A stretch of 64,000 nt of DNA from Atopsyche davidsoni (taxonomy: Eukaryota > Arthropoda > Insecta > Trichoptera > Hydrobiosidae): NCBI GenBank assembly GCA_022113835.1, contig JAILWY010000023.1, forward strand, positions 4,712,001 through 4,776,000. Reading direction: 5' to 3'. Position 1 is the first letter of the stretch. Each line of letters opens with the position of its first letter. Under the pieces are notes generated by a model that made no database searches, was not told the origin of the DNA, and saw nothing but the letters and a program-made list of their open reading frames with translations. This document shows, piece by piece, positions 1-64,000 of this stretch. The position numbers were made by a program, and so were the translations under genes.

Positions 1-770
1 AATAACTCTGCGCAGAGCTCAATGCGTTTTATTATTGAAGAAAAAATTAATTTCCGGATGACAGGATAAGGTATAGGATGTTTTTTGATAATGTTTTCAT
101 TTTTTTTGAAACGGCAGTGAATTTGAAATGGTTTGTACCTTACATAATAAATCAAATTTTCATTTCAAAATTGCGTCAACACACTTGAATACCTCGGAGG
201 AAAAATACAATAGAAATGATTAAATATTTTTTCAATTATCATTAAAAACAAGATATCAAAGTATTTGAATTGATGTATAAGTGTCATACAAAACATATAT
301 TATATTTACTAAAATTACGTGATGGCAAGTTATGCCTCTTAAAAGCAAAGCTTCAAGCAAATTACTCATAGTCAATAATTTAACCAAGTTTGAAATGTTT
401 GCCTAAAACATTAAATCAAAGGGAAATAAATGACATGTAGTATGATAAAATAAGCGAGAGTTCATCTTATATGTATAAAATGATATTGATAGATTGATTT
501 TATGCGAAACTACATTACTGTCGCCTAGTAGGATCTGCGAGTAATTTAAGCCAAATGTTCGAAGTTAAATGACATAAACTGTAATTACATCGGAAGTTGA
601 GAGTTATGTGAATATGGAAGAGATTCATAAAATAAAAGTTTTCGTGTAAATACAGCATGGAAAAAAATCATGGGAAAAAATTAACTTCATTTAAAATTGA
701 TTTGATGTTTTTGAAAATGAAACTCAAATTAGAATATTTAAAAAAAATATATATATAAAAAAAGAAAATA
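1..770. other. AT-rich DNA, no recognisable feature
   Basis: No gene, RNA or mobile element is recognised. The stretch is AT-rich with short homopolymers. It ends in an A/T-rich run that is also the spacer between macro-units of the minisatellite that follows, so the true edge of the array is uncertain by some tens of bases. Confidence 0.6.
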
Positions 771-3057
771 TGAAAAAACCTGAAATAGAGACGTCAGGTG
801 GCAGCTAATGCAGGTATCTTGCAGTAATGAGTTTTACGGGCAGCAAAGACAGGCAACCGTAAAGATGTGATGGAGGATGGCGGCATGGTCAGGCATCCTG
901 GAGTTGAGAAGTCAGGGGGCAGCAAAAGCAGGCATCTTGCAGCGATGGGTTTTATGAGCAGCAAGGGCAGGCAACCGTAAAGATGTGATGGAGGATGTCG
1001 GCATAGTCAGGCAACGTGAAGTTGAGGCGTCAGGTGGCAGCAAGGGCAGGCGTCCTGGAGTAGGGAGGCTGGAAGCGGCAATTGCAGGCAACCGTAAAGA
1101 TGCGATGTTGGATGGCGGCATGGTAAGGCAACCTGAAGTTGAGACGTCAGGTGGCAGCAAGGGCAGGCGTCCTGGAGTGGGGAGGCTGGAAGCGGCAATT
1201 GCAGGCAACCGTAAAGATGCGATGTTGGATGGCGGCATGGTCAGGCATCCTGGAGTTGAGACGTCAGGTGACAGCAAGGACAGGCATCCTGGAGTTGAGA
1301 CGTCAGGTGGCAGCAAGGACAGGCATCCTGGAGTTGAGACGTCAGGTGGCAGCAAGGGCAGGCGTCCTGGAGTTGGATGGGCTGAAAGCGGCAATTGCAG
1401 GTAACCGTTAAGATGCGAATTGGGATGGTTAGACCTCAGGTGGCAGCACGGACAGGCGACCTGGAATAGGATGGTCTGGAAAAAGAAATGCCAGTTAAAA
1501 TGCGACGCAACTAATGAACAAATAACAGAACAGAAAAATATAAAATAGGATAAAAAAGAAAAAAAATAGATATATAAAAAAAGAAAATATGAAAAAACCT
1601 GAAATAGAGACGTCAGGTGGCAGCTAATGCAGGTATCTTGCAGTAATGAGTTTTACGGGCAGCAAAGACAGGCAACCGTGAAGATGTGATGGAGGATGGC
1701 GGCATGGTCAGGCATCCTGGAGTTGAGAAGTCAGGGGGCAGCAAAAGCAGGCATCTTGCAGCGATGGGTTTTATGAGCAGCAAGGGCAGGCAACCGTAAA
1801 GATGTGATGGAGGATGTCGGCATAGTCAGGCAACGTGAAGTTGAGGCGTCAGGTGGCAGCACGGGCAGGCGTCCTGGAGTAGGATGGGCTAGAAGCAACA
1901 AAAACAAGAATTAGAAAATAAACGAAGCCATAAATACTTCAAAAAATAACGGAACGATACTGAACGGATAGATGAGAAGCGGAATGGCGGCATGGTCAGG
2001 CAACCTGAAGTTGAGACGTCAGGTGGCAGCAAGGGCAGGCGTCCTGGAGTTGGATGGGCTGAAAGCGGCAATTGCAGGTAACCGTTAAGATGCGAATTGG
2101 GATGGTTAGACCTCAGGTGGCAGCACGGACAGGCGACCTGGAATAGGATGGTCTGGAAAAAGAAATGCCAGTTAAAATGCGACGCAACTAATGAACAAAT
2201 AACAGAACAGAAAAATATAAAATAGGATAAAAAAGAAAAAAAATAGATATATAAAAAAAGAAAATATGAAAAAACCTGAAATAGAGACGTCAGGTGGCAG
2301 CTAATGCAGGTATCTTGCAGTAATGAGTTTTACGGGCAGCAAAGACAGGCAACCGTGAAGATGTGATGGAGGATGGCGGCATGGTCAGGCATCCTGGAGT
2401 TGAGACGTCAGGTGGCAGCAAGGGCAGGCGTCCTGGAGTTGGATGGGCTGGAAGCGGCAATTACAGGTAACCGTTAAGATGCGAATTGGGATGGTTAGAC
2501 CTCAGGTGGCAGCACGGACAGGCGACCTGGAATAGGATGGTCTGGAAAAAGAAATGCCAGTTAAAATGCGACGCAACTAATGAACAAATAACAGAACAGA
2601 AAAATATAAAATAGGATAAAAAAGAAAAAAAATAGATATATAAAAAAAGAAAATATGAAAAAACCTGAAATAGAGACGTCAGGTGGCAGCTAATGCAGGT
2701 ATCTTGCAGTAATGAGTTTTACGGGCAGCAAAGACAGGCAACCGTGAAGATGTGATGGAGGATGGCGGCATGGTCAGGCATCCTGGAGTTGAGAAGTCAG
2801 GGGGCAGCAAAAGCAGGCATCTTGCAGCGATGGGTTTTATGAGCAGCAAGGGCAGGCAACCGTAAAGATGTGATGGAGGATGTCGGCATAGTCAGGCAAC
2901 GTGAAGTTGAGGCGTCAGGTGGCAGCACGGGCAGGCGTCCTGGAGTAGGATGGGCTAGAAGCAACAAAAACAAGAATTAGAAAATAAACGAAGCCATAAA
3001 TACTTCAAAAAATAACGGAACGATACTGAACGGATAGATGAGAAGCGGAATGGCGGC
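771..3057 (+). repeat. Macro-units with AT-rich spacers (left part of array 1)
   Basis: The marker TGAAAAAACCTGAAATAGAG recurs at about 771, 1590, 2267 and 2656, giving macro-units of 819, 677 and 389 bp that differ in how many 39-bp monomers they hold. Each macro-unit ends in an A-rich spacer containing AACAGAACAGAAAAATATAA before the next marker. A second spacer type, with CGAAGCCATAAATACTTC, occurs at about 1920 and 2990 and again at about 21005 in array 2. The variable copy number inside otherwise matching units points to unequal exchange. Confidence 0.85.
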
Positions 3058-4990
3058 ATGGTCAGGCAACCTGAAGTTGAGACGTCAGGTGGCAGCAAGG
3101 GCAGGCGTCCTGGAGTAGGGAGGCTGGAAGCGGCAATTGCAGGCAACCGTAAAGATGTGACGTGGGATGTCGGCATGGCCAGGCAACCTGAAGTTGAGAC
3201 GTCAGGTGGCAGCAAGGGCAGGCGTCCTGGAGTAGGGAGGCTGGAAGCGGCAATTGCAGGCAACCGTAAAGATGTGACGTGGGATGGCGGCATGGCCAGG
3301 CAACCTGAAGTTGAGACGTCAGGTGGCAGCAAGGGCAGGCGTCCTGGAGTAGGGAGGCTGGAAGCGGCAATTGCAGGCAACCGTAAAGATGTGACGTGGG
3401 ATGGCGGCATGGCCAGGCAACCTGAAGTTGAGACGTCAGGTGGCAGCAAGGGCAGGCGTCCTGGAGTAGGGAGGCTGGAAGCGGCAGTTGCAGGCAACCG
3501 TAAAGATGTGACTTGGGATGGCGGCATGGCCAGGCAACCTGATGTTGAGACGTCAGGTGGCAGCAAGGGCAGGCGACCTGGAGTAGGAAGGCTGGAAGCG
3601 GCAATTGCAGGCAACCGTAAAGATGTGACGTGGGATGGCGGCATGGCCAGGCAACCTGAAGTTGAGACGTCAGGTGGCAGCGAGGGCAGGCGTCCTGGAG
3701 TTGAGCCGATAGGTGGCAGCAAGGGCAGGCGACCTAGAGTAGGAAGACTGGAAGCGGCAATTGCAGGCAACCGTATAGATGAGAAGTGGGATGGCGGCAT
3801 GGCCAGGCAACCTGAAGTTGAGACGTCAGGTGGCAGCGAGGGCAGGCGTCCTGGAGTTGAGCCGATAGGAGGCAGCAAGGGCAGGCGACCTAGAGTAGGA
3901 AGACTGGAAGCGGCAATTGCAGGCAACCGTATAGATGAAAAGTGGGATGGCTGCATGGCCAGGCAACCTGAAGTTGAGACGTCAGGTGGCAGCGAGGGCA
4001 GGCGTCCTGGAGTTGAGCCGATAGGAGGCAGCAAGGGCAGGCGTCCTGGAGTAGGGAGGCTGGAAGCGGCAATTGCAGGCAACCGTATAGATGAGAAGTG
4101 GGATGGCTGCATGGCCAGGCAACCTGAAGTTGAGACGTCAGGTGGCAGCGAGGGCAGGCGTCCTGGAGTTGAGCCGATAGGAGGCAGCAAGGGCAGGCGA
4201 CCTAGAGTAGGAAGACTGGAAGCGGCAATTGCAGGCAACCGTATAGATGAGAAGTGGGATGGCTGCATGGCCAGGCAACCTGAAGTTGAGACGTCAGGTG
4301 GCAGCGAGGGCAGGCGTCCTGGAGTTGAGCCGATAGGAGGCAGCAAGGGCAGGCGACCTAGAGTAGGAAGACTGGAAGCGGCAATTGCAGGCAACCGTAT
4401 AGATGAGAAGTGGGATGGCTGCATGGCCAGGCAACCTGAAGTTGAGACGTCAGGTGGCAGCGAGGGCAGGCGTCCTGGAGTTGAGCCGATAGGAGGCAGC
4501 AAGGGCAGGCGACCTAGAGTAGGAAGACTGGAAGCGGCAATTGCAGGCAACCGTATAGATGAGAAGTGGGATGGCTGCATGGCCAGGCAACCTGAAGTTG
4601 AGACGTCAGGTGGCAGCGAGGGCAGGCGTCCTGGAGTTGAGCCGATAGGAGGCAGCAAGGGCAGGCGACCTAGAGTAGGAAGACTGGAAGCGGCAATTGC
4701 AGGCAACCGTATAGATGAGAAGTGGGATGGCTGCATGGCCAGGCAACCTGAAGTTGAGACGTCAGGTGGCAGCGAGGGCAGGCGTCCTGGAGTTGAGCCG
4801 ATAGGAGGCAGCAAGGGCAGGCGTCCTGGAGTAGGGAGGCTGGAAGCGGCAATTGCAGGCAACCGTATAGATGAGAAGTGGGATGGCTGCATGGCCAGGC
4901 AACCTGAAGTTGAGACGTCAGGTGGCAGCGAGGGCAGGCGTCCTGGAGTTGAGCCGATAGGCGGCAGCACGGGCAGGCGTCCTTGTGTAG
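3058..4990 (+). repeat. Higher-order block: 5 x 117 bp then 8 x 156 bp
   Basis: Units start at 3058, 3175, 3292, 3409 and 3526 (period 117), then at 3643 and every 156 bp to 4891, with a partial last unit. The 156-bp unit is the 117-bp unit plus one extra 39-bp monomer (the GAGCCGATAGG type). The switch from 3-mer to 4-mer units is sharp. Adjacent units differ by only a few bases, so homogenisation is recent. Confidence 0.92.
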
Positions 4991-5122
4991 GATGGACTGA
5001 AAGCAACAGAGACATGATTTAGGAAAGACAAGAAGGTGATAAGACAGGAAAAAGAAATGACAGAAAGCAGAATATACTGGAAGCAGAAACACAAGAAGCA
5101 GCAGACAGGAAGCAGCAAGGGT

Positions 5123-5440
5123 GTAGCAAGCTGGAAAAATAAATATTAATTGATAAATAAAGCTTATATATGAGCTGAGATATTAAATATTTGAAACTGA
5201 CCGCAATGTGGAATAACTTGAAGTCGTGACGGATAATCGAATCGTCTGGCGGCTGCGAGGACAGGACCTGATGTTTGCAAACTGGAAAAATTAATATTAA
5301 TCGATTAGAAAAGCTCACATATGCAATATATGAGCTTAAATATTATATATTTGAATCTGACCGCGATGTTAAATATTCTGAAGTCGAGACCGCAAAGCGA
5401 AACGTCTGGCGGCTTCGAGGTCTGACACCGAACTGTCAAG
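5123..5440 (+). repeat. Two diverged ~155-bp tandem units with minisatellite-like core
   Basis: The first unit (about 5123-5275) and second (about 5276-5440) share the order GCAA-CTGGAAAAA, an A/T block with TATATGAGCT, TTGAA-CTGACCGC-ATGT, CTTGAAGTCG or CTGAAGTCGAGAC, and CGTCTGGCGGCT-CGAGG. The last two blocks resemble the minisatellite monomer (CTGAAGTTGAGACGTCAGGTGGCAGCGAGG) with a 13-14 base insertion between them. They may be degenerate relatives of the array next door. The same pair occurs at about 23410-23728. Confidence 0.7.
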
Positions 5441-5494
5441 ACAATCAACATTCATTTGTTACATTCTAAAGAACAATTATGCACCACAGACCTT

Positions 5495-5533
5495 TTTTAA
5501 ACTTAGTAATTTTTTAAATTACTAGGTTTAAAA
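5495..5533. other. Palindrome in segment C
   Basis: Arms 5495-5512 and 5516-5533 (TTTTAAACTTAGTAATTT and its near-complement) pair over 18 bp with one mismatch and a 3-base loop. The same hairpin is present in segment C2 at about 23783-23821. Its function is unknown. Confidence 0.7.
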
Positions 5534-6726
5534 TAATTATCGCATAAAAATTTTAACGTTGATATTTATTTATTTTATATTTGTTAATAAATGAGACATA
5601 TTTTTTAAAATGTTTAAAATTCATCTGATTTTTTTAAAAACATATTTATATATTATAATAGTTGATATATTGAGGAATTTAATATTTATCCAAAGGTGAT
5701 TATAGTCCTGCTCGTACATTGTTTTTTATCGGATGTGAAGCAATTTTCGGCATATATACCGATTACTCATTTCTCTTTGCCGGTTTGACCTTCGGTTGTA
5801 TTTATTGTTGAAACACAAAAGACATTAGTGTCAGAAGTCTTAGTGACCACCATTGACACAGGCGGTCCCGGACCATGTGAAGTATTATGGTCAAGTTATA
5901 AATTCTCCATGAAAATAATTATGCCTCATTTGTATGTTTCACCTATGAAATAGATATTGATGGATTTGGAAATGGGTTTTAGAGGACTACGTATATTTCG
6001 TAATGCTCGGTTACGAAGCCTCATGTGACCAGCTAATCCTGAAGTTCCCTGAAGTTAATTTTTAGGTTAGTGTAGCTTTCGCAATCAGTCTTTATGGAGT
6101 GTCATCGAATAATTTCAGACATTGTCCAACCACGTGAACTATTCAGCCTAAGAGCAGAGAGCGTCAGTGGAGGAAATTCCGTGTCTCGTCCCTGCTTCAG
6201 GCCGACGATGCTATCTCCGGAGTAGAATTTTTCACCATTGTGAAAAAAGCGTCCTCAAAATTACGCTTCTTCAGGACTTATTCATGATCTCCATATCGCT
6301 GAAGTCCTTCTCCAGGTCGCGTTAATTTAGGCTTCAAAATTAACGAACAATTGACGGTTATCACTCACCGGCCGCCGGCAAGCGGACCAAAGTATTCCTA
6401 CTGTAAAAAATAGCTTCAAAGGTCTATTATTTATTGCAATAAAAATAAAACTGTGGAAGTAAATTAAACAAGTTCTAGTTTTATTATAACATGTATGTAT
6501 TTTGATAAATTTTTATAATATTTAATTTTTTGGGTGATTTTAGTTGCTCGTGTAAAAGCAGCTTTATAAACAAGGCTTGCAATATTCATATATGGAATAA
6601 TATTGTGGATAAATTTACAGAATCTGAAAGATCGTTTTTTAGGTTATAATAGAGATAGTCGCTAAATGATGAATGCCGTTTTGTTATGTTCAAGTTTTGT
6701 AAAACCGTACTATTCTCTTTATCTTT

Positions 6727-7429
6727 TATTTTTTTACTACAAACTGTACCCATGTACTTAGATATTCGGGGCTGTGATTCTATTAGAATACGCTCTAGTA
6801 TGGGGGTGTAAATAATGCACGCGATCCCGATAAATATCCCGAACATAGCAACCGTGATATTAAATTTGAGTAATGCTGGAATTCAGGGGTACGGCCGAAT
6901 AAGTAAGACTGTAATTATCAAGTGCTTATCTATCTATATATATAAAACACTAAAGATGTTTGTTTATCCGTTATAGGCTTTGAAACCATACAACCGATGA
7001 GCCCCACACCGGTTTCATTTGAAAGTTAATAATACGAAGAATCTTTTTGACTATTAAAACAATGCCTTAAATACATTCGGTCTATTAATTAAGTCGATTT
7101 TTGACATTTTCCATACAAAAATTTTCAACATTTGTAAAGTCGAGGTTGTTCCTCGCAAAAAATTTGAAAAAAGAACATTGTGAAGATCGCGCATAAAACA
7201 AAATCACTATCTGTCATTCACTACAGAGGGTTTTATCATTTGTGGTTATCAAAAAATGGCACCAAAAGAGCTGTAATTGGAAGAAATACAGCAGATGCGT
7301 TCGCATATTTAGGTAATCGATTCGCGTATGAATAGTGTATTTTGTATTATTATTATTATTACAAGGTATTTATTTCTTTGATGATTATTTTTTGAAGATA
7401 CAAATTAACAATATAATTACCGATTTCAG
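6727..7429. other. AT-rich DNA containing a Helitron-like 5-prime end
   Basis: Apart from the Helitron-like terminus at 6933, nothing is recognised. It begins exactly where homology to the second duplication copy stops, so it is the left edge of the 10.2 kb block present in copy 1 and missing in copy 2. Confidence 0.5.
6933..7010 (+). mobile_element. Candidate Helitron-like 5-prime terminus
   Basis: The sequence TCTATATATATAAAACACTA preceded by A, then a T/G-rich run (GATGTTTGTTTATCCGTTAT), has the form I associate with 5-prime ends of arthropod Helitrons: a TC start and insertion after A. I could not find a matching 3-prime hairpin plus CTRR end downstream, so the extent is unknown and it may be only a fragment. 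It is a different family from the Helitron-like copies at 11312 and 28846. Confidence 0.4.
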
Positions 7430-7444
7430 TTGCAGACTACTCGC

Positions 7445-7708
7445 GATGCGGGGTGTTCAGTCTCACAGGGGCTGTTGTCCACCTCGCCTGGTGGTCTGCT
7501 TCCCGACAGTGGCCTCGTTACTGTAGCGAAGCCGGCGTCCTTGTCGTCCTTGTGGGCTTCGTGCTGCAGGGAGTCTTTCTTGGCCGCCATGAGCAGCTGG
7601 ATCATGTCCGCCGGTGGATGTTCTGCTCCTCTCGGGTCTTCATGGTTCCATTGACTAAATTTCTGAAGAAGTCGGATACATTCAAATCGATTATAGGCAT
7701 GTTGATAA
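7445..7708 (-). pseudogene. Cytochrome P450 (CYP9-like) exon, frameshifted
   Basis: Insect CYP9 enzymes are membrane-bound haem monooxygenases of detoxification. Read on the minus strand, one frame gives a segment with SDFFRNLV and TMKTREEQNIHR. A second frame continues directly with DMIQLLMAAKKDSLQ and ends in GFATV, and a third gives NEATVGKQ. Together these match the order of the helix F-G to I region of CYP9-type P450s (REE...I.RPDMI.LLM.AKK...GFATVEES.VGK). At least two frameshifts separate the parts, and the open frame stops soon after. A possible splice acceptor AG lies at about 7709-7710. GC content is far above the flanks, as expected of an old exon. No haem-binding exon is seen nearby. 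It is probably a pseudogene or stranded exon. Confidence 0.78.
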
Positions 7709-7715
7709 CTAATAA

Positions 7716-8154
7716 TTAAATTATACAAGAAAGGCAAATACTCTGCCTATAGTTCCTAATCAAAATGTGTGTCATAGATATAAAGAAATTTAAGATTTAG
7801 ATTTGTTAAAATTTGATGAATAGCTCCAAATGATACATAATACTTCATAGAACTACTTCATTTATATTTTTACATTAAAAGACTGTGTGCCTATATATAA
7901 ATATATATACTACTTACATATTATAAAGAATGTCTTAGCAGTAGAGCAAAATATTCTGCCGTGGAGTAATTGTATTTTTTTTCTCAGGAATTATACAAAA
8001 AAAACATTTTCTACGTAAACAGGAAATCTTGTGTATTTATAAAAATATATTAAATATTTCTTGAGAATGGTTAAATGTAAAATTGATAGGATCTCTTTGA
8101 AGTATACGAGTATTTCTCCTCCTATCAAATAAAGTTCTAAGATAAATCTGAATA
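7716..8154. other. AT-rich DNA, no recognisable feature
   Basis: No coding or RNA feature is recognised. It separates the P450 relic from the pogo/Tigger relic. Confidence 0.5.
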
Positions 8155-8540
8155 CACCCATACCTCGCTTTACGGCCTAGATACGTTCCACGAAACTTGG
8201 CCGCAAAGCGAAACGCCGTATAAGGAATCAATTATTCTAATACAAATTCATACAAATTCAATGGGATCGTAACACTTTTTACACATTCTGGCCATATTTT
8301 TTTCCAAACATGGTTCGTTGTTGTTCATTTTAATTCCTTCCATGATTCACTGATGCTATCAACAGCATCCTTGATGTTATAGTTTTTCCAAAATGTTTTA
8401 ATTGCTGCTTTACCATCGGTTTCCCTTATGAGCTGTCGGAAAGTTTGGCGTAGGTAATATGCCTTAAAAGTGGCTATTGTACCCTGATCCATTGGTTGGA
8501 TCAGAGCTGTTGTATTTTTCGGAAGGTACTCAATCATGAC
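8155..8540 (-). pseudogene. pogo/Tigger-type DNA transposase relic with one terminus
   Basis: The minus strand encodes a fragment from about 8537 to 8325 containing LPKNTTALIQPMDQG, ATFKAYYLR and KNYNIKDAVDSISESWKEL. This is the C-terminal part of the DDE domain of Tigger/jerky-like (pogo superfamily) transposases, and the D of QPMDQG is the expected last catalytic acid. The rest of the protein is missing: a TA microsatellite starts just upstream at 8585. Downstream, 8155-8230 (CATACCTCGCTTTACGGCCT and the later GCGAAACGCCGTATAAGG) looks like the element terminus. It is dead and 5-prime truncated. Confidence 0.8.
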
Positions 8541-8581
8541 ATCTTCAAATAGCTCGGATTGAAAAGGGCCGTTAAAGCGAT

Positions 8582-8584
<3 letters not shown>

Positions 8585-8656
<72 letters not shown>
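8585..8656. repeat. (TA)n microsatellite
   Basis: About 36 uninterrupted TA units immediately beside the truncated transposase relic. Length is likely polymorphic and prone to assembly error. Confidence 0.97.
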
Positions 8657-8659
<3 letters not shown>

Positions 8660-9639
8660 TGTTGATTGATGTCTATCAAATACCAGATATCTCAAATTAG
8701 GTCTCCGTAGGTTAAAAAAGTCCTTTCTAAAGACAAGACAAATCGCCAACCACCAGGAAAAACGTTCAAAAACATTTAAAAATACCCTTATTTTTATCGC
8801 AATACTGCGCTTTATTTAAATCAAGTAAGCTTTATTACTAGTATTGGCGACGGCTACCAGATTTATTCTCTCGAGGAGACGCTGGCAGTCGGTTTACTTC
8901 TTCGGCTTCAGCATATGAATTCGCCAAGGTTCATACGCTAGCAGTGGATTGTATTATCATTCATTTAAAACACTTTATTCGTATAAACTTTAATTCAAGC
9001 TTCATTACAAACATTGATTACAATTTAACATTTATCTGATATTAAAACAGGTTACATTTAACACTTGATTTTAACTTTGGACCGATAACCGGGTCGTTTA
9101 ATTTCACTTCACTTTCGACACAATATACTCCGAACTCGCGGCAGTATTACTTTATGAGATTTGTAAGATCTCTAACCATTGCGGCAGGTATACGAACGCA
9201 TCGTATCCTGGCAGAGTATCCTTGCTCCCGGGCAGCGTCAGCCCGTGGAGTCAACTCGAATTCTTTTCAACTTTTTAACGACAGACACGCGATCCTGCAT
9301 GGTTGTCGGAGTATCCTTGCTCCCGGGCAGCGTCACCCCGTGGAGTCAAATCGAGTACTGCCTCCTTGCGAAAATTAAAATTAAATTTCAAAATTCTTTT
9401 ATTTTTCATTAGGTTTATTACAATAGATCTTATAACTAATGTTTTGGTGAGGTGTTTGTCTATCCCCGTCCTGCGCGCAGGTTTCGGGGCTCTCAATGTG
9501 TGACTTAGGTGGTAGCGTACATGAATTTCTATGGTTGTGATATTGTGTTAGGCAGGGAAAATGAGTGGGAAAAAACCCTTTATTCGCATGTGTTTATGTG
9601 TAATAAATATCTACGAACTATATAACAAAGATAAAATTT
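8660..9639. other. Unassigned DNA with a direct-repeat pair
   Basis: This is mixed composition DNA with GC-richer blocks at about 8845-8945 and 9120-9365. No protein family is recognised in any frame. Apart from the direct repeat listed separately, I see nothing definite; an unrecognised mobile element end is possible. Confidence 0.4.
9215..9355 (+). repeat. Two direct copies of a ~46-bp GC-rich motif, 95 bp apart
   Basis: AGTATCCTTGCTCCCGGGCA, followed by GCGTCA-CCCGTGGAGTCAA-TCGA, occurs at 9215 and again at 9310 with two or three differences. The DNA between the copies (with CAACTTTTTAACGACAGACA) is not repeated further, so this is a two-unit repeat and not an array. Confidence 0.85.
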
Positions 9640-10330
9640 ATAACAATAACAGGTAGGGCAGGAGGATGCAAAGTTCACTCCTGGGTAGGTTTTTTGGGAA
9701 CTTGGCGCTCCTTCTTGTATAGGGTGCCCCTGGAGCCGTCGGAGACTGTTTTGGACGAAACGGTCTTTATACCGTTGGAACGTCCGGCTGCCCGGGTGGC
9801 GGGCCGTGTTTAAGAACAATGAATCCCAGATCAGGCTTTCGGCACGTATGTCCGGACTGATTCTGGAAACAATCATAAACCTACCCGAGCGGCGTCATAT
9901 ACATTGCAAATACAAAGGTAACGCGGCGGTCCCTTTAGGAGCAATAATCATAAAAATCCCCCGGCCGTGTGGTCCGTGGGAGCGGAGGCCGTGGTCGAGG
10001 CGCCGGTCCGGCGGCCGTTTATAGCAAAAAACTATATCTATATTATTTTTATTTTAAAAGAATTGAAACTATGATCGCGTTGCCAACAACTAGTAACTTA
10101 AAAGCATCGTCGAACACGTGCTCAATATTTTTGACAAGCTGGAGATAACCCCGAGTTTCGAAACTAGTTGGGGAAATGAATAAAAACACCATGTAAGGCA
10201 CCCTGTATAGCGGGCAGCCGCATGGAGTTTCACGGGGAGCGCATGGAGCCGGGGAAGTACACACGGGGAAGGAGTGGCTCGACAGGACCGCTCCAAATAT
10301 TTACATTTTATGCAGCCAAAACTAATACTA
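9640..10330. other. GC-rich block of unknown nature
   Basis: The block 9655-10020 is unusually GC-rich for this window, reaching CGAGGCGCCGGTCCGGCGGC near 10000. A second patch lies at 10205-10300. Short open frames exist on both strands, but none shows a recognisable family. At about 10140-10205 the run ending in AAGGCACCCTGTATA looks like the terminus of an insect DNA transposon (reverse complement starts TATACAGGGTG). It could be a decayed gene, a mobile element or a conserved non-coding block; I cannot tell which. Confidence 0.35.
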
Positions 10331-11311
10331 TTAGATGCGCCAGTGCTCTCAACTTTAAAATTTAGTTTGTGTGTAAACTGGGGTGGCGTCGTATGGGTAT
10401 TAATAAGACCCGAGACATGTTAGATGTATGCGAATACTATGTGAGACCGAATATCTAATGCTCAAAGTATTACCACAGTATGTATTTTATTATATAAATA
10501 CTATCTTAAAATTCAGTGCATTTTTTATTTTAAAATTTCAGTATAATTTTTTTTTATTGCTGAATTTTTTTATTGCTCTATTTGGTAAACTTAATTATTC
10601 TGTACTTGCTCGATGTCTGTTGTTCAAAGCAGTTTATAATATTATATGAAAATATTAAAAAAAATTAAAACTAACATATACACCCTGGACGTTTATCAAA
10701 ATAACTGATATCGCAGTAATTTCCATGGTGTTTTATTACAATATAATTGATGTTATTTAATTAATCCTGTGTAATCACTTTTTTTCGTTCATATCATACA
10801 GCACTTGATTGGCTGATTTAAAAACAAATTACAAACATGTGGACATCATATATATAAACATGTTTACTTAAGAGCCGAAGAAAATCACGAATAAAGCATA
10901 TTTATTAAAAACAATCGTTTATATCTTCAACTCATTGCTCTTTATTTTTTTTTATGGGAAATGCACGCTTGTATTGTGAACGGGTAAATGTTCAATTCTA
11001 TTGGTATATATTTTAGAGATTCCCAGTTAAATATAAAAAAAAATCATGAAAAAAAATCTTTTTATAATAGATTGCGAGAGATTCCTCAGTCAATACATTA
11101 ACGAAAGCCAAAGAAAGTTTAATGGAAAATCTGGATTGGCCCGGGGGTGGCTGGGGTGAGTCGCGGGATGTGTAGGCACTCAAGAAATCCGCGAATTAAA
11201 TCCTCCCCTAACTTAATGCATTTTCCTCATGACTTAGTAATTTATCTTTTATCTCTTTTAATTAAATTAATATAATGAATTGTCAAGGAATTTATTTTAA
11301 TTATTATACAA
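10331..11311. other. AT-rich DNA with one GC-rich patch
   Basis: No gene is recognised. A GC-rich patch at about 11125-11215 (GGCCCGGGGGTGGCTGGGGT) stands out. The rest is AT-rich. Confidence 0.45.
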
Positions 11312-11742
11312 CTAGAAATGTAGCCCGTCACAGAATGACGTTTTCGGAGGCATTTTGAGTTATAAATGCTGTGATTAATAATTTCTAGCGCAATTTCGAT
11401 AAAAAAATAAAATTGGTACTTGTGTCAAGCTGACACAAACTGAAAATTTCTAAGAAGCATCAAAATTTGTTTTTTTGTAAAAGTTCTAAATTTGAAATTC
11501 TCGCGGTGAACAATAAAATCCTACAATTCGTACATATTGAAACTCGCTAAAGCATATTTTATAGTTTTATTCAATTAGTTTACGAATAAAAATATTACCC
11601 TATCGTCTTGAAATTCGGCACATAGCTGCGGAAAAATTTACTAAACTTACATGAAAAAAATCAGCGTTGTATCTTTTAAGATATTCTATAGAAAACCTAA
11701 AAATGAAACATACACATACACAATGGATATTGTTATAGTAGA
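11312..11742 (-). mobile_element. Short non-autonomous Helitron-like element
   Basis: Read on the minus strand, the element starts TCTACTATAACAATATCCAT after an A. It ends with a hairpin (CGTCA-TTCTG-TGACG), then GGCTACATTTCTAG and a T. TC start, 3-prime hairpin about 10 bases before CTAG, and insertion between A and T are Helitron hallmarks. There is no terminal inverted repeat and no target duplication. The 431-bp length leaves no room for a Rep/helicase protein, so it would be mobilised in trans. Its last 200 bp match 28846-29270 except for a block missing here. Confidence 0.7.
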
Positions 11743-13984
11743 TACGAATTGTGGGATCAAATGAATTTTTACGTTAATTACTCTTACTATTAAATCACTG
11801 CTGTATCAGTGAAATAATAAAAATATATTTTTTAAATTTTTACTTAGTAATGAAAATAACTTTAAGCTTTATGTCTCGCTAATAGACTAGTTTTAAACTG
11901 CCAAGTCATGTACTCTATATAATATGCATAATTATTACTTGCAGTTTTGTCATATTAAGGTTGCGCCCTATTTATACGACCTCAATGTATTCAAATTATT
12001 TTGACGGCACTGCAAAACTAATGAAATTATACCGATAACTCTAACGATGGAATATACAGCGCTAAGAAAATGCACAGCTAAACAAACAGTTAATTCATTT
12101 ACAAATTTTGCTGAGCACTTATTTCCTGATAAATTATTTATATATTTGCTCAACTCGCATAAGTTAACAGCGTATATGTTCACGAGGTATAACTTGATGG
12201 TTAATATTTTTGCGATCACTTTTCAGTGGATGGGTGTGAAGGCAGTGTTCTCCCAGCTGATCCGAGGCGTTCAAGAGTTCACGTGCAGATGATGCGACGG
12301 GTCGCATTTCTCGCAAGTCTTGTCGCAAAATATTGACTTTTCACTTCCCCGTCGCTCCGACGCTGCGTCCTGTTTGCATACCAATTCACTCCGAGGCGCT
12401 TTGCTGCGAGGCTCTCCTCGATGGATCCCCAAAAAGGAGGCTGTCCGAAGGAAGTACGGACTTTATTCGGGAGTGCGTCTTATGTTGATTTTACGCAAAA
12501 AAAGAGCACCTAAAAATTCTGTTTCCTGCTGCTTTTATAACTTTATCATTCTTAGAAATAATGAAATGTGAAAAAAAAAAAATCTCTGATTGAATTTAGA
12601 TTGAAAACACCACGAATTTTTTTTGTTGTTTTAACAACGGTTTTGGTCATGAATAAATAATTAATCTTTTAGTAGCAATTGACTTATTAATGATTACTGC
12701 AATTAAAAAATAATTTTATTAAAGTCAACATGCTTAAGCCACATTTAAAACAAATAAAATATATCTTCAATAATTTAAATGAAAAACTATATGTTTTACT
12801 CGTTCGATTACTTTAAAAGAAAATAATAGAAAAATAAACACTACGGAAAACATGCAAGACACAATTTAATGTGAATCTACATATAAATAGTCTAAGCATA
12901 AATAATTTGGTGAATTATTCTTCAGCAGTGTATATTTAAATGCCGCTATAAAATTTACAACTGCGGTGGCAATCTGTGGCAGTACGACAGTTTGGCTGGC
13001 GCCAGAAGCAGATGCGACTCATTGCATTTAAACAAGCATTCATTTTCGTGTATAGTCATTGAAATAAGTGAACTGAAATTCCCTTAAAATTCATTAAAAA
13101 AAAATCACTCGATACGATTTTACTGGAACAATTGACGAGTATCAAAAGTGTCGAGAGAAAAACGCGTAATTATTGGTGTTGCTTACTATTTGCATTATCA
13201 TGCACCTGGCCTGTTAGCAACCTGAGCGTCATGTTTGGGAAAAAATGTATTCGTTATGAATATTTTTTAGAAAAGTTTAAACAAAATACTATTTTGAATA
13301 CTTAAATACCTCGCTGGGTGTTGTGTACAGCTTAGTGCATACGTTTATACTTAAGATGCTCTTCTTGGAAGCTGCAGTAATATGATGCACCGTGTTGATA
13401 GCTAATGCTGTCACAGGCGGAGGACGTCATCCATCACAATCCCTTGGGCTGCAAGTGCATTGGACGTGCAAGGAAATTAATGAATAGATTAAAAAAAAAT
13501 TATCGCAGAATGTCGTCACTCACATAAACAGCTGGAACATCTTGAAATGAAGTTATATTTACAAAGTACAAAAAAATTATAAATTTAATTTGACATAATT
13601 TTTTTTTTCAAAGACACATGATTGAATTTATTATAAATTTAAAAAACTTAACAAAATGTAAGAAACATCACGTGTATTTTAAAATATGATCGAATATATT
13701 AAAATCAAAGGATAAGGAAATTCCCGAATATTTTTGCTACGAGTAAGCTTTCACATTTCAAGGCAAAAACTTTTACTCCATAATTTTATTATTATTTTTA
13801 ATATTGAGTATTTAAATGAACTTTTCTTTTGTGGTTAATAGTGTGTAGAATATATTTTTTACAAATGAAAGCTTTTGTAAGTATATATTGAAAAAATAAA
13901 AATATTTTGAATGTTCAACCATAAACCGCGAATATTTAAACAATTTTTTATTTTTAAACAACATGCTAAGATACGATCTTTCTT
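11743..13984. other. AT-rich DNA with GC-richer islands
   Basis: No gene is recognised. Islands of higher GC lie at 12225-12490 (containing the palindrome ATGCGAC-GG-GTCGCAT at about 12293) and 12960-13030, with a weaker one at 13310-13470. The 12225-12490 block follows a pyrimidine run ending in CAG and could be an old exon or a regulatory element; its frames show no known motif. Confidence 0.4.
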
Positions 13985-14304
13985 CGCGTTTTTTGGGTGC
14001 TTGTTTCATGTTGTTCTGAGTCAGGCTTGCAACCAAGAAGTGGTCGACCTCGGTACGTCCAGTGGCAGAGTGGGTGGTGGTGAAACAGGATCGCATGGCT
14101 TAAGTGAGCCTTATATCGTAAGGCTTGTCCCATTTAACTTTGGAGCAGTCATGTCAAAGATACGGCCCGCGATCGCAATGTGTCACAGAAAGAAGAATCA
14201 TGTTTTTTAGAGCTTTTAGACTACACTCGATTCCTCTACGGAAGTTCTAAAATGCGCACACATTTATAAGTAATTTCAAGGGCAGCGCGTGCCTAGACAG
14301 TATT

Positions 14305-14607
14305 TTGAAAAAAAAATTTAAAGAGGTTAACGCTCTTACATTTTATACACAATATTTCAAGAGTTTGGATAACTACCCGGAATTAAAAAAGCATGCAGCA
14401 CGCATTCTGTGCATGTTTGGTAGTACCTTTTTATGTGAGCAGATGTTTTCCGTCATGAAAATAAATAAGAACAAACATCGCACAAGACTTACGAATGAAC
14501 ATCTCCAATCAATTCTTAAAATAATTACAACGAATACGATACCTGACATCAATGGGCTTGTCAAAAACAAGAGAAGTCAGGTATTTGGATCCTCAAACTC
14601 AAAATAA
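14305..14607 (+). pseudogene. hAT transposase C-terminal fragment
   Basis: About 100 codons contain SLDNYPELKKHAARIL, FGSTFLCEQMFSVMK, HRTRLTNEHLQSILKI and a terminal INGLVKNKRSQV. This is the dimerisation region at the C-terminus of hAT transposases of the ZBED/SPIN/GTF2IRD2-like group. The family protein is usually about 600 residues; the N-terminal zinc finger and catalytic D/D positions are absent. The fragment lies about 160 bp from the left terminus, so most of the gene was lost by internal deletion. Confidence 0.85.
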
Positions 14608-14737
14608 TTACCCTCTTTTATAACTTTGATATGATTTTTAACAACCCTATATTATATATATACGATGTGTGCATTCATTATTTCGGATTTTCTAAGAGAT
14701 GGCGTTACTACTATTGAACCGCATCAGGCTATACTTT

Positions 14738-14960
14738 AACACGGTGGTCCCAAACCCTGAGTCCGCGAGTGTCATGGCGCCCGCCGACCATTTTCCTGTC
14801 CGACCACAATAAAAAATTATTTAAGAAAAAAAAAAATTTTTTTTTACTAATTAAAATGAGAAATGTAAACGAAAATAAGTTAATCGATATAATTTTCAAA
14901 ATAATAATTCTTTCCAGAAAATCATAAAAAAGTCTGTTGAAATAGTATCTTATGGTGGCT
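14738..14960 (+). repeat. Dispersed hAT-type repeat, copy a (nested in the hAT element)
   Basis: It starts GGTGGTCCCAAACCCTGAGT, a hAT-like terminus, and continues CCGCGAGTGTCATGGCGCCC-GCCGACC-TTTTCCTGTCC. The segment aligns base for base, with many substitutions, to the minus strand of 46046-45640. In that copy a Penelope-derived foldback sits inside; here the corresponding site (AATCATAAAAAAGTCTGTTG, about 14920-14939) is empty. The far end is not identified. Confidence 0.75.
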
Positions 14961-15584
14961 GATCCCTTTGATGGATCAATTTTTGAGTTTTTTGATAAAT
15001 TTTTGCGAAAACTTTACTGCATCAATAGAAAAAATTTTAATGTTAAAAGTTAGATACGTTCCTTATTCTAAAGACTAGCTAAAAAATTAGCTAAAAAATT
15101 ATAACAATTTTTTTTTAACAAAGTTTGGCTTTGAAACGTCGTAATTTTATTTAATTTATCAACATTTTTAAGAATTTATTTTACCTTAAAAAAGATCGGT
15201 AATTTAATAATAAAAAATATGTAAACATAATTTGAAGCTTTTTTAATATTCTATAAAAAAAAACAACTTTCAACAAAGAAAAATAAATCGATAGTTAAAA
15301 AAATATGATGAAACGTTTCGCAAAAAAGTAACAAAATCTTTCAGGGAAAGAAAATACACCCATTTCAGCCCCAGTCAGTACAGATCTCGCCCGGAAATCG
15401 AAATTGTTTCATTATTTCATTTATTTAATTATCAATTTACTGGGCTGAAAGCTGGTTGATTTACAGAATATTATAAAAATTAGAATTTATATTTACCTAT
15501 TTTTTTATTATTTAATTTCCGTCCTTTCCTTTCCGTCTTGAAGATGATTTGATAAAATTATGATTTTCAAAACCAAAGTTTGTT

Positions 15585-16510
15585 TAAAAAATTAATCTGT
15601 TTCAATTGGAAGAAATAACCAGCTGAAAGTCACCGATTGCTGTGTGAAGTTTATGGTGAACATGATCCATCGCAAAAAACGTCTGAGAACTGGTTTCGAC
15701 GCTTTAACAACGGTGATTTCGATGTGGATGACAAAGAACGTCCAGGCCAACCAAAAAAATTCGAAGATGAAGAATTAGAGGCATTGCTCGATAAAGACTC
15801 GTGTCAAACGCAAGCAAAACTCGCAGAATCATTGGGAATTGATTGAGCAACAATTTCAAGACACTTAAAGCATTGGGAATGATTCAAAAGCAAGGAAATT
15901 GGATGCCACATGAATTGAAGCTGAGAGACGTCGAAAGGCGATTTTGCATTTCGGAAATGCTGCTTGAACGCCACAAAAAGAAATCATTTTTGCGTATCAT
16001 CACTGGTGATGAAAAATGGATTCGCTATATATCCTGATAAGCTAAGCGTAAAAAATTATGGGGTAAGCCCGGACATGCAACAACATCGACGGCCAGGCCA
16101 AATAAAAAGGTGTCTTCCACTATGATCTGCTGAAATCAGGCCAAACTATCACGGGCGAGTTCTACAGACACAATTGATGCGTTTGAAGCTAGCATTGGCA
16201 GAAAAACGGCCAGAATATGCGACCAGGCACGAGTCTGTAATTTTCCATCACGACAATGCTCGGACACATGTTGATCGGTTAAAACCTATTTGGAAAACAG
16301 TGAATGGGAATTTCTGCTTCACCCGTCTTATAGCCCAGACCTTGCCCCTTCCGACTACCACTTGTTACAATCGATGCAGAATGCCCTTTCTGGAATACGC
16401 TTGGAATACGATGGACAATACTTTGAATAGAATATATTGTATCAATTTTTTATAATAAAGCTCCAATTTCACGAAAAAATCCGAAAAATTTATGCACACA
16501 CCGTATATTA
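15585..16510 (+). pseudogene. mariner transposase pseudogene
   Basis: Frames read in succession give HRLLCEVYGEHDPS, NWFRRFNNGDFDVDD, ERPGQPKKFEDEELEALL, MIQKQGNWMPHELK, RDVERRF, ITGDEKWIRY, WGKPGHATTST, TGEFYRTQ-like text, FHHDNART, and (shifted) YSPDLAPSDYHLLQS. The catalytic DD34D acids can be placed in TGDEKW, HHDNAR and APSDY. It is dead: there is a stop at 15844-15846, several frameshifts, and loss of roughly 90 residues between the APSDY region and the final DGQYFE. The 3-prime end ATTTATGCACACACC at about 16490-16505 looks like the mariner terminus. It sits inside the hAT element and is therefore younger than it. Confidence 0.9.
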
Positions 16511-16950
16511 TTATAAAAATGCAATATTATTATAACTAAATAAATAAAATGTTATAATAATTCAGTACATTTTTTTTATTTGAATCCGGCCCGCCTACAC
16601 ATTCTAAATTTAATATATGGCCCTCTGCAAAATTGAGTTTGACCCCCCTGCTTTGGAGGTTCTGGCCTGATTCGGCGCTCAATCGAAGACTTGCTTATGG
16701 GGTCTAGCGTTATCTACATCGACGAAATCGATAAAGACCATGGGTTTTTTGGAAATCGTGAAAAACATAAAAAATTTCATGAAATATTTTATTATACTTT
16801 TAAGATTTTTATATATTTTTTTGATTAGTGTTAGAAACAGTTATGTGATTAAAAATAATAATAATTCTTCCTACTATGTGTTTTACAAATTAAAACATTT
16901 ATTTTACTTCTATGCATTAGCCACTAAGAAAAGTAATATTTGATGCGTTA

Positions 16951-18524
16951 AGTGGCAAAATTTAACAATCTTAAAACTTATATTTTTATTACAATGATTT
17001 TAAAATAAACTTAAAATTTTTATTATTACATTATGCGTTTAATGTGGACGTTTTGTGACTATAATCGATGAGACCAAATGTATTATATGTTCATTTTAGA
17101 ATTTAGAGAGACTTCATACTATAAAGTGATATTTTTGTTCTATTCAAAAATATTAAAGGAGACATCAAACAAAATTGAAAATAGAAATTATACATACAAT
17201 AATGTTTAGTTGAGCTAGTACAGCCATGTTCTAAAATAGCATTCGGCATCACGAAACACGGACATTGTCTCTGCCAAGTCACACGTGGCGGTACAAGCGC
17301 TCACAGATCTGGGCTGCTAATCGAATTAGCAGTGCAGTTATTGCAAGAACCTAACCTAACCTTGCAGCTGGAGACAATCGCCGAGTATAGATAGCTGCGA
17401 TGCTCATAAGACAAGATCTTCAAAATTACCAATATACTACAAGTATACGTATTTCGGAACAACCTTTTTCTTTATTTAATGTTTATTGTGATAATATTTT
17501 TTTTATATGTTTTATATTTAAATCTTTTATAATTAAACTCAAACAATATTTTAAGGATATTTTGCCACCGTAGTAAAAAAAAAATCACTCAGTTTAAGGT
17601 TATTTTAACTTGTCGCAAGTAGTATTTAAATTTATACAATCCTGTCGTGTATTTTAACCATTGTATTCAATTTTAATTAATGATCATGCATGAAACTGAT
17701 TTCACAAATATATTTGATATAATGTACTGCCAAAAACTTCTGAAAATTTTTTGTTATGCTTCTATAAATAGGAGTACAAGAAATAATATAAAAATGATTT
17801 TAGAAAGAGGTTTTTGATATATTTTGATGCTATTATTATATAAGTTTATTTAACAAGAATATATTGTATATATATGTGCATACATATTTTACTTTACGTA
17901 ATCAAAAAAATAAAAAACCAAGATATTTAAAAGCAATGGTATATTTATTTTTGAGTGGTTTTTAATAATATAACTCTAATATTAATTTATGGCATGTTTC
18001 TTGAGTATTTTGGGCAAGTTGTACTGTAGTCGCCTGAAAAGACAGCCGTCTGTCACTAATACCGTCAAAAGCACATAAGTCTCCTGAGTAGGAAGGTAAT
18101 CGACCATACACCCCAGAGAAAAGTAAATATAGAGGCAGACTTGATTGATAATCGAATAAGATTGATTATATTGCCAGCGCGTCAAGGATGTTTGTATTTA
18201 TTGCTAAAGTATCAACTCACTGAAGACTCTAAAGAAATTCAACACAATCACTGTGAACAAACATTTTATTATGAAAAGTTTTGTGTAGTTATGTTTCGAG
18301 CAACTATAAATCAAAATATGTATGAGAAAAAATAGATGTATGGATCTATTTTATAAATTTGTACGCCAGTGAATTTTTAAACATACAAAAACTTTAAGTG
18401 GAATGTGAGAGTGCGTTCAAGTATTTGTTTTTCATTCTGTTTCATCTTTAATGAAGAAGAACAATATAAATATATCTGGAAAAAGAATAATGTATTAACA
18501 GGGACTTGCCATAGGATCTATAGG
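16951..18524 (+). repeat. Duplicated segment B, copy 1
   Basis: Homologous to 25037-26648, with substitutions and small indels. Homology starts at GGCAAAATTTAACAATC and ends after GATCTATA at 18524, where array 2 begins. It includes a conserved GC-richer patch (17215-17410) with a perfect 8-bp-arm hairpin CTGCTAAT-CGA-ATTAGCAG at 17314-17332 and the run CCTAACCTAACC. No coding sequence is recognised. The B1/array 2 boundary is the inferred junction of the tandem duplication. Confidence 0.9.
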
Positions 18525-21500
18525 GCAGGCGGCCTGAAGTTGAGACGTCAGGTGGCAGCAAGGGCAGGCGTCCTGGAGTTAAGACGATAGGTGGCAGCAA
18601 GGGCAGGCGTCCTGGAGTAGGGAGGCTGGAAGCGGCAATTGCAGGCAACCGTAAAGATGCGATGTTGGATGGCGGCATGGTCAGGCATCCTGGAGTTGAG
18701 ACGTCAGGTGGCAGCGAGGGCAGGCGTCCTGGAGTTAAGACGATAGGTGGCAGCAAGGGCAGGCGTCCTGGAGTAGGGAGGCTGGAAGCGGCAATTGCAG
18801 GCAACCGTAAAGATGCGATAATGGATGGCGGCATGGTCAGGCATCCTGGAGTTGAGACGTCAGGTGGCAGCGAGGGCAGGCGTCCTGGAGTTAAGACGAT
18901 AGGTGGCAGCAAGGGCAGGCGTCCTGGAGTAGGGAGGCTGGAAGCGGCAATTGCAGGCAACCGTAAAGATGCGATGTTGGATGGCGGCATGGTCAGGCAT
19001 CCTGGAGTTGAGACGTCAGGTGGCAGCGAGGGCAGGCGTCCTGGAGTTAAGACGATAGGTGGCAGCAAGGGCAGGCGTCCTGGAGTAGGGAGGCTGGAAG
19101 CGGCAATTGCAGGCAACCGTAAAGATGCGATAATGGATGGCGGCATGGTCAGGCATCCTGGAATTGAGACGTCAGGTGGCAGCAAGGGCAGGCGTCCTGG
19201 AGTTGGATGGGCTGGAAGCGGCAATTGCAGGTAACCGTTAAGATGCGAATTGGGATGGTTAGACCTCAGGTGGCAGCACGGACAGGCGACCTGGAATAGG
19301 ATGGTCTGGAAAAAGAAATGCCAGTTAAAACGCGACGCAACTAATGAACAAATAACAGAACAGAAAAATATAAAATAGGATAAAAAAGAAAAAAATATAT
19401 ATATATAATAAAAGAAAATATGAAAAAACCTGAAATAGAGACGTCAGGTGGCAGCTAATGCAGGTATCTTGCAGTAATGAGTTTTACGGGCAGCAAAGAC
19501 AGGCAACCGTGAAGATGTGATGGAGGATGGCGGCATGGTCAGGCATCCTGGAGTTGAGAAGTCAGGGGGCAGCAAAAGCAGGCATCTTGCAGCGATGGGT
19601 TTTATGAGCAGCAAGGGCAGGCAACCGTAAAGATGTGATGGAGGATGTCGGCATAGTCAGGCAACGTGAAGTTGAGGCGTCAGGTGGCAGCAAAGGCAGG
19701 CGTCCTGGAGTAGGGAGGCTGGAAGCGGCAATTGCAGGCAACCGTAAAGATGCGATAATGGATGGCGGCATGGTCAGGCATCCTGGAGTTGAGACGTCAG
19801 GTGGCAGCAAGGGCAGGCGTCCTGGAGTTGGATGGGCTGGAAGCGGCAATTGCAGGTAACCGTTAAGATGCGAATTGGGATGGTTAGACCTCAGGTGGCA
19901 GCACGGACAGGCGACCTGGAATAGGATGGTCTGGAAAAAGAAATGCCAGTTAAAACGCGACGCAACTAATGAACAAATAACAGAACAGAAAAATATAAAA
20001 TAGGATAAAAAAGAAAAAAATATATATATATAATAAAAGAAAATATGAAAAAACCTGAAATAGAGACGTCAGGTGGCAGCTAATGCAGGTATCTTGCAGT
20101 AATGAGTTTTACGGGCAGCAAAGACAGGCAACCGTGAAGATGTGATGGAGGATGGCGGCATGGTCAGGCATCCTGGAGTTGAGAAGTCAGGGGGCAGCAA
20201 AAGCAGGCATCTTGCAGCGATGGGTTTTATGAGCAGCAAGGGCAGGCAACCGTAAAGATGTGATGGAGGATGTCGGCATAGTCAGGCAACGTGAAGTTGA
20301 GGCGTCAGGTGGCAGCAAAGGCAGGCGTCCTGGAGTAGGGAGGCTGGAAGCGGCAATTGCAGGCAACCGTAAAGATGCGATAATGGATGGCGGCATGGTC
20401 AGGCATCCTGGAGTTGAGACGTCAGGTGGCAGCAAGGGCAGGCGTCCTGGAGTTGGATGGGCTGGAAGCGGCAATTGCAGGTAACCGTTAAGATGCGAAT
20501 TGGGATGGTTAGACCTCAGGTGGCAGCACGGACAGGCGACCTGGAATAGGATGGTCTGGAAAAAGAAATGCCAGTTAAAACGCGACGCAACTAATGAACA
20601 AATAACAGAACAGAAAAATATAAAATAGGATAAAAAAGAAAAAAATATATATATATAATAAAAGAAAATATGAAAAAACCTGAAATAGAGACGTCAGGTG
20701 GCAGCTAATGCAGGTATCTTGCAGTAATGAGTTTTACGGGCAGCAAAGACAGGCAACCGTGAAGATGTGATGGAGGATGGCGGCATGGTCAGGCATCCTG
20801 GAGTTGAGAAGTCAGGGGGCAGCAAAAGCAGGCATCTTGCAGCGATGGGTTTTATGAGCAGCAAGGGCAGGCAACCGTAAAGATGTGATGGAGGATGTCG
20901 GCATAGTCAGGCAACGTGAAGTTGAGGCGTCAGGTGGCAGCACGGGCAGGCGTCCTGGAGTAGGATGGGCTAGAAGCAACAAAAACAAGAATTAGAAAAT
21001 AAACGAAGCCATAAATACTTCAAAAAATAACGGAACGATACTGAACGGATAGATGAGAAGCGGAATGGCGGCATGGTCAGGCAACCTGAAGTTGAGACGT
21101 CAGGTGGCAGCAAGGGCAGGCGTCCTGGAGTAGGGAGGCTGGAAGCGGCAATTGCAGGCAACCATAAAGAGATGACGTGGGATGGCGGCATGGCCAGGCA
21201 ACCTGAAGTTGAGACGTCAGGTGGCAGCAAGGGCAGGCGTCCTGGAGTAGGGAGGCTGGAAGCGGCAATTGCAGGCAACCATAAAGATGTGACGTGGGAT
21301 GGCGGCATGGCCAGGCAACCTGAAGTTGAGACGTCAGGTGGCAGCAAGGGCAGGCGTCCTGGAGTAGGGAGGCTGGAAGCGGCAATTGCAGGCAACCGTA
21401 AAGATGTGACGTGGGATGGCGGCATGGCCAGGCAACCTGAAGTTGAGACGTCAGGTGGCAGCAAGGGCAGGCGTCCTGGAGTAGGGAGGCTGGAAGCGGC

Positions 21501-23304
21501 AATTGCAGGCAACCGTAAAGATGTGACGTGGGATGGCGGCATGGCCAGGCAACCTGAAGTTGAGACGTCAGGTGGCAGCAAGAGCAGGCGTCCTGGAGTA
21601 GGGAGGCTGGAAGCGGCAATTGCAGGCAACCGTAAAGATGTGACGTGGGATGGCGGCATGGCCAGGCAACCTGAAGTTGAGACGTCAGGTGGCAGCGAGG
21701 GCAGGCGTCCTGGAGTTGAGCCGATAGGTGGCAGCAAGGGCAGGCGACCTAGAGTAGGAAGACTGGAAGCGGCAATTGCAGGCAACCGTATAGATGAGAA
21801 GTGGGATGGCGGCATGGCCAGGCAACCTGAAGTTGAGACGTCAGGTGGCAGCAAGGGCAGGCGTCCTGGAGTAGGGAGGCTGGAAGCGGCAATTGCAGGC
21901 AACCGTAAAGATGTGACGTGGGATGGCGGCATGGCCAGGCAACCTGAAGTTGAGACGTCAGGTGGCAGCGAGGGCAGGCGTCCTGGAGTTGAGCCGATAG
22001 GAGGCAGCAAGGGCAGGCGACCTAGAGTAGGAAGACTGGAAGCGGCAATTGCAGGCAACCGTATAGATGAGAAGTGGGATGGCTGCATGGCCAGGCAACC
22101 TGAAGTTGAGACGTCAGGTGGCAGCGAGGGCAGGCGTCCTGGAGTTGAGCCGATAGGAGGCAGCAAGGGCAGGCGACCTAGAGTAGGAAGACTGGAAGCG
22201 GCAATTGCAGGCAACCGTATAGATGAGAAGTGGGATGGCTGCATGGCCAGGCAACCTGAAGTTGAGACGTCAGGTGGCAGCGAGGGCAGGCGTCCTGGAG
22301 TTGAGCCGATAGGTGGCAGCAAGGGCAGGCGACCTAGAGTAGGAAGACTGGAAGCGGCAATTGCAGGCAACCGTATAGATGAAAAGTGGGATGGCTGCAT
22401 GGCCAGGCAACCTGAAGTTGAGACGTCAGGTGGCAGCGAGGGCAGGCGTCCTGGAGTTGAGCCGATAGGAGGCAGCAAGGGCAGGCGACCTAGAGTAGGA
22501 AGACTGGAAGCGGCAATTGCAGGCAACCGTATAGATGAGAAGTAGGTTGGCTGCATGGTCAGGCAACCTGAAGTTGAGACGTCAGGTGGCAGCGAGGGCA
22601 GGCGTCCTGGAGTTGAGCCGATAGGTGGCAGCAAGGGCAGGCGACCTAGAGTAGGAAGACTGGAAGCGGCAATTGCAGGCAACCGTATAGATGAGAAGTA
22701 GGATGGCTGCATGGCCAGGCAACCTGAAGTTGAGACGTCAGGTGGCAGCGAGGGCAGGCGTCCTGGAGTTGAGCCGATAGGTGGCAGCAAGGGCAGGCGA
22801 CCTAGAGTAGGAAGACTGGAAGCGGCAATTGCAGGCAACCGTATAGATGAGAAGTAGGATGGCTGCATGGCCAGGCAACCTGAAGTTGAGACGTCAGGTG
22901 GCAGCGAGGGCAGGCGTCCTGGAGTTGAGCCGATAGGTGGCAGCAAGGGCAGGCGACCTAGAGTAGGAAGACTGGAAGCGGCAATTGCAGGCAACCGTAT
23001 AGATGAAAAGTGGGATGGCTGCATGGCCAGGCAACCTGAAGTTGAGACGTCAGGTGGCAGCGAGGGCAGGCGTCCTGGAGTTGAGCCGATAGGAGGCAGC
23101 AAGGGCAGGCGACCTAGAGTAGGAAGACTGGAAGCGGCAATTGCAGGCAACCGTATAGATGAGAAGTAGGTTGGCTGCATGGTCAGGCAACCTGAAGTTG
23201 AGACGTCAGGTGGCAGCGAGGGCAGGCGTCCTGGAGTTGAGCCGATAGGCGGCAGCACGGGCAGGCGTCCTTGTGTAGGATGGACTGAAAGCAACAGAGA
23301 CATG
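18525..23304 (+). repeat. GC-rich minisatellite array 2 (39-bp monomer)
   Basis: Same monomer and organisation as array 1. The first block (18525-19230) has 156-bp units with a TTAAGACGATAGG monomer, then come macro-units with A/T spacers, then higher-order units. Starts are at 21073, 21190, 21307, 21424, 21541 (117 bp), 21658 (156), 21814 (117), 21931 and on by 156 to 23179, then a partial unit. In several late units TGG has become TAG in the plus-strand frame, so no protein constraint acts on that frame. The minus-strand frame stays open for about 777 codons, which I still judge non-coding. Confidence 0.93.
19421..20670 (+). repeat. Two 625-bp tandem macro-units
   Basis: TGAAAAAACCTGAAATAGAG recurs at 19421, 20046 and 20671, exactly 625 bp apart. 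By eye the two full units show no difference, including their TA-rich spacer, and a third begins at 20671. This is very recent amplification or an assembly duplication. Confidence 0.9.
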
Positions 23305-25026
23305 ATTTAGGAAAGACAAGAAGCTGATAAGACAGGAAAAAGAAAAGACAGAAAGCAGAATATACTGGAAGCAGAAACACAAGAAGCAGCAGACAGGAAG
23401 CTGCAAAGGTGTAGCAAGCTGGAAAAATAAATATTAATTGATAAATAAAGCTTATATATGAGCTGAGATAATTAATATTTGAAACTGACCGCAATGTGGA
23501 ATAACTTGAAGTCGTGACGGATAATCGAATCGTCTGGCGGCTGCGAGGACAGGACCTGATGTTTGCAAACTGGAAAAATTAATATTTATCGATTAAAAAA
23601 GCTCACATATGCAATATATGAGCTTAAATATTATATATTTGAATCTGACCGCGATGTTAAATATTCTGAAGTCGAGACCGCAAAGCGAAACGTCTGGCGG
23701 CTTCGAGGTCTGACACCGAACTGTCAAGACAATCAACATTCATTTGTTACATTCTAAAGAACAATTATGCACCACAGACTTTTTTTAAACTTAGTAATTT
23801 TTTAAATTACTAGGTTTAAAATAATTATCGCATAAAAATTTTAACGTTGATATTTATTTATTTTATATTTGTTAATAAATGAGACATATTTTTTAAAATG
23901 TTTAAAATTCATCTGATTTTTTTAAAAACATATTTATATATTATAATAGTTGATATATTTGATATATTGAGGAATTTAATATTTATCCAAAGGTGATTAT
24001 AGTCCTGCTCGTACATTGTTTTTATCGGATGTGAAGCAATTTTCGGCATATATACCGATTACTCATTTCTCTTTGCCGGTTTGACCTTCGGTTGTATTTA
24101 TTGTTGAAACACAAAAGACATTAGTGTCAGAAGTCTTAGTGACCACCATTGACACAGGCGGTCCCGGACCATGTGAAGTATTATGGTCAAGTTATAAATT
24201 CTCCATGAAAATAATTATGCCTCATTTGTATGTTTCACCTATGAAATAGATATTGATGGATTTGGAAATGGGTTTTAGAGGACTACGTATATTTCGTAAT
24301 GCTCGGTTACGAAGCCTCATGTGACCAGCTAATCCTGAAGTTCCCTGAAGTTAATTTTTAGGTTAGTGTAGCTTTCGCAATCAGTCTTTATGGAGTGTCA
24401 TCGAATAATTTCAGACATTGTCCAACCACGTGAACTATTCAGCCTAAGAGCAGAGAGCGTCAGTGGAGGAAATTCCGTGTCTCGTCCCTGCTTCAGGCCG
24501 ACGATGCTATCTCCGGAGTAGAATTTTTCACCATTGTGAAAAAAGCGTCCTCAAAATTACGCTTCTTCAGGACTTATTCATGATCTCCATATCGCTGAAG
24601 TCCTTCTCCAGGTCGCGTTAATTTAGGCTTCAAAATTAACGAACAATTGACGGTTATCACTCACCGGCCGCCGGCAAGCGGACCAAAGTATTCCTACTGT
24701 AAAAAATAGCTTCAAAGGTCTATTATTTATTGCAATAAAAATAAAACTGTGGAAGTAAATTAAACAAGTTCTAGTTTTATTTATTTTAACATGTATGTAT
24801 TTTGATAAATTTTTATAATATTTAATTTTTTGGGTGATTTTAGTTGCTCGTGTAAAAGCAGCTTTATAAACAAGGCTTGCAATATTCATATATGGAATAA
24901 TATTGTGGATAAATTTACAGAATCTGAAAGATCGTTTTTTAGGTTATAATAGAGATAGTCGCTAAATGATGAATGCCGTTTTGTTATGTTCAAGTTTTGT
25001 AAAACCGTACTATTCTCTTTATCTTT
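23305..25026 (+). repeat. Duplicated segment C, copy 2
   Basis: Near-identical to 5016-6726. Differences include a TTTGATATA insertion near 23957 and ATTTATTTTAA versus ATTATAA near 24780. It carries the same 155-bp tandem pair and palindrome. It ends at TATTCTCTTTATCTTT and is joined through about 10 bases (AACAAAATTTA) to segment B2, whereas copy 1 has 10.2 kb at this point. Confidence 0.92.
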
Positions 25027-25036
25027 AACAAAATTT

Positions 25037-26648
25037 AGGCAAAATTTAACAATCTTAAAACTTATATTTTTATTACAATGATTTTAAAATAAACTTAAAA
25101 TTTTTATTATTACATTATGCGTTTAATGTGGACGTTTTGTGACTATAATCGATGAGACCAAATGTATTATATGTTCATTTTAGAATTTAGAGAGACTTCA
25201 TACTATAAAGTGATATTTTTGTTCTATTCAAAAATATTAAAGGAGACATCAAACAAAATTGAAAATAGAAATTATACATACAATAATGTTTAGTTGAGCT
25301 AGTACAGCCATGTTCTAAAATAGCATTCGGCATCACGAAACACGGACATTGTCTCTGCCAAGTCACACGTGGCGGTACAAGCGCTCACAGATCTGGGCTG
25401 CTAATCGAATTAGCAGTGCAGTTATTGCAAGAACCTAACCTAACCTTGCAGCTGGAGACAATCGCCGAGTATAGATAGCTGCGATGCTCATAAGACAAGA
25501 TCTTCAAAATTACCAATATACTACGAGTATTCGTATTTCGGAACATCCTTTTTCTTTATTTAATGTTTATTGTCATAATATTTTTTTTACATGTTTTTAT
25601 TTAAATAATTTATAATTAAACTCAAACAATATATTAAGGATATTTTGTCACCGTAGTAAGAAAAAAATCACTCAGTTTAAGCTTATTTTAACTGGACGCA
25701 AGTAGTATTTAAATTTATACAATCCTGTAGTGTATTTTGACCACTGTATTCAATTTTAATTAATGATCATGCATGGAACTGATTTCACTATTATATTTGA
25801 TATAATGTACTGCCAAAAACTTCTGAAAATTTTTTGTTATGCCTTTATAAATAAGAGTACAAGAAAAAATATTGCTCTTATTATCTTTCTAAAGAGTTGT
25901 AGTTGCTGAAAGGGCCAAAAATGATTTTAGAAAGAGGTTTTTGATGCTTTTATTATATAAGTTTATTTAACAAGAATATATTGTATATATATATGTACAT
26001 GTACATACATATTTTACTTTACGTAATCAAAAAATAAAAAACCGAAATATTTAAAAGCAATGGTATAATTATTTTTGAGTGGTTTTTAATAATATAACTC
26101 TAATATTAATTTATGGTATGTTTCTTGAGTATTTTGGGGCAAGTTGTACTGTAGTCGCCTGAAAAGTCAGCCGTCTGTCACTAATACCGTCAAAAGCACA
26201 TAAGTCTCCTGAGTAGGAAGGTAATCGACCATACACCCCAGAGAAAAGTAAATATAGAGGCAGACTTGATTGATAATCGAATAAGATTGATTATATTGCC
26301 AGCGCGTCAAGGATGTTTATATTTTTTGCTAAAGTGTCAACTCACTGAAGACTCTAAAGAAAGTCAACACAATCACTATGAACAAACATTTTTACATGAA
26401 AAGTTTTGTATAGTTATGTTTCGAGCAACTATAAATCAAAATATGTATGAGAAAAAATAGATGTATGGATCTATTTTATAAATTTGTACGCCAGTGAATT
26501 TTTAAACTTACAAATATTTCAAGTGGAATGTGAGAGTGCGTTCAAGTATTTGTTTTTTATTCTGTTTTATCTTTAATGAAGAAGAACAATATAAATATAT
26601 CTGGAAAAAGAATAATGTATTAACAGGGACTTGCCAGAAGATCTATAA
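25037..26648 (+). repeat. Duplicated segment B, copy 2
   Basis: Homologous to 16951-18524. It has a private insertion near 25870-25915 (CTCTTATTATCTTTCTAAAG and following) and scattered substitutions. The GC patch with the hairpin and CCTAACCTAACC is conserved at about 25310-25500. It ends at GATCTATA and is followed by unrelated DNA and not by a minisatellite, marking the right edge of the duplication. Confidence 0.9.
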
Positions 26649-28845
26649 ACACGATATTAGTTCACTGTTATGATTAAAAGATTTCAATTATGTCAATTTA
26701 TGATTGATACTGAAATTTATTTAGTATTTATAAACTGATATAGGCAGAGCCCCTCCAAATTTTAGATACATTAATTTCTATAAATAATGCAATTTTTTCT
26801 TTTCATTCAATTAAAATAAAAGTTTTAAAATATATTTTCACATTTTTGCTAATGGATTCTGAACTTTACCTTGAAGACTTTTAGTGTATGAAGGTTCTGT
26901 AATCCTTAAGTAAAATTAGATTACGGCCCCAATCTCCGGTACTCGAGAGGTGTCTGCTGGCGGGTAGACAATTCTGGGCATTATAATTTCACGCTAGGCC
27001 TATTATTGTTTACCGAGAAGCGAGAAGATCCGCAAAAGTCGGCTCCTGATTGAGTTTGCATCTAATTGGCTATATTCCACAGAGAAGAGCTTAATTTGTG
27101 GTGTCGAAGCCTTGACATGCCCAGGCAATCATTTCAACCCTTTCAGATTTGACAGGCAATCGGAAGTAAGAGAGTTTACCAAGTAACTTAAATTTAACAC
27201 TTAAAAAAATCTTTTAGGCGTTTTCATATCTTAAATTATAATTAATAGATTAATTAAAAGATTAATAAATTATAATTATAGAATTAATTAATTAAAATTA
27301 TAATTAATAGATCAAAACTAAATATAAACGGGTAATTATTTTAAACAAATAACTCGATAGACATTTTTATCTGATTAGTAGATTTTCAATTGTAATTTTT
27401 GAATTGTCAATCATACTAACTAAACAATATTTATTTGGGTCAGTGCTGGGCATTTATATATTGTAATAGGCATTATGTAATAAGCGATAGCAATAAATTC
27501 GAAATAAAAATCTATATGGAGACTTTAGAATACACATACAATTTTTATTGCGAATCCTCATGCATTTTATCCATTATTCATTTCCGTTTGATTGGACGCT
27601 GTATTGGTCCGAATACGACAATTTGGCTGGCCAAACACGACGGGACGTGAATATTTTAATTGAAAAGTTCGCAGTAGAAGTAATGGCTATCACTTTTGCA
27701 CCCCAATTTGCACGGATAGGGTCGATAGTCTTGCCCCATGTGCTCATTGTTCGGGAAAAAAACTATTTTACAAGAGAGTTAGCCACTTACACAGAAAATG
27801 ATAGCCATAGGGTACTAAGGTACCCTATTAAATTAAATGAATTAAACGATGAATTAAATTTTAGATTACGTAAGAGATTTGGTTAAAAAAATTATATCAA
27901 TTTTTTAATAAGTAAACATTTAGATAATAAAAATTCACTTAAGTAATAATACAATTTTTGCGGATGATTCAATTTGTCTGAAAATTTTCTGAATTTGTCA
28001 AGGAAAGGTGATTTGTCTTGCTTTAAAATTATGGCCGCAACCAATTTAAATTTTTGGGTATTTTATTAATTTTCTCATATTTTACAAGCAACGAGAAGCT
28101 ATTTATAAAATAAACAAGAATTTTACTACAAATGTGGTTCAAATATCAAATACATCTAAAATTAATGCAGCAGTTCCAGGACTTTTAAAATGGAATCACT
28201 GCGGATGCACACGCTTTATTAATGACGCTACTCTATGCCTTTAAAAATATATAGTTCTCTTTTCATGGTATCTCTATGGTAACCCCATGCAAGTCGAAAA
28301 GGATCTGGGTGCTTTGTCTCTGTCCTGCCCGAGTGGGCTTTAGTTCATTGTTTTATGTATGGAGACTCGGGAATAGAAAAATATTCTCTACGCTAGGAAT
28401 ACAAATTAGCATTTGAATTATAAAGGATGGCTTTACACAGCGATCAAGCATCAGCTGAATTGATGTGATTTATCGTAGCTTTATAAAATAATTCAAAAAT
28501 GCTATAAGCTTGCATTGAATTTATACTTCAGCTTGACACTGAAAAGTTAAGAGATTTTTTTATTAAACCATATTTAAAATTTATGACATAAAAGTATTTA
28601 TTAGGTAGTTAGTTTAATAAATTATTAATCATACTTAGTTACAACAAAAGATAAACAATAATATTTTAATAATGCTTTGATATTACTGAAAATATTTTTT
28701 TAAATTTTGAATGTTGTTTATTATGAAAATTTTATCTGGATGTTTGTAAAATATAAAAATTAATAACATTAATTTTAATGCTTCATTTGTGGCTCATCTA
28801 CGAGTTATTCAAAATCTATTGAATTTTCAAGCTTTAGAATTTCAA
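26649..28845. other. AT-rich DNA with GC-richer islands
   Basis: No gene is recognised. Islands lie at 26930-27150 (its 27014-27110 part recurs at 42.85 kb), 27560-27760 and 28200-28350. The AT-rich stretch 27190-27420 has short internal repeats of ATTAATTA-like sequence. The islands could be regulatory or old coding DNA; I cannot distinguish these. Confidence 0.4.
27014..27110 (+). repeat. Dispersed conserved block, copy a
   Basis: GAAGATCCGCAAAAGTCGGC, then TGATTGAGTTTGC and CTAATTGGC-A-AT-CCACAGA, match 42846-42950 closely, in the same orientation. The flanks differ. Its nature is unknown. Confidence 0.7.
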
Positions 28846-29270
28846 ATTTAGAATTTTTACAAAAAAACAAAATTTGATGCTTCTAAGAAATTTCCAGTTT
28901 ATGTCAGCTTGACACAAGTACCAATTTTTATTTTTTAGTTGCGTTAGAAATTATTAATCACATCATTAATAACTTTAAATGCCTCCTACAAAAATAACAC
29001 CGTCTAAGCACAGCAAACGTAATTTAAAAAGAATAGCACAATTGAACGTAATAAAGACTGCATCTAATAAAGAACAGTGCAGTGAAAGTGATTCGTTGTT
29101 TGTGACACGAAATGTGATATTTCCTAGAATGGCTTTGCTTTTGAAATTAATATCCGATTATTCAAAATATATGTGTACAAAATGTTCATCTAATTGTCAG
29201 CCAAACATATGTTCAAACACTATTGCATCGTTAATTGAATACGTCATTTTATGACGGGCTACATTTCTAG
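28846..29270 (+). mobile_element. Helitron-like 3-prime end, longer version
   Basis: It matches the minus strand of the element at 11312-11742 over its 3-prime part: shared blocks include GATGCTTCTAAGAAATTTCC and GTCAGCTTGACACAAGTACC. It ends with hairpin CGTCA-TTTTA-TGACG, GGCTACATTTCTAG, then T. About 250 bp (about 28990-29238) lie between the shared ATGCCTCC and the terminal hairpin and are absent from the other copy. This extra block holds a 91-codon open frame (28979-29254) with a CTKCSSNC motif that I do not recognise. The 5-prime end is lost or diverged. Confidence 0.6.
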
Positions 29271-30532
29271 TTTTTAATAAAATCTGTTTAAACGAAGAAA
29301 ATATAAAACAGAATGAAGAAGATGAGATAAATCTTAAAAGCTTTTTCATAGAGCTAGACACGAGTTGGTAAGTATAGAATACTAACCAAAGACAGCAAAC
29401 AAAACACTAGAAACCTTAAAAAAAAAAAAATAACTTTTATACCAATATCGTCCTAAACGTTTTTCTAAAATATGTAAAGCATGCACAAAAAATACGTATA
29501 GAAGATGTACAAACAAGTTGCCGATATACGAAAATTAGGGAGATTCCTATTACTTAAGATGCCAAAATATATTCCCGGTCACTGCCTGGAGGCTGTGCTT
29601 CCTGAAAATACCCCGAGCTAAAGCTGCTCGGCGATGGGATTACCTGAACACCACGGCAAAATTTTCCCAAGCTTACTCAATTTCCTTAGGCATCTGTAGG
29701 AAGAAACTCACTGCGACTTATCGTTATATTGTACTTATCGTTTATAATACTTTGAAGCAAATTAAATATTTAAGTAAAATTATGATAAATTTAAATTCGC
29801 AGAAAAACTCTTCGTTGTTTGCGATTGTGTAAATATTTGTTATATTCGAAAAAAAAACTTCACGAATATGGTAATTAGAAAAGTAATTAAAATAAACAGA
29901 CTGAGTGTTTCATTTCGAATTATCGGTGACTCCAGCAGTTGTCGCAAAACATTAATTTAATAGTAAAATTTAAACGATTTACTTTAAATACTATGCAATT
30001 TTGGCATTTATATGAGCTTTAAAGGTTCTATGTGCAGCAAAACATTTAATAACATCAAACATATTTAAGCCAGTCACTTCTTGATTTTTGTTATTATAAG
30101 TGCGATTTCACTTTCATAAATGAAAAATACGTTGATAATTTCCTTATTTTTTTTGTTGCAAAGTCGCATCGAGCTTATGTTATATTTGAAAAATATTTTT
30201 TACAGTGTTAGGTTCGCTATCAGAACTTTAGAAAAATAATCGTAGTTTATGTAAATATGAAAGCTTGCATATTGATCAAATAGTTATTTTAAAATATTAA
30301 TATAAAAAAATTGCATAAAATAAATTAACTTTAAAGCACAAAAATCATTTAGCTTAATTACTCTCAAATTTCCAAGTCTGTAGAAGATTATATGCTACAA
30401 ATTATCCTTAAATAAAATGAGAATTTTCAGATAACGTTTTGATTAAAAAAGAGGATATTAATTGGAAACGGCTATGGAGTGTGTATTTAGGACACCGTCA
30501 TATTAAAAAAATTGAAATAACAAAAGATAAAC
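29271..30532. other. AT-rich DNA, one GC-richer island
   Basis: Nothing is recognised except a GC-richer island at 29545-29720 (GAGGCTGTGCTTCCTGAAAA). It ends at the target duplication of the Penelope-like insertion. Confidence 0.45.
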
Positions 30533-30544
30533 ATACTTTAAATT
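30533..30544 (+). repeat. Target-site duplication, left
   Basis: ATACTTTAAATT here is repeated at 37207-37218, immediately outside the composite Penelope-like insertion. The first A may belong to the element end, so the duplication is 11 or 12 bp. Confidence 0.8.
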
Positions 30545-30906
30545 AATTAATGGAACTGGTATTTATTTTGTAATACTCCATTTTATAACAATAAAATAAA
30601 ACCAAATGGTTTTGGAGACTACGTTTATTTTGCTTATAGCGAGAGCTCTTTCGCCGAACACGGCATCTTCAAGACTGATTCTATATAGAAAACACGAGTT
30701 TATACATAACAAAATCAACAAAATTACATGAGTCATAGATATTACAAATTTATGTGGAAAAAAATTGCTTCTATTGGGTGCTGTGAAACCCCATTAAAAT
30801 GACATTAACAGCAATAATTTTAATACTAAGTACTTAAATAAACTATTTTATGATGATTCCTGGCTGTCCTGGCCGCCACCTGAAAGCAATTAGTTTGGAA
30901 GCAGAA

Positions 30907-33358
30907 TCACATTGTATTTTTAAAAATATTAAGAAGGGGAGAATTATGGTTGTTAAGTTGTTCATTGATCAAAGGGAATTCTAGATTTTGGTGCTTAATT
31001 ATTTCTAATTGCTCCAAAATATTAAGTCTATAGCCTTTATTGGAAACATGAAGGAGACTTGGCTTATTATCAACATTTAACTTATGTTTACTGTCATTAA
31101 GATGTATTGCAAATTGTGAATCTAATTTATTATTTTTAAAAGAAGCCAGATGCTCTTTGTATCTTGTTGCAAAACTACGACCTGTTTGACCAATGTACAT
31201 AGCTTTGCAGTCATCACACGTTAATTTGTAGACTCCACTCTTTTGGAAGGCATCAACTTTGTCCTTACTATTTTTTTAAAAGTATTCCTAAGTTGCTTCT
31301 ATTCTTAAAGGCCATTTTAAATTCTGGTAATTGTTTGCAAATATCAAGTGAGATTTGACCAAAATATTCAATGCATCTAAACGGCTTCTCTTCATCGCTA
31401 CGGCTAACAGGGTATATCTGAATAGAGTTTTTTGCATATGATTTTTTAATAAGGATTTTATCAATAATATTATTTGGGTAACCATTACTTGCTGCAATTG
31501 ATTTTATTATTTTTAATTCTTCATTGAATGCTTCTAATTCTAGCGGTAATTTAACTAGCCGGTGTACCATGCTATAGTATGCTGCTAATTTATGTGACCA
31601 GGGGTGCATGGATTTATGATGTATTGTAGTATCAGCGAATGTCGGCTTACGATATACACTAAATTGGTGACGGTTATTTACATTTTTAATTGAAAGATCT
31701 AAAAAATTTATACTCTTATCAACTTCTTTCTCTAGTGTGAATTTAATCCGCGTATGTAAAGAATTTGCAAAATTTACAAATTTGTCCAATTGTCTCTCTG
31801 TTCCACTCCAACAAATCAAGATATCATCTACATACCTGTAGTAGTAAATGATATTTTTATCCCAGCTTGATTTTAGTAACTTCTCTTCAAACGCATCCAT
31901 GAAGCATTCTGCTATCAATGGACTTAGGTTACTTCCAATAGGAAGGCCTTCAAGTTGCTGGTAAATTGTATCATTGAATTTAAAATAGTTAGTGTCTAAA
32001 CATGCTTCTAATAACTGATACATCTCATCTATTACAATGGGTCCCAGCTTACTTTTTTCCATAATATTACGGACAATTTCCAATGATTCCTTAACAGGAA
32101 TATTGGGAAAAAGGCTAGTGACATCTAATGAAATGAATTTATAGTTCGTTTGAAGAGGTATGTCCTTGATTTTATCCACCAAGTCTAATGAGTTTATGAC
32201 ACCATGCTTCGGTTTAAAGTTAGTTAAATCTTTAAACAAAATATTTAATTTACTCGATAGTAATGATGCTGGAGTATGGTTAAAAGAGACAACCGGTCTG
32301 ATCGGGACATTTACTTTATGAATCTTGGGTAGACCATAAAGTAGAGGGGCTTTAGGGTTCATGACGATCAATGCTAATTTTTGGGGGATTTTAGGAAATA
32401 TGGCATTGCAGCTATTAACGAGTTTACGGACTCTACTAGCCAATTTAAGAGTAGGATCTTTCTTGAGGGTAATAAAATCTGAGGGATTTAAAAACGCAAA
32501 AACTTTATCCACATAGTCCTGCCTGCTCAGAACGACTACTGAGTTGCCTTTATCTGCTTTGGTTATAATTAAATTATTAAGCGTGACTTTAGTTTTAATA
32601 TTGTGAAGCTGGTCGAGTTCAATATTTTTGTAAAACACTGATTTACCTACTGATTCTAGTTCTTTCTTAATGATATTTGCAGTGACATGTTTAAGTAAAT
32701 TGCCATTCTTAGCTTTAGTTAACGCTATTTCTGTGTCTACCGCTAACGATTCTAATTGACGAGATGACACTTTTTGCGGTATACTATATTTAAAGCCTTT
32801 GTCTAAAAGAGAAAGTTCTTTAACATCAAATACGATATTACTTAAGTTAATTGTCCTCTTATAAAATTCTAATGGGGCAGTTGATTTTTCAGGTACAAGG
32901 GGAGACGACTTTGGAACCAATTGAGTGGCTTTCAAATTAACAAGTTTTTTACATTGAGTTTTATATTTTAAATAAATGCTATTATTAATTTCATCGTTGA
33001 TTTTAGTATATAAATTATCGAATTCAACAGGGTGAAGAGAAAAGGTTAATTCTGAGTGTAGTACCTTGATATATTGTAGAAGGGCGTCTCGCTTGCGGCA
33101 CCATTCTTTGGCTTCCTCTTTCAGCCAAGTCACCTTAGCTCGTCGGATAGCAATGCTGGACGACGCTGACTTCGACTTGGTACGTAATTGAACGAACTTC
33201 GGAATCACTTTCCACTTTAAACACTGCTGAACAAACCAGAAGTTTTGAACTACTGTTCTCTGCTTCAGTTTCAGTTTTCTATATAAAAATACCTGGGTGG
33301 CTATATCAGCCACCTTGATATAATTAATGGAACTGGTATTTATTTTGTAATACTCCAT
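30907..33358 (-). pseudogene. Penelope-like RT/GIY-YIG ORF, copy 1, single frameshift
   Basis: This is the same protein as the intact copy at 34436-36886, read from ATG at 33358. One extra T in a run near 31272-31278 (seven T, against six in copy 2) shifts the frame after the reverse transcriptase and connector. The ORF then stops at 31268, while the GIY-YIG endonuclease part continues in another frame down to 30907. All RT motifs, including YVDD, are intact. The defect is minimal, so the copy was functional very recently, or the extra T is a sequencing error in a homopolymer. Confidence 0.9.
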
Positions 33359-33361
33359 TTT

Positions 33362-34378
33362 ATAACAATAAAATAAAACCAAATGGTTTTGGAGACTACG
33401 TTTATTTTGCTTATAGCGAGAGCTCTTTCGCCGAACACGGCATCTTCAAGACTGATTCTATATAGAAAACACGAGTTTATACATAACAAAATCAACAAAA
33501 TTACATGAGTCATAGATATTACAAATTTATGTGGAAAAAAATTGCTTCTATTGGGTGCTGTGAAACCCCATTAAAATGACATTAACAGCAATAATTTTAA
33601 TACTAAGTACTTAAATAAACTATTTTATGATGATTCCTGGCTGTCCTGGCCGCCACCTGAAAGCAATTAGTTTGGAAGCAGAATCACATTGTATTTTTAA
33701 AAATATTAAGAAGGGGAGAATTATGGTTGTTAAGTTGTTCATTGATCAAAGGGAATTCTAGATTTTGGTGCTTAATTATTTCTAATTGCTCCAAAATATT
33801 AAGTCTATAGCCTTTATTGGAAACATGAAGGAGACTTGGCTTATTATCAACATTTAACTTATGTTTACTGTCATTAAGATGTATTGCAAATTGTGAATCT
33901 AATTTATTATTTTTAAAAGAAGCCAGATGCTCTTTGTATCTTGTTGCAAAACTACGACCTGTTTGACCAATGTACATAGCTTTGCAGTCATCACACGTTA
34001 ATTTGTAGACTCCACTCTTTTGGAAGGCATCAACTTTGTCCTTACTATTTTTTAAAAGTATTCCTAAGTTGCTTCTATTCTTAAAGGCCATTTTAAATTC
34101 TGGTAATTGTTTGCAAATATCAAGTGAGATTTGACCAAAATATTCAATGCATCTAAACGGCTTCTCTTCATCGCTACGGCTAACAGGGTATATCTGAATA
34201 GAGTTTTTTGCATATGATTTTTTAATAAGGATTTTATCAATAATATTATTTGGGTAACCATTACTTGCTGCAATTGATTTTATTATTTTTAATTCTTCAT
34301 TGAATGCTTCTAATTCTAGCGGTAATTTAACTAGCCGGTGTACCATGCTATAGTATGCTGCTAATTTATGTGACCAGG
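33362..34378 (-). mobile_element. Penelope-like copy 2, 5-prime truncated
   Basis: This contains the 3-prime terminal region and coding sequence from the stop at 33684 up to about 34376: the end of the RT region, the connector and the full GIY-YIG domain (GVYKLTCDDCKAMYIGQTGR). It lies head-to-tail with copy 1 on the same strand. At 34378 (TGTGACCAGGG) it stops abruptly and is joined, through a short duplicated filler TAAACGTAGA, to the inverted 5-prime end of copy 3. This tandem-plus-inverted arrangement is known for Penelope elements. Confidence 0.88.
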
Positions 34379-34435
34379 GTAAACGTAGATAAACGTAGTC
34401 TCCAAAACCATTTGGTTTTATTTTATTGTTATAAA

Positions 34436-36886
34436 ATGGAGTATTACAAAATAAATACCAGTTCCATTAATTATATCAAGGTGGCTGATATAGCCACCCA
34501 GGTATTTTTATATAGAAAACTGAAACTGAAGCAGAGAACAGTAGTTCAAAACTTCTGGTTTGTTCAGCAGTGTTTAAAGTGGAAAGTGATTCCGAAGTTC
34601 GTTCAATTACGTACCAAGTCGAAGTCAGCGTCGTCCAGCATTGCTATCCGACGAGCTAAGGTGACTTGGCTGAAAGAGGAAGCCAAAGAATGGTGCCGCA
34701 AGCGAGACGCCCTTCTACAATATATCAAGGTACTACACTCAGAATTAACCTTTTCTCTTCACCCTGTTGAATTCGATAATTTATATACTAAAATCAACGA
34801 TGAAATTAATAATAGCATTTATTTAAAATATAAAACTCAATGTAAAAAACTTGTTAATTTGAAAGCCACTCAATTGGTTCCAAAGTCGTCTCCCCTTGTA
34901 CCTGAAAAATCAACTGCCCCATTAGAATTTTATAAGAGGACAATTAACTTAAGTAATATCGTATTTGATGTTAAAGAACTTTCTCTTTTAGACAAAGGCT
35001 TTAAATATAGTATACCGCAAAAAGTGTCATCTCGTCAATTAGAATCGTTAGCGGTAGACACAGAAATAGCGTTAACTAAAGCTAAGAATGGCAATTTACT
35101 TAAACATGTCACTGCAAATATCATTAAGAAAGAACTAGAATCAGTAGGTAAATCAGTGTTTTACAAAAATATTGAACTCGACCAGCTTCACAATATTAAA
35201 ACTAAAGTCACGCTTAATAATTTAATTATAACCAAAGCAGATAAAGGCAACTCAGTAGTCGTTCTGAGCAGGCAGGACTATGTGGATAAAGTTTTTGCGT
35301 TTTTAAATCCCTCAGATTTTATTACCCTCAAGAAAGATCCTACTCTTAAATTGGCTAGTAGAGTCCGTAAACTCGTTAATAGCTGCAATGCCATATTTCC
35401 TAAAATCCCCCAAAAATTAGCATTGATCGTCATGAACCCTAAAGCCCCTCTACTTTATGGTCTACCCAAGATTCATAAAGTAAATGTCCCGATCAGACCG
35501 GTTGTCTCTTTTAACCATACTCCAGCATCATTACTATCGAGTAAATTAAATATTTTGTTTAAAGATTTAACTAACTTTAAACCGAAGCATGGTGTCATAA
35601 ACTCATTAGACTTGGTGGATAAAATCAAGGACATACCTCTTCAAACGAACTATAAATTCATTTCATTAGATGTCACTAGCCTTTTTCCCAATATTCCTGT
35701 TAAGGAATCATTGGAAATTGTCCGTAATATTATGGAAAAAAGTAAGCTGGGACCCATTGTAATAGATGAGATGTATCAGTTATTAGAAGCATGTTTAGAC
35801 ACTAACTATTTTAAATTCAATGATACAATTTACCAGCAACTTGAAGGCCTTCCTATTGGAAGTAACCTAAGTCCATTGATAGCAGAATGCTTCATGGATG
35901 CGTTTGAAGAGAAGTTACTAAAATCAAGCTGGGATAAAAATATCATTTACTACTACAGGTATGTAGATGATATCTTGATTTGTTGGAGTGGAACAGAGAG
36001 ACAATTGGACAAATTTGTAAATTTTGCAAATTCTTTACATACGCGGATTAAATTCACACTAGAGAAAGAAGTTGATAAGAGTATAAATTTTTTAGATCTT
36101 TCAATTAAAAATGTAAATAACCGTCACCAATTTAGTGTATATCGTAAGCCGACATTCGCTGATACTACAATACATCATAAATCCATGCACCCCTGGTCAC
36201 ATAAATTAGCAGCATACTATAGCATGGTACACCGGCTAGTTAAATTACCGCTAGAATTAGAAGCATTCAATGAAGAATTAAAAATAATAAAATCAATTGC
36301 AGCAAGTAATGGTTACCCAAATAATATTATTGATAAAATCCTTATTAAAAAATCATATGCAAAAAACTCTATTCAGATATACCCTGTTAGCCGTAGCGAT
36401 GAAGAGAAGCCGTTTAGATGCATTGAATATTTTGGTCAAATCTCACTTGATATTTGCAAACAATTACCAGAATTTAAAATGGCCTTTAAGAATAGAAGCA
36501 ACTTAGGAATACTTTTAAAAAATAGTAAGGACAAAGTTGATGCCTTCCAAAAGAGTGGAGTCTACAAATTAACGTGTGATGACTGCAAAGCTATGTACAT
36601 TGGTCAAACAGGTCGTAGTTTTGCAACAAGATACAAAGAGCATCTGGCTTCTTTTAAAAATAATAAATTAGATTCACAATTTGCAATACATCTTAATGAC
36701 AGTAAACATAAGTTAAATGTTGATAATAAGCCAAGTCTCCTTCATGTTTCCAATAAAGGCTATAGACTTAATATTTTGGAGCAATTAGAAATAATTAAGC
36801 ACCAAAATCTAGAATTCCCTTTGATCAATGAACAACTTAACAACCATAATTCTCCCCTTCTTAATATTTTTAAAAATACAATGTGA
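34436..36886 (+). CDS. Penelope-like reverse transcriptase with GIY-YIG endonuclease (intact)
   Basis: The 816-residue protein copies element RNA into DNA at a cut made by its own endonuclease. The N-terminal part (about 1-320) is basic. RT core motifs: LYGLPKIHK (Y about 341), SLDVTSLFPNIPV (D about 412, first catalytic acid), LEGLPIGSNLSPLIAECF, YRYVDDILI (YVDD 509-512, catalytic pair) and INFLDLSIK. The GIY-YIG domain has GVY at about 708-710 and YIG at about 721, with the following R and H of GRSFATRYKEHL. The length fits canonical Penelope proteins. I chose ATG 34436 because it lies in sequence shared by all copies; an upstream in-frame ATG at 34355 lies in the inverted neighbour. No stop or frameshift is seen, so it is potentially active. 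Confidence 0.93.
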   Translation: MEYYKINTSSINYIKVADIATQVFLYRKLKLKQRTVVQNFWFVQQCLKWKVIPKFVQLRTKSKSASSSIAIRRAKVTWLKEEAKEWCRKRDALLQYIKVLHSELTFSLHPVEFDNLYTKINDEINNSIYLKYKTQCKKLVNLKATQLVPKSSPLVPEKSTAPLEFYKRTINLSNIVFDVKELSLLDKGFKYSIPQKVSSRQLESLAVDTEIALTKAKNGNLLKHVTANIIKKELESVGKSVFYKNIELDQLHNIKTKVTLNNLIITKADKGNSVVVLSRQDYVDKVFAFLNPSDFITLKKDPTLKLASRVRKLVNSCNAIFPKIPQKLALIVMNPKAPLLYGLPKIHKVNVPIRPVVSFNHTPASLLSSKLNILFKDLTNFKPKHGVINSLDLVDKIKDIPLQTNYKFISLDVTSLFPNIPVKESLEIVRNIMEKSKLGPIVIDEMYQLLEACLDTNYFKFNDTIYQQLEGLPIGSNLSPLIAECFMDAFEEKLLKSSWDKNIIYYYRYVDDILICWSGTERQLDKFVNFANSLHTRIKFTLEKEVDKSINFLDLSIKNVNNRHQFSVYRKPTFADTTIHHKSMHPWSHKLAAYYSMVHRLVKLPLELEAFNEELKIIKSIAASNGYPNNIIDKILIKKSYAKNSIQIYPVSRSDEEKPFRCIEYFGQISLDICKQLPEFKMAFKNRSNLGILLKNSKDKVDAFQKSGVYKLTCDDCKAMYIGQTGRSFATRYKEHLASFKNNKLDSQFAIHLNDSKHKLNVDNKPSLLHVSNKGYRLNILEQLEIIKHQNLEFPLINEQLNNHNSPLLNIFKNTM

Positions 36887-37110
36887 TTCTGCTTCCAAAC
36901 TAATTGCTTTCAGGTGGCGGCCAGGACAGCCAGGAATCATCATAAAATAGTTTATTTAAGTACTTAGTATTAAAATTATTGCTGTTAATGTCATTTTAAT
37001 GGGGTTTCACAGCACCCAATAGAAGCAATTTTTTTCCACATAAATTTGTAATATCTATGACTCATGTAATTTTGTTGATTTTGTTATGTATAAACTCGTG
37101 TTTTCTATAT

Positions 37111-37160
37111 AGAATCAGTCTTGAAGATGCCGTGTTCGGCGAAAGAGCTCTCGCTATAAG
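37111..37160 (+). ncRNA. Hammerhead-ribozyme-like motif in the Penelope terminal repeat
   Basis: Penelope-like elements are known to carry hammerhead motifs in their pseudo-LTRs. Here CTTGAAGA (37120-37127) stands where CCTGANGA is expected. It is followed by a perfect 4-bp stem II (GCCG-TGTT-CGGC, 37129-37140), GAAA (37141-37144), a palindromic short stem III (AGAGCTCT, 37144-37151) and C at 37152 as the candidate cleavage base. Stem I can form from TATAG before and CTATA after. Core position C3 reads T, which should reduce or abolish cleavage. The same motif lies on the minus strand at about 30637-30680, 33412-33455 and 45769-45812. Confidence 0.6.
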
Positions 37161-37206
37161 CAAAATAAACGTAGTCTCCAAAACCATTTGGTTTTATTTT
37201 ATTGTT

Positions 37207-37218
37207 ATACTTTAAATT
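37207..37218 (+). repeat. Target-site duplication, right
   Basis: ATACTTTAAATT, the same 12 bases as 30533-30544, directly follows the plus-strand end TTATTTTATTGTT of Penelope copy 3. After it the sequence is ordinary AT-rich DNA. Confidence 0.8.
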
Positions 37219-40200
37219 CATTATAAAAATATTTCTTTTAGATTTTATATGTTAATTTTTAGAATTTAAATTAAAAACTAAACATATAGGCAACACACAG
37301 CACTAAAATAATTGTATTTAAATTTATTTATTTTGATCTTACTTTCATTGGAAAACTGATTATATATGCATATACATTAGCAGAAAAAAATGAATAAGTG
37401 AGTAATTACGAATGTTAGAAAACTGGACACCAATATTTCAGTTGACGTCCAATAGAATTTGAAAATTCATATGCTTTAATTAGACAACAGATCCGTGGTC
37501 TCACCATATAAAGCTGCTTGTTCTCACAGCAGACGATCGCCCGAGGGAATCTTTACAGTCTTAGAGTTTTCATTTTCCTGAAATCTGGAGTGTAATGTGT
37601 GTACGAAAAGGCTGGGCGCGTCCCGACATCCGGACGAGGCAATTCCCGGGCGATTTAAACAACGTAGCAACATAAAAAAACTTGTTGAGCTTTAAAATAT
37701 TTCAAGAAAAAACATGGGAGATTAGTTTGGGTTTTAAGTACCGTATTTAAATATATTACGCAGTTAGCACCCTTGTGTGCAAAGTTTACAATTTGGATTT
37801 TTGCTTACTCTGTCCAATAAAAAATGAGATATTTTTTTACCACAGTAAGGCTACTTTAAATATATTTTACTCGACATTATCATATAGTTACAGATGATAT
37901 GTAATAAAACAGGTAATCATCGTTTATCGGAGAAAACCAACAAATTTTCCAGGCGGGGAGTGTGAAGTTGATGCTAGTTACTCAATGGTTATATTCATAT
38001 AAAACCAAAACAGTTTTCTTTCATAGCATTATTTATTATCAAAACTTAGAGTTATATGTTATTGATATATATGACATCTATGAGTTATTACTTTGAATAT
38101 AATTCAGCAAAGTATTGAAGAGTCGAAGAAACACACAGCTAATGAAGCTATTTTATGTGAAGCAATAAAATAAACTTGATTTTTAATGAGTATATATGGA
38201 AATTCAAAGAACTTATTTGCAAGGAGTCAAGCGAGGATCTTTGATTGTCTTTCTAGAATTAAAAATAAAAAGAAGCATCAAAAGTTGTGTTTGAGTAATC
38301 GAGTTTGAGTTTGCAGCATAAAAACTGTCTTTAAAAAAATTGTATTTTAAACAGCTAACAAAAGTTTTTGATTAAAAATACTTTCAGTTTATTTAACAAT
38401 CAAAAGTAGCTGCTTCTGAAATGTAGCATAAACGAATGTAGCGGTAGTCGCGCTTATCATCAAGCCCAATAATTGTCTCTGACTTATATGACAGCTGCCC
38501 GAATAGCATTGCAGAGCTTATCTTACGCAGCATTTTAAATTAACTTTACCAGACTGACACTTTGACGTTTCGCTTCAGGCAAAAAGTAAACATTGATACC
38601 AAAGCGTTTTCTGAGAATTTTAATTCGCATTTTGTATGTCTAAGAAGCTTTGGAGCCAATTTCATTACGGCAATTATATCAGTACCATTACAATGTTTAG
38701 AATTTTCACAAATCTCTCAGGTTTAATTGATATGTCAAGTCAGCTACGTACAGAAATCTTTCGTCATTATCTTGTGTTTTACGACAAGCTTAATTATAAA
38801 TTCAAAGTGAAAACTTTTTGTTTTCATTACAAAGTGCCTATAGTTTTTCTAAGTATTTAAAGCTTTTACATACCAGACGCGGAGTAAAATGATATTAGCA
38901 TACTTAATATTATGGAGATTAGTTGGAAACTTTATTGAAAAAAATATTTTCTAACAGTTCTGAATAAACTACTTCAAAATCATATTAATTTAAAATAAAG
39001 TGAAATTGTTAAAAAAAAACTATTAGCTGATATTATTCTGTATAAAGTTATAAACCATTAAATAACTTTATTTTAATCTATTTGCTCTTATAGAAATGTT
39101 ATCACTTGTACATCCAGGGAAAATATTTCCAGACATCATAATTTATGTTTTGTTACAATCAAAATATCAAATAAACTTTTTCTGCTGGCATACCCATAAA
39201 AACTGTTTTTGATGGCGGAAATTTGTAGTGTTTAATTTATTTTAATAAATTCGTTTGACTTAAACATTTCTAAGTTTATTATATTGTATAAAACTATTTG
39301 ACCCATCTCATCATTGAAAGAAACTATGTTATTCGAAATATTTTGATATCCATATATGGGTTTATTTTTGAACGTGGTTATTTTTTACTATTAGAACTAA
39401 ATTGAAACGTAACAAATGTGTGTACATTATGAAAAAATTCCAAGTAAAATTAAGTTAGTTGTGGGCTCAGTACATAAAGTGCAGTGGCTCCGAGAATCTT
39501 TGAAAGTCCCTCAGTATTTCAGGGACTGTGCTCTTAGTCATAAAGATATTATTTAATTTCAACCCTCCTTTGTCAGGTTTGCGACAAAAGACTAAAGAGC
39601 TCTCGGTAGGACGAACCTTTTAAATGGCAAGGACGCAGGCCTTGAAGTGCAGTGTGAGGACAGACGAAAAATATAACGTAGCAAAAACTATGTAACTATG
39701 TTATACTCTGTGTTAAAACATAAAACTTATTTGGATTATTTTATTTCAAAGGTTTTTGCAGGATTAAAATAAAAAAAATATACTTAAATGATGTTAAAAA
39801 GTTAGATGTTAAATTCATCAATCTAAAGATATTTAATCATAAGTAAAATCATGGTTTAAAAGAATACGAAAAGCATTTTATAATTTACTGAGCATAACGA
39901 TCAATAATAGAATGAATAAGACGAAATTGTTGATTTCGTATTGTTATTTAAATTTTTACATCAAGCACACGTTTAGTTACGAATACATATCTATGGGAAA
40001 AGGGTCATAGCTTTTTACCCTCTCATAAGTTTTTCCATCTTGATTATCCTTTGTGATCTTTAGTATCACATAAAACTAGGTAAGAATAAAGCCAGCGCCT
40101 AACCATCTTGCAGCTAGTTTCCAATTCAGCGCATTAATATTCCAGCAACAATGGGGCCGGCGGAGGCTCGACTGGAAAGGTTGTTGAAACAAAAGGTGTG

Positions 40201-41514
40201 TTTTATGCGAAACTCCTCGTGTGTTTGTCCCGGGGCGGTGCGCTAATGAAACGTCAAGCCTTACCTGCAAAATTAACCATCCCGCGAAGCCGCGGGGGGA
40301 GGCGGCGTCGAGATAGTTTGGGAACTGCTGCGAGAGTGCAGGTTTTCAAACGTGTTAAATAATGTTAAAATACATACTTTTATAAATATAAAATTGATAA
40401 ATTACTATCAATTTGGTCACCTATCTGATCATTTTACTTTTTCAAGAATATTGTTAAACAAATTATGTTATGAAGCTAAAAAAAATTCAAGTATAACTAA
40501 TTAAGATATTATACATTTTTGGTAAACAATGAATATCATGGCTAAAGAAATATATAAATAGTAATATAATCGGTATATAATGAAAATTTTCTTTGCTATT
40601 GAAAAATACAACGCAGGTATCTGATTTTTTTTTGAGGGTTTATTGAGGTTTTCGAGGGTTCGCTTGTTGTTTCAAGGAAATTGCATATCCGTCGATTTTT
40701 TCTTCTATTTCACCCTTCTCGAGAGACGGATTTTATATTAAAGTATTTTTTTTGTTTGTAGCTTGTTTTTTTTAGGTTTAAATAATTTATTAGATTTCAA
40801 AAATAAAAAAAAACAGTAAAAAGGTCAACCCATTAACATAAAAATAGTATATATTTGAAATAAACAAAGTTTTTGAAAATTCAGGTGTAAAAAAAATATA
40901 AGCAAAACTTAAATAAAGCGAAATATATTTAAAAAGGTCTTGTATTTGAGTTTTAATATAATTTATAAATGCACGCGAAAAATGAGGATTGAAATTTTTT
41001 ATAAAGTGTTATCTTTTTATCTGAAAGTGAATTTCTTCGCCAAAGAAAAAATAAAGCAGACATCTCACAGTGAATGTTGCCAGTGATGCCTGCAACCAAG
41101 AGCAGAGTGATAATTTCCTTTCTTTATTAAAGAGATACGGAGTGTTCATCTTGAAGATTTTTAATGAAAAATTATGAAAAGTATAGCGACTTTGCAAACT
41201 CGTTACGAATTCAAGACATGGGTGGAGTCGGAAATAATTATTCTCGAAGGGATTTTTGTGGCACACAAACCAAAAAATTCTTTGCTACGAGTGCTCGCAT
41301 TTCCCGCATGCTTAATTTCGGGATCGTGAGCACGTTTTCGAGAAAATACAATTTTTGCTAATTATTCCACGGCGGAGGACCTTTCGATCCGAATTTTCCT
41401 GCTAATGAAAAACGGTCAAGTTTTTACGGATGAAAGATGTTGGCCCATTCTATTAACCGTATTATATTTTTTTAATTCTCCTTGCTAATCAAAACAAATA
41501 CAAATATATACTAT
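37219..41514. other. AT-rich DNA with several GC-richer islands, no gene
   Basis: No coding sequence is recognised. GC-richer islands stand out at 37490-37660 (GGGCGCGTCCCGACATCCGG), 38430-38590, 39460-39680, 40080-40350 (with CGCGAAGCCGCGGGGGGAGG) and 41030-41450. They are 100-300 bp long, separated by strongly AT-rich DNA and without long frames. This pattern fits conserved non-coding or regulatory elements, but comparison with a related genome is the only way to know. Confidence 0.4.
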
Positions 41515-41800
41515 ATATATAGGGTGTCCCAAAATTAACGCAAGATTTGAATTTGTCGCCATTTTTGCAGTAAAGTTTTGGGAACACTTAAAAAAAACAA
41601 TTTGATAGCTAATAGTATAAGGTTAGTAAAAATGGAGTGTTACACGATAGAACAACGTTTCTTCATTATTGAATAATATTTAAAAAATAATGAAAGCTTA
41701 GCAGCCGCAGTTCGAAAATTTCATACAAAATATGGTCAGAATAGTTTTGCTTGTAAAAAAACGTGTTGTTCCCAAAACTTTATATATATATATATATATA
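41515..41800 (+). mobile_element. Tc1/mariner-like element fragment (DUF4817-type N-terminus)
   Basis: It starts at TATATAGGGTGTCCCAAAAT, a terminus common among insect DNA transposons. From 41632 it can be read as MECYTIEQRFFIIE, stop, YLKNNESLAAAVRKFHTKYG. This resembles the helix-turn-helix N-terminal domain annotated as DUF4817 in arthropod Tc1/mariner-like transposases. A stop interrupts it and the catalytic domain is absent. TAAAGTTTTGGGAAC at 41573 has its complement GTTCCCAAAACTTTA at 41768, so the relic may be an internally deleted copy with subterminal inverted repeats. A TA microsatellite cuts the right side. Confidence 0.65.
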
Positions 41801-41806
41801 TATATA
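41780..41806. repeat. (TA)n microsatellite
   Basis: About 13 TA units at the right edge of the Tc1/mariner-like fragment. Confidence 0.95.
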
Positions 41807-41908
41807 AGACAATATATATTGATGACTGATGGCGCCCCCTATGGAACTTTACGACTATTTTATCGACTGCCTATTGTTTTACCGATCAATCAAATGAAGA
41901 AAATATAT

Positions 41909-41914
<6 letters not shown>

Positions 41915-41960
<46 letters not shown>
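41915..41960. repeat. (TA)n microsatellite
   Basis: About 23 TA units with an imperfect left shoulder (TATTATATACATATA). Confidence 0.95.
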
Positions 41961-41963
<3 letters not shown>

Positions 41964-42103
41964 CAATATACCAATACCGATTGTTTTCATTATATTAATT
42001 GCTTATTGTAAGGTCAATGATGTATGTTATAGAAAAAGGTTTTTTCGTAGTCGTTTTTACTATTACTTCATGTATTTTCAAATTAATCAAAGTTAGATTG
42101 TAA

Positions 42104-42107
<4 letters not shown>

Positions 42108-42195
<88 letters not shown>
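42108..42195. repeat. (TA)n microsatellite
   Basis: About 44 uninterrupted TA units, the longest in the window. Together with the two preceding tracts it forms a cluster that could extrude as cruciforms and is likely to be collapsed or mis-sized in assemblies. Confidence 0.97.
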
Positions 42196-42197
<2 letters not shown>

Positions 42198-45128
42198 CCA
42201 AATGATTAATGAACAAGTCTCTAATGAGTAATAAAGGCGACACTTCTCAAATTTCTAATAAAACCCAGACTCAGGTTGTGATTTTATTATTAAAGATACG
42301 AAAAGAACAATCCTTTTCGTCCCCGTGCACGACATTAAGCTTTCAGAGGGATGAAGACTCCAGGCTGTCCGTGTACTCATTATCCCCTATCTACAGACTT
42401 CAGCTGCCGACACGGAGAAAGATTATCACAGGATATTTCGCGTTGTTATCGCAAAGTTATTAAAAACTTATTGTGGTACATAATAATTTAATATTATTTT
42501 AATAATACCCTATTTATTTGAAAACTTATTTGTTTGCAGTTTATTTTTCATCCTAAGCATCAGAACGTATAAGCTCAGCAAAAAAAAAATGCGTCTAAAA
42601 CGTTTAATATTTAAACACTTAAATGAATTTTTATTTTAATTATAAAAACTATTTGTTTACTAATAATGAGCTTATCATTAAAATATCGATAAATAACATA
42701 AAAAAAATATTTTAGGACAATTGCTAGTATTGCTCGTTTTGCCTTAGTGATTAAATTGATCGGTTCGTTTGATTCATTACACGAGTCACTTCACCTGAAA
42801 GCCTCTTAAGTGCTTTGATACCACAGTGCAGCCATAATTGCTCTTCCGGAAGCGATAAGATCCGCAAAAGTCGGTTTGTGATTGAGTTTGCGGCTAATTG
42901 GCAACATCCGACAGAAGGGGAATTAATTTGCGGCTGTGGTATTAAACTGCTTCACTCTATTCTGAGGTCTATGAATGGTAAAATGAAATCTATATCTTTG
43001 AATAACTATGGAATTAAATCGTGAATTCCCCAACAATGAATACAACACTGACATTGTAAGTGTTATTTTTAGAAAAATATATGTTTATAATGTGGGTATA
43101 TTTGGTATTTTCTAAAGTGATTATAATGTTCTGTGTATGCTCACTCAACACACGCAAAGCTTCTGTAAACTCACATTTTGTATAACATGAAAAAAAATTG
43201 TGTTAATAATTTGATATGTTAATAATTAATCAAACATATTCAACATGTTTCATGATTTGAAATGTAATAAAATAAAAATTAATAAGAGGTGAGTTGGTAT
43301 TTTTTAACATGTCATATTCGCAAAAGTTTCTAAGCTATATCTCTTTTTGAGCATTGTAAATACTATTTTGTAATATTGATTGGTTTTCCGTTTTGAATAT
43401 TTTTGCTGGTATCATTAGCATTTCTGGTGGAAGTAAAAATATATTAATTAATTTCGTTAGGATACTGAATTGGTGCGTTAGAAAACTAAACAATGCTTTT
43501 AAACACACAATTCTCGAAATTGTAAAAAAGAAATGAGCATTCAAAGAGGAAAACATGCCATGAAGTTGAAAAATCTCTTTATTAATTAACTAATTTGTTG
43601 TTTGTGTACACATTCTTACAAATGAAACATCTGTTAGTATGAAATTAACTAAATATAATAAATCCAAGATTTATCTAAAAAAATCCAATTTTGTTTAATT
43701 GTTGCTAAAAGTTGTTCGATTATCAGCATTTTATAATTAAAAAGCGCGCAGTTTTTTTAATTTAAAAAAATACAATATTTTTTTAAAACAAAGTTTACGT
43801 TTGAAGTATTTTAATTAATCTAAAAAGAAGCTGTCAAAGTTGGCGCACTAATTACCATAAACTCAAAATATAAAATATTATATTAATAAAACATTTCGTA
43901 ATTCAACCAAAAGTTCATTATAAAAAGTTACATATTTAATGATTGCGGTCGTTTTAATCACCTGATACAGCTTCAAAGATTTTATGTTGAATTTGAGTTA
44001 TTGTAAATTAAAATAAGCAATTGTTAAAAGCAATGATTTTAGAAAAACAATTTGGTATTCCAGATATTATTTCTTATGGGTAATGGAGAGAAGAATAACA
44101 AAACGATGAATGCTCAGAAAGTGGCTCTATTGTCTCCCCTCGGTTAGAAACTGGACTCATCTTGGAGCAACGAATCTTTTTCTTTTGCAAAAATAATGAG
44201 AAACATATGATGAATACGTGTGTTTTAAGATGGGTATAATACAAATCAATAAAAGTTAAGCTTTTACCAAACATATGTTTTGTGCAAGTAGGTCTACATT
44301 TTATTGCATTATTTATGGTCAGCTTTGAAATAAATTTATTTTGAGTTAATAAAATACAGATTATAATTAACACAGAGCATTAAAATTATTACAATTTTTT
44401 TTGGATAATATTTTTATACTTTTCATCTCGTAATAGGACACTTAATGCCACTTTATTTACTATGAATGGTTAAATAAAAAAGGTTTTCATAATGTATACT
44501 AAATATATATATTTTTAAATTTCCTTTATTTTTACTATAAACACATTATAATCGCCAACCAATTTAACTGTTTCAGTAATTTGTTAATATGGTCTATATT
44601 CAAAAATAAATATCAAAAGCAAAACAAAAAAATTTGTTTTTAAAATTCTTAAAATAATCTGAGGTATCATATGCTAAATGTATGGTTTAATTAGTAGTTT
44701 TACCTGTAATTAATGTACTTATAAGTCGGCCAGCAGACAGTGTTGGCTAGACACTCTGTAGTTTGAAGTCACTTGTTTATATTAAAACTTTAACTTTTAC
44801 CTTTGCAAACAACAAATATTATTGTGTAGGCTTTAATACTACATAAACCAAAACATTTTATTTACATAAAGTACTAAATATAGTATGCTCATTTGTACAG
44901 CGTAAGATAGAATTATTACAAACCACAGTCTCGGAGAATTTAATACCTTTCTTCTGAAGGAGAGATTTATTTGTTTAAAGGTAGCTACACGGAGACGGTG
45001 TTTTTTTATTTTCCTATATAAGCCATCCCCCGTATGTGAAATAAAAAATATTGGATAATAATAGTATTTAATATTTGGCATAAGAATTATCCATAATTTG
45101 ATAAGTATATATAGATAATTACTTAACT
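42196..45128. other. AT-rich DNA with few islands
   Basis: No gene is recognised. GC-richer islands lie at 42210-42460, 42720-43020 (containing the dispersed block listed separately), 44090-44175 and 44720-44770. The rest is AT-rich without long frames. Confidence 0.4.
42846..42950 (+). repeat. Dispersed conserved block, copy b
   Basis: GATAAGATCCGCAAAAGTCG, TGATTGAGTTTGC, then CTAATTGGCAACATCCGACAG and GAATTAATTTGCGG-TG, match 27014-27110 in order and orientation with substitutions. The homologous stretch is about 90-100 bp. Confidence 0.7.
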
Positions 45129-45575
45129 TGACTTTCACATAGCTTTAACCAACGCAAAAATCACAGATAAACTTTCACATAGCTTTCATCTCACTTTTAC
45201 GACTGCAAAAATATCAAATAGACTTTCACATAGGTTTCACCATACTTTTACCAACGCAAAAATCTCAGATAGACTTTCACATAGCTTTCACTTCACTTTT
45301 ACTACCGCAAAAATATTAAATAGACTTTCACATAGGTTTCACCTTACTTTTACCAACGCAAAAATCTCAGATAGACTTTCACATAGCTTTCACTTCACTT
45401 TTACTACCGCAAAAATATCAAATAGACTTTCACATAGGTTTCACCTTACTTTTACCAACGCAAAAATCTCAGATATACTTTCACATAGGTTTCACCTCAC
45501 TTTTACTACCGCAAAAATATCAGATAGACTTTCACATTGCTTTCATTTCACATGTACTACTGCAAAAATATCAGA
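45129..45575 (+). repeat. 51-bp minisatellite, alternating two monomer types
   Basis: ACTTTCACATAG recurs at 45171, 45222, 45273, 45324, 45375, 45426, 45477 and 45528, almost exactly every 51 bp, with a shorter first unit at 45131. Monomers alternate between one with CCAACGCAAAAATCTCAGAT and one with CTACCGCAAAAATAT-AAAT, so the higher-order period is 102 bp. The outer units are the most diverged, as expected for an array homogenised at its centre. Confidence 0.93.
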
Positions 45576-45634
45576 TTTATATTTTTTCAGCATCTTTTCC
45601 ATCAAGTCTCTGAACGTTATTACAGAGAAGGTCA

Positions 45635-46046
45635 CAAATTCACCTATAAGATGCTATTTCAACAGGCCTATATATAATTAATGGAACTGGTATTTATTTT
45701 GTAATACTCCATTTTATTATAATAAAATAAAGCCAAATGGTTTTGGAGACTACGTTAATTTCACTATTAGCGAGAGCTCTTTCGCTGAACACGGCATCTT
45801 CAAGACTCGCGAAATAGTGAAATTAACGTAGTCTCCAAAACCATTTGGTTTTATTTTATTATAATAAAGGCCCATATATGATTTTCTGGAATGAAGTATT
45901 ATTTTGAGAATTATAACAATATAATTATTTTCGCTTATATTTCTCTGTTTAATAACTGAATACTATTTTTTTTCATAAAATTTTATTTTAAACGGCGGGA
46001 CAGGTAAATCGGTCGTCGGGTGCCACGGTGCCCGCGGGCATAGGGT
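45635..46046 (-). repeat. Dispersed hAT-type repeat, copy b, carrying a Penelope-derived insert
   Basis: On the minus strand it starts at about 46046 with CAGTGGTCCCCGACCCTATG, then CCCGCGGGCACCGTGGCACC, and follows copy a (14738-14960) with substitutions through TCCAGAAAATCAT. The alignment is interrupted by the foldback element at 45676-45868 and resumes with GTTGAAATAGCATCTTATAG. It is therefore older than the Penelope-derived insert. No 8-bp target duplication of its own was found. Confidence 0.75.
45676..45868 (-). mobile_element. Miniature Penelope-derived foldback element
   Basis: About 190 bp, flanked by GGCCTATATAT (45665-45675) and GGCCCATATAT (45869-45879), a target duplication with one mismatch. 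Its left end AATTAATGGAACTGGTATTT and right end CCATTTGGTTTTATTTTATT are the same outer ends as those of the 6.7-kb composite insertion. Between them is a 48-bp near-perfect inverted repeat (45721-45768 and 45813-45860) around the hammerhead-like core (45769-45812, minus strand). It has no coding capacity and must have been mobilised by proteins of another copy. Copy a of the host repeat preserves the empty site. Confidence 0.85.
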
Positions 46047-46068
46047 CGGGGACCACTGGTGTAGTGAG

Positions 46069-46320
46069 TCACCGGGTCCTTCTTTATATTGGAAGGAAAA
46101 GTCTGCGTATTAGTACTGCCCAAAAACACTATTATATAATCCTTTCTTTACAAAGCTCTGGCGTATAGATCTGATACTCCTTGTGCAGTTAGCTACAAAA
46201 ACAATAGCAGGAGCTATCTATAGCCCCCCACCTCGACAAGGTATTTCCAGAGCACATCCCTCTATAACCATTTAAGAATGGCAGTCATGCACAAGCAACA
46301 GAATGAGAAGAGCGGGGAAG
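46069..46320 (+). repeat. Dispersed repeat of unknown class, copy a
   Basis: It aligns with 54781-55045 through ACAAAGCTCTGGCGTATAGA, GCTACAAAAACAATAGCAGG and CACCTCGACAAGGTATTTCC-AGAGCACATCCCTCTATAA, ending in ATGGCAGTCATGCACAAGCA-CAGAATGAGA. Each copy lies 20-90 bp to the right of a minus-oriented hAT-type terminus (GGGGACCA). The family could be a SINE or the interior of an unrecognised element; no polymerase III boxes or coding motif are evident. Confidence 0.7.
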
Positions 46321-49300
46321 CAATTAATGTTAATAAATTAATGCTTTGAAAACATAAATACTCAACTGTAAACAGAGAAAATATGGAATACAAAAAAGGA
46401 TTATTTACAAAATCTGAAAATACATTTTTGTGCGAAAGCTATATTTATGCAGTTTTTAATGCAAGTGAAGTAAAAGGTATAATTAAGAAGAACGTTGCAG
46501 TAGTAATAATAGCAAGTAAAATATCTCCAGGGCTATTGTCCGGGCGCGGGTGGGGCAGGACGAGTTGCAGCGCACTTTATTTACAGCCGCTCCGTGTGTT
46601 TGCTCTCTCCATAGAACGACTTATACACTGCTGTAAAAGAATTTATTAGAGCTGTGTTGTATTTGATCTTAATGTAAACAATGGATGTAAAGCGCAGCTA
46701 TGTCATTTGCTTGGTTTTATTATTTATTAAAATTACAAAAATATGGTGTTTATTCAGCATTTCAATACATTCCATCAAATAACCACATAATGAATTTTTG
46801 TGCATTTTTATCAAAATTATAGTTTTTAATATATTTTATAATAAGTAAGAAATAATAATTGAATCATCACCATTATTGTAAAAATTGTTAAAAGCGATTT
46901 AAATGAAGAATTCAAATAATATAAAAATGTATCACTTTAATATAATATCAGTAATTAATAAAAATCAGACTTTTGGAGTAAAATCTGGCGAGAGAAGCAT
47001 TTTAATGCCGCTGACATTTAAACTCATGAATAGCTCGACATAAAATACTTCGCACAGAACGTGACCTGGCAACACCCAAGGAGTAACCAAACATTACTGT
47101 AATGCAGTTCTGGTCTATAATATAACCACTGGTAAGCTGAGCTTCAATTTAATCGAATGCAAACAAACAAAACACACGTTAATACTTGGCGTATTATTGA
47201 TATATTTTATTAAGAAAAATAAAACGCGTGTTTAAGAAATATAAATTGTTTGTTTTGTTTAACAAACACGATTATTGTTAATACACAATAGTGATTTCAA
47301 GTAGTCTTACTGTACTTTTGCAAAATCAAAATTTACAGTTCTCACGTATACATATCCATTTTTAACTGTGTAAATACGTTATGTACCATAAGCTTTACTT
47401 TATTTTCTTGCACAAATCTCAGTAATTAAATAAATATAAAAAATCACGGCTTAAATGTTGCCATGGTTATCATTTATTAAGATTTAAATATTTGCTAAAA
47501 TGAGAGCGATTAAATAAACAAAAACCTGCGATGGTTTGATAATGTTTCAATTTATAGCAATACAAGTAAGACTAAACTCAAAAAAAATAAAGATTTGAAC
47601 TATCACTAATTAAAAAAGCAATGTTACTAGAATTTTTCACCAAATAAAATTTTTAACAGCATTGGTAATAATTAATGTATAAAAAAAACTACGGTGCTTT
47701 TTCTAGAATGAAATTTCAGAGCTAATGCTTCTGTTTACTGTGCCTTCGCTATGATGTTAGAAATTTTAATATTGCAATAAGTCTAGAAGCATGTAAGCCA
47801 CGTAGAAGCTCATAGTCTCCAGAATGCTTTTGTAGCGTTCAGAAAATGCTATTGAAGCTTCCTCAAGCATTATTATAAAATGTATATATTTCAAAGGAGC
47901 CTCTAAACTATACAGTGCAAAGTGAATGCCTCTGGTGTAATGGAATTCGTGTGTGTATATTAGAAGATTATAAACATAAAACGGCACAGGTTGACTTAAG
48001 TTTTGTAATGCTCTAGCTATGAATTTATCTTTTACAGCATTTATATTTGTAATTATTATGTAGATCTACATTGAAAGTCTTGTAACTTTTGTGCCACCGT
48101 GATGATGGTATATGTTTGTTGATTATTTGAATTTTAAATATCAATTAATAATAATGGTAGATCAGAAGTATATAATGAATGAAAGCCTGAAATATCGAAA
48201 CATAAGGTAAACTAATTATTAAGGTATTCGTGTTTGACTCTATGATAATGAATATACTCTTGTATACGCTGTGATTAAAAAGTAAAATTGAAGTTTTATT
48301 TAGACGTAAACTTATATTGGTTTTAAATATTCATTCCCAAAAGAAGTCACGCGTATGATATAGCTTAATATTTTTTGTGGAGTAAAAACCACGTTATGCT
48401 TTAAAGTGGTAAAATACCCACATGTTAAAAAATGAATATCCTAAAATAATGTTGTATTCATAGTGTAAGCAAGCAAGTTGGGCACAAATATATTTCAGTC
48501 ACGTTCGATACTGAAAAGCTTAACAGAATACAGAAGCGCTGTCTTAAACCAACGTTAACAAAATATTTGAGATTTTTAATAACTCATCTAACTTTAATTT
48601 ACTAACATTCAACGCTTAAAAAAATATTGAATAGATTTAATAAGAATGTTGATAAAATTCTTCACAATATAATGCTACAAAGTATGATGGAATTTTACAA
48701 TCAAAGAAGGTGCTTTTTCTGTTTAGTAGCATGAAGTACAGGCTAGCCAGTATATGGGCTAAGTGAAAATGCACTCTAGTATAAATTACCTTGTCGCAGA
48801 AAAAATTCTCGAAAATAAAGCCAAAAGAGATAAATTTTACACGTGTTTGAGTTTATAATTTACAGAACGGTTTAAAGAATATAGCAAAATAAAAACTCTG
48901 GAACAAATTAACGACTCGGGGCTAAATGCGTGACGATGAATTTTTTAGAAAAATTATAGTGCTTTCATACGTGTGATATTTGCGGTGAAAATGAAAAAGA
49001 GCTTGTAGAAGAGTTATGAGAACCATTACCGCCAGTTTGTATGCGTCGAGGGGAAGAAATGACCGATGTTATGTCTGAAGGGAATATTATTTTTATATTT
49101 CTGTTGCCATTTCACGGGTGGCTTAATACATTTTCAAACACACGTCGAGGGAACTACCTTATGACCTAAAAAAATGTTAAATCAATTAGATACATTTCAT
49201 ATATTTAGTGATCAGAAAGTCGTTTATGGAATTCCATTATAATATTTTAAAGTAAGAAATTGTTAACGACATTTATTTTTGTTCGCCACTATATTCGAAA

Positions 49301-52044
49301 TAAACAATCTCACTATAGGAACAAATAACTTATGACTAGAACCGCCCTAATGAGCCCGTAATTACATTGCTTTATATTTAAAGTATTATTGAAACTAAAA
49401 TCTTTTACAAAATAGATAAATTTACTAGCGTTTATAAAAAAATAGTAATTGTATAGAATCTCCGATTAGTCAAGAACATTAAAACCATGGGCTAATGAAA
49501 TTATTTCTGACGATTATCGCCTCTCTTTGACATTTGCTCATTGTAACTTTTTATGAAACCTCACGCTGCCTGGAGATGACAACCAAGCGAGTTGGCAAAG
49601 CTTTTAGAAATAACACCTGAAACATATTTAAACCAAAAATTAAAAAAAAAATTGATTTATTATATTATTATATATGATATTATTACATTTTCAGAAATAA
49701 AAAGCATAGTTGAGTATAAAAAAACATCTCATGCTGCATTGCAGTATGAAATACAGGTAATTTTTAATTATCTTGAAAACGGATGGACGATATTGCACTC
49801 GTGGAGAAAACATGTCCAAACTGTTTACGTAACGTTCTCGATTGAAAATCTGAATTGCCAAAACTTTGCCAGGAAGATCGCTAAAGTTGTGCTTGCAAGT
49901 AATTCTACATTTTACCTTAAGAAGTAGTATATATAAGATTTTATTTTGATGTATCGTCAGTGTAATAAAATGATTTGAATCTGCTTAAGAATAAGATCTT
50001 TACTTTTGTTAAAAAAATAATTTGATTTACAACTAAGTATACAAATATTAAAAACGTGTTCTTAGTATTTCTAAAATTATATATGGATACTTGAAAAAAT
50101 ATGCCTGATTTTTCTATTTACTTTTCGTTTAATAAAATAATATTTTATCTTAACTACTATTATTCCTTGGATTGGATACATGAATATTTCAAAAATGTAC
50201 GCATTATCTTTCATAGCTATAAGAATTAGTCAATATTTTCATATATCAATCATTGTCATAAATACTCATATTGACACGAGTTCCTAAGCAAACAAAATTT
50301 TCCCTACATTTTCCAATATCAAGAAAGTCAACTGGATACGTCTACGTGTAGCATCAAATATCCAATCTGTTCTGACTTGAAAACGTAATAAATGAAAAAA
50401 AATGTCCTAAGATAATAGCTTCTTTGTTTCCTTAATGTAAAATAAAAACTTTTTATCACGTAGTTCAAAAGGTCCCTTTGATAAAATGGAAAAAAAGTTT
50501 ATAATGATTTTATTATAATAATATTAAAGAAAATTTTGAGAGTACTGGTACGTGGTCTGCTTTAATTGAGAAACTTTACAGCAATTATTGTAACTGAAGT
50601 AATTAAAAAAAACAGAAAAAACCTTTGAAATTGTGTCGTTACTTTCTGCTTTCATTTTATCACTACCAGAGCGGGCGGCTTTCTTCAATAGTTATCAGAA
50701 TTTTTGTTTGAATATTTATTTCTTAACAACAATCAATAAAAATAAATATCCAGTTATAAATAAATATAATGTACTTATAATATACGCTTTTGTAACCAAT
50801 AAATTAAAATTTTACAAAAAAAAAAAAAAATTCGAAAATAAAATTTAAATACACACAAGAAATTTGAAATACTAACTACGCAATAAAATGATAGCATTTA
50901 ATTTAAAATAACGTAAACGAGTATATAACGTTGAATATTTTAAACGATTAATAATATTCACATTGTTATAGAAGTTTATAAAAATGCACAAAGCACAATA
51001 GAATTTTTTATGAGATTTAAATTATTTTCATACTTTACATTCTAGCTGGATAAATAAAGAAGGCAAAGGGAAAAAAAGGGAATAAAACTCATGATTATTT
51101 CTTTGAAAAATTGAGTACGGATCGCTCGAATAACGAAGATCGAGAGCATTTTCGCCTACCCACATGTTTGGCAACATTCGGGAGTGTTTGCATTTGTATG
51201 GCGTATATAACGAAGAGTTTGGGTTGTTGAAAACGGAAATAATAAACGACCGCCGTCGTAAAGTGGTATTAAAAAAATACATTGCACAATATTAGCTCTG
51301 ATTTTTATTGATTTATTTTTCACGATTTCGACTCCTCTTTTGATGAGTAGATTTTAATGTTGATACATAAAACAATAACTTGCCTTTATGGGTTAACGGA
51401 TTTTGTGATAAAAGAAACCTGGAAGTTTTGCACCTAAATTCACGAAACGTCCGTTGTTGTCGCATTATCTTGATGAAGGTTGCAGTAAAGCGTTTTCATG
51501 AATTCTTAAGGCATTAGATGTTAAATCTTTTCAATTGTTGTCTTAATTTGTTCCAATATTGTCTTGTTTTCAAAGCATTGTCCTATTTTAATGTAATTTC
51601 CTCCTGTTAATTTTCTCGATACCTTTAACATAATTCTTGAACAAGTATACAAATCTTAAGAATATATTTCTATATTTAAAAAAGTATCAAAATTAAAAGT
51701 GTAATTGTTATATGTTGTTGAAAAATTATAATTTTGTCTAAAAGTACGATTTATGTTAATTTTAAAAATTATGTAAATACTTGCGATGAAATTATTTGTA
51801 TTATTATTTACTATTATTATAATTTCATTAATAAGTCTTGTTTACTGAAAATAAGCAAATCTTTTATCGCAACGCTTAATGTTTTTGTATTTGATATATA
51901 CAAGCCATATTATTGATTTTTGTGAAGACCGTCTCACAGGAAGTATGATTTTGCCTATAGAGGGTTTTTTATTGATTGATAATGATTAAGTACATTTTTC
52001 AAATATTGAAAATTGATTAAAGAAACTCTCAGAAAAATATCATC
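46321..52044. other. AT-rich DNA with scattered islands, no gene
   Basis: No coding sequence or RNA gene is recognised over 5.7 kb. GC-richer islands lie at 46510-46630 (GGGCGCGGGTGGGGCAGGAC), 47040-47110, 49490-49600, 49770-49890 and 51100-51270. All other sequence is strongly AT-rich. Confidence 0.4.
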
Positions 52045-52120
52045 GTGATTTGTGTGGGATTTGAACCCACAACCCCAAGCTTACATGGCCGGTGCATTAC
52101 CAATTATACCAAAAATTCTT
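52045..52120 (-). pseudogene. tRNA-Thr(UGU)-like relic or tRNA-derived SINE head
   Basis: On the minus strand an A box TGGTATAATTGG (52111-52100) and a B box GGTTCAAATCC (52067-52057) stand at tRNA spacing, with a perfect 5-bp T stem (GTGGG/CCCAC). The anticodon region CATGTAA resembles the CTTGTAA loop of threonine tRNAs, with the invariant T33 replaced by A. The anticodon stem has mismatches, and the 5-prime acceptor side does not pair with the 3-prime side. It is therefore not a functional tRNA; a pseudogene or SINE head is more likely. Confidence 0.6.
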
Positions 52121-52159
52121 GCTAAGTACCAGTGATTCGTTGGTATAATTGGTAATGCA
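52093..52159. repeat. 20-bp perfect inverted repeat made from the tRNA-like D arm
   Basis: TGCATTACCAATTATACCAA (52093-52112) and its exact complement at 52140-52159 are separated by 27 bp. The second arm is an inverted copy of only the D-arm portion of the tRNA-like sequence; nothing beyond the 20 bp is duplicated. Confidence 0.9.
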
Positions 52160-54780
52160 TTCAATATTTGAAAAAAAATTGACTTAATAATTATCAATAT
52201 ATATAAGCCGTTTCTTATAAATAAAATTATATTAAATCTGATTTATTGATAAGTGAAGATACTCTACATTTGTAAGTATAATCACGTCATGTCATGTACT
52301 TACAATGTTCCCCAAGATATATGTTTCAATATATCTTTGGCGATAGGCCTATTTACTTAATTATTATTCGGCGTACGACAGAAGGCACCACCGCCTCGGA
52401 TACTCCACAGGGTGGCTGTGGGGAGAGAAGGAAATGGCTGAACAGTGAAGCTGTCAAAGTCAACTGAAACTTATGATGAATACATATTTCAAGTTCCGTG
52501 TTTACTTTCAGAAAAGTATGGTAGGCCTCTTTTCGAACATTCTAGATGAAACGGAAAACTTGTAGCTTCTTCAATCTGTTTTGGTTTGTTATTTTAGATT
52601 TATGTGATATGAAATAACGCTTGGTATTTTTTAGGATGTAATTTTGTATTGATACATACATATTTTCCAATATTTGAAATACTCACTTGTAAATTTTATA
52701 TAAAATTGAATCAATCAAATATATTTATGAAATGTGTGCTGGTTCCGATTTTTCTGTTTATGATACAACTTAAAACAACCATTGGCGTCATTCAATATTA
52801 TTATTAAAAAAATATATTTACGAAAACTTTAATCTTAACAAAATTTTAGATTAAGTGTTGTCCTTTATTTTAAAACGTAATACATACCGTACATTTTGCC
52901 AACTCTCTTTATACGAGGCTTAGATTTGACAGCAATTATGTATCTACTACCAATTAGTTCACGCGTATCATAGTTCTCATACAATTCCTTGGGGAGGAAT
53001 CTTGTTGAGGAAATGTCGCTAAATTAAATGCTGCGGGAGTTGCGATTTCCATACTAAAAGCATCAGATAAATATTTTGTAAGTAAACAATTAATACTATC
53101 TATAGAAGTATTCTAGTATAACTATAAATATTACTGGAAGTTTTGATAATATGGGTTAATCGAAATTGTTATGATTAACCCATATTAATGATTGTTTACA
53201 AAATTAAATTTGTGTGTCTTAAATATTTAAGTTTTCTCTCGCTGTGACAATATTTCAAGAACTGAAGTTTTGGTCTTTTCTACTATAGATAACACTAAAG
53301 TTTTACAATATGTAGGCTCTACAGATTTCCACAAGTAAAATTTGTGTCTAGAGTAATTTTGCAGTAAATGTATATGAAAGTAATTGGACTTGAGACTTTT
53401 GAATTTATTGTCATATAAAATATACATGCACTTATGGTTTTGTAAACATTATTTATTGTAATCTTATTTTAAGGAAATACCACGTGTCAAATAATTTAAA
53501 AAAAAAATATAAATGGTTTATTCGCTTTAAAGACGTTCATTATTTTACGCACATCCGTTATAAAAAAATATATATAGTTTGTTCGTATGTTAAATTAAAA
53601 GTGTATATTGAAAAAATCCATGGTGTGATGCTATGTAACTAAAATTATCTGTTAATGTAAGCGTTCTTTAGAAAGTATTTAACCAAATTAAAAAGCGTTA
53701 TACTACAAGAAAAAAAAAACGACAACTAAGAAAAGCATTTGCGCGCCGGTAATGGCACGGGTATTGAGTTTGTCAATATAAGAGTTTGCAAAGCTTTGCC
53801 TGGCTCATATCGTCACGCTACCATCCCCGCTTCATCCGAGGGAAAACCCCTCAAAGGAAGGGATGTAATAAGGCTGCATATAATGCAAAAAAGTGTAAAA
53901 AAAATTTACATGCATAAAACCCCGCGAATGATGAGAAAATTATAATTATTTCCTTCTACTTTAAAGAAAACATTAAACACTGATTTTATAAACGGAGAGG
54001 ATAACGAGATTATAAATGTAAAAATAAAATATGTTTCTGATGTCATTTACGCGTTTTTATTATCCCAATTATTTAGAGCTTATTACAGCTGAGAGCTATT
54101 CTGGTATGGCATCGATTTCATTTGCTTGATGCTACTTGCTACGTGCATGATGCTACTTCGGATTTGCATGATGACACCGAGATTTTATATATATTTATAA
54201 ATATGTTTGTGCGGGTAAATAAACAGTAATTAATTGTTGTATAGAATAATAAATTCAGTTAATTACATTCCATGGATGTTTAGGCACGGTGGGTGAGGTG
54301 TTATCTCCGCTGTTGTTCGCCCCGCCTGTGTTTTGCTCCAAGTTATGGCAGATTCCTCGCTGATTCGATGCGAAGCAGCGGATTTCAAAGTGTTCCGAAT
54401 AAGTTTTAATCCAATAACGCGAGACGCCGCTGGTGATACGGAATCTTCGCAGCTCGGGGATTGCGCAAGTCCAAAATAATAAACGAATTTAATTAAAGTT
54501 CAGAGATAAATGACCGCCGCGGAGTCTCGATACGCCGCGGTACAGTCTTTAATCTTCAGTGGTGTGTGTCGGCCTTTAAGGGAGCTCCGTTGCTTTGTGC
54601 ACTTGAATATTGAATTGATTGTTTATTAGAAAAAAAACATTTATTATTATATGTTTTGTTGTACGAAAGTGTACTCATCGGGTGCTTCTCCTCAGAAGAG
54701 GTTGGGGACCAACTCACTAAGCATAAATTTATGCCGAATTAGTGTTCATGGTTTTCTTAAAGGAAAATAGTTTAGCAGAT
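52160..54780. other. AT-rich DNA with islands, one hairpin, short repeats
   Basis: No gene is recognised. Islands lie at 52360-52470, 52890-53040, 53735-53880, 54270-54410 and 54410-54600 (CGCCGCGGAGTCTCGATACG). Around 54120-54180 a motif like TTGCATGATGCTACTT occurs three times with degeneration. A hAT-type terminus GAGGTTGGGGACC lies at about 54700. Confidence 0.4.
53148..53186. other. Perfect 14-bp hairpin
   Basis: AATATGGGTTAATC (53148-53161) and its exact complement GATTAACCCATATT (53173-53186) are separated by 11 bases. There is no tract or gene context to suggest a function. Confidence 0.8.
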
Positions 54781-55045
54781 CCCCGGGTACTATATACCGT
54801 AGTATTATATTGCATATTGCTGCTGCCCAATAGTATTATTATAAAATCTTTTCCTAACAAAGCTCAGGCGTTTATATCTGACACTCTATCTGCAGCAAGC
54901 TACAGAAACAATATCAGGAGACATTTCACCTCGACAAGGTACTTTCAGAGCATATCCCTCTATAATCATTTCAAGTCCACTACTCCATTACACATAATGG
55001 GTACATAATGGCAGCCATGCACAAACAACAGAAAGAGAGCAGGAA
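54781..55045 (+). repeat. Dispersed repeat of unknown class, copy b
   Basis: Homologous to 46069-46320 through ACAAAGCTCAGGCGTTTATA, GCTACAGAAACAATATCAGG, CACCTCGACAAGGTACTTTC and AGAGCATATCCCTCTATAATC. It has about 40 extra bases (TCCACTACTCCATTACACAT region) before the shared ATGGCAGCCATGCACAAACA end. Confidence 0.7.
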
Positions 55046-55140
55046 GGTATGTATGAAAAAATATATATTATCTATGTATGTCTATTTTTTGGATTGAACG
55101 TCAATCAAGTGCATATTTATTACCCATTACGGGTTTATTA

Positions 55141-55239
55141 TATTATTACTAATATGATTAAGTACATTAGTTCACGCATAGAAGATCATCAGAATCATCT
55201 ATGTGTGAACTAATGTGCCTAATCATATTAGTAATAATA
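55141..55239. other. Long near-perfect hairpin (about 43-bp stem)
   Basis: The left arm 55141-55186 and right arm 55197-55239 pair over about 43 bp with three single mismatches and one 3-base bulge, leaving a loop of about 10 bases. The outer 20 bp (TATTATTACTAATATGATTA) pair perfectly. The shape suits either a tiny palindromic MITE or a hairpin precursor of a small RNA. No target duplication is evident beyond A/T-rich flanks. Confidence 0.8.
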
Positions 55240-58200
55240 TATTATCTCTTATTATTGGTATAGTAGTGGTTCATCAAACTATTACAAATTCAGTAAATTC
55301 AACAGTCATTGTGCTACCATATATTTTTCATAAAAAAAACATGATTATTATTTTTTGAATTGAATATAAATTAAAATAAGAAAAGTATGATTTAAGGGAA
55401 ATAAAAGTGAACGCCACTGGTCTTGGATCGTAATTCTGTCATTTGTGAAGAATTCTTGTTGGTGCAATTCTGCCGCCCGAGTGACTCGCGGCCGTTACGC
55501 CTAACGATGCGCCGACAAATCATTTAAATCGGCTTTTATTTCTGGCAATCAAATTTTGTCACTTGCTATTAAATTGATCAAATATCAGAGATAACCGCAG
55601 ATTTTACTTTTAAATGTCTGAAATACGCGCGCATTAGTATATGCAATAAACATCAGTTATGCTTAGAAAGATATGCACAATGCATTTGTATTGACGAAGT
55701 TGCAATAATATTCACTAAGATAAATTATTGTTCAACGTATGCTTAATATTAACATTTAGTTGAATATAAAACAAACATGATAAGTTTGAAAGATTTTTTA
55801 TGTTCTTAAATATTATTTTTCGACATAAAATAAATCTGTTAGTTGATAATATATGTTGTAAAGAGAAAAACCATAAAATATAGGAAAATGGCTGTTACCA
55901 CAGAAATAATATGTTTCTTTGACAAATTATTGGTTTTGTATCCGACAAAGCTAAAGCTCCAGAGTACTTGTGAGTGCCAAGACTTAAAGTGCTTTACTCA
56001 AACTTGTTATTAGATGGCAGTAATGATTAAAAACATGTTTTTATCAACAAAAAAAGTTTGTTTTTTTCAAATATTAAAATACGAGTTTCATCAACTCTTT
56101 AAATAATGTAATTTGCTTATATTTGTTTAAAATACTGTCATACACCAAAGAAAATATCAAAAATACAGATCGACTTTGATTGGATATATGAATAACAAAA
56201 TCAAATAAAGTGAATAAGTGAAACATTAATCATAAAAAATAGAAACGTTAAAATTTCATATAGTTTTTATGTCTTGACAAATTCACTTTAATATTCATTT
56301 AAGTCCATATGATTGATATTCATATATTTATAAGTTTCTAAATACTAAAATTAGAAAGTCGTCATAATTATTAATCCATAATAGTTCAATAAAAAAAAAG
56401 ACAATGGATATTTTACAAGAATGGTCTTTGTTTCACTAACGCATTGATATGTCGATATAAATACATTTTAAATTAATTTTCATTGTGACATATTTTAAGA
56501 GTTTTTATAAAATAATATTATTTTTTTACGATTTTCAAAATATATAGGAACATAAAATCATGATGTTTTATTATTATTTTATTTAAAACGCATTTCAACC
56601 ACCGGTTCTCTTTATGTAAATTCATTTCGAGTCTCCGTCCACAAATAAATCGGTTTTAATTGAAAATAAACACAGCGCCGCGCCGCTCGTTATTCGAGGG
56701 AATATAAGAAAAAACTAGTTAAACTGTACGACCACGGAATATAGATTTCACTTTATTTGACCCATCCAAATGTTTCAATATACTTGTTGATGTAAAATTA
56801 TAATCCATAGGTCGTTGCATGTGACCTGTGGGCCTCGTTTCAAATACAACTTTTTTTTTCCTTATTCGCACCCCAACTGACCATCTGCTGGGGTGCGGGT
56901 GAAGTGAGGCGAGTATCACGCACCCTGTACAATTTTCCGCTGATTTCCCAGCCTGAAGTCTCGTAAGAGAATATAAAAAAAAATATTCTCTCTGTTAGTT
57001 TCAGACAAAAAACATTTTTGAAAAGTTGTTAAAAAACCTGTTTTTATAAAATGAAAAAATACACTATTAATTTGTGAAATATTGTTATTTTTTAAAACAT
57101 AATATTAAATATCAATATAACTTTATTAAAAATAAATGCTGTGTAATAAAATAAATATTACTTCACTGAAAAACTTACACCCTGGGAATAAAAACAAACT
57201 TTGCTTTATTGTATTGTTTTCAGTCTAACACTTCCCCAGACGCTGACTTTTATTGATAGTGATAAAAAATATTTTCTCGGTACTGTTTTAGTTTATAAGC
57301 TTTCTGATTATAACAGTCATTTTGTTGATACAAATAAAAGTACATAAATTCATGTAATCAGTAAATAAAGGCTTAATCAAACATAATACTGCTTTTATGA
57401 AAAACATATTTTGATATCACATTTCATAAAACCTTTAACGATAGAATTTATTTATTATTTAGCACTTTATTCGGGCTTGACACACAGCGTGCTTTGTCAC
57501 AGTTTCATGAAATATTCATTTTATAGATTTACGTTTTACTGTTCGCAGCAACAAAGTAAAAATAAAACATAAGTGCAAACGAGACAAAAATATGTATTGT
57601 TCGAAATATTATACGCTTCTTTGTTAGACTTTATGTTTTAATATGAATAAAATTAACATTTTGGAAATAAAAATTAGCATATATTACTATTATAAAAAGT
57701 CTAAACAAAGTCGAGAAAGGATAGCAATAAGACGTAAATTCAGCTGAGTTTAAACTACCAAAAAGCTTTCGCAAATTTTTGTATGTATTTTTGCGATGTA
57801 AGTGTAATAACAAAAAAATAAAAATAATAAATATTTCTGCATCAGTTGCTACTTCATTGCTTTTACTACATACATAAAGAAATGAGGCAGAGGCAGCTTT
57901 TTAAAATAAATTGTAATGCATTGTATTTTGTGTTAAATCTTCATCATCAGTAAAAAAATAATTTTACTTTATGCGTCAAAGACATATTATTTCAGTAATA
58001 TAATTTTACAGTTATATTTTATAGTAGGAAAAACGAACACATTCGTATTTTTTATAATAAAAATGCATTTGTAAATTAATATTTATTATTTCAGTAGCAT
58101 ATAATAAAAATACACAGTCGTTTAAGGCTCTTTAAAAGTTGAATAAACAAAATTATAAATAAACGTGATAAATGTGTAACATTAACAATAAAGAAAAACA

Positions 58201-61200
58201 TAAAAAAACAGATATTCATGAATAACTGTTTTGGATAAAATATAGAATTAGACGATATTTTATATAATAAATATTTTGAGGATTGCAAATGCCTTCATTC
58301 CTAATCACACGAATAAAATAAAATTCTTAAAAAATATTTTAAGGACAAAAATGGACATTATTCTTAAAATCAGTATAAATTTAGAAAAATATAAAAATTA
58401 TTATAAATACTTTTTTAAAAAAACCGAATGTGATTCAAATATTCATGCAAACTGTTTATTAAAATCATCGCTCCGATGGTTTCTGCTACCGTGAAACCAA
58501 ACATATGTTGTGGAAACTTTTATTTAAAAAAATCCCTATAACTCCTTCGACTTCATTTAATGATATTTGCGAACCAAGACTATATTTATTGCTTTGCTTT
58601 ATGAAACCTTCCGTTATAATTGCAGTCGCAATAACCGTTAGGAGCTGTCATAACGATCGTGATCAATGCAGAATAAACTTCACTCTCTAGCAGACGTGGG
58701 ATAAGCTAGCCCGACTGGAAGTCCTTTCAGCGTCCCTGGATAGGGTTACGAACGAAGGCTTGTATTACTTAGCGTAGAATCGTCAAAGGACGTCACCCAA
58801 TATTACGTCTCGAAGCAAAAGAAAATCTCTTCGGCAAACTCTTAAAAATAGATCTCAAGATAATAGAATAGATCTAAATAAACATTTATTTATTTTAAAT
58901 TGAAAAAAAGGAAAAATTATCTGAATATAGTAATTTTGTCGTCAAAACACTTTGTCTATAAAACGAATGTAAATAAATAAAAGAACAACTTTGTTTGAGT
59001 AGGCAAAAAAATATCATAAAGTCAAATTAATATATATTTTGTTTCTTGGTTTAAAAATAACAAACATTTATCAAAATGTGAAGTTATTTCAATAACTGAC
59101 AAATATGAGATTTACGAGTGCTTTTGGCCAGACAAGTGTACTGCTTACCTGGATATTCAAAACTTTATGAAACATCTTTTTGTTTCATGTAAGTTTGGGG
59201 TTCTATAGTATATGGACATTGAAAGGCGACGCTTTTAATATCAGTTGTATAATTTATTCATATATGATGGAGAAGCAATTTGGGTTTCACCTACCTCAGA
59301 AGATAAGAGTTAACTTTGATTTAATTTCAATTATTTTTATTTTAATATTATTTACAAAACTAAATTTGAATCAAACATATTTACTATAAATAATTTGTTT
59401 TTTTTTCATCATGCTTTTTGGTTTATCTTTACGTGGAGATATACAATTTGATTAAACCAGGATTTGTAATTACTGGACCTATATCAAACGTACGTATCTT
59501 TAATACCTATTTTAAGCCAACTTACATTTTTGCGAACTAAACGTTGCCATGGAATAAGTGGCCAAACATTTTAATAGCTTTGTCTGTGATATTCCGGACC
59601 AAATTAGCACAAGTTTTCAAAGAAAAAGATCTTTTTTAGATTGATTATGTTAAAATTTAATTACTTCACGAGAGTCATTCATAATCAGATAATCTGAATA
59701 CAAGGGATCTATAAAAGGAATAAATAAACTATACCAAATATATGTTTAAAAATAATGGGTTGCAAGGGAGGCAGAAAATAACCATACAGCATTGGCTGAG
59801 TTCAGATTATTGTCAATCATATTTGCGATGTGATTTACGAGAACTCAAAGAAGGATTTATATTCAAAAGTCTTTCCTTCCCTTTGAGCGCGGAGACAAAA
59901 AACCGAAATCCCACAGTCAATAAGAAAATATGTTAGCTATTGACTATCGAAATAGTAAGAATGCAAATAAATAAAATTTAAATGACTCCAATGTGAATTG
60001 ATGTTTAGTAGCCCATTGTAACTTTCAACGTAGTATTTTTATCAATATAAATCGGAAGTATTCTATATATTGAACCAATGCTAGAGTATTGTAACAATAC
60101 TCTTAGAACAAGGTCGGATGTGGTACAAAATCCCAGTAGGATTTACTGAAAGTGTATGCAAAGACGCTAGCCACCCGTCTCTTCAGTCCTGAATAACTGA
60201 AACAATGTATCTGAACCGATATTGAGCACTACTTCCAGCTTACTTATCTTATCAGGTCTAAGTATCAAAATTTTTATTACACCGACGAGAAAAGTTCTCG
60301 ATTTTTTTTACAACACACTAGTCTCCATGATTATCACCGTTCGGTTATTGTTAAAACTATGGGCTACCAGTATCCCAAAAAATTCGTTGTTTGTAAACGA
60401 AACTGCTTGAAAAAAGTAGATTTATTAAATATTAATTAATATTTTTTAGAATTGGTTTCAAAGCAAAGACTTGTTTAAAAAAAAACTACTCTCAGCAAGT
60501 GTTAAAAACATTTCTTTAGTCTGAATTTTGACGGATGAATTGCATTCATACCCACAAGCCTTAATATAAAATTGTTTTATTTTAATGTGGAGTTCCATTT
60601 TTTTCATAATTCTTAAGAATTTAATTTCAAAACTTTAGACTTTAGTTCAAAATTCAGCAACTTTAAGATTCTAGACATTGGATAATCCCACCGCCTCCAA
60701 AAAAATTACAAATCGGCCTTCGACCTTTATAATCTTCAACAAAATCTAGAGTTTTATTTTATAAGTCTAGACTGAGTATAAACAATATGCACTTTCTCCA
60801 CCCCTTGGAGAACGAATATTTCGTTTTGGAGAACCGAGAACCCTTTTATGTAACTAAGTAACGTCTCACAGATTTCAGTTACAACCCAAATATATATTTC
60901 ATGCTTTCGTTAGCTTTGCGACGGCTTTTAAAATGGTACTGGGCTTAACTGCAAAAAATGTGTCCGGCGCGTGAGGAAATTAGCGACCAGGGGGGCTCAT
61001 CTTTCCCGGCCCCAGGGAAACTCTTCCCCCGACTCTGCAGTCGCATAAAATACGGTTTTATATAAGTAGAGGTGGTAAACTTTTAAGGACGTAAATATAA
61101 AATACGGGTAGTGACAGTCAAATGACTTGTGCTTCACAATTATTGATAATTATTTATGGTGTAGAACGGTGAAAAGTGCTTTCATGTGTTTTTTTTAGAA

Positions 61201-64000
61201 TAAACAGAATAAGGATTGATTTAAAAAATATATTGATTTCAAAGAAGTTTACGTAGAGTTATGAGTTAAAAATGATTTTTTTTACACTGATTCGTAAAAT
61301 TTATATTAGATTCTGGCATCGATTACTCTGCGACATTGAATTTAGAGGTGAAGGTTTCTCAGACAGCTTAAAAGCATTTTCCAGAAAAATGGGATATGAC
61401 TGAAGGATTATCTATGATTTTAAGCCCTCTCCACGGGGCCAATGTCACCTGGGAGAGGATTATGTAAGACTTTAGTATTCGTCTGGATAGTAAGAGCTCT
61501 CACAATAGGACGTGTCTACGCCAGTACCGCTTCCAGACGAGACAAACCAATTTGCTTTGAGATTTTAATGTGTAGAAGAATAGCATGCAGGATTAAAGTA
61601 TCAGATTTACATATACGGCAAATTTAAATATTTAGTAAAAAACCCGAGACTTAATCATATATCGAATAATAAATAAAATTAATATGTAAATGTGCTTAAA
61701 GTTTAAAGGTCTTAATATTTTTTTATTTTAAAGAAAGTCGTGTTTTTTATTTAATCTTTTTATAAAATATTTAAATGTGTTATTTGAAAGATATGTGTAA
61801 TCCACTTTTTATTTGCTATCCCGGCTAACATTGGATGTGGCCAAAACTAGTTATGTCAACAAACAAAAAAAATGTGGGTTTAAAAAAATTATATTACTTC
61901 TTGATTTGAGACACATTGATTGTAACAAAGTATTTTTAGTAAATCAATACCATTTTTCAATTATGTTATCTAAACACAATATTGTTAAAAATAAACATTA
62001 ACTTTTCAACGAGATTAAGAAACGTAAATATTAAAATATGAATATAACAATGCCGATAAAATTTGTTATATTTTTAAAATATTTATTGTTTACTATTTAT
62101 TGTAATACGCTGATGTAAAAAAAAACACCACCGATTGCGTATAGAAACTATCGACATAAATTTGTATCATTGTAGTGCACCATTAACCGATTCTTATTAT
62201 ATGGTTAATTATATTTATTATATTTACATTAGAACAGTTCATTGAATATAATTATTTTAGTAATATTCTACCTTGTGACTTGTTTTTCCAACATCCTAGA
62301 AATAAAAAATTGAACAATATCGTAATAATATAATTTTTTTAATAAAATAGAATACTGGTTTCTGTCAAAAATATAATATCTAATATCAATAAGTCTGTTA
62401 TATAGAAAATTAATAGTAGTACAGTAAAAATAATTTGTAAAATGTTTTTCCGATGAAATATGAGTAAGTAAGAGTTATGAATATGACGTCCATTATTCGC
62501 ACTATACCCTCGCATTGTCTTTCCCATTATTGATTTAGCCATTAAGAATTAGGAATGTCCTCTTTTGTTCCTCCATCCGATATATATCTTAACAGTGCAG
62601 TCTGCAGATATTCCGGTAATCTTTAGGGTACCATTAATCCTGACTTCCGATTCCGGTTCTTTTTTGTCTACGGAGCAAGGCCTTACAAAGTCGTTCGTCT
62701 ATTGCCATTTATTTCTCTCATTGCTACAGTTCTAAAGTATGTTTGCTCTTTCTAGTTAAATTTATTTCTTAAAAAATAATTGATAGTTAACGCAGTCATT
62801 TAAATTATAAAAGAAACAATAATCATTTACGCTAAAATACACACAAGACCCTTTTGTTCAAACAGTGTTTAAAATTATATAAAAACAGAAATACCTGTTT
62901 GAGTTACGAATTTAAAAGTGTTGTAATTAAAGGCTGTGTTTTTTAAAGTAAAAAGTAAACACAACCCTCTTGAGGGCTACTGAAAATGGCTTTTAATTCA
63001 AGTATTTTTTATGATCAAACATTTTTCAGAAAATTTTTGAAAGTTGTGTTATCTACCATAAGTATTACTTTCCACTGTTATGTTGCAGAATCTATAAAAA
63101 AAAGTATTTTATTTACATGTAAAATGTATTATTTAGTTATATCACTTCACACATTTGTACCTTTGCTCTCCCTCAAATATAATTGATTGATACTGAAAAG
63201 TAAGAAAAGCACCACTCACACCCGAATATCAATAAATAAAAAAAAATAGATGGAAGATTCAAGTGATCTATTGGCTGAATATATCGTTATTTTTCCTACG
63301 GGACGGTGATGTGGAGGATGCGGGCTCCCCATCATAGACACAGTGGAGAACTCTGTCCCTTCATATTTGATGGGACTCCCATCTACAATAGTCTTTCAGA
63401 ATAATAGATGGTGGGGCGGAGCTGCCCTGGACATCGCCCTGAGTAATGGATGAGTCAGCCCATCTGACGTACCATGCATTTTTTAAGAACAACATTAAAT
63501 AATCTCGATCTGTAATAATAGAAGAAATCCATTAGATAGCACTCTGGGACTGTTTTTCAAAATTATTATATTAAAAGATCTATTATACTCATATACCAAA
63601 GGTCCAATGAGCCATACTGAATGGGCATCCTGATTTTTTCTCCTTGTTTGTGTTATCTTCAAATAATATTTTTTATAAGATTATTTAGATTTCGCGTAAA
63701 AATACTTTAAACGTATAAATTATTATTAATAAATGTAAACAAAAAAAACAGTTGTTTTTAGCAGAAGTGATCCTTTTATTGCTGTTATACATCGGATCAG
63801 TTAATAACGGTACAATCGAGGATCATTTTTCTTATTTTGCCAGCTCGAGAGCTATGGGTTTTCTACAATAAAATAGATTTATCATGCTTTTTTATGTGGC
63901 GAGCTGTAATTCGATGCGGATAAAAAAAGCTAGCTAATAAAGTCGAGGTGACTTTCTTAAATTCTGAGGATCGATAGAAGGCGTATAGTGGAGGAAAAAA
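55240..64000. other. AT-rich DNA with many GC-richer islands, no gene
   Basis: No coding sequence is recognised over 8.8 kb. GC-richer islands lie at 55430-55570 (GCCGCCCGAGTGACTCGCGG), 56580-56700, 56740-56960, 58500-58830, 60840-61050 (GGCCCCAGGGAAACTCTTCC), 61380-61620, 62540-62760 and 63290-63480. Most are 100-300 bp and lack long frames. They could be regulatory elements, exons of a gene with long introns, or old transposon pieces. Confidence 0.4.
56740..56935 (-). mobile_element. Possible DNA-transposon terminal fragment
   Basis: On the minus strand a TGTACAGGGTGCGTGATACT start at about 56935 resembles the TACAGGGTG termini of many insect DNA transposons. A short frame follows containing RPTGHMQRPMDYNFTS and ILKHLDGSNKVKS, which I do not recognise. 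No second terminus was found. Confidence 0.3.

Follow-up and report, generated by a model that had tools for sequence, protein, structure and literature searches.

Known elements and the insert in the window

MITEs and foldback elements are short, possess inverted repeats and are bordered by target duplications. Among Penelope-like elements (PLEs), members of the Penelope/Poseidon group such as Pen2a_Av of Adineta carry terminal repeats (pLTRs) with an Inr-like motif, an added inverted pLTR, an optional 31-bp tail on one of the inverted pLTRs, solo pLTRs, and target duplications of 8–10 bp; the available text of that report infers self-priming, perhaps with an antisense template, and leaves undecided both the choice between sense and antisense template and the role of self-priming (PMC3846280). 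For PAc, a Poseidon element of Anolis carolinensis, the accessible sections of PMC11167929 describe a protein that in vitro cuts and extends both strands of AT-rich targets, reverse transcription (RT) that starts internally at two adjacent sites, the stretch between them being the tail, start sites that are alike on both strands, and a hammerhead near the ORF start. Metazoan retrozymes, according to the portion of PMC7229834 available, are small non-autonomous elements with a type I hammerhead, occur as tandem repeats and circRNAs, and are perhaps mobilised by PLEs.

The window, that is, the whole 64,000-nt stretch analysed, contains a 193-bp foldback insert that is very probably one of many "strong-stop" insertions (cDNAs extended to the RNA 5′ end) of an autonomous PLE, most of them made independently. 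It shares with the Penelope/Poseidon elements the pLTR-derived inverted ends, the Inr-like motif, the tail and the target duplication. As far as the available part of PMC3846280 shows, its inserts either cover the ORF or host genes or consist of a solo pLTR, whereas those analysed here have two arms of about 45–95 nt plus a tail, the inner ends of the arms form a wall at the Inr, and a single tail is present throughout (63 of 63 loci). PAc is alike in its internal RT start, tail, two-strand cutting and extension, AT-rich targets and hammerhead position; it differs in that it was studied in vitro, in that neither an RNA 5′-end stop nor a pairing of one start site with each end is reported in the sections seen, and in that its hammerhead keeps C3, where the segment here has U (PMC11167929). 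The likeness to retrozymes lies in small size, non-autonomy, a type I hammerhead-like segment and perhaps mobilisation by PLEs, whereas the loci here are single inverted pairs and form no replicating family; tandem units of ~170–400 nt with a type I hammerhead were absent from the 27 aligned loci and the further loci that were read. MITEs and foldback elements share the shortness, the inverted repeats and the duplications; unlike in MITEs, the 37-nt tail is at one end only and the interior is new at most loci. Inverted ends and an optional tail are thus already known for PLEs, as are the other individual pieces, whereas novelty seems to lie in the strong-stop class and in the strictness of the one-tail rule. 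The literature searched, mainly outside the subscription journals, contained no account of strong-stop PLE inserts or of double-ended ones that lack an ORF, and neither is treated in the accessible part of PMC12910113.

Structure of the insert and of the composite element

Table 1 Coordinates of PLE-related features in the window
Feature	Position	Strand	Basis or remark
Host-repeat sister with empty site	14744..14957	-	Alignment
Left target duplication of composite, 12 bp, perfect (ATACTTTAAATT)	30533..30544
Long inverted/tandem PLE insert (composite), of the same kind as the 193-bp insert	30545..37206		Tail at left end only
PLE ORF as listed, 843 aa	34355..36886	+	RVT_1 and weak GIY-YIG match
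Right target duplication of composite, 12 bp, perfect	37207..37218
Left target duplication GGCCTATATAT	45665..45675		Flank comparison
Miniature double-ended PLE insert, 193 bp (L048)	45676..45868	-	Arms and shared ends
37-nt tail between two inferred RT start sites	45676..45712	-	One side only
Tail-bearing arm	45713..45807	-	L048, tail-arm end offset 0
Hammerhead-like segment, RNA +1 to +37 (UUGAAGA ... GAAA GAGCUC UC)	45771..45807	-	Inspection
5-nt filler CGCGA at inner joint	45808..45812		L048
Tailless arm, inverted second copy	45813..45868	+	L048, inner offset -39
Right target duplication GGCCCATATAT	45869..45879		Flank comparison

The complementary parts of the two arms (45713–45768 and 45813–45868) are 56 nt each, 98% complementary and separated by 44 nt, and the predicted RNA fold of the minus strand, which is the PLE sense strand, reached -91.9 kcal/mol (z -20), a value equalled by 0 of 200 shuffles. 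T45807 is the complement of the inferred RNA +1, and the 37-nt tail includes the ATG region of the PLE ORF. The target duplication matched at 10 of 11 positions; when an ambiguous A is counted, as in the paired-flank scoring, its length becomes 12 bp with 1 mismatch. The left end AATTAATGGAACTGGTATTT recurs at 30545 and 33322 and, inverted, at 34453, while the right end CCATTTGGTTTTATTTTATT recurs at 34408 and 37184 and, inverted, at 30590 and 33367. The host-repeat sister aligned across the insertion point with neither the insert nor a second copy of the duplication, the right flank being 74.7% identical over 186 bp and the left 92% over only 25 bp (E 0.003). The length of 190 bp given in the first-pass annotation is corrected here to 193 bp; its foldback structure, near-perfect 11-bp target duplication, outer ends common to insert and composite, and empty site in the host-repeat sister were all reproduced by these comparisons.

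The composite (6.66 kb) consists of one full and one partial minus-strand unit, head-to-head with a plus-strand unit that lies in the 843-aa ORF, the true start of which is probably later than listed. The ORF matched RVT_1 with an E value of 3e-15 and GIY-YIG with 0.005 for the whole ORF and 0.00045 for its C-terminal part, both GIY-YIG matches being under Pfam's cut-off. In a list of 120 out of 1004 relatives, butterfly proteins were the closest named entries, those of Euphydryas and Parnassius sharing 44–45% identity across the whole query. RT and GIY-YIG endonuclease in one ORF of the related long copies, pLTR-type terminal repeats with partial tandem and inverted copies, an optional tail of 30–40 bp at one end (37 nt here), and a target duplication are all characters by which a PLE is recognised, and all four were observed here. 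The PLE origin assigned to the insert in the first pass agrees with its shared ends, this ORF, the tail and the duplication.

Copies in the genome and their target duplications

A genome BLAST with the insert yielded at least 87 matches (40 of 990 candidates scored), and the tail gave 688 hits. Forty loci were retrieved and the 27 mini loci among them aligned; all 27 were bordered by a direct repeat of 10–20 bp, as scored in a best-of search that had no control of its own. Exact patterns, which fixed only 12 + 12 arm bases with the middle free and the tail outside the pattern, found 31 loci with gaps of 55–85, 19 with gaps of 25–55 (2 of them shared) and 101 with gaps of 86–116, whereas reversed-pattern controls found 0 in each of the three gap classes. 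This gives at least 149 distinct loci (31 + 19 - 2 + 101), at least 7 of which copy one passenger event described below. All 48 loci of the first two patterns and 50 of the 101 loci of the third were analysed.

When 60 loci were given for border scoring, both borders were found for 59, and 54 of these possessed a direct repeat of 9–19 bp at a threshold score of at least 9. The duplications were mostly 12 or 13 bp and 83% A+T, with 77% in the flanks and 66% in the window; the score was reached by 41 of 46 true loci versus 22 of 2070 mispaired flanks. Five single-arm loci were inspected by eye: L032 and L040 end at RNA +1 and have an 11-bp duplication, L036, a read-through insert, has a duplication, and no clear duplication was seen at L029 and L038. 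The first-pass annotation had regarded the insert as a mere deletion derivative should it be single-copy or lack target duplications elsewhere; it proved to be multicopy, with the same two ends and with border repeats at most loci.

Presence of one tail per insert

Exactly one tail was present at every one of the 63 loci checked, 60 of which are independent, the passenger copies L088 and L091–L093 being counted once. The script recorded it at 47 of 48 loci; at the remaining one, L056, a tail with an internal deletion was seen by eye in the right flank, and the 15 further loci all agreed. The search patterns do not include the tail, and free choice at each end would give one tail in at most half of the loci. 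One tail each was also found in L030, L031, L033, L034, L035 (twice), L037 and L041, which had been found with a tail-containing query, and in the composite.

Inner ends of the arms

Inner ends were measured from the A of AGTCTTGAAG (offset 0) for 184 arms at 92 loci, treated as independent after six listed repeats of the passenger joint were left out; the two sets of arm ends were scored with slightly different mismatch costs. Forty-eight ends were located at exactly 0 and 33 at -1 to -3, with 11 at +1 to +4, which are probably mostly chance or microhomology letters, and 2 beyond +4. One of the latter two (C6:9204500, +26) is true read-through and the other (L083, +6) an overlap; C13:3071987 also has upstream PLE letters, counted as filler. 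Very long arms are unsampled owing to the gap limits of the patterns, and longer read-through inserts exist (L030, L034–L037), which would derive from RNAs with a start farther upstream.

The arthropod initiator has the consensus TCAKTY. The wall base is the A of TCAGTC in the A and B types or of TCAGTT in the C type, both of which we take to be matches to this initiator, and on these sequence grounds it would most simply mark the 5′ start of the sense PLE RNA. The base following the arms that end at 0 and are succeeded by filler (n = 32) was C in 18, T in 11 and A in 3, with G excluded by definition and P = 0.006 for C against an arbitrary one third; this excess of C hints at a copied cap and is suggestive only.

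Two smaller groups of ends were observed. Seventeen of the 184 arms end at -46 to -48, at ACGTTTATT/ACGTTAATT; both arms end near there in 7 of 48 loci, with AT-rich filler, and the plus-strand copy in the composite starts near the same position (34389). This cluster may partly reflect the pattern edge at -51; candidates for its origin are a further RT stop, the end of an RNA and microhomology at AATT. The second group comprises 25 of the 184 ends, which lie at -33 to -39 and surround the predicted hammerhead site. The tail arm reached 0 in 10 of the first 48 loci, and the tailless arm then ended at -33 to -39 in 9 of the 10, in a set whose gap limits favour ends at -47 to -17. We read these ends as a joining preference, consistent with the ribozyme mutants in the available part of PMC11167929.

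Hammerhead-like segment

The hammerhead core reads C3 U4 G5 A6 N G8 A9 together with GAAA. By this motif, the segment at 45771–45807, corresponding to RNA +1 to about +37, is what we take to be hammerhead-like: it has stem II GCCG/CGGC, GAAA, a GAGCUC palindrome and no looped stem III. Minimal PLE hammerhead forms likewise lack a looped stem III, according to the accessible text of PMC6155905, and the hammerhead needs C3 and G8, according to that of PMC11167929. The core here is CUUGAAGA in the A and B types and UUUGAAGA in the C type, with U at C3, which is rescued only by allowing an inserted U and then only in the A and B types; the copy in the window also breaks one stem II pair. No Rfam hammerhead was matched at E ≤ 10 in 226 and 331 bases, although the minimal forms of PLEs may escape the models. 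The insert gave 33 Rfam matches up to E 10, none reaching the gathering score, the top-scoring ones being to miRNA models, in which any long hairpin scores well; over the whole window only a tRNA was found at the gathering threshold. The predicted cleavage site lies at -36, where 4 of 184 arms end and no peak is seen. The label "ribozyme-bearing" given in the first pass is thus weakly supported. At 37127–37159 (+) and the equivalent positions, a short ORF (ATG CCG ... TAA) lies within the segment, upstream of the main PLE ORF.

Joints, arm lengths and subfamilies

The alignment of 27 copies showed constant outer ends, whereas joints, fillers and arm lengths differed and the two arms changed subfamily together. 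Among the 92 loci, 24 joints are overlapping (microhomology), 8 abutting and 60 have filler with a median length of 8.5 nt. Some fillers copy nearby letters (L031, L033 and L041), which resembles polymerase-theta joining. Some joints are palindromic, such as those at L054 (GGCATGCC), L078 (TTAGCTAA) and L035 (ACGTTAATTAACGT), as annealing of two strands of the same polarity requires. The longer arm was the tailless one in 22 of 48 loci and the tail-bearing one in 18, with 8 equal; a difference of at least 10 nt was in favour of the tailless arm in 19 and of the tail arm in 15.

Subfamily labels, crude for short arms, agreed between the two arms in 85 of 92 loci versus a mean of 30.5 and a maximum of 48 in 10,000 shuffles. 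A source common to both arms beyond the subfamily was not evident from arm similarity (3.0 mismatches of 55 within 33 loci versus 3.7 between 346 same-subfamily pairs) or from private variants (1 in both arms versus 30 in a single arm, 25 loci).

Two joints each occur in 7 of the 50 listed third-pattern loci. One is a 2-nt microhomology present in subfamilies A, B and E, and the B copies with the same joint may include a small sub-family. The other, designated the passenger joint, is also found in L039; six of these eight loci (L028, L039, L088 and L091–L093, flanks examined) lie inside one host repeat, and the other two with this joint are C10:4281126 and C10:10754977. Matches of this repeat to L088 span 1.3–2.3 kb with 89–99.6% identity, and the mini insert is copied along with it. 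The repeat is mariner-like by eye, its Pfam Transposase_1 match (E 0.005) being below the cut-off.

Possible mode of insertion

In the scheme that we favour, the PLE would be transcribed from the initiator in its own pLTR, +1 being the A of TCAGTC/T, and the PLE enzyme would make staggered cuts leaving ~12–13-nt 3′ overhangs in AT-rich DNA. Both target 3′ ends would then prime RT of the sense RNA at internal sites 37 nt apart, one at about +132, producing the 37-nt tail, and the other at about +95, producing the tailless end; each cDNA is attached to a 3′ end that bears the duplication, which points to 3′ overhangs and to priming by both. The two cDNAs would extend towards the 5′ end of the RNA, where many stop exactly, and their ends, being of the same polarity, would be joined through short microhomology or filler, while the ends of tailless arms at -33 to -39 would be left to trimming or joining. 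The resulting foldback would have constant outer ends and a single tail, its inner joint would vary from insert to insert, and a target duplication would border it. The genomic copies show the constant outer ends, the single tail, the wall of inner ends at +1, the differing joints, the duplications and the matched subfamilies; from these we infer that the (capped) 5′ end of an RNA forms the wall, that both strands prime in vivo, and by which route the ends are joined.

A narrower proposal, held tentatively and at slightly less than an even chance, is that one RNA serves both ends, its two start sites each being used once, one per cut strand. If true, it would explain the single tail at all 63 loci, the matched subfamilies and the frequency of inverted PLE ends, and would amount to paired two-site target-primed RT with a capped sense transcript as template, in contrast to LINE/R2, where the scheme involves one strand. 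Since the accessible part of PMC11167929 reports no strand difference in start site, strict pairing of the sites is not predicted by that paper. The present loci appear to join the pictures given in the available parts of PMC3846280 and PMC11167929, with a different start site for each end.

The differences among loci in joints, fillers and arm lengths, together with arms that match in subfamily, indicate mostly separate products of autonomous PLEs. The first-pass annotation had instead seen a MITE-like non-autonomous family, in which one founder foldback is amplified in trans by PLE proteins. The many copies, the shared outer ends and the target duplication of each copy stand; amplification from a founder does not, because the 27-copy alignment lacks a common internal structure, inner junctions and fillers vary by locus, both arms switch subfamily jointly, and the recurrent joints are either a 2-nt microhomology found in A, B and E or, at the loci with flanks examined, a passenger in a host repeat. 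Such a founder is highly improbable, and repeated de novo formation fits better. Deletion of the interior of full composite elements would also leave both outer ends shared with the composite, yet random deletions would not pile 48 of 184 ends at +1 with 2 beyond offset +4, and single-arm inserts with duplications likewise end at +1; we give this origin hardly any credence.

Matched arms and hairpins would also result if a single cDNA from the tail site folded back, copied itself and stopped before the tail, and self-priming has been proposed for Adineta PLEs in the available text of PMC3846280. Under such snap-back the tail arm should never be shorter than its partner, whereas the tailless arm was longer in 22 of 48 loci, which a single folded-back cDNA from the tail could not yield; moreover, it would leave unexplained why copying should always halt precisely at the tailless RT site. 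Snap-back was rejected on arm lengths and is unlikely. A hammerhead-cleaved RNA or a retrozyme-like circle could be the template for at least one arm, considering that the segment looks like a type I hammerhead of minimal form, that 25 of 184 ends fall at -33 to -39 around the predicted -36 site, and that 9 of 10 tailless arms with a partner at +1 end there in the first 48 loci. Against this, ends at -36 number 4 of 184 within a spread while 48 are at +1, C3 is U, no Rfam hammerhead matched, the inserts are not tandem, and ribozyme mutants insert normally in vitro in the sections available of PMC11167929. We consider a cleaved template very unlikely, and as the main template it was rejected for want of a peak at -36, although ends scatter nearby.

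The target-primed reading needs no snap-back; its template looks like a sense RNA that begins at the initiator. The inserts suggest where copying begins and ends in PLE integration; they favour a sense template from the pLTR initiator and two cDNAs over snap-back, speak against hammerhead-cleaved RNA as the main template, and make the model of one RNA with two sites testable.

Other features of the window

A tandem repeat of ~51 bp (TTTCACATAGGTTTCACC...) is located at 45132–45580, directly left of the host repeat. The host repeat itself (45880–46060 and 14744–14926) contains a GC-rich stretch of the GGCGGGACAGG type, its two copies in the window being ~75% identical. A tRNA-like match of 39.9 bits lies on the minus strand at 52046–52118. 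By eye and from familiar motifs, 14000–14608 and 15600–15980 are presumably remnants of hAT-like and mariner-like transposases.
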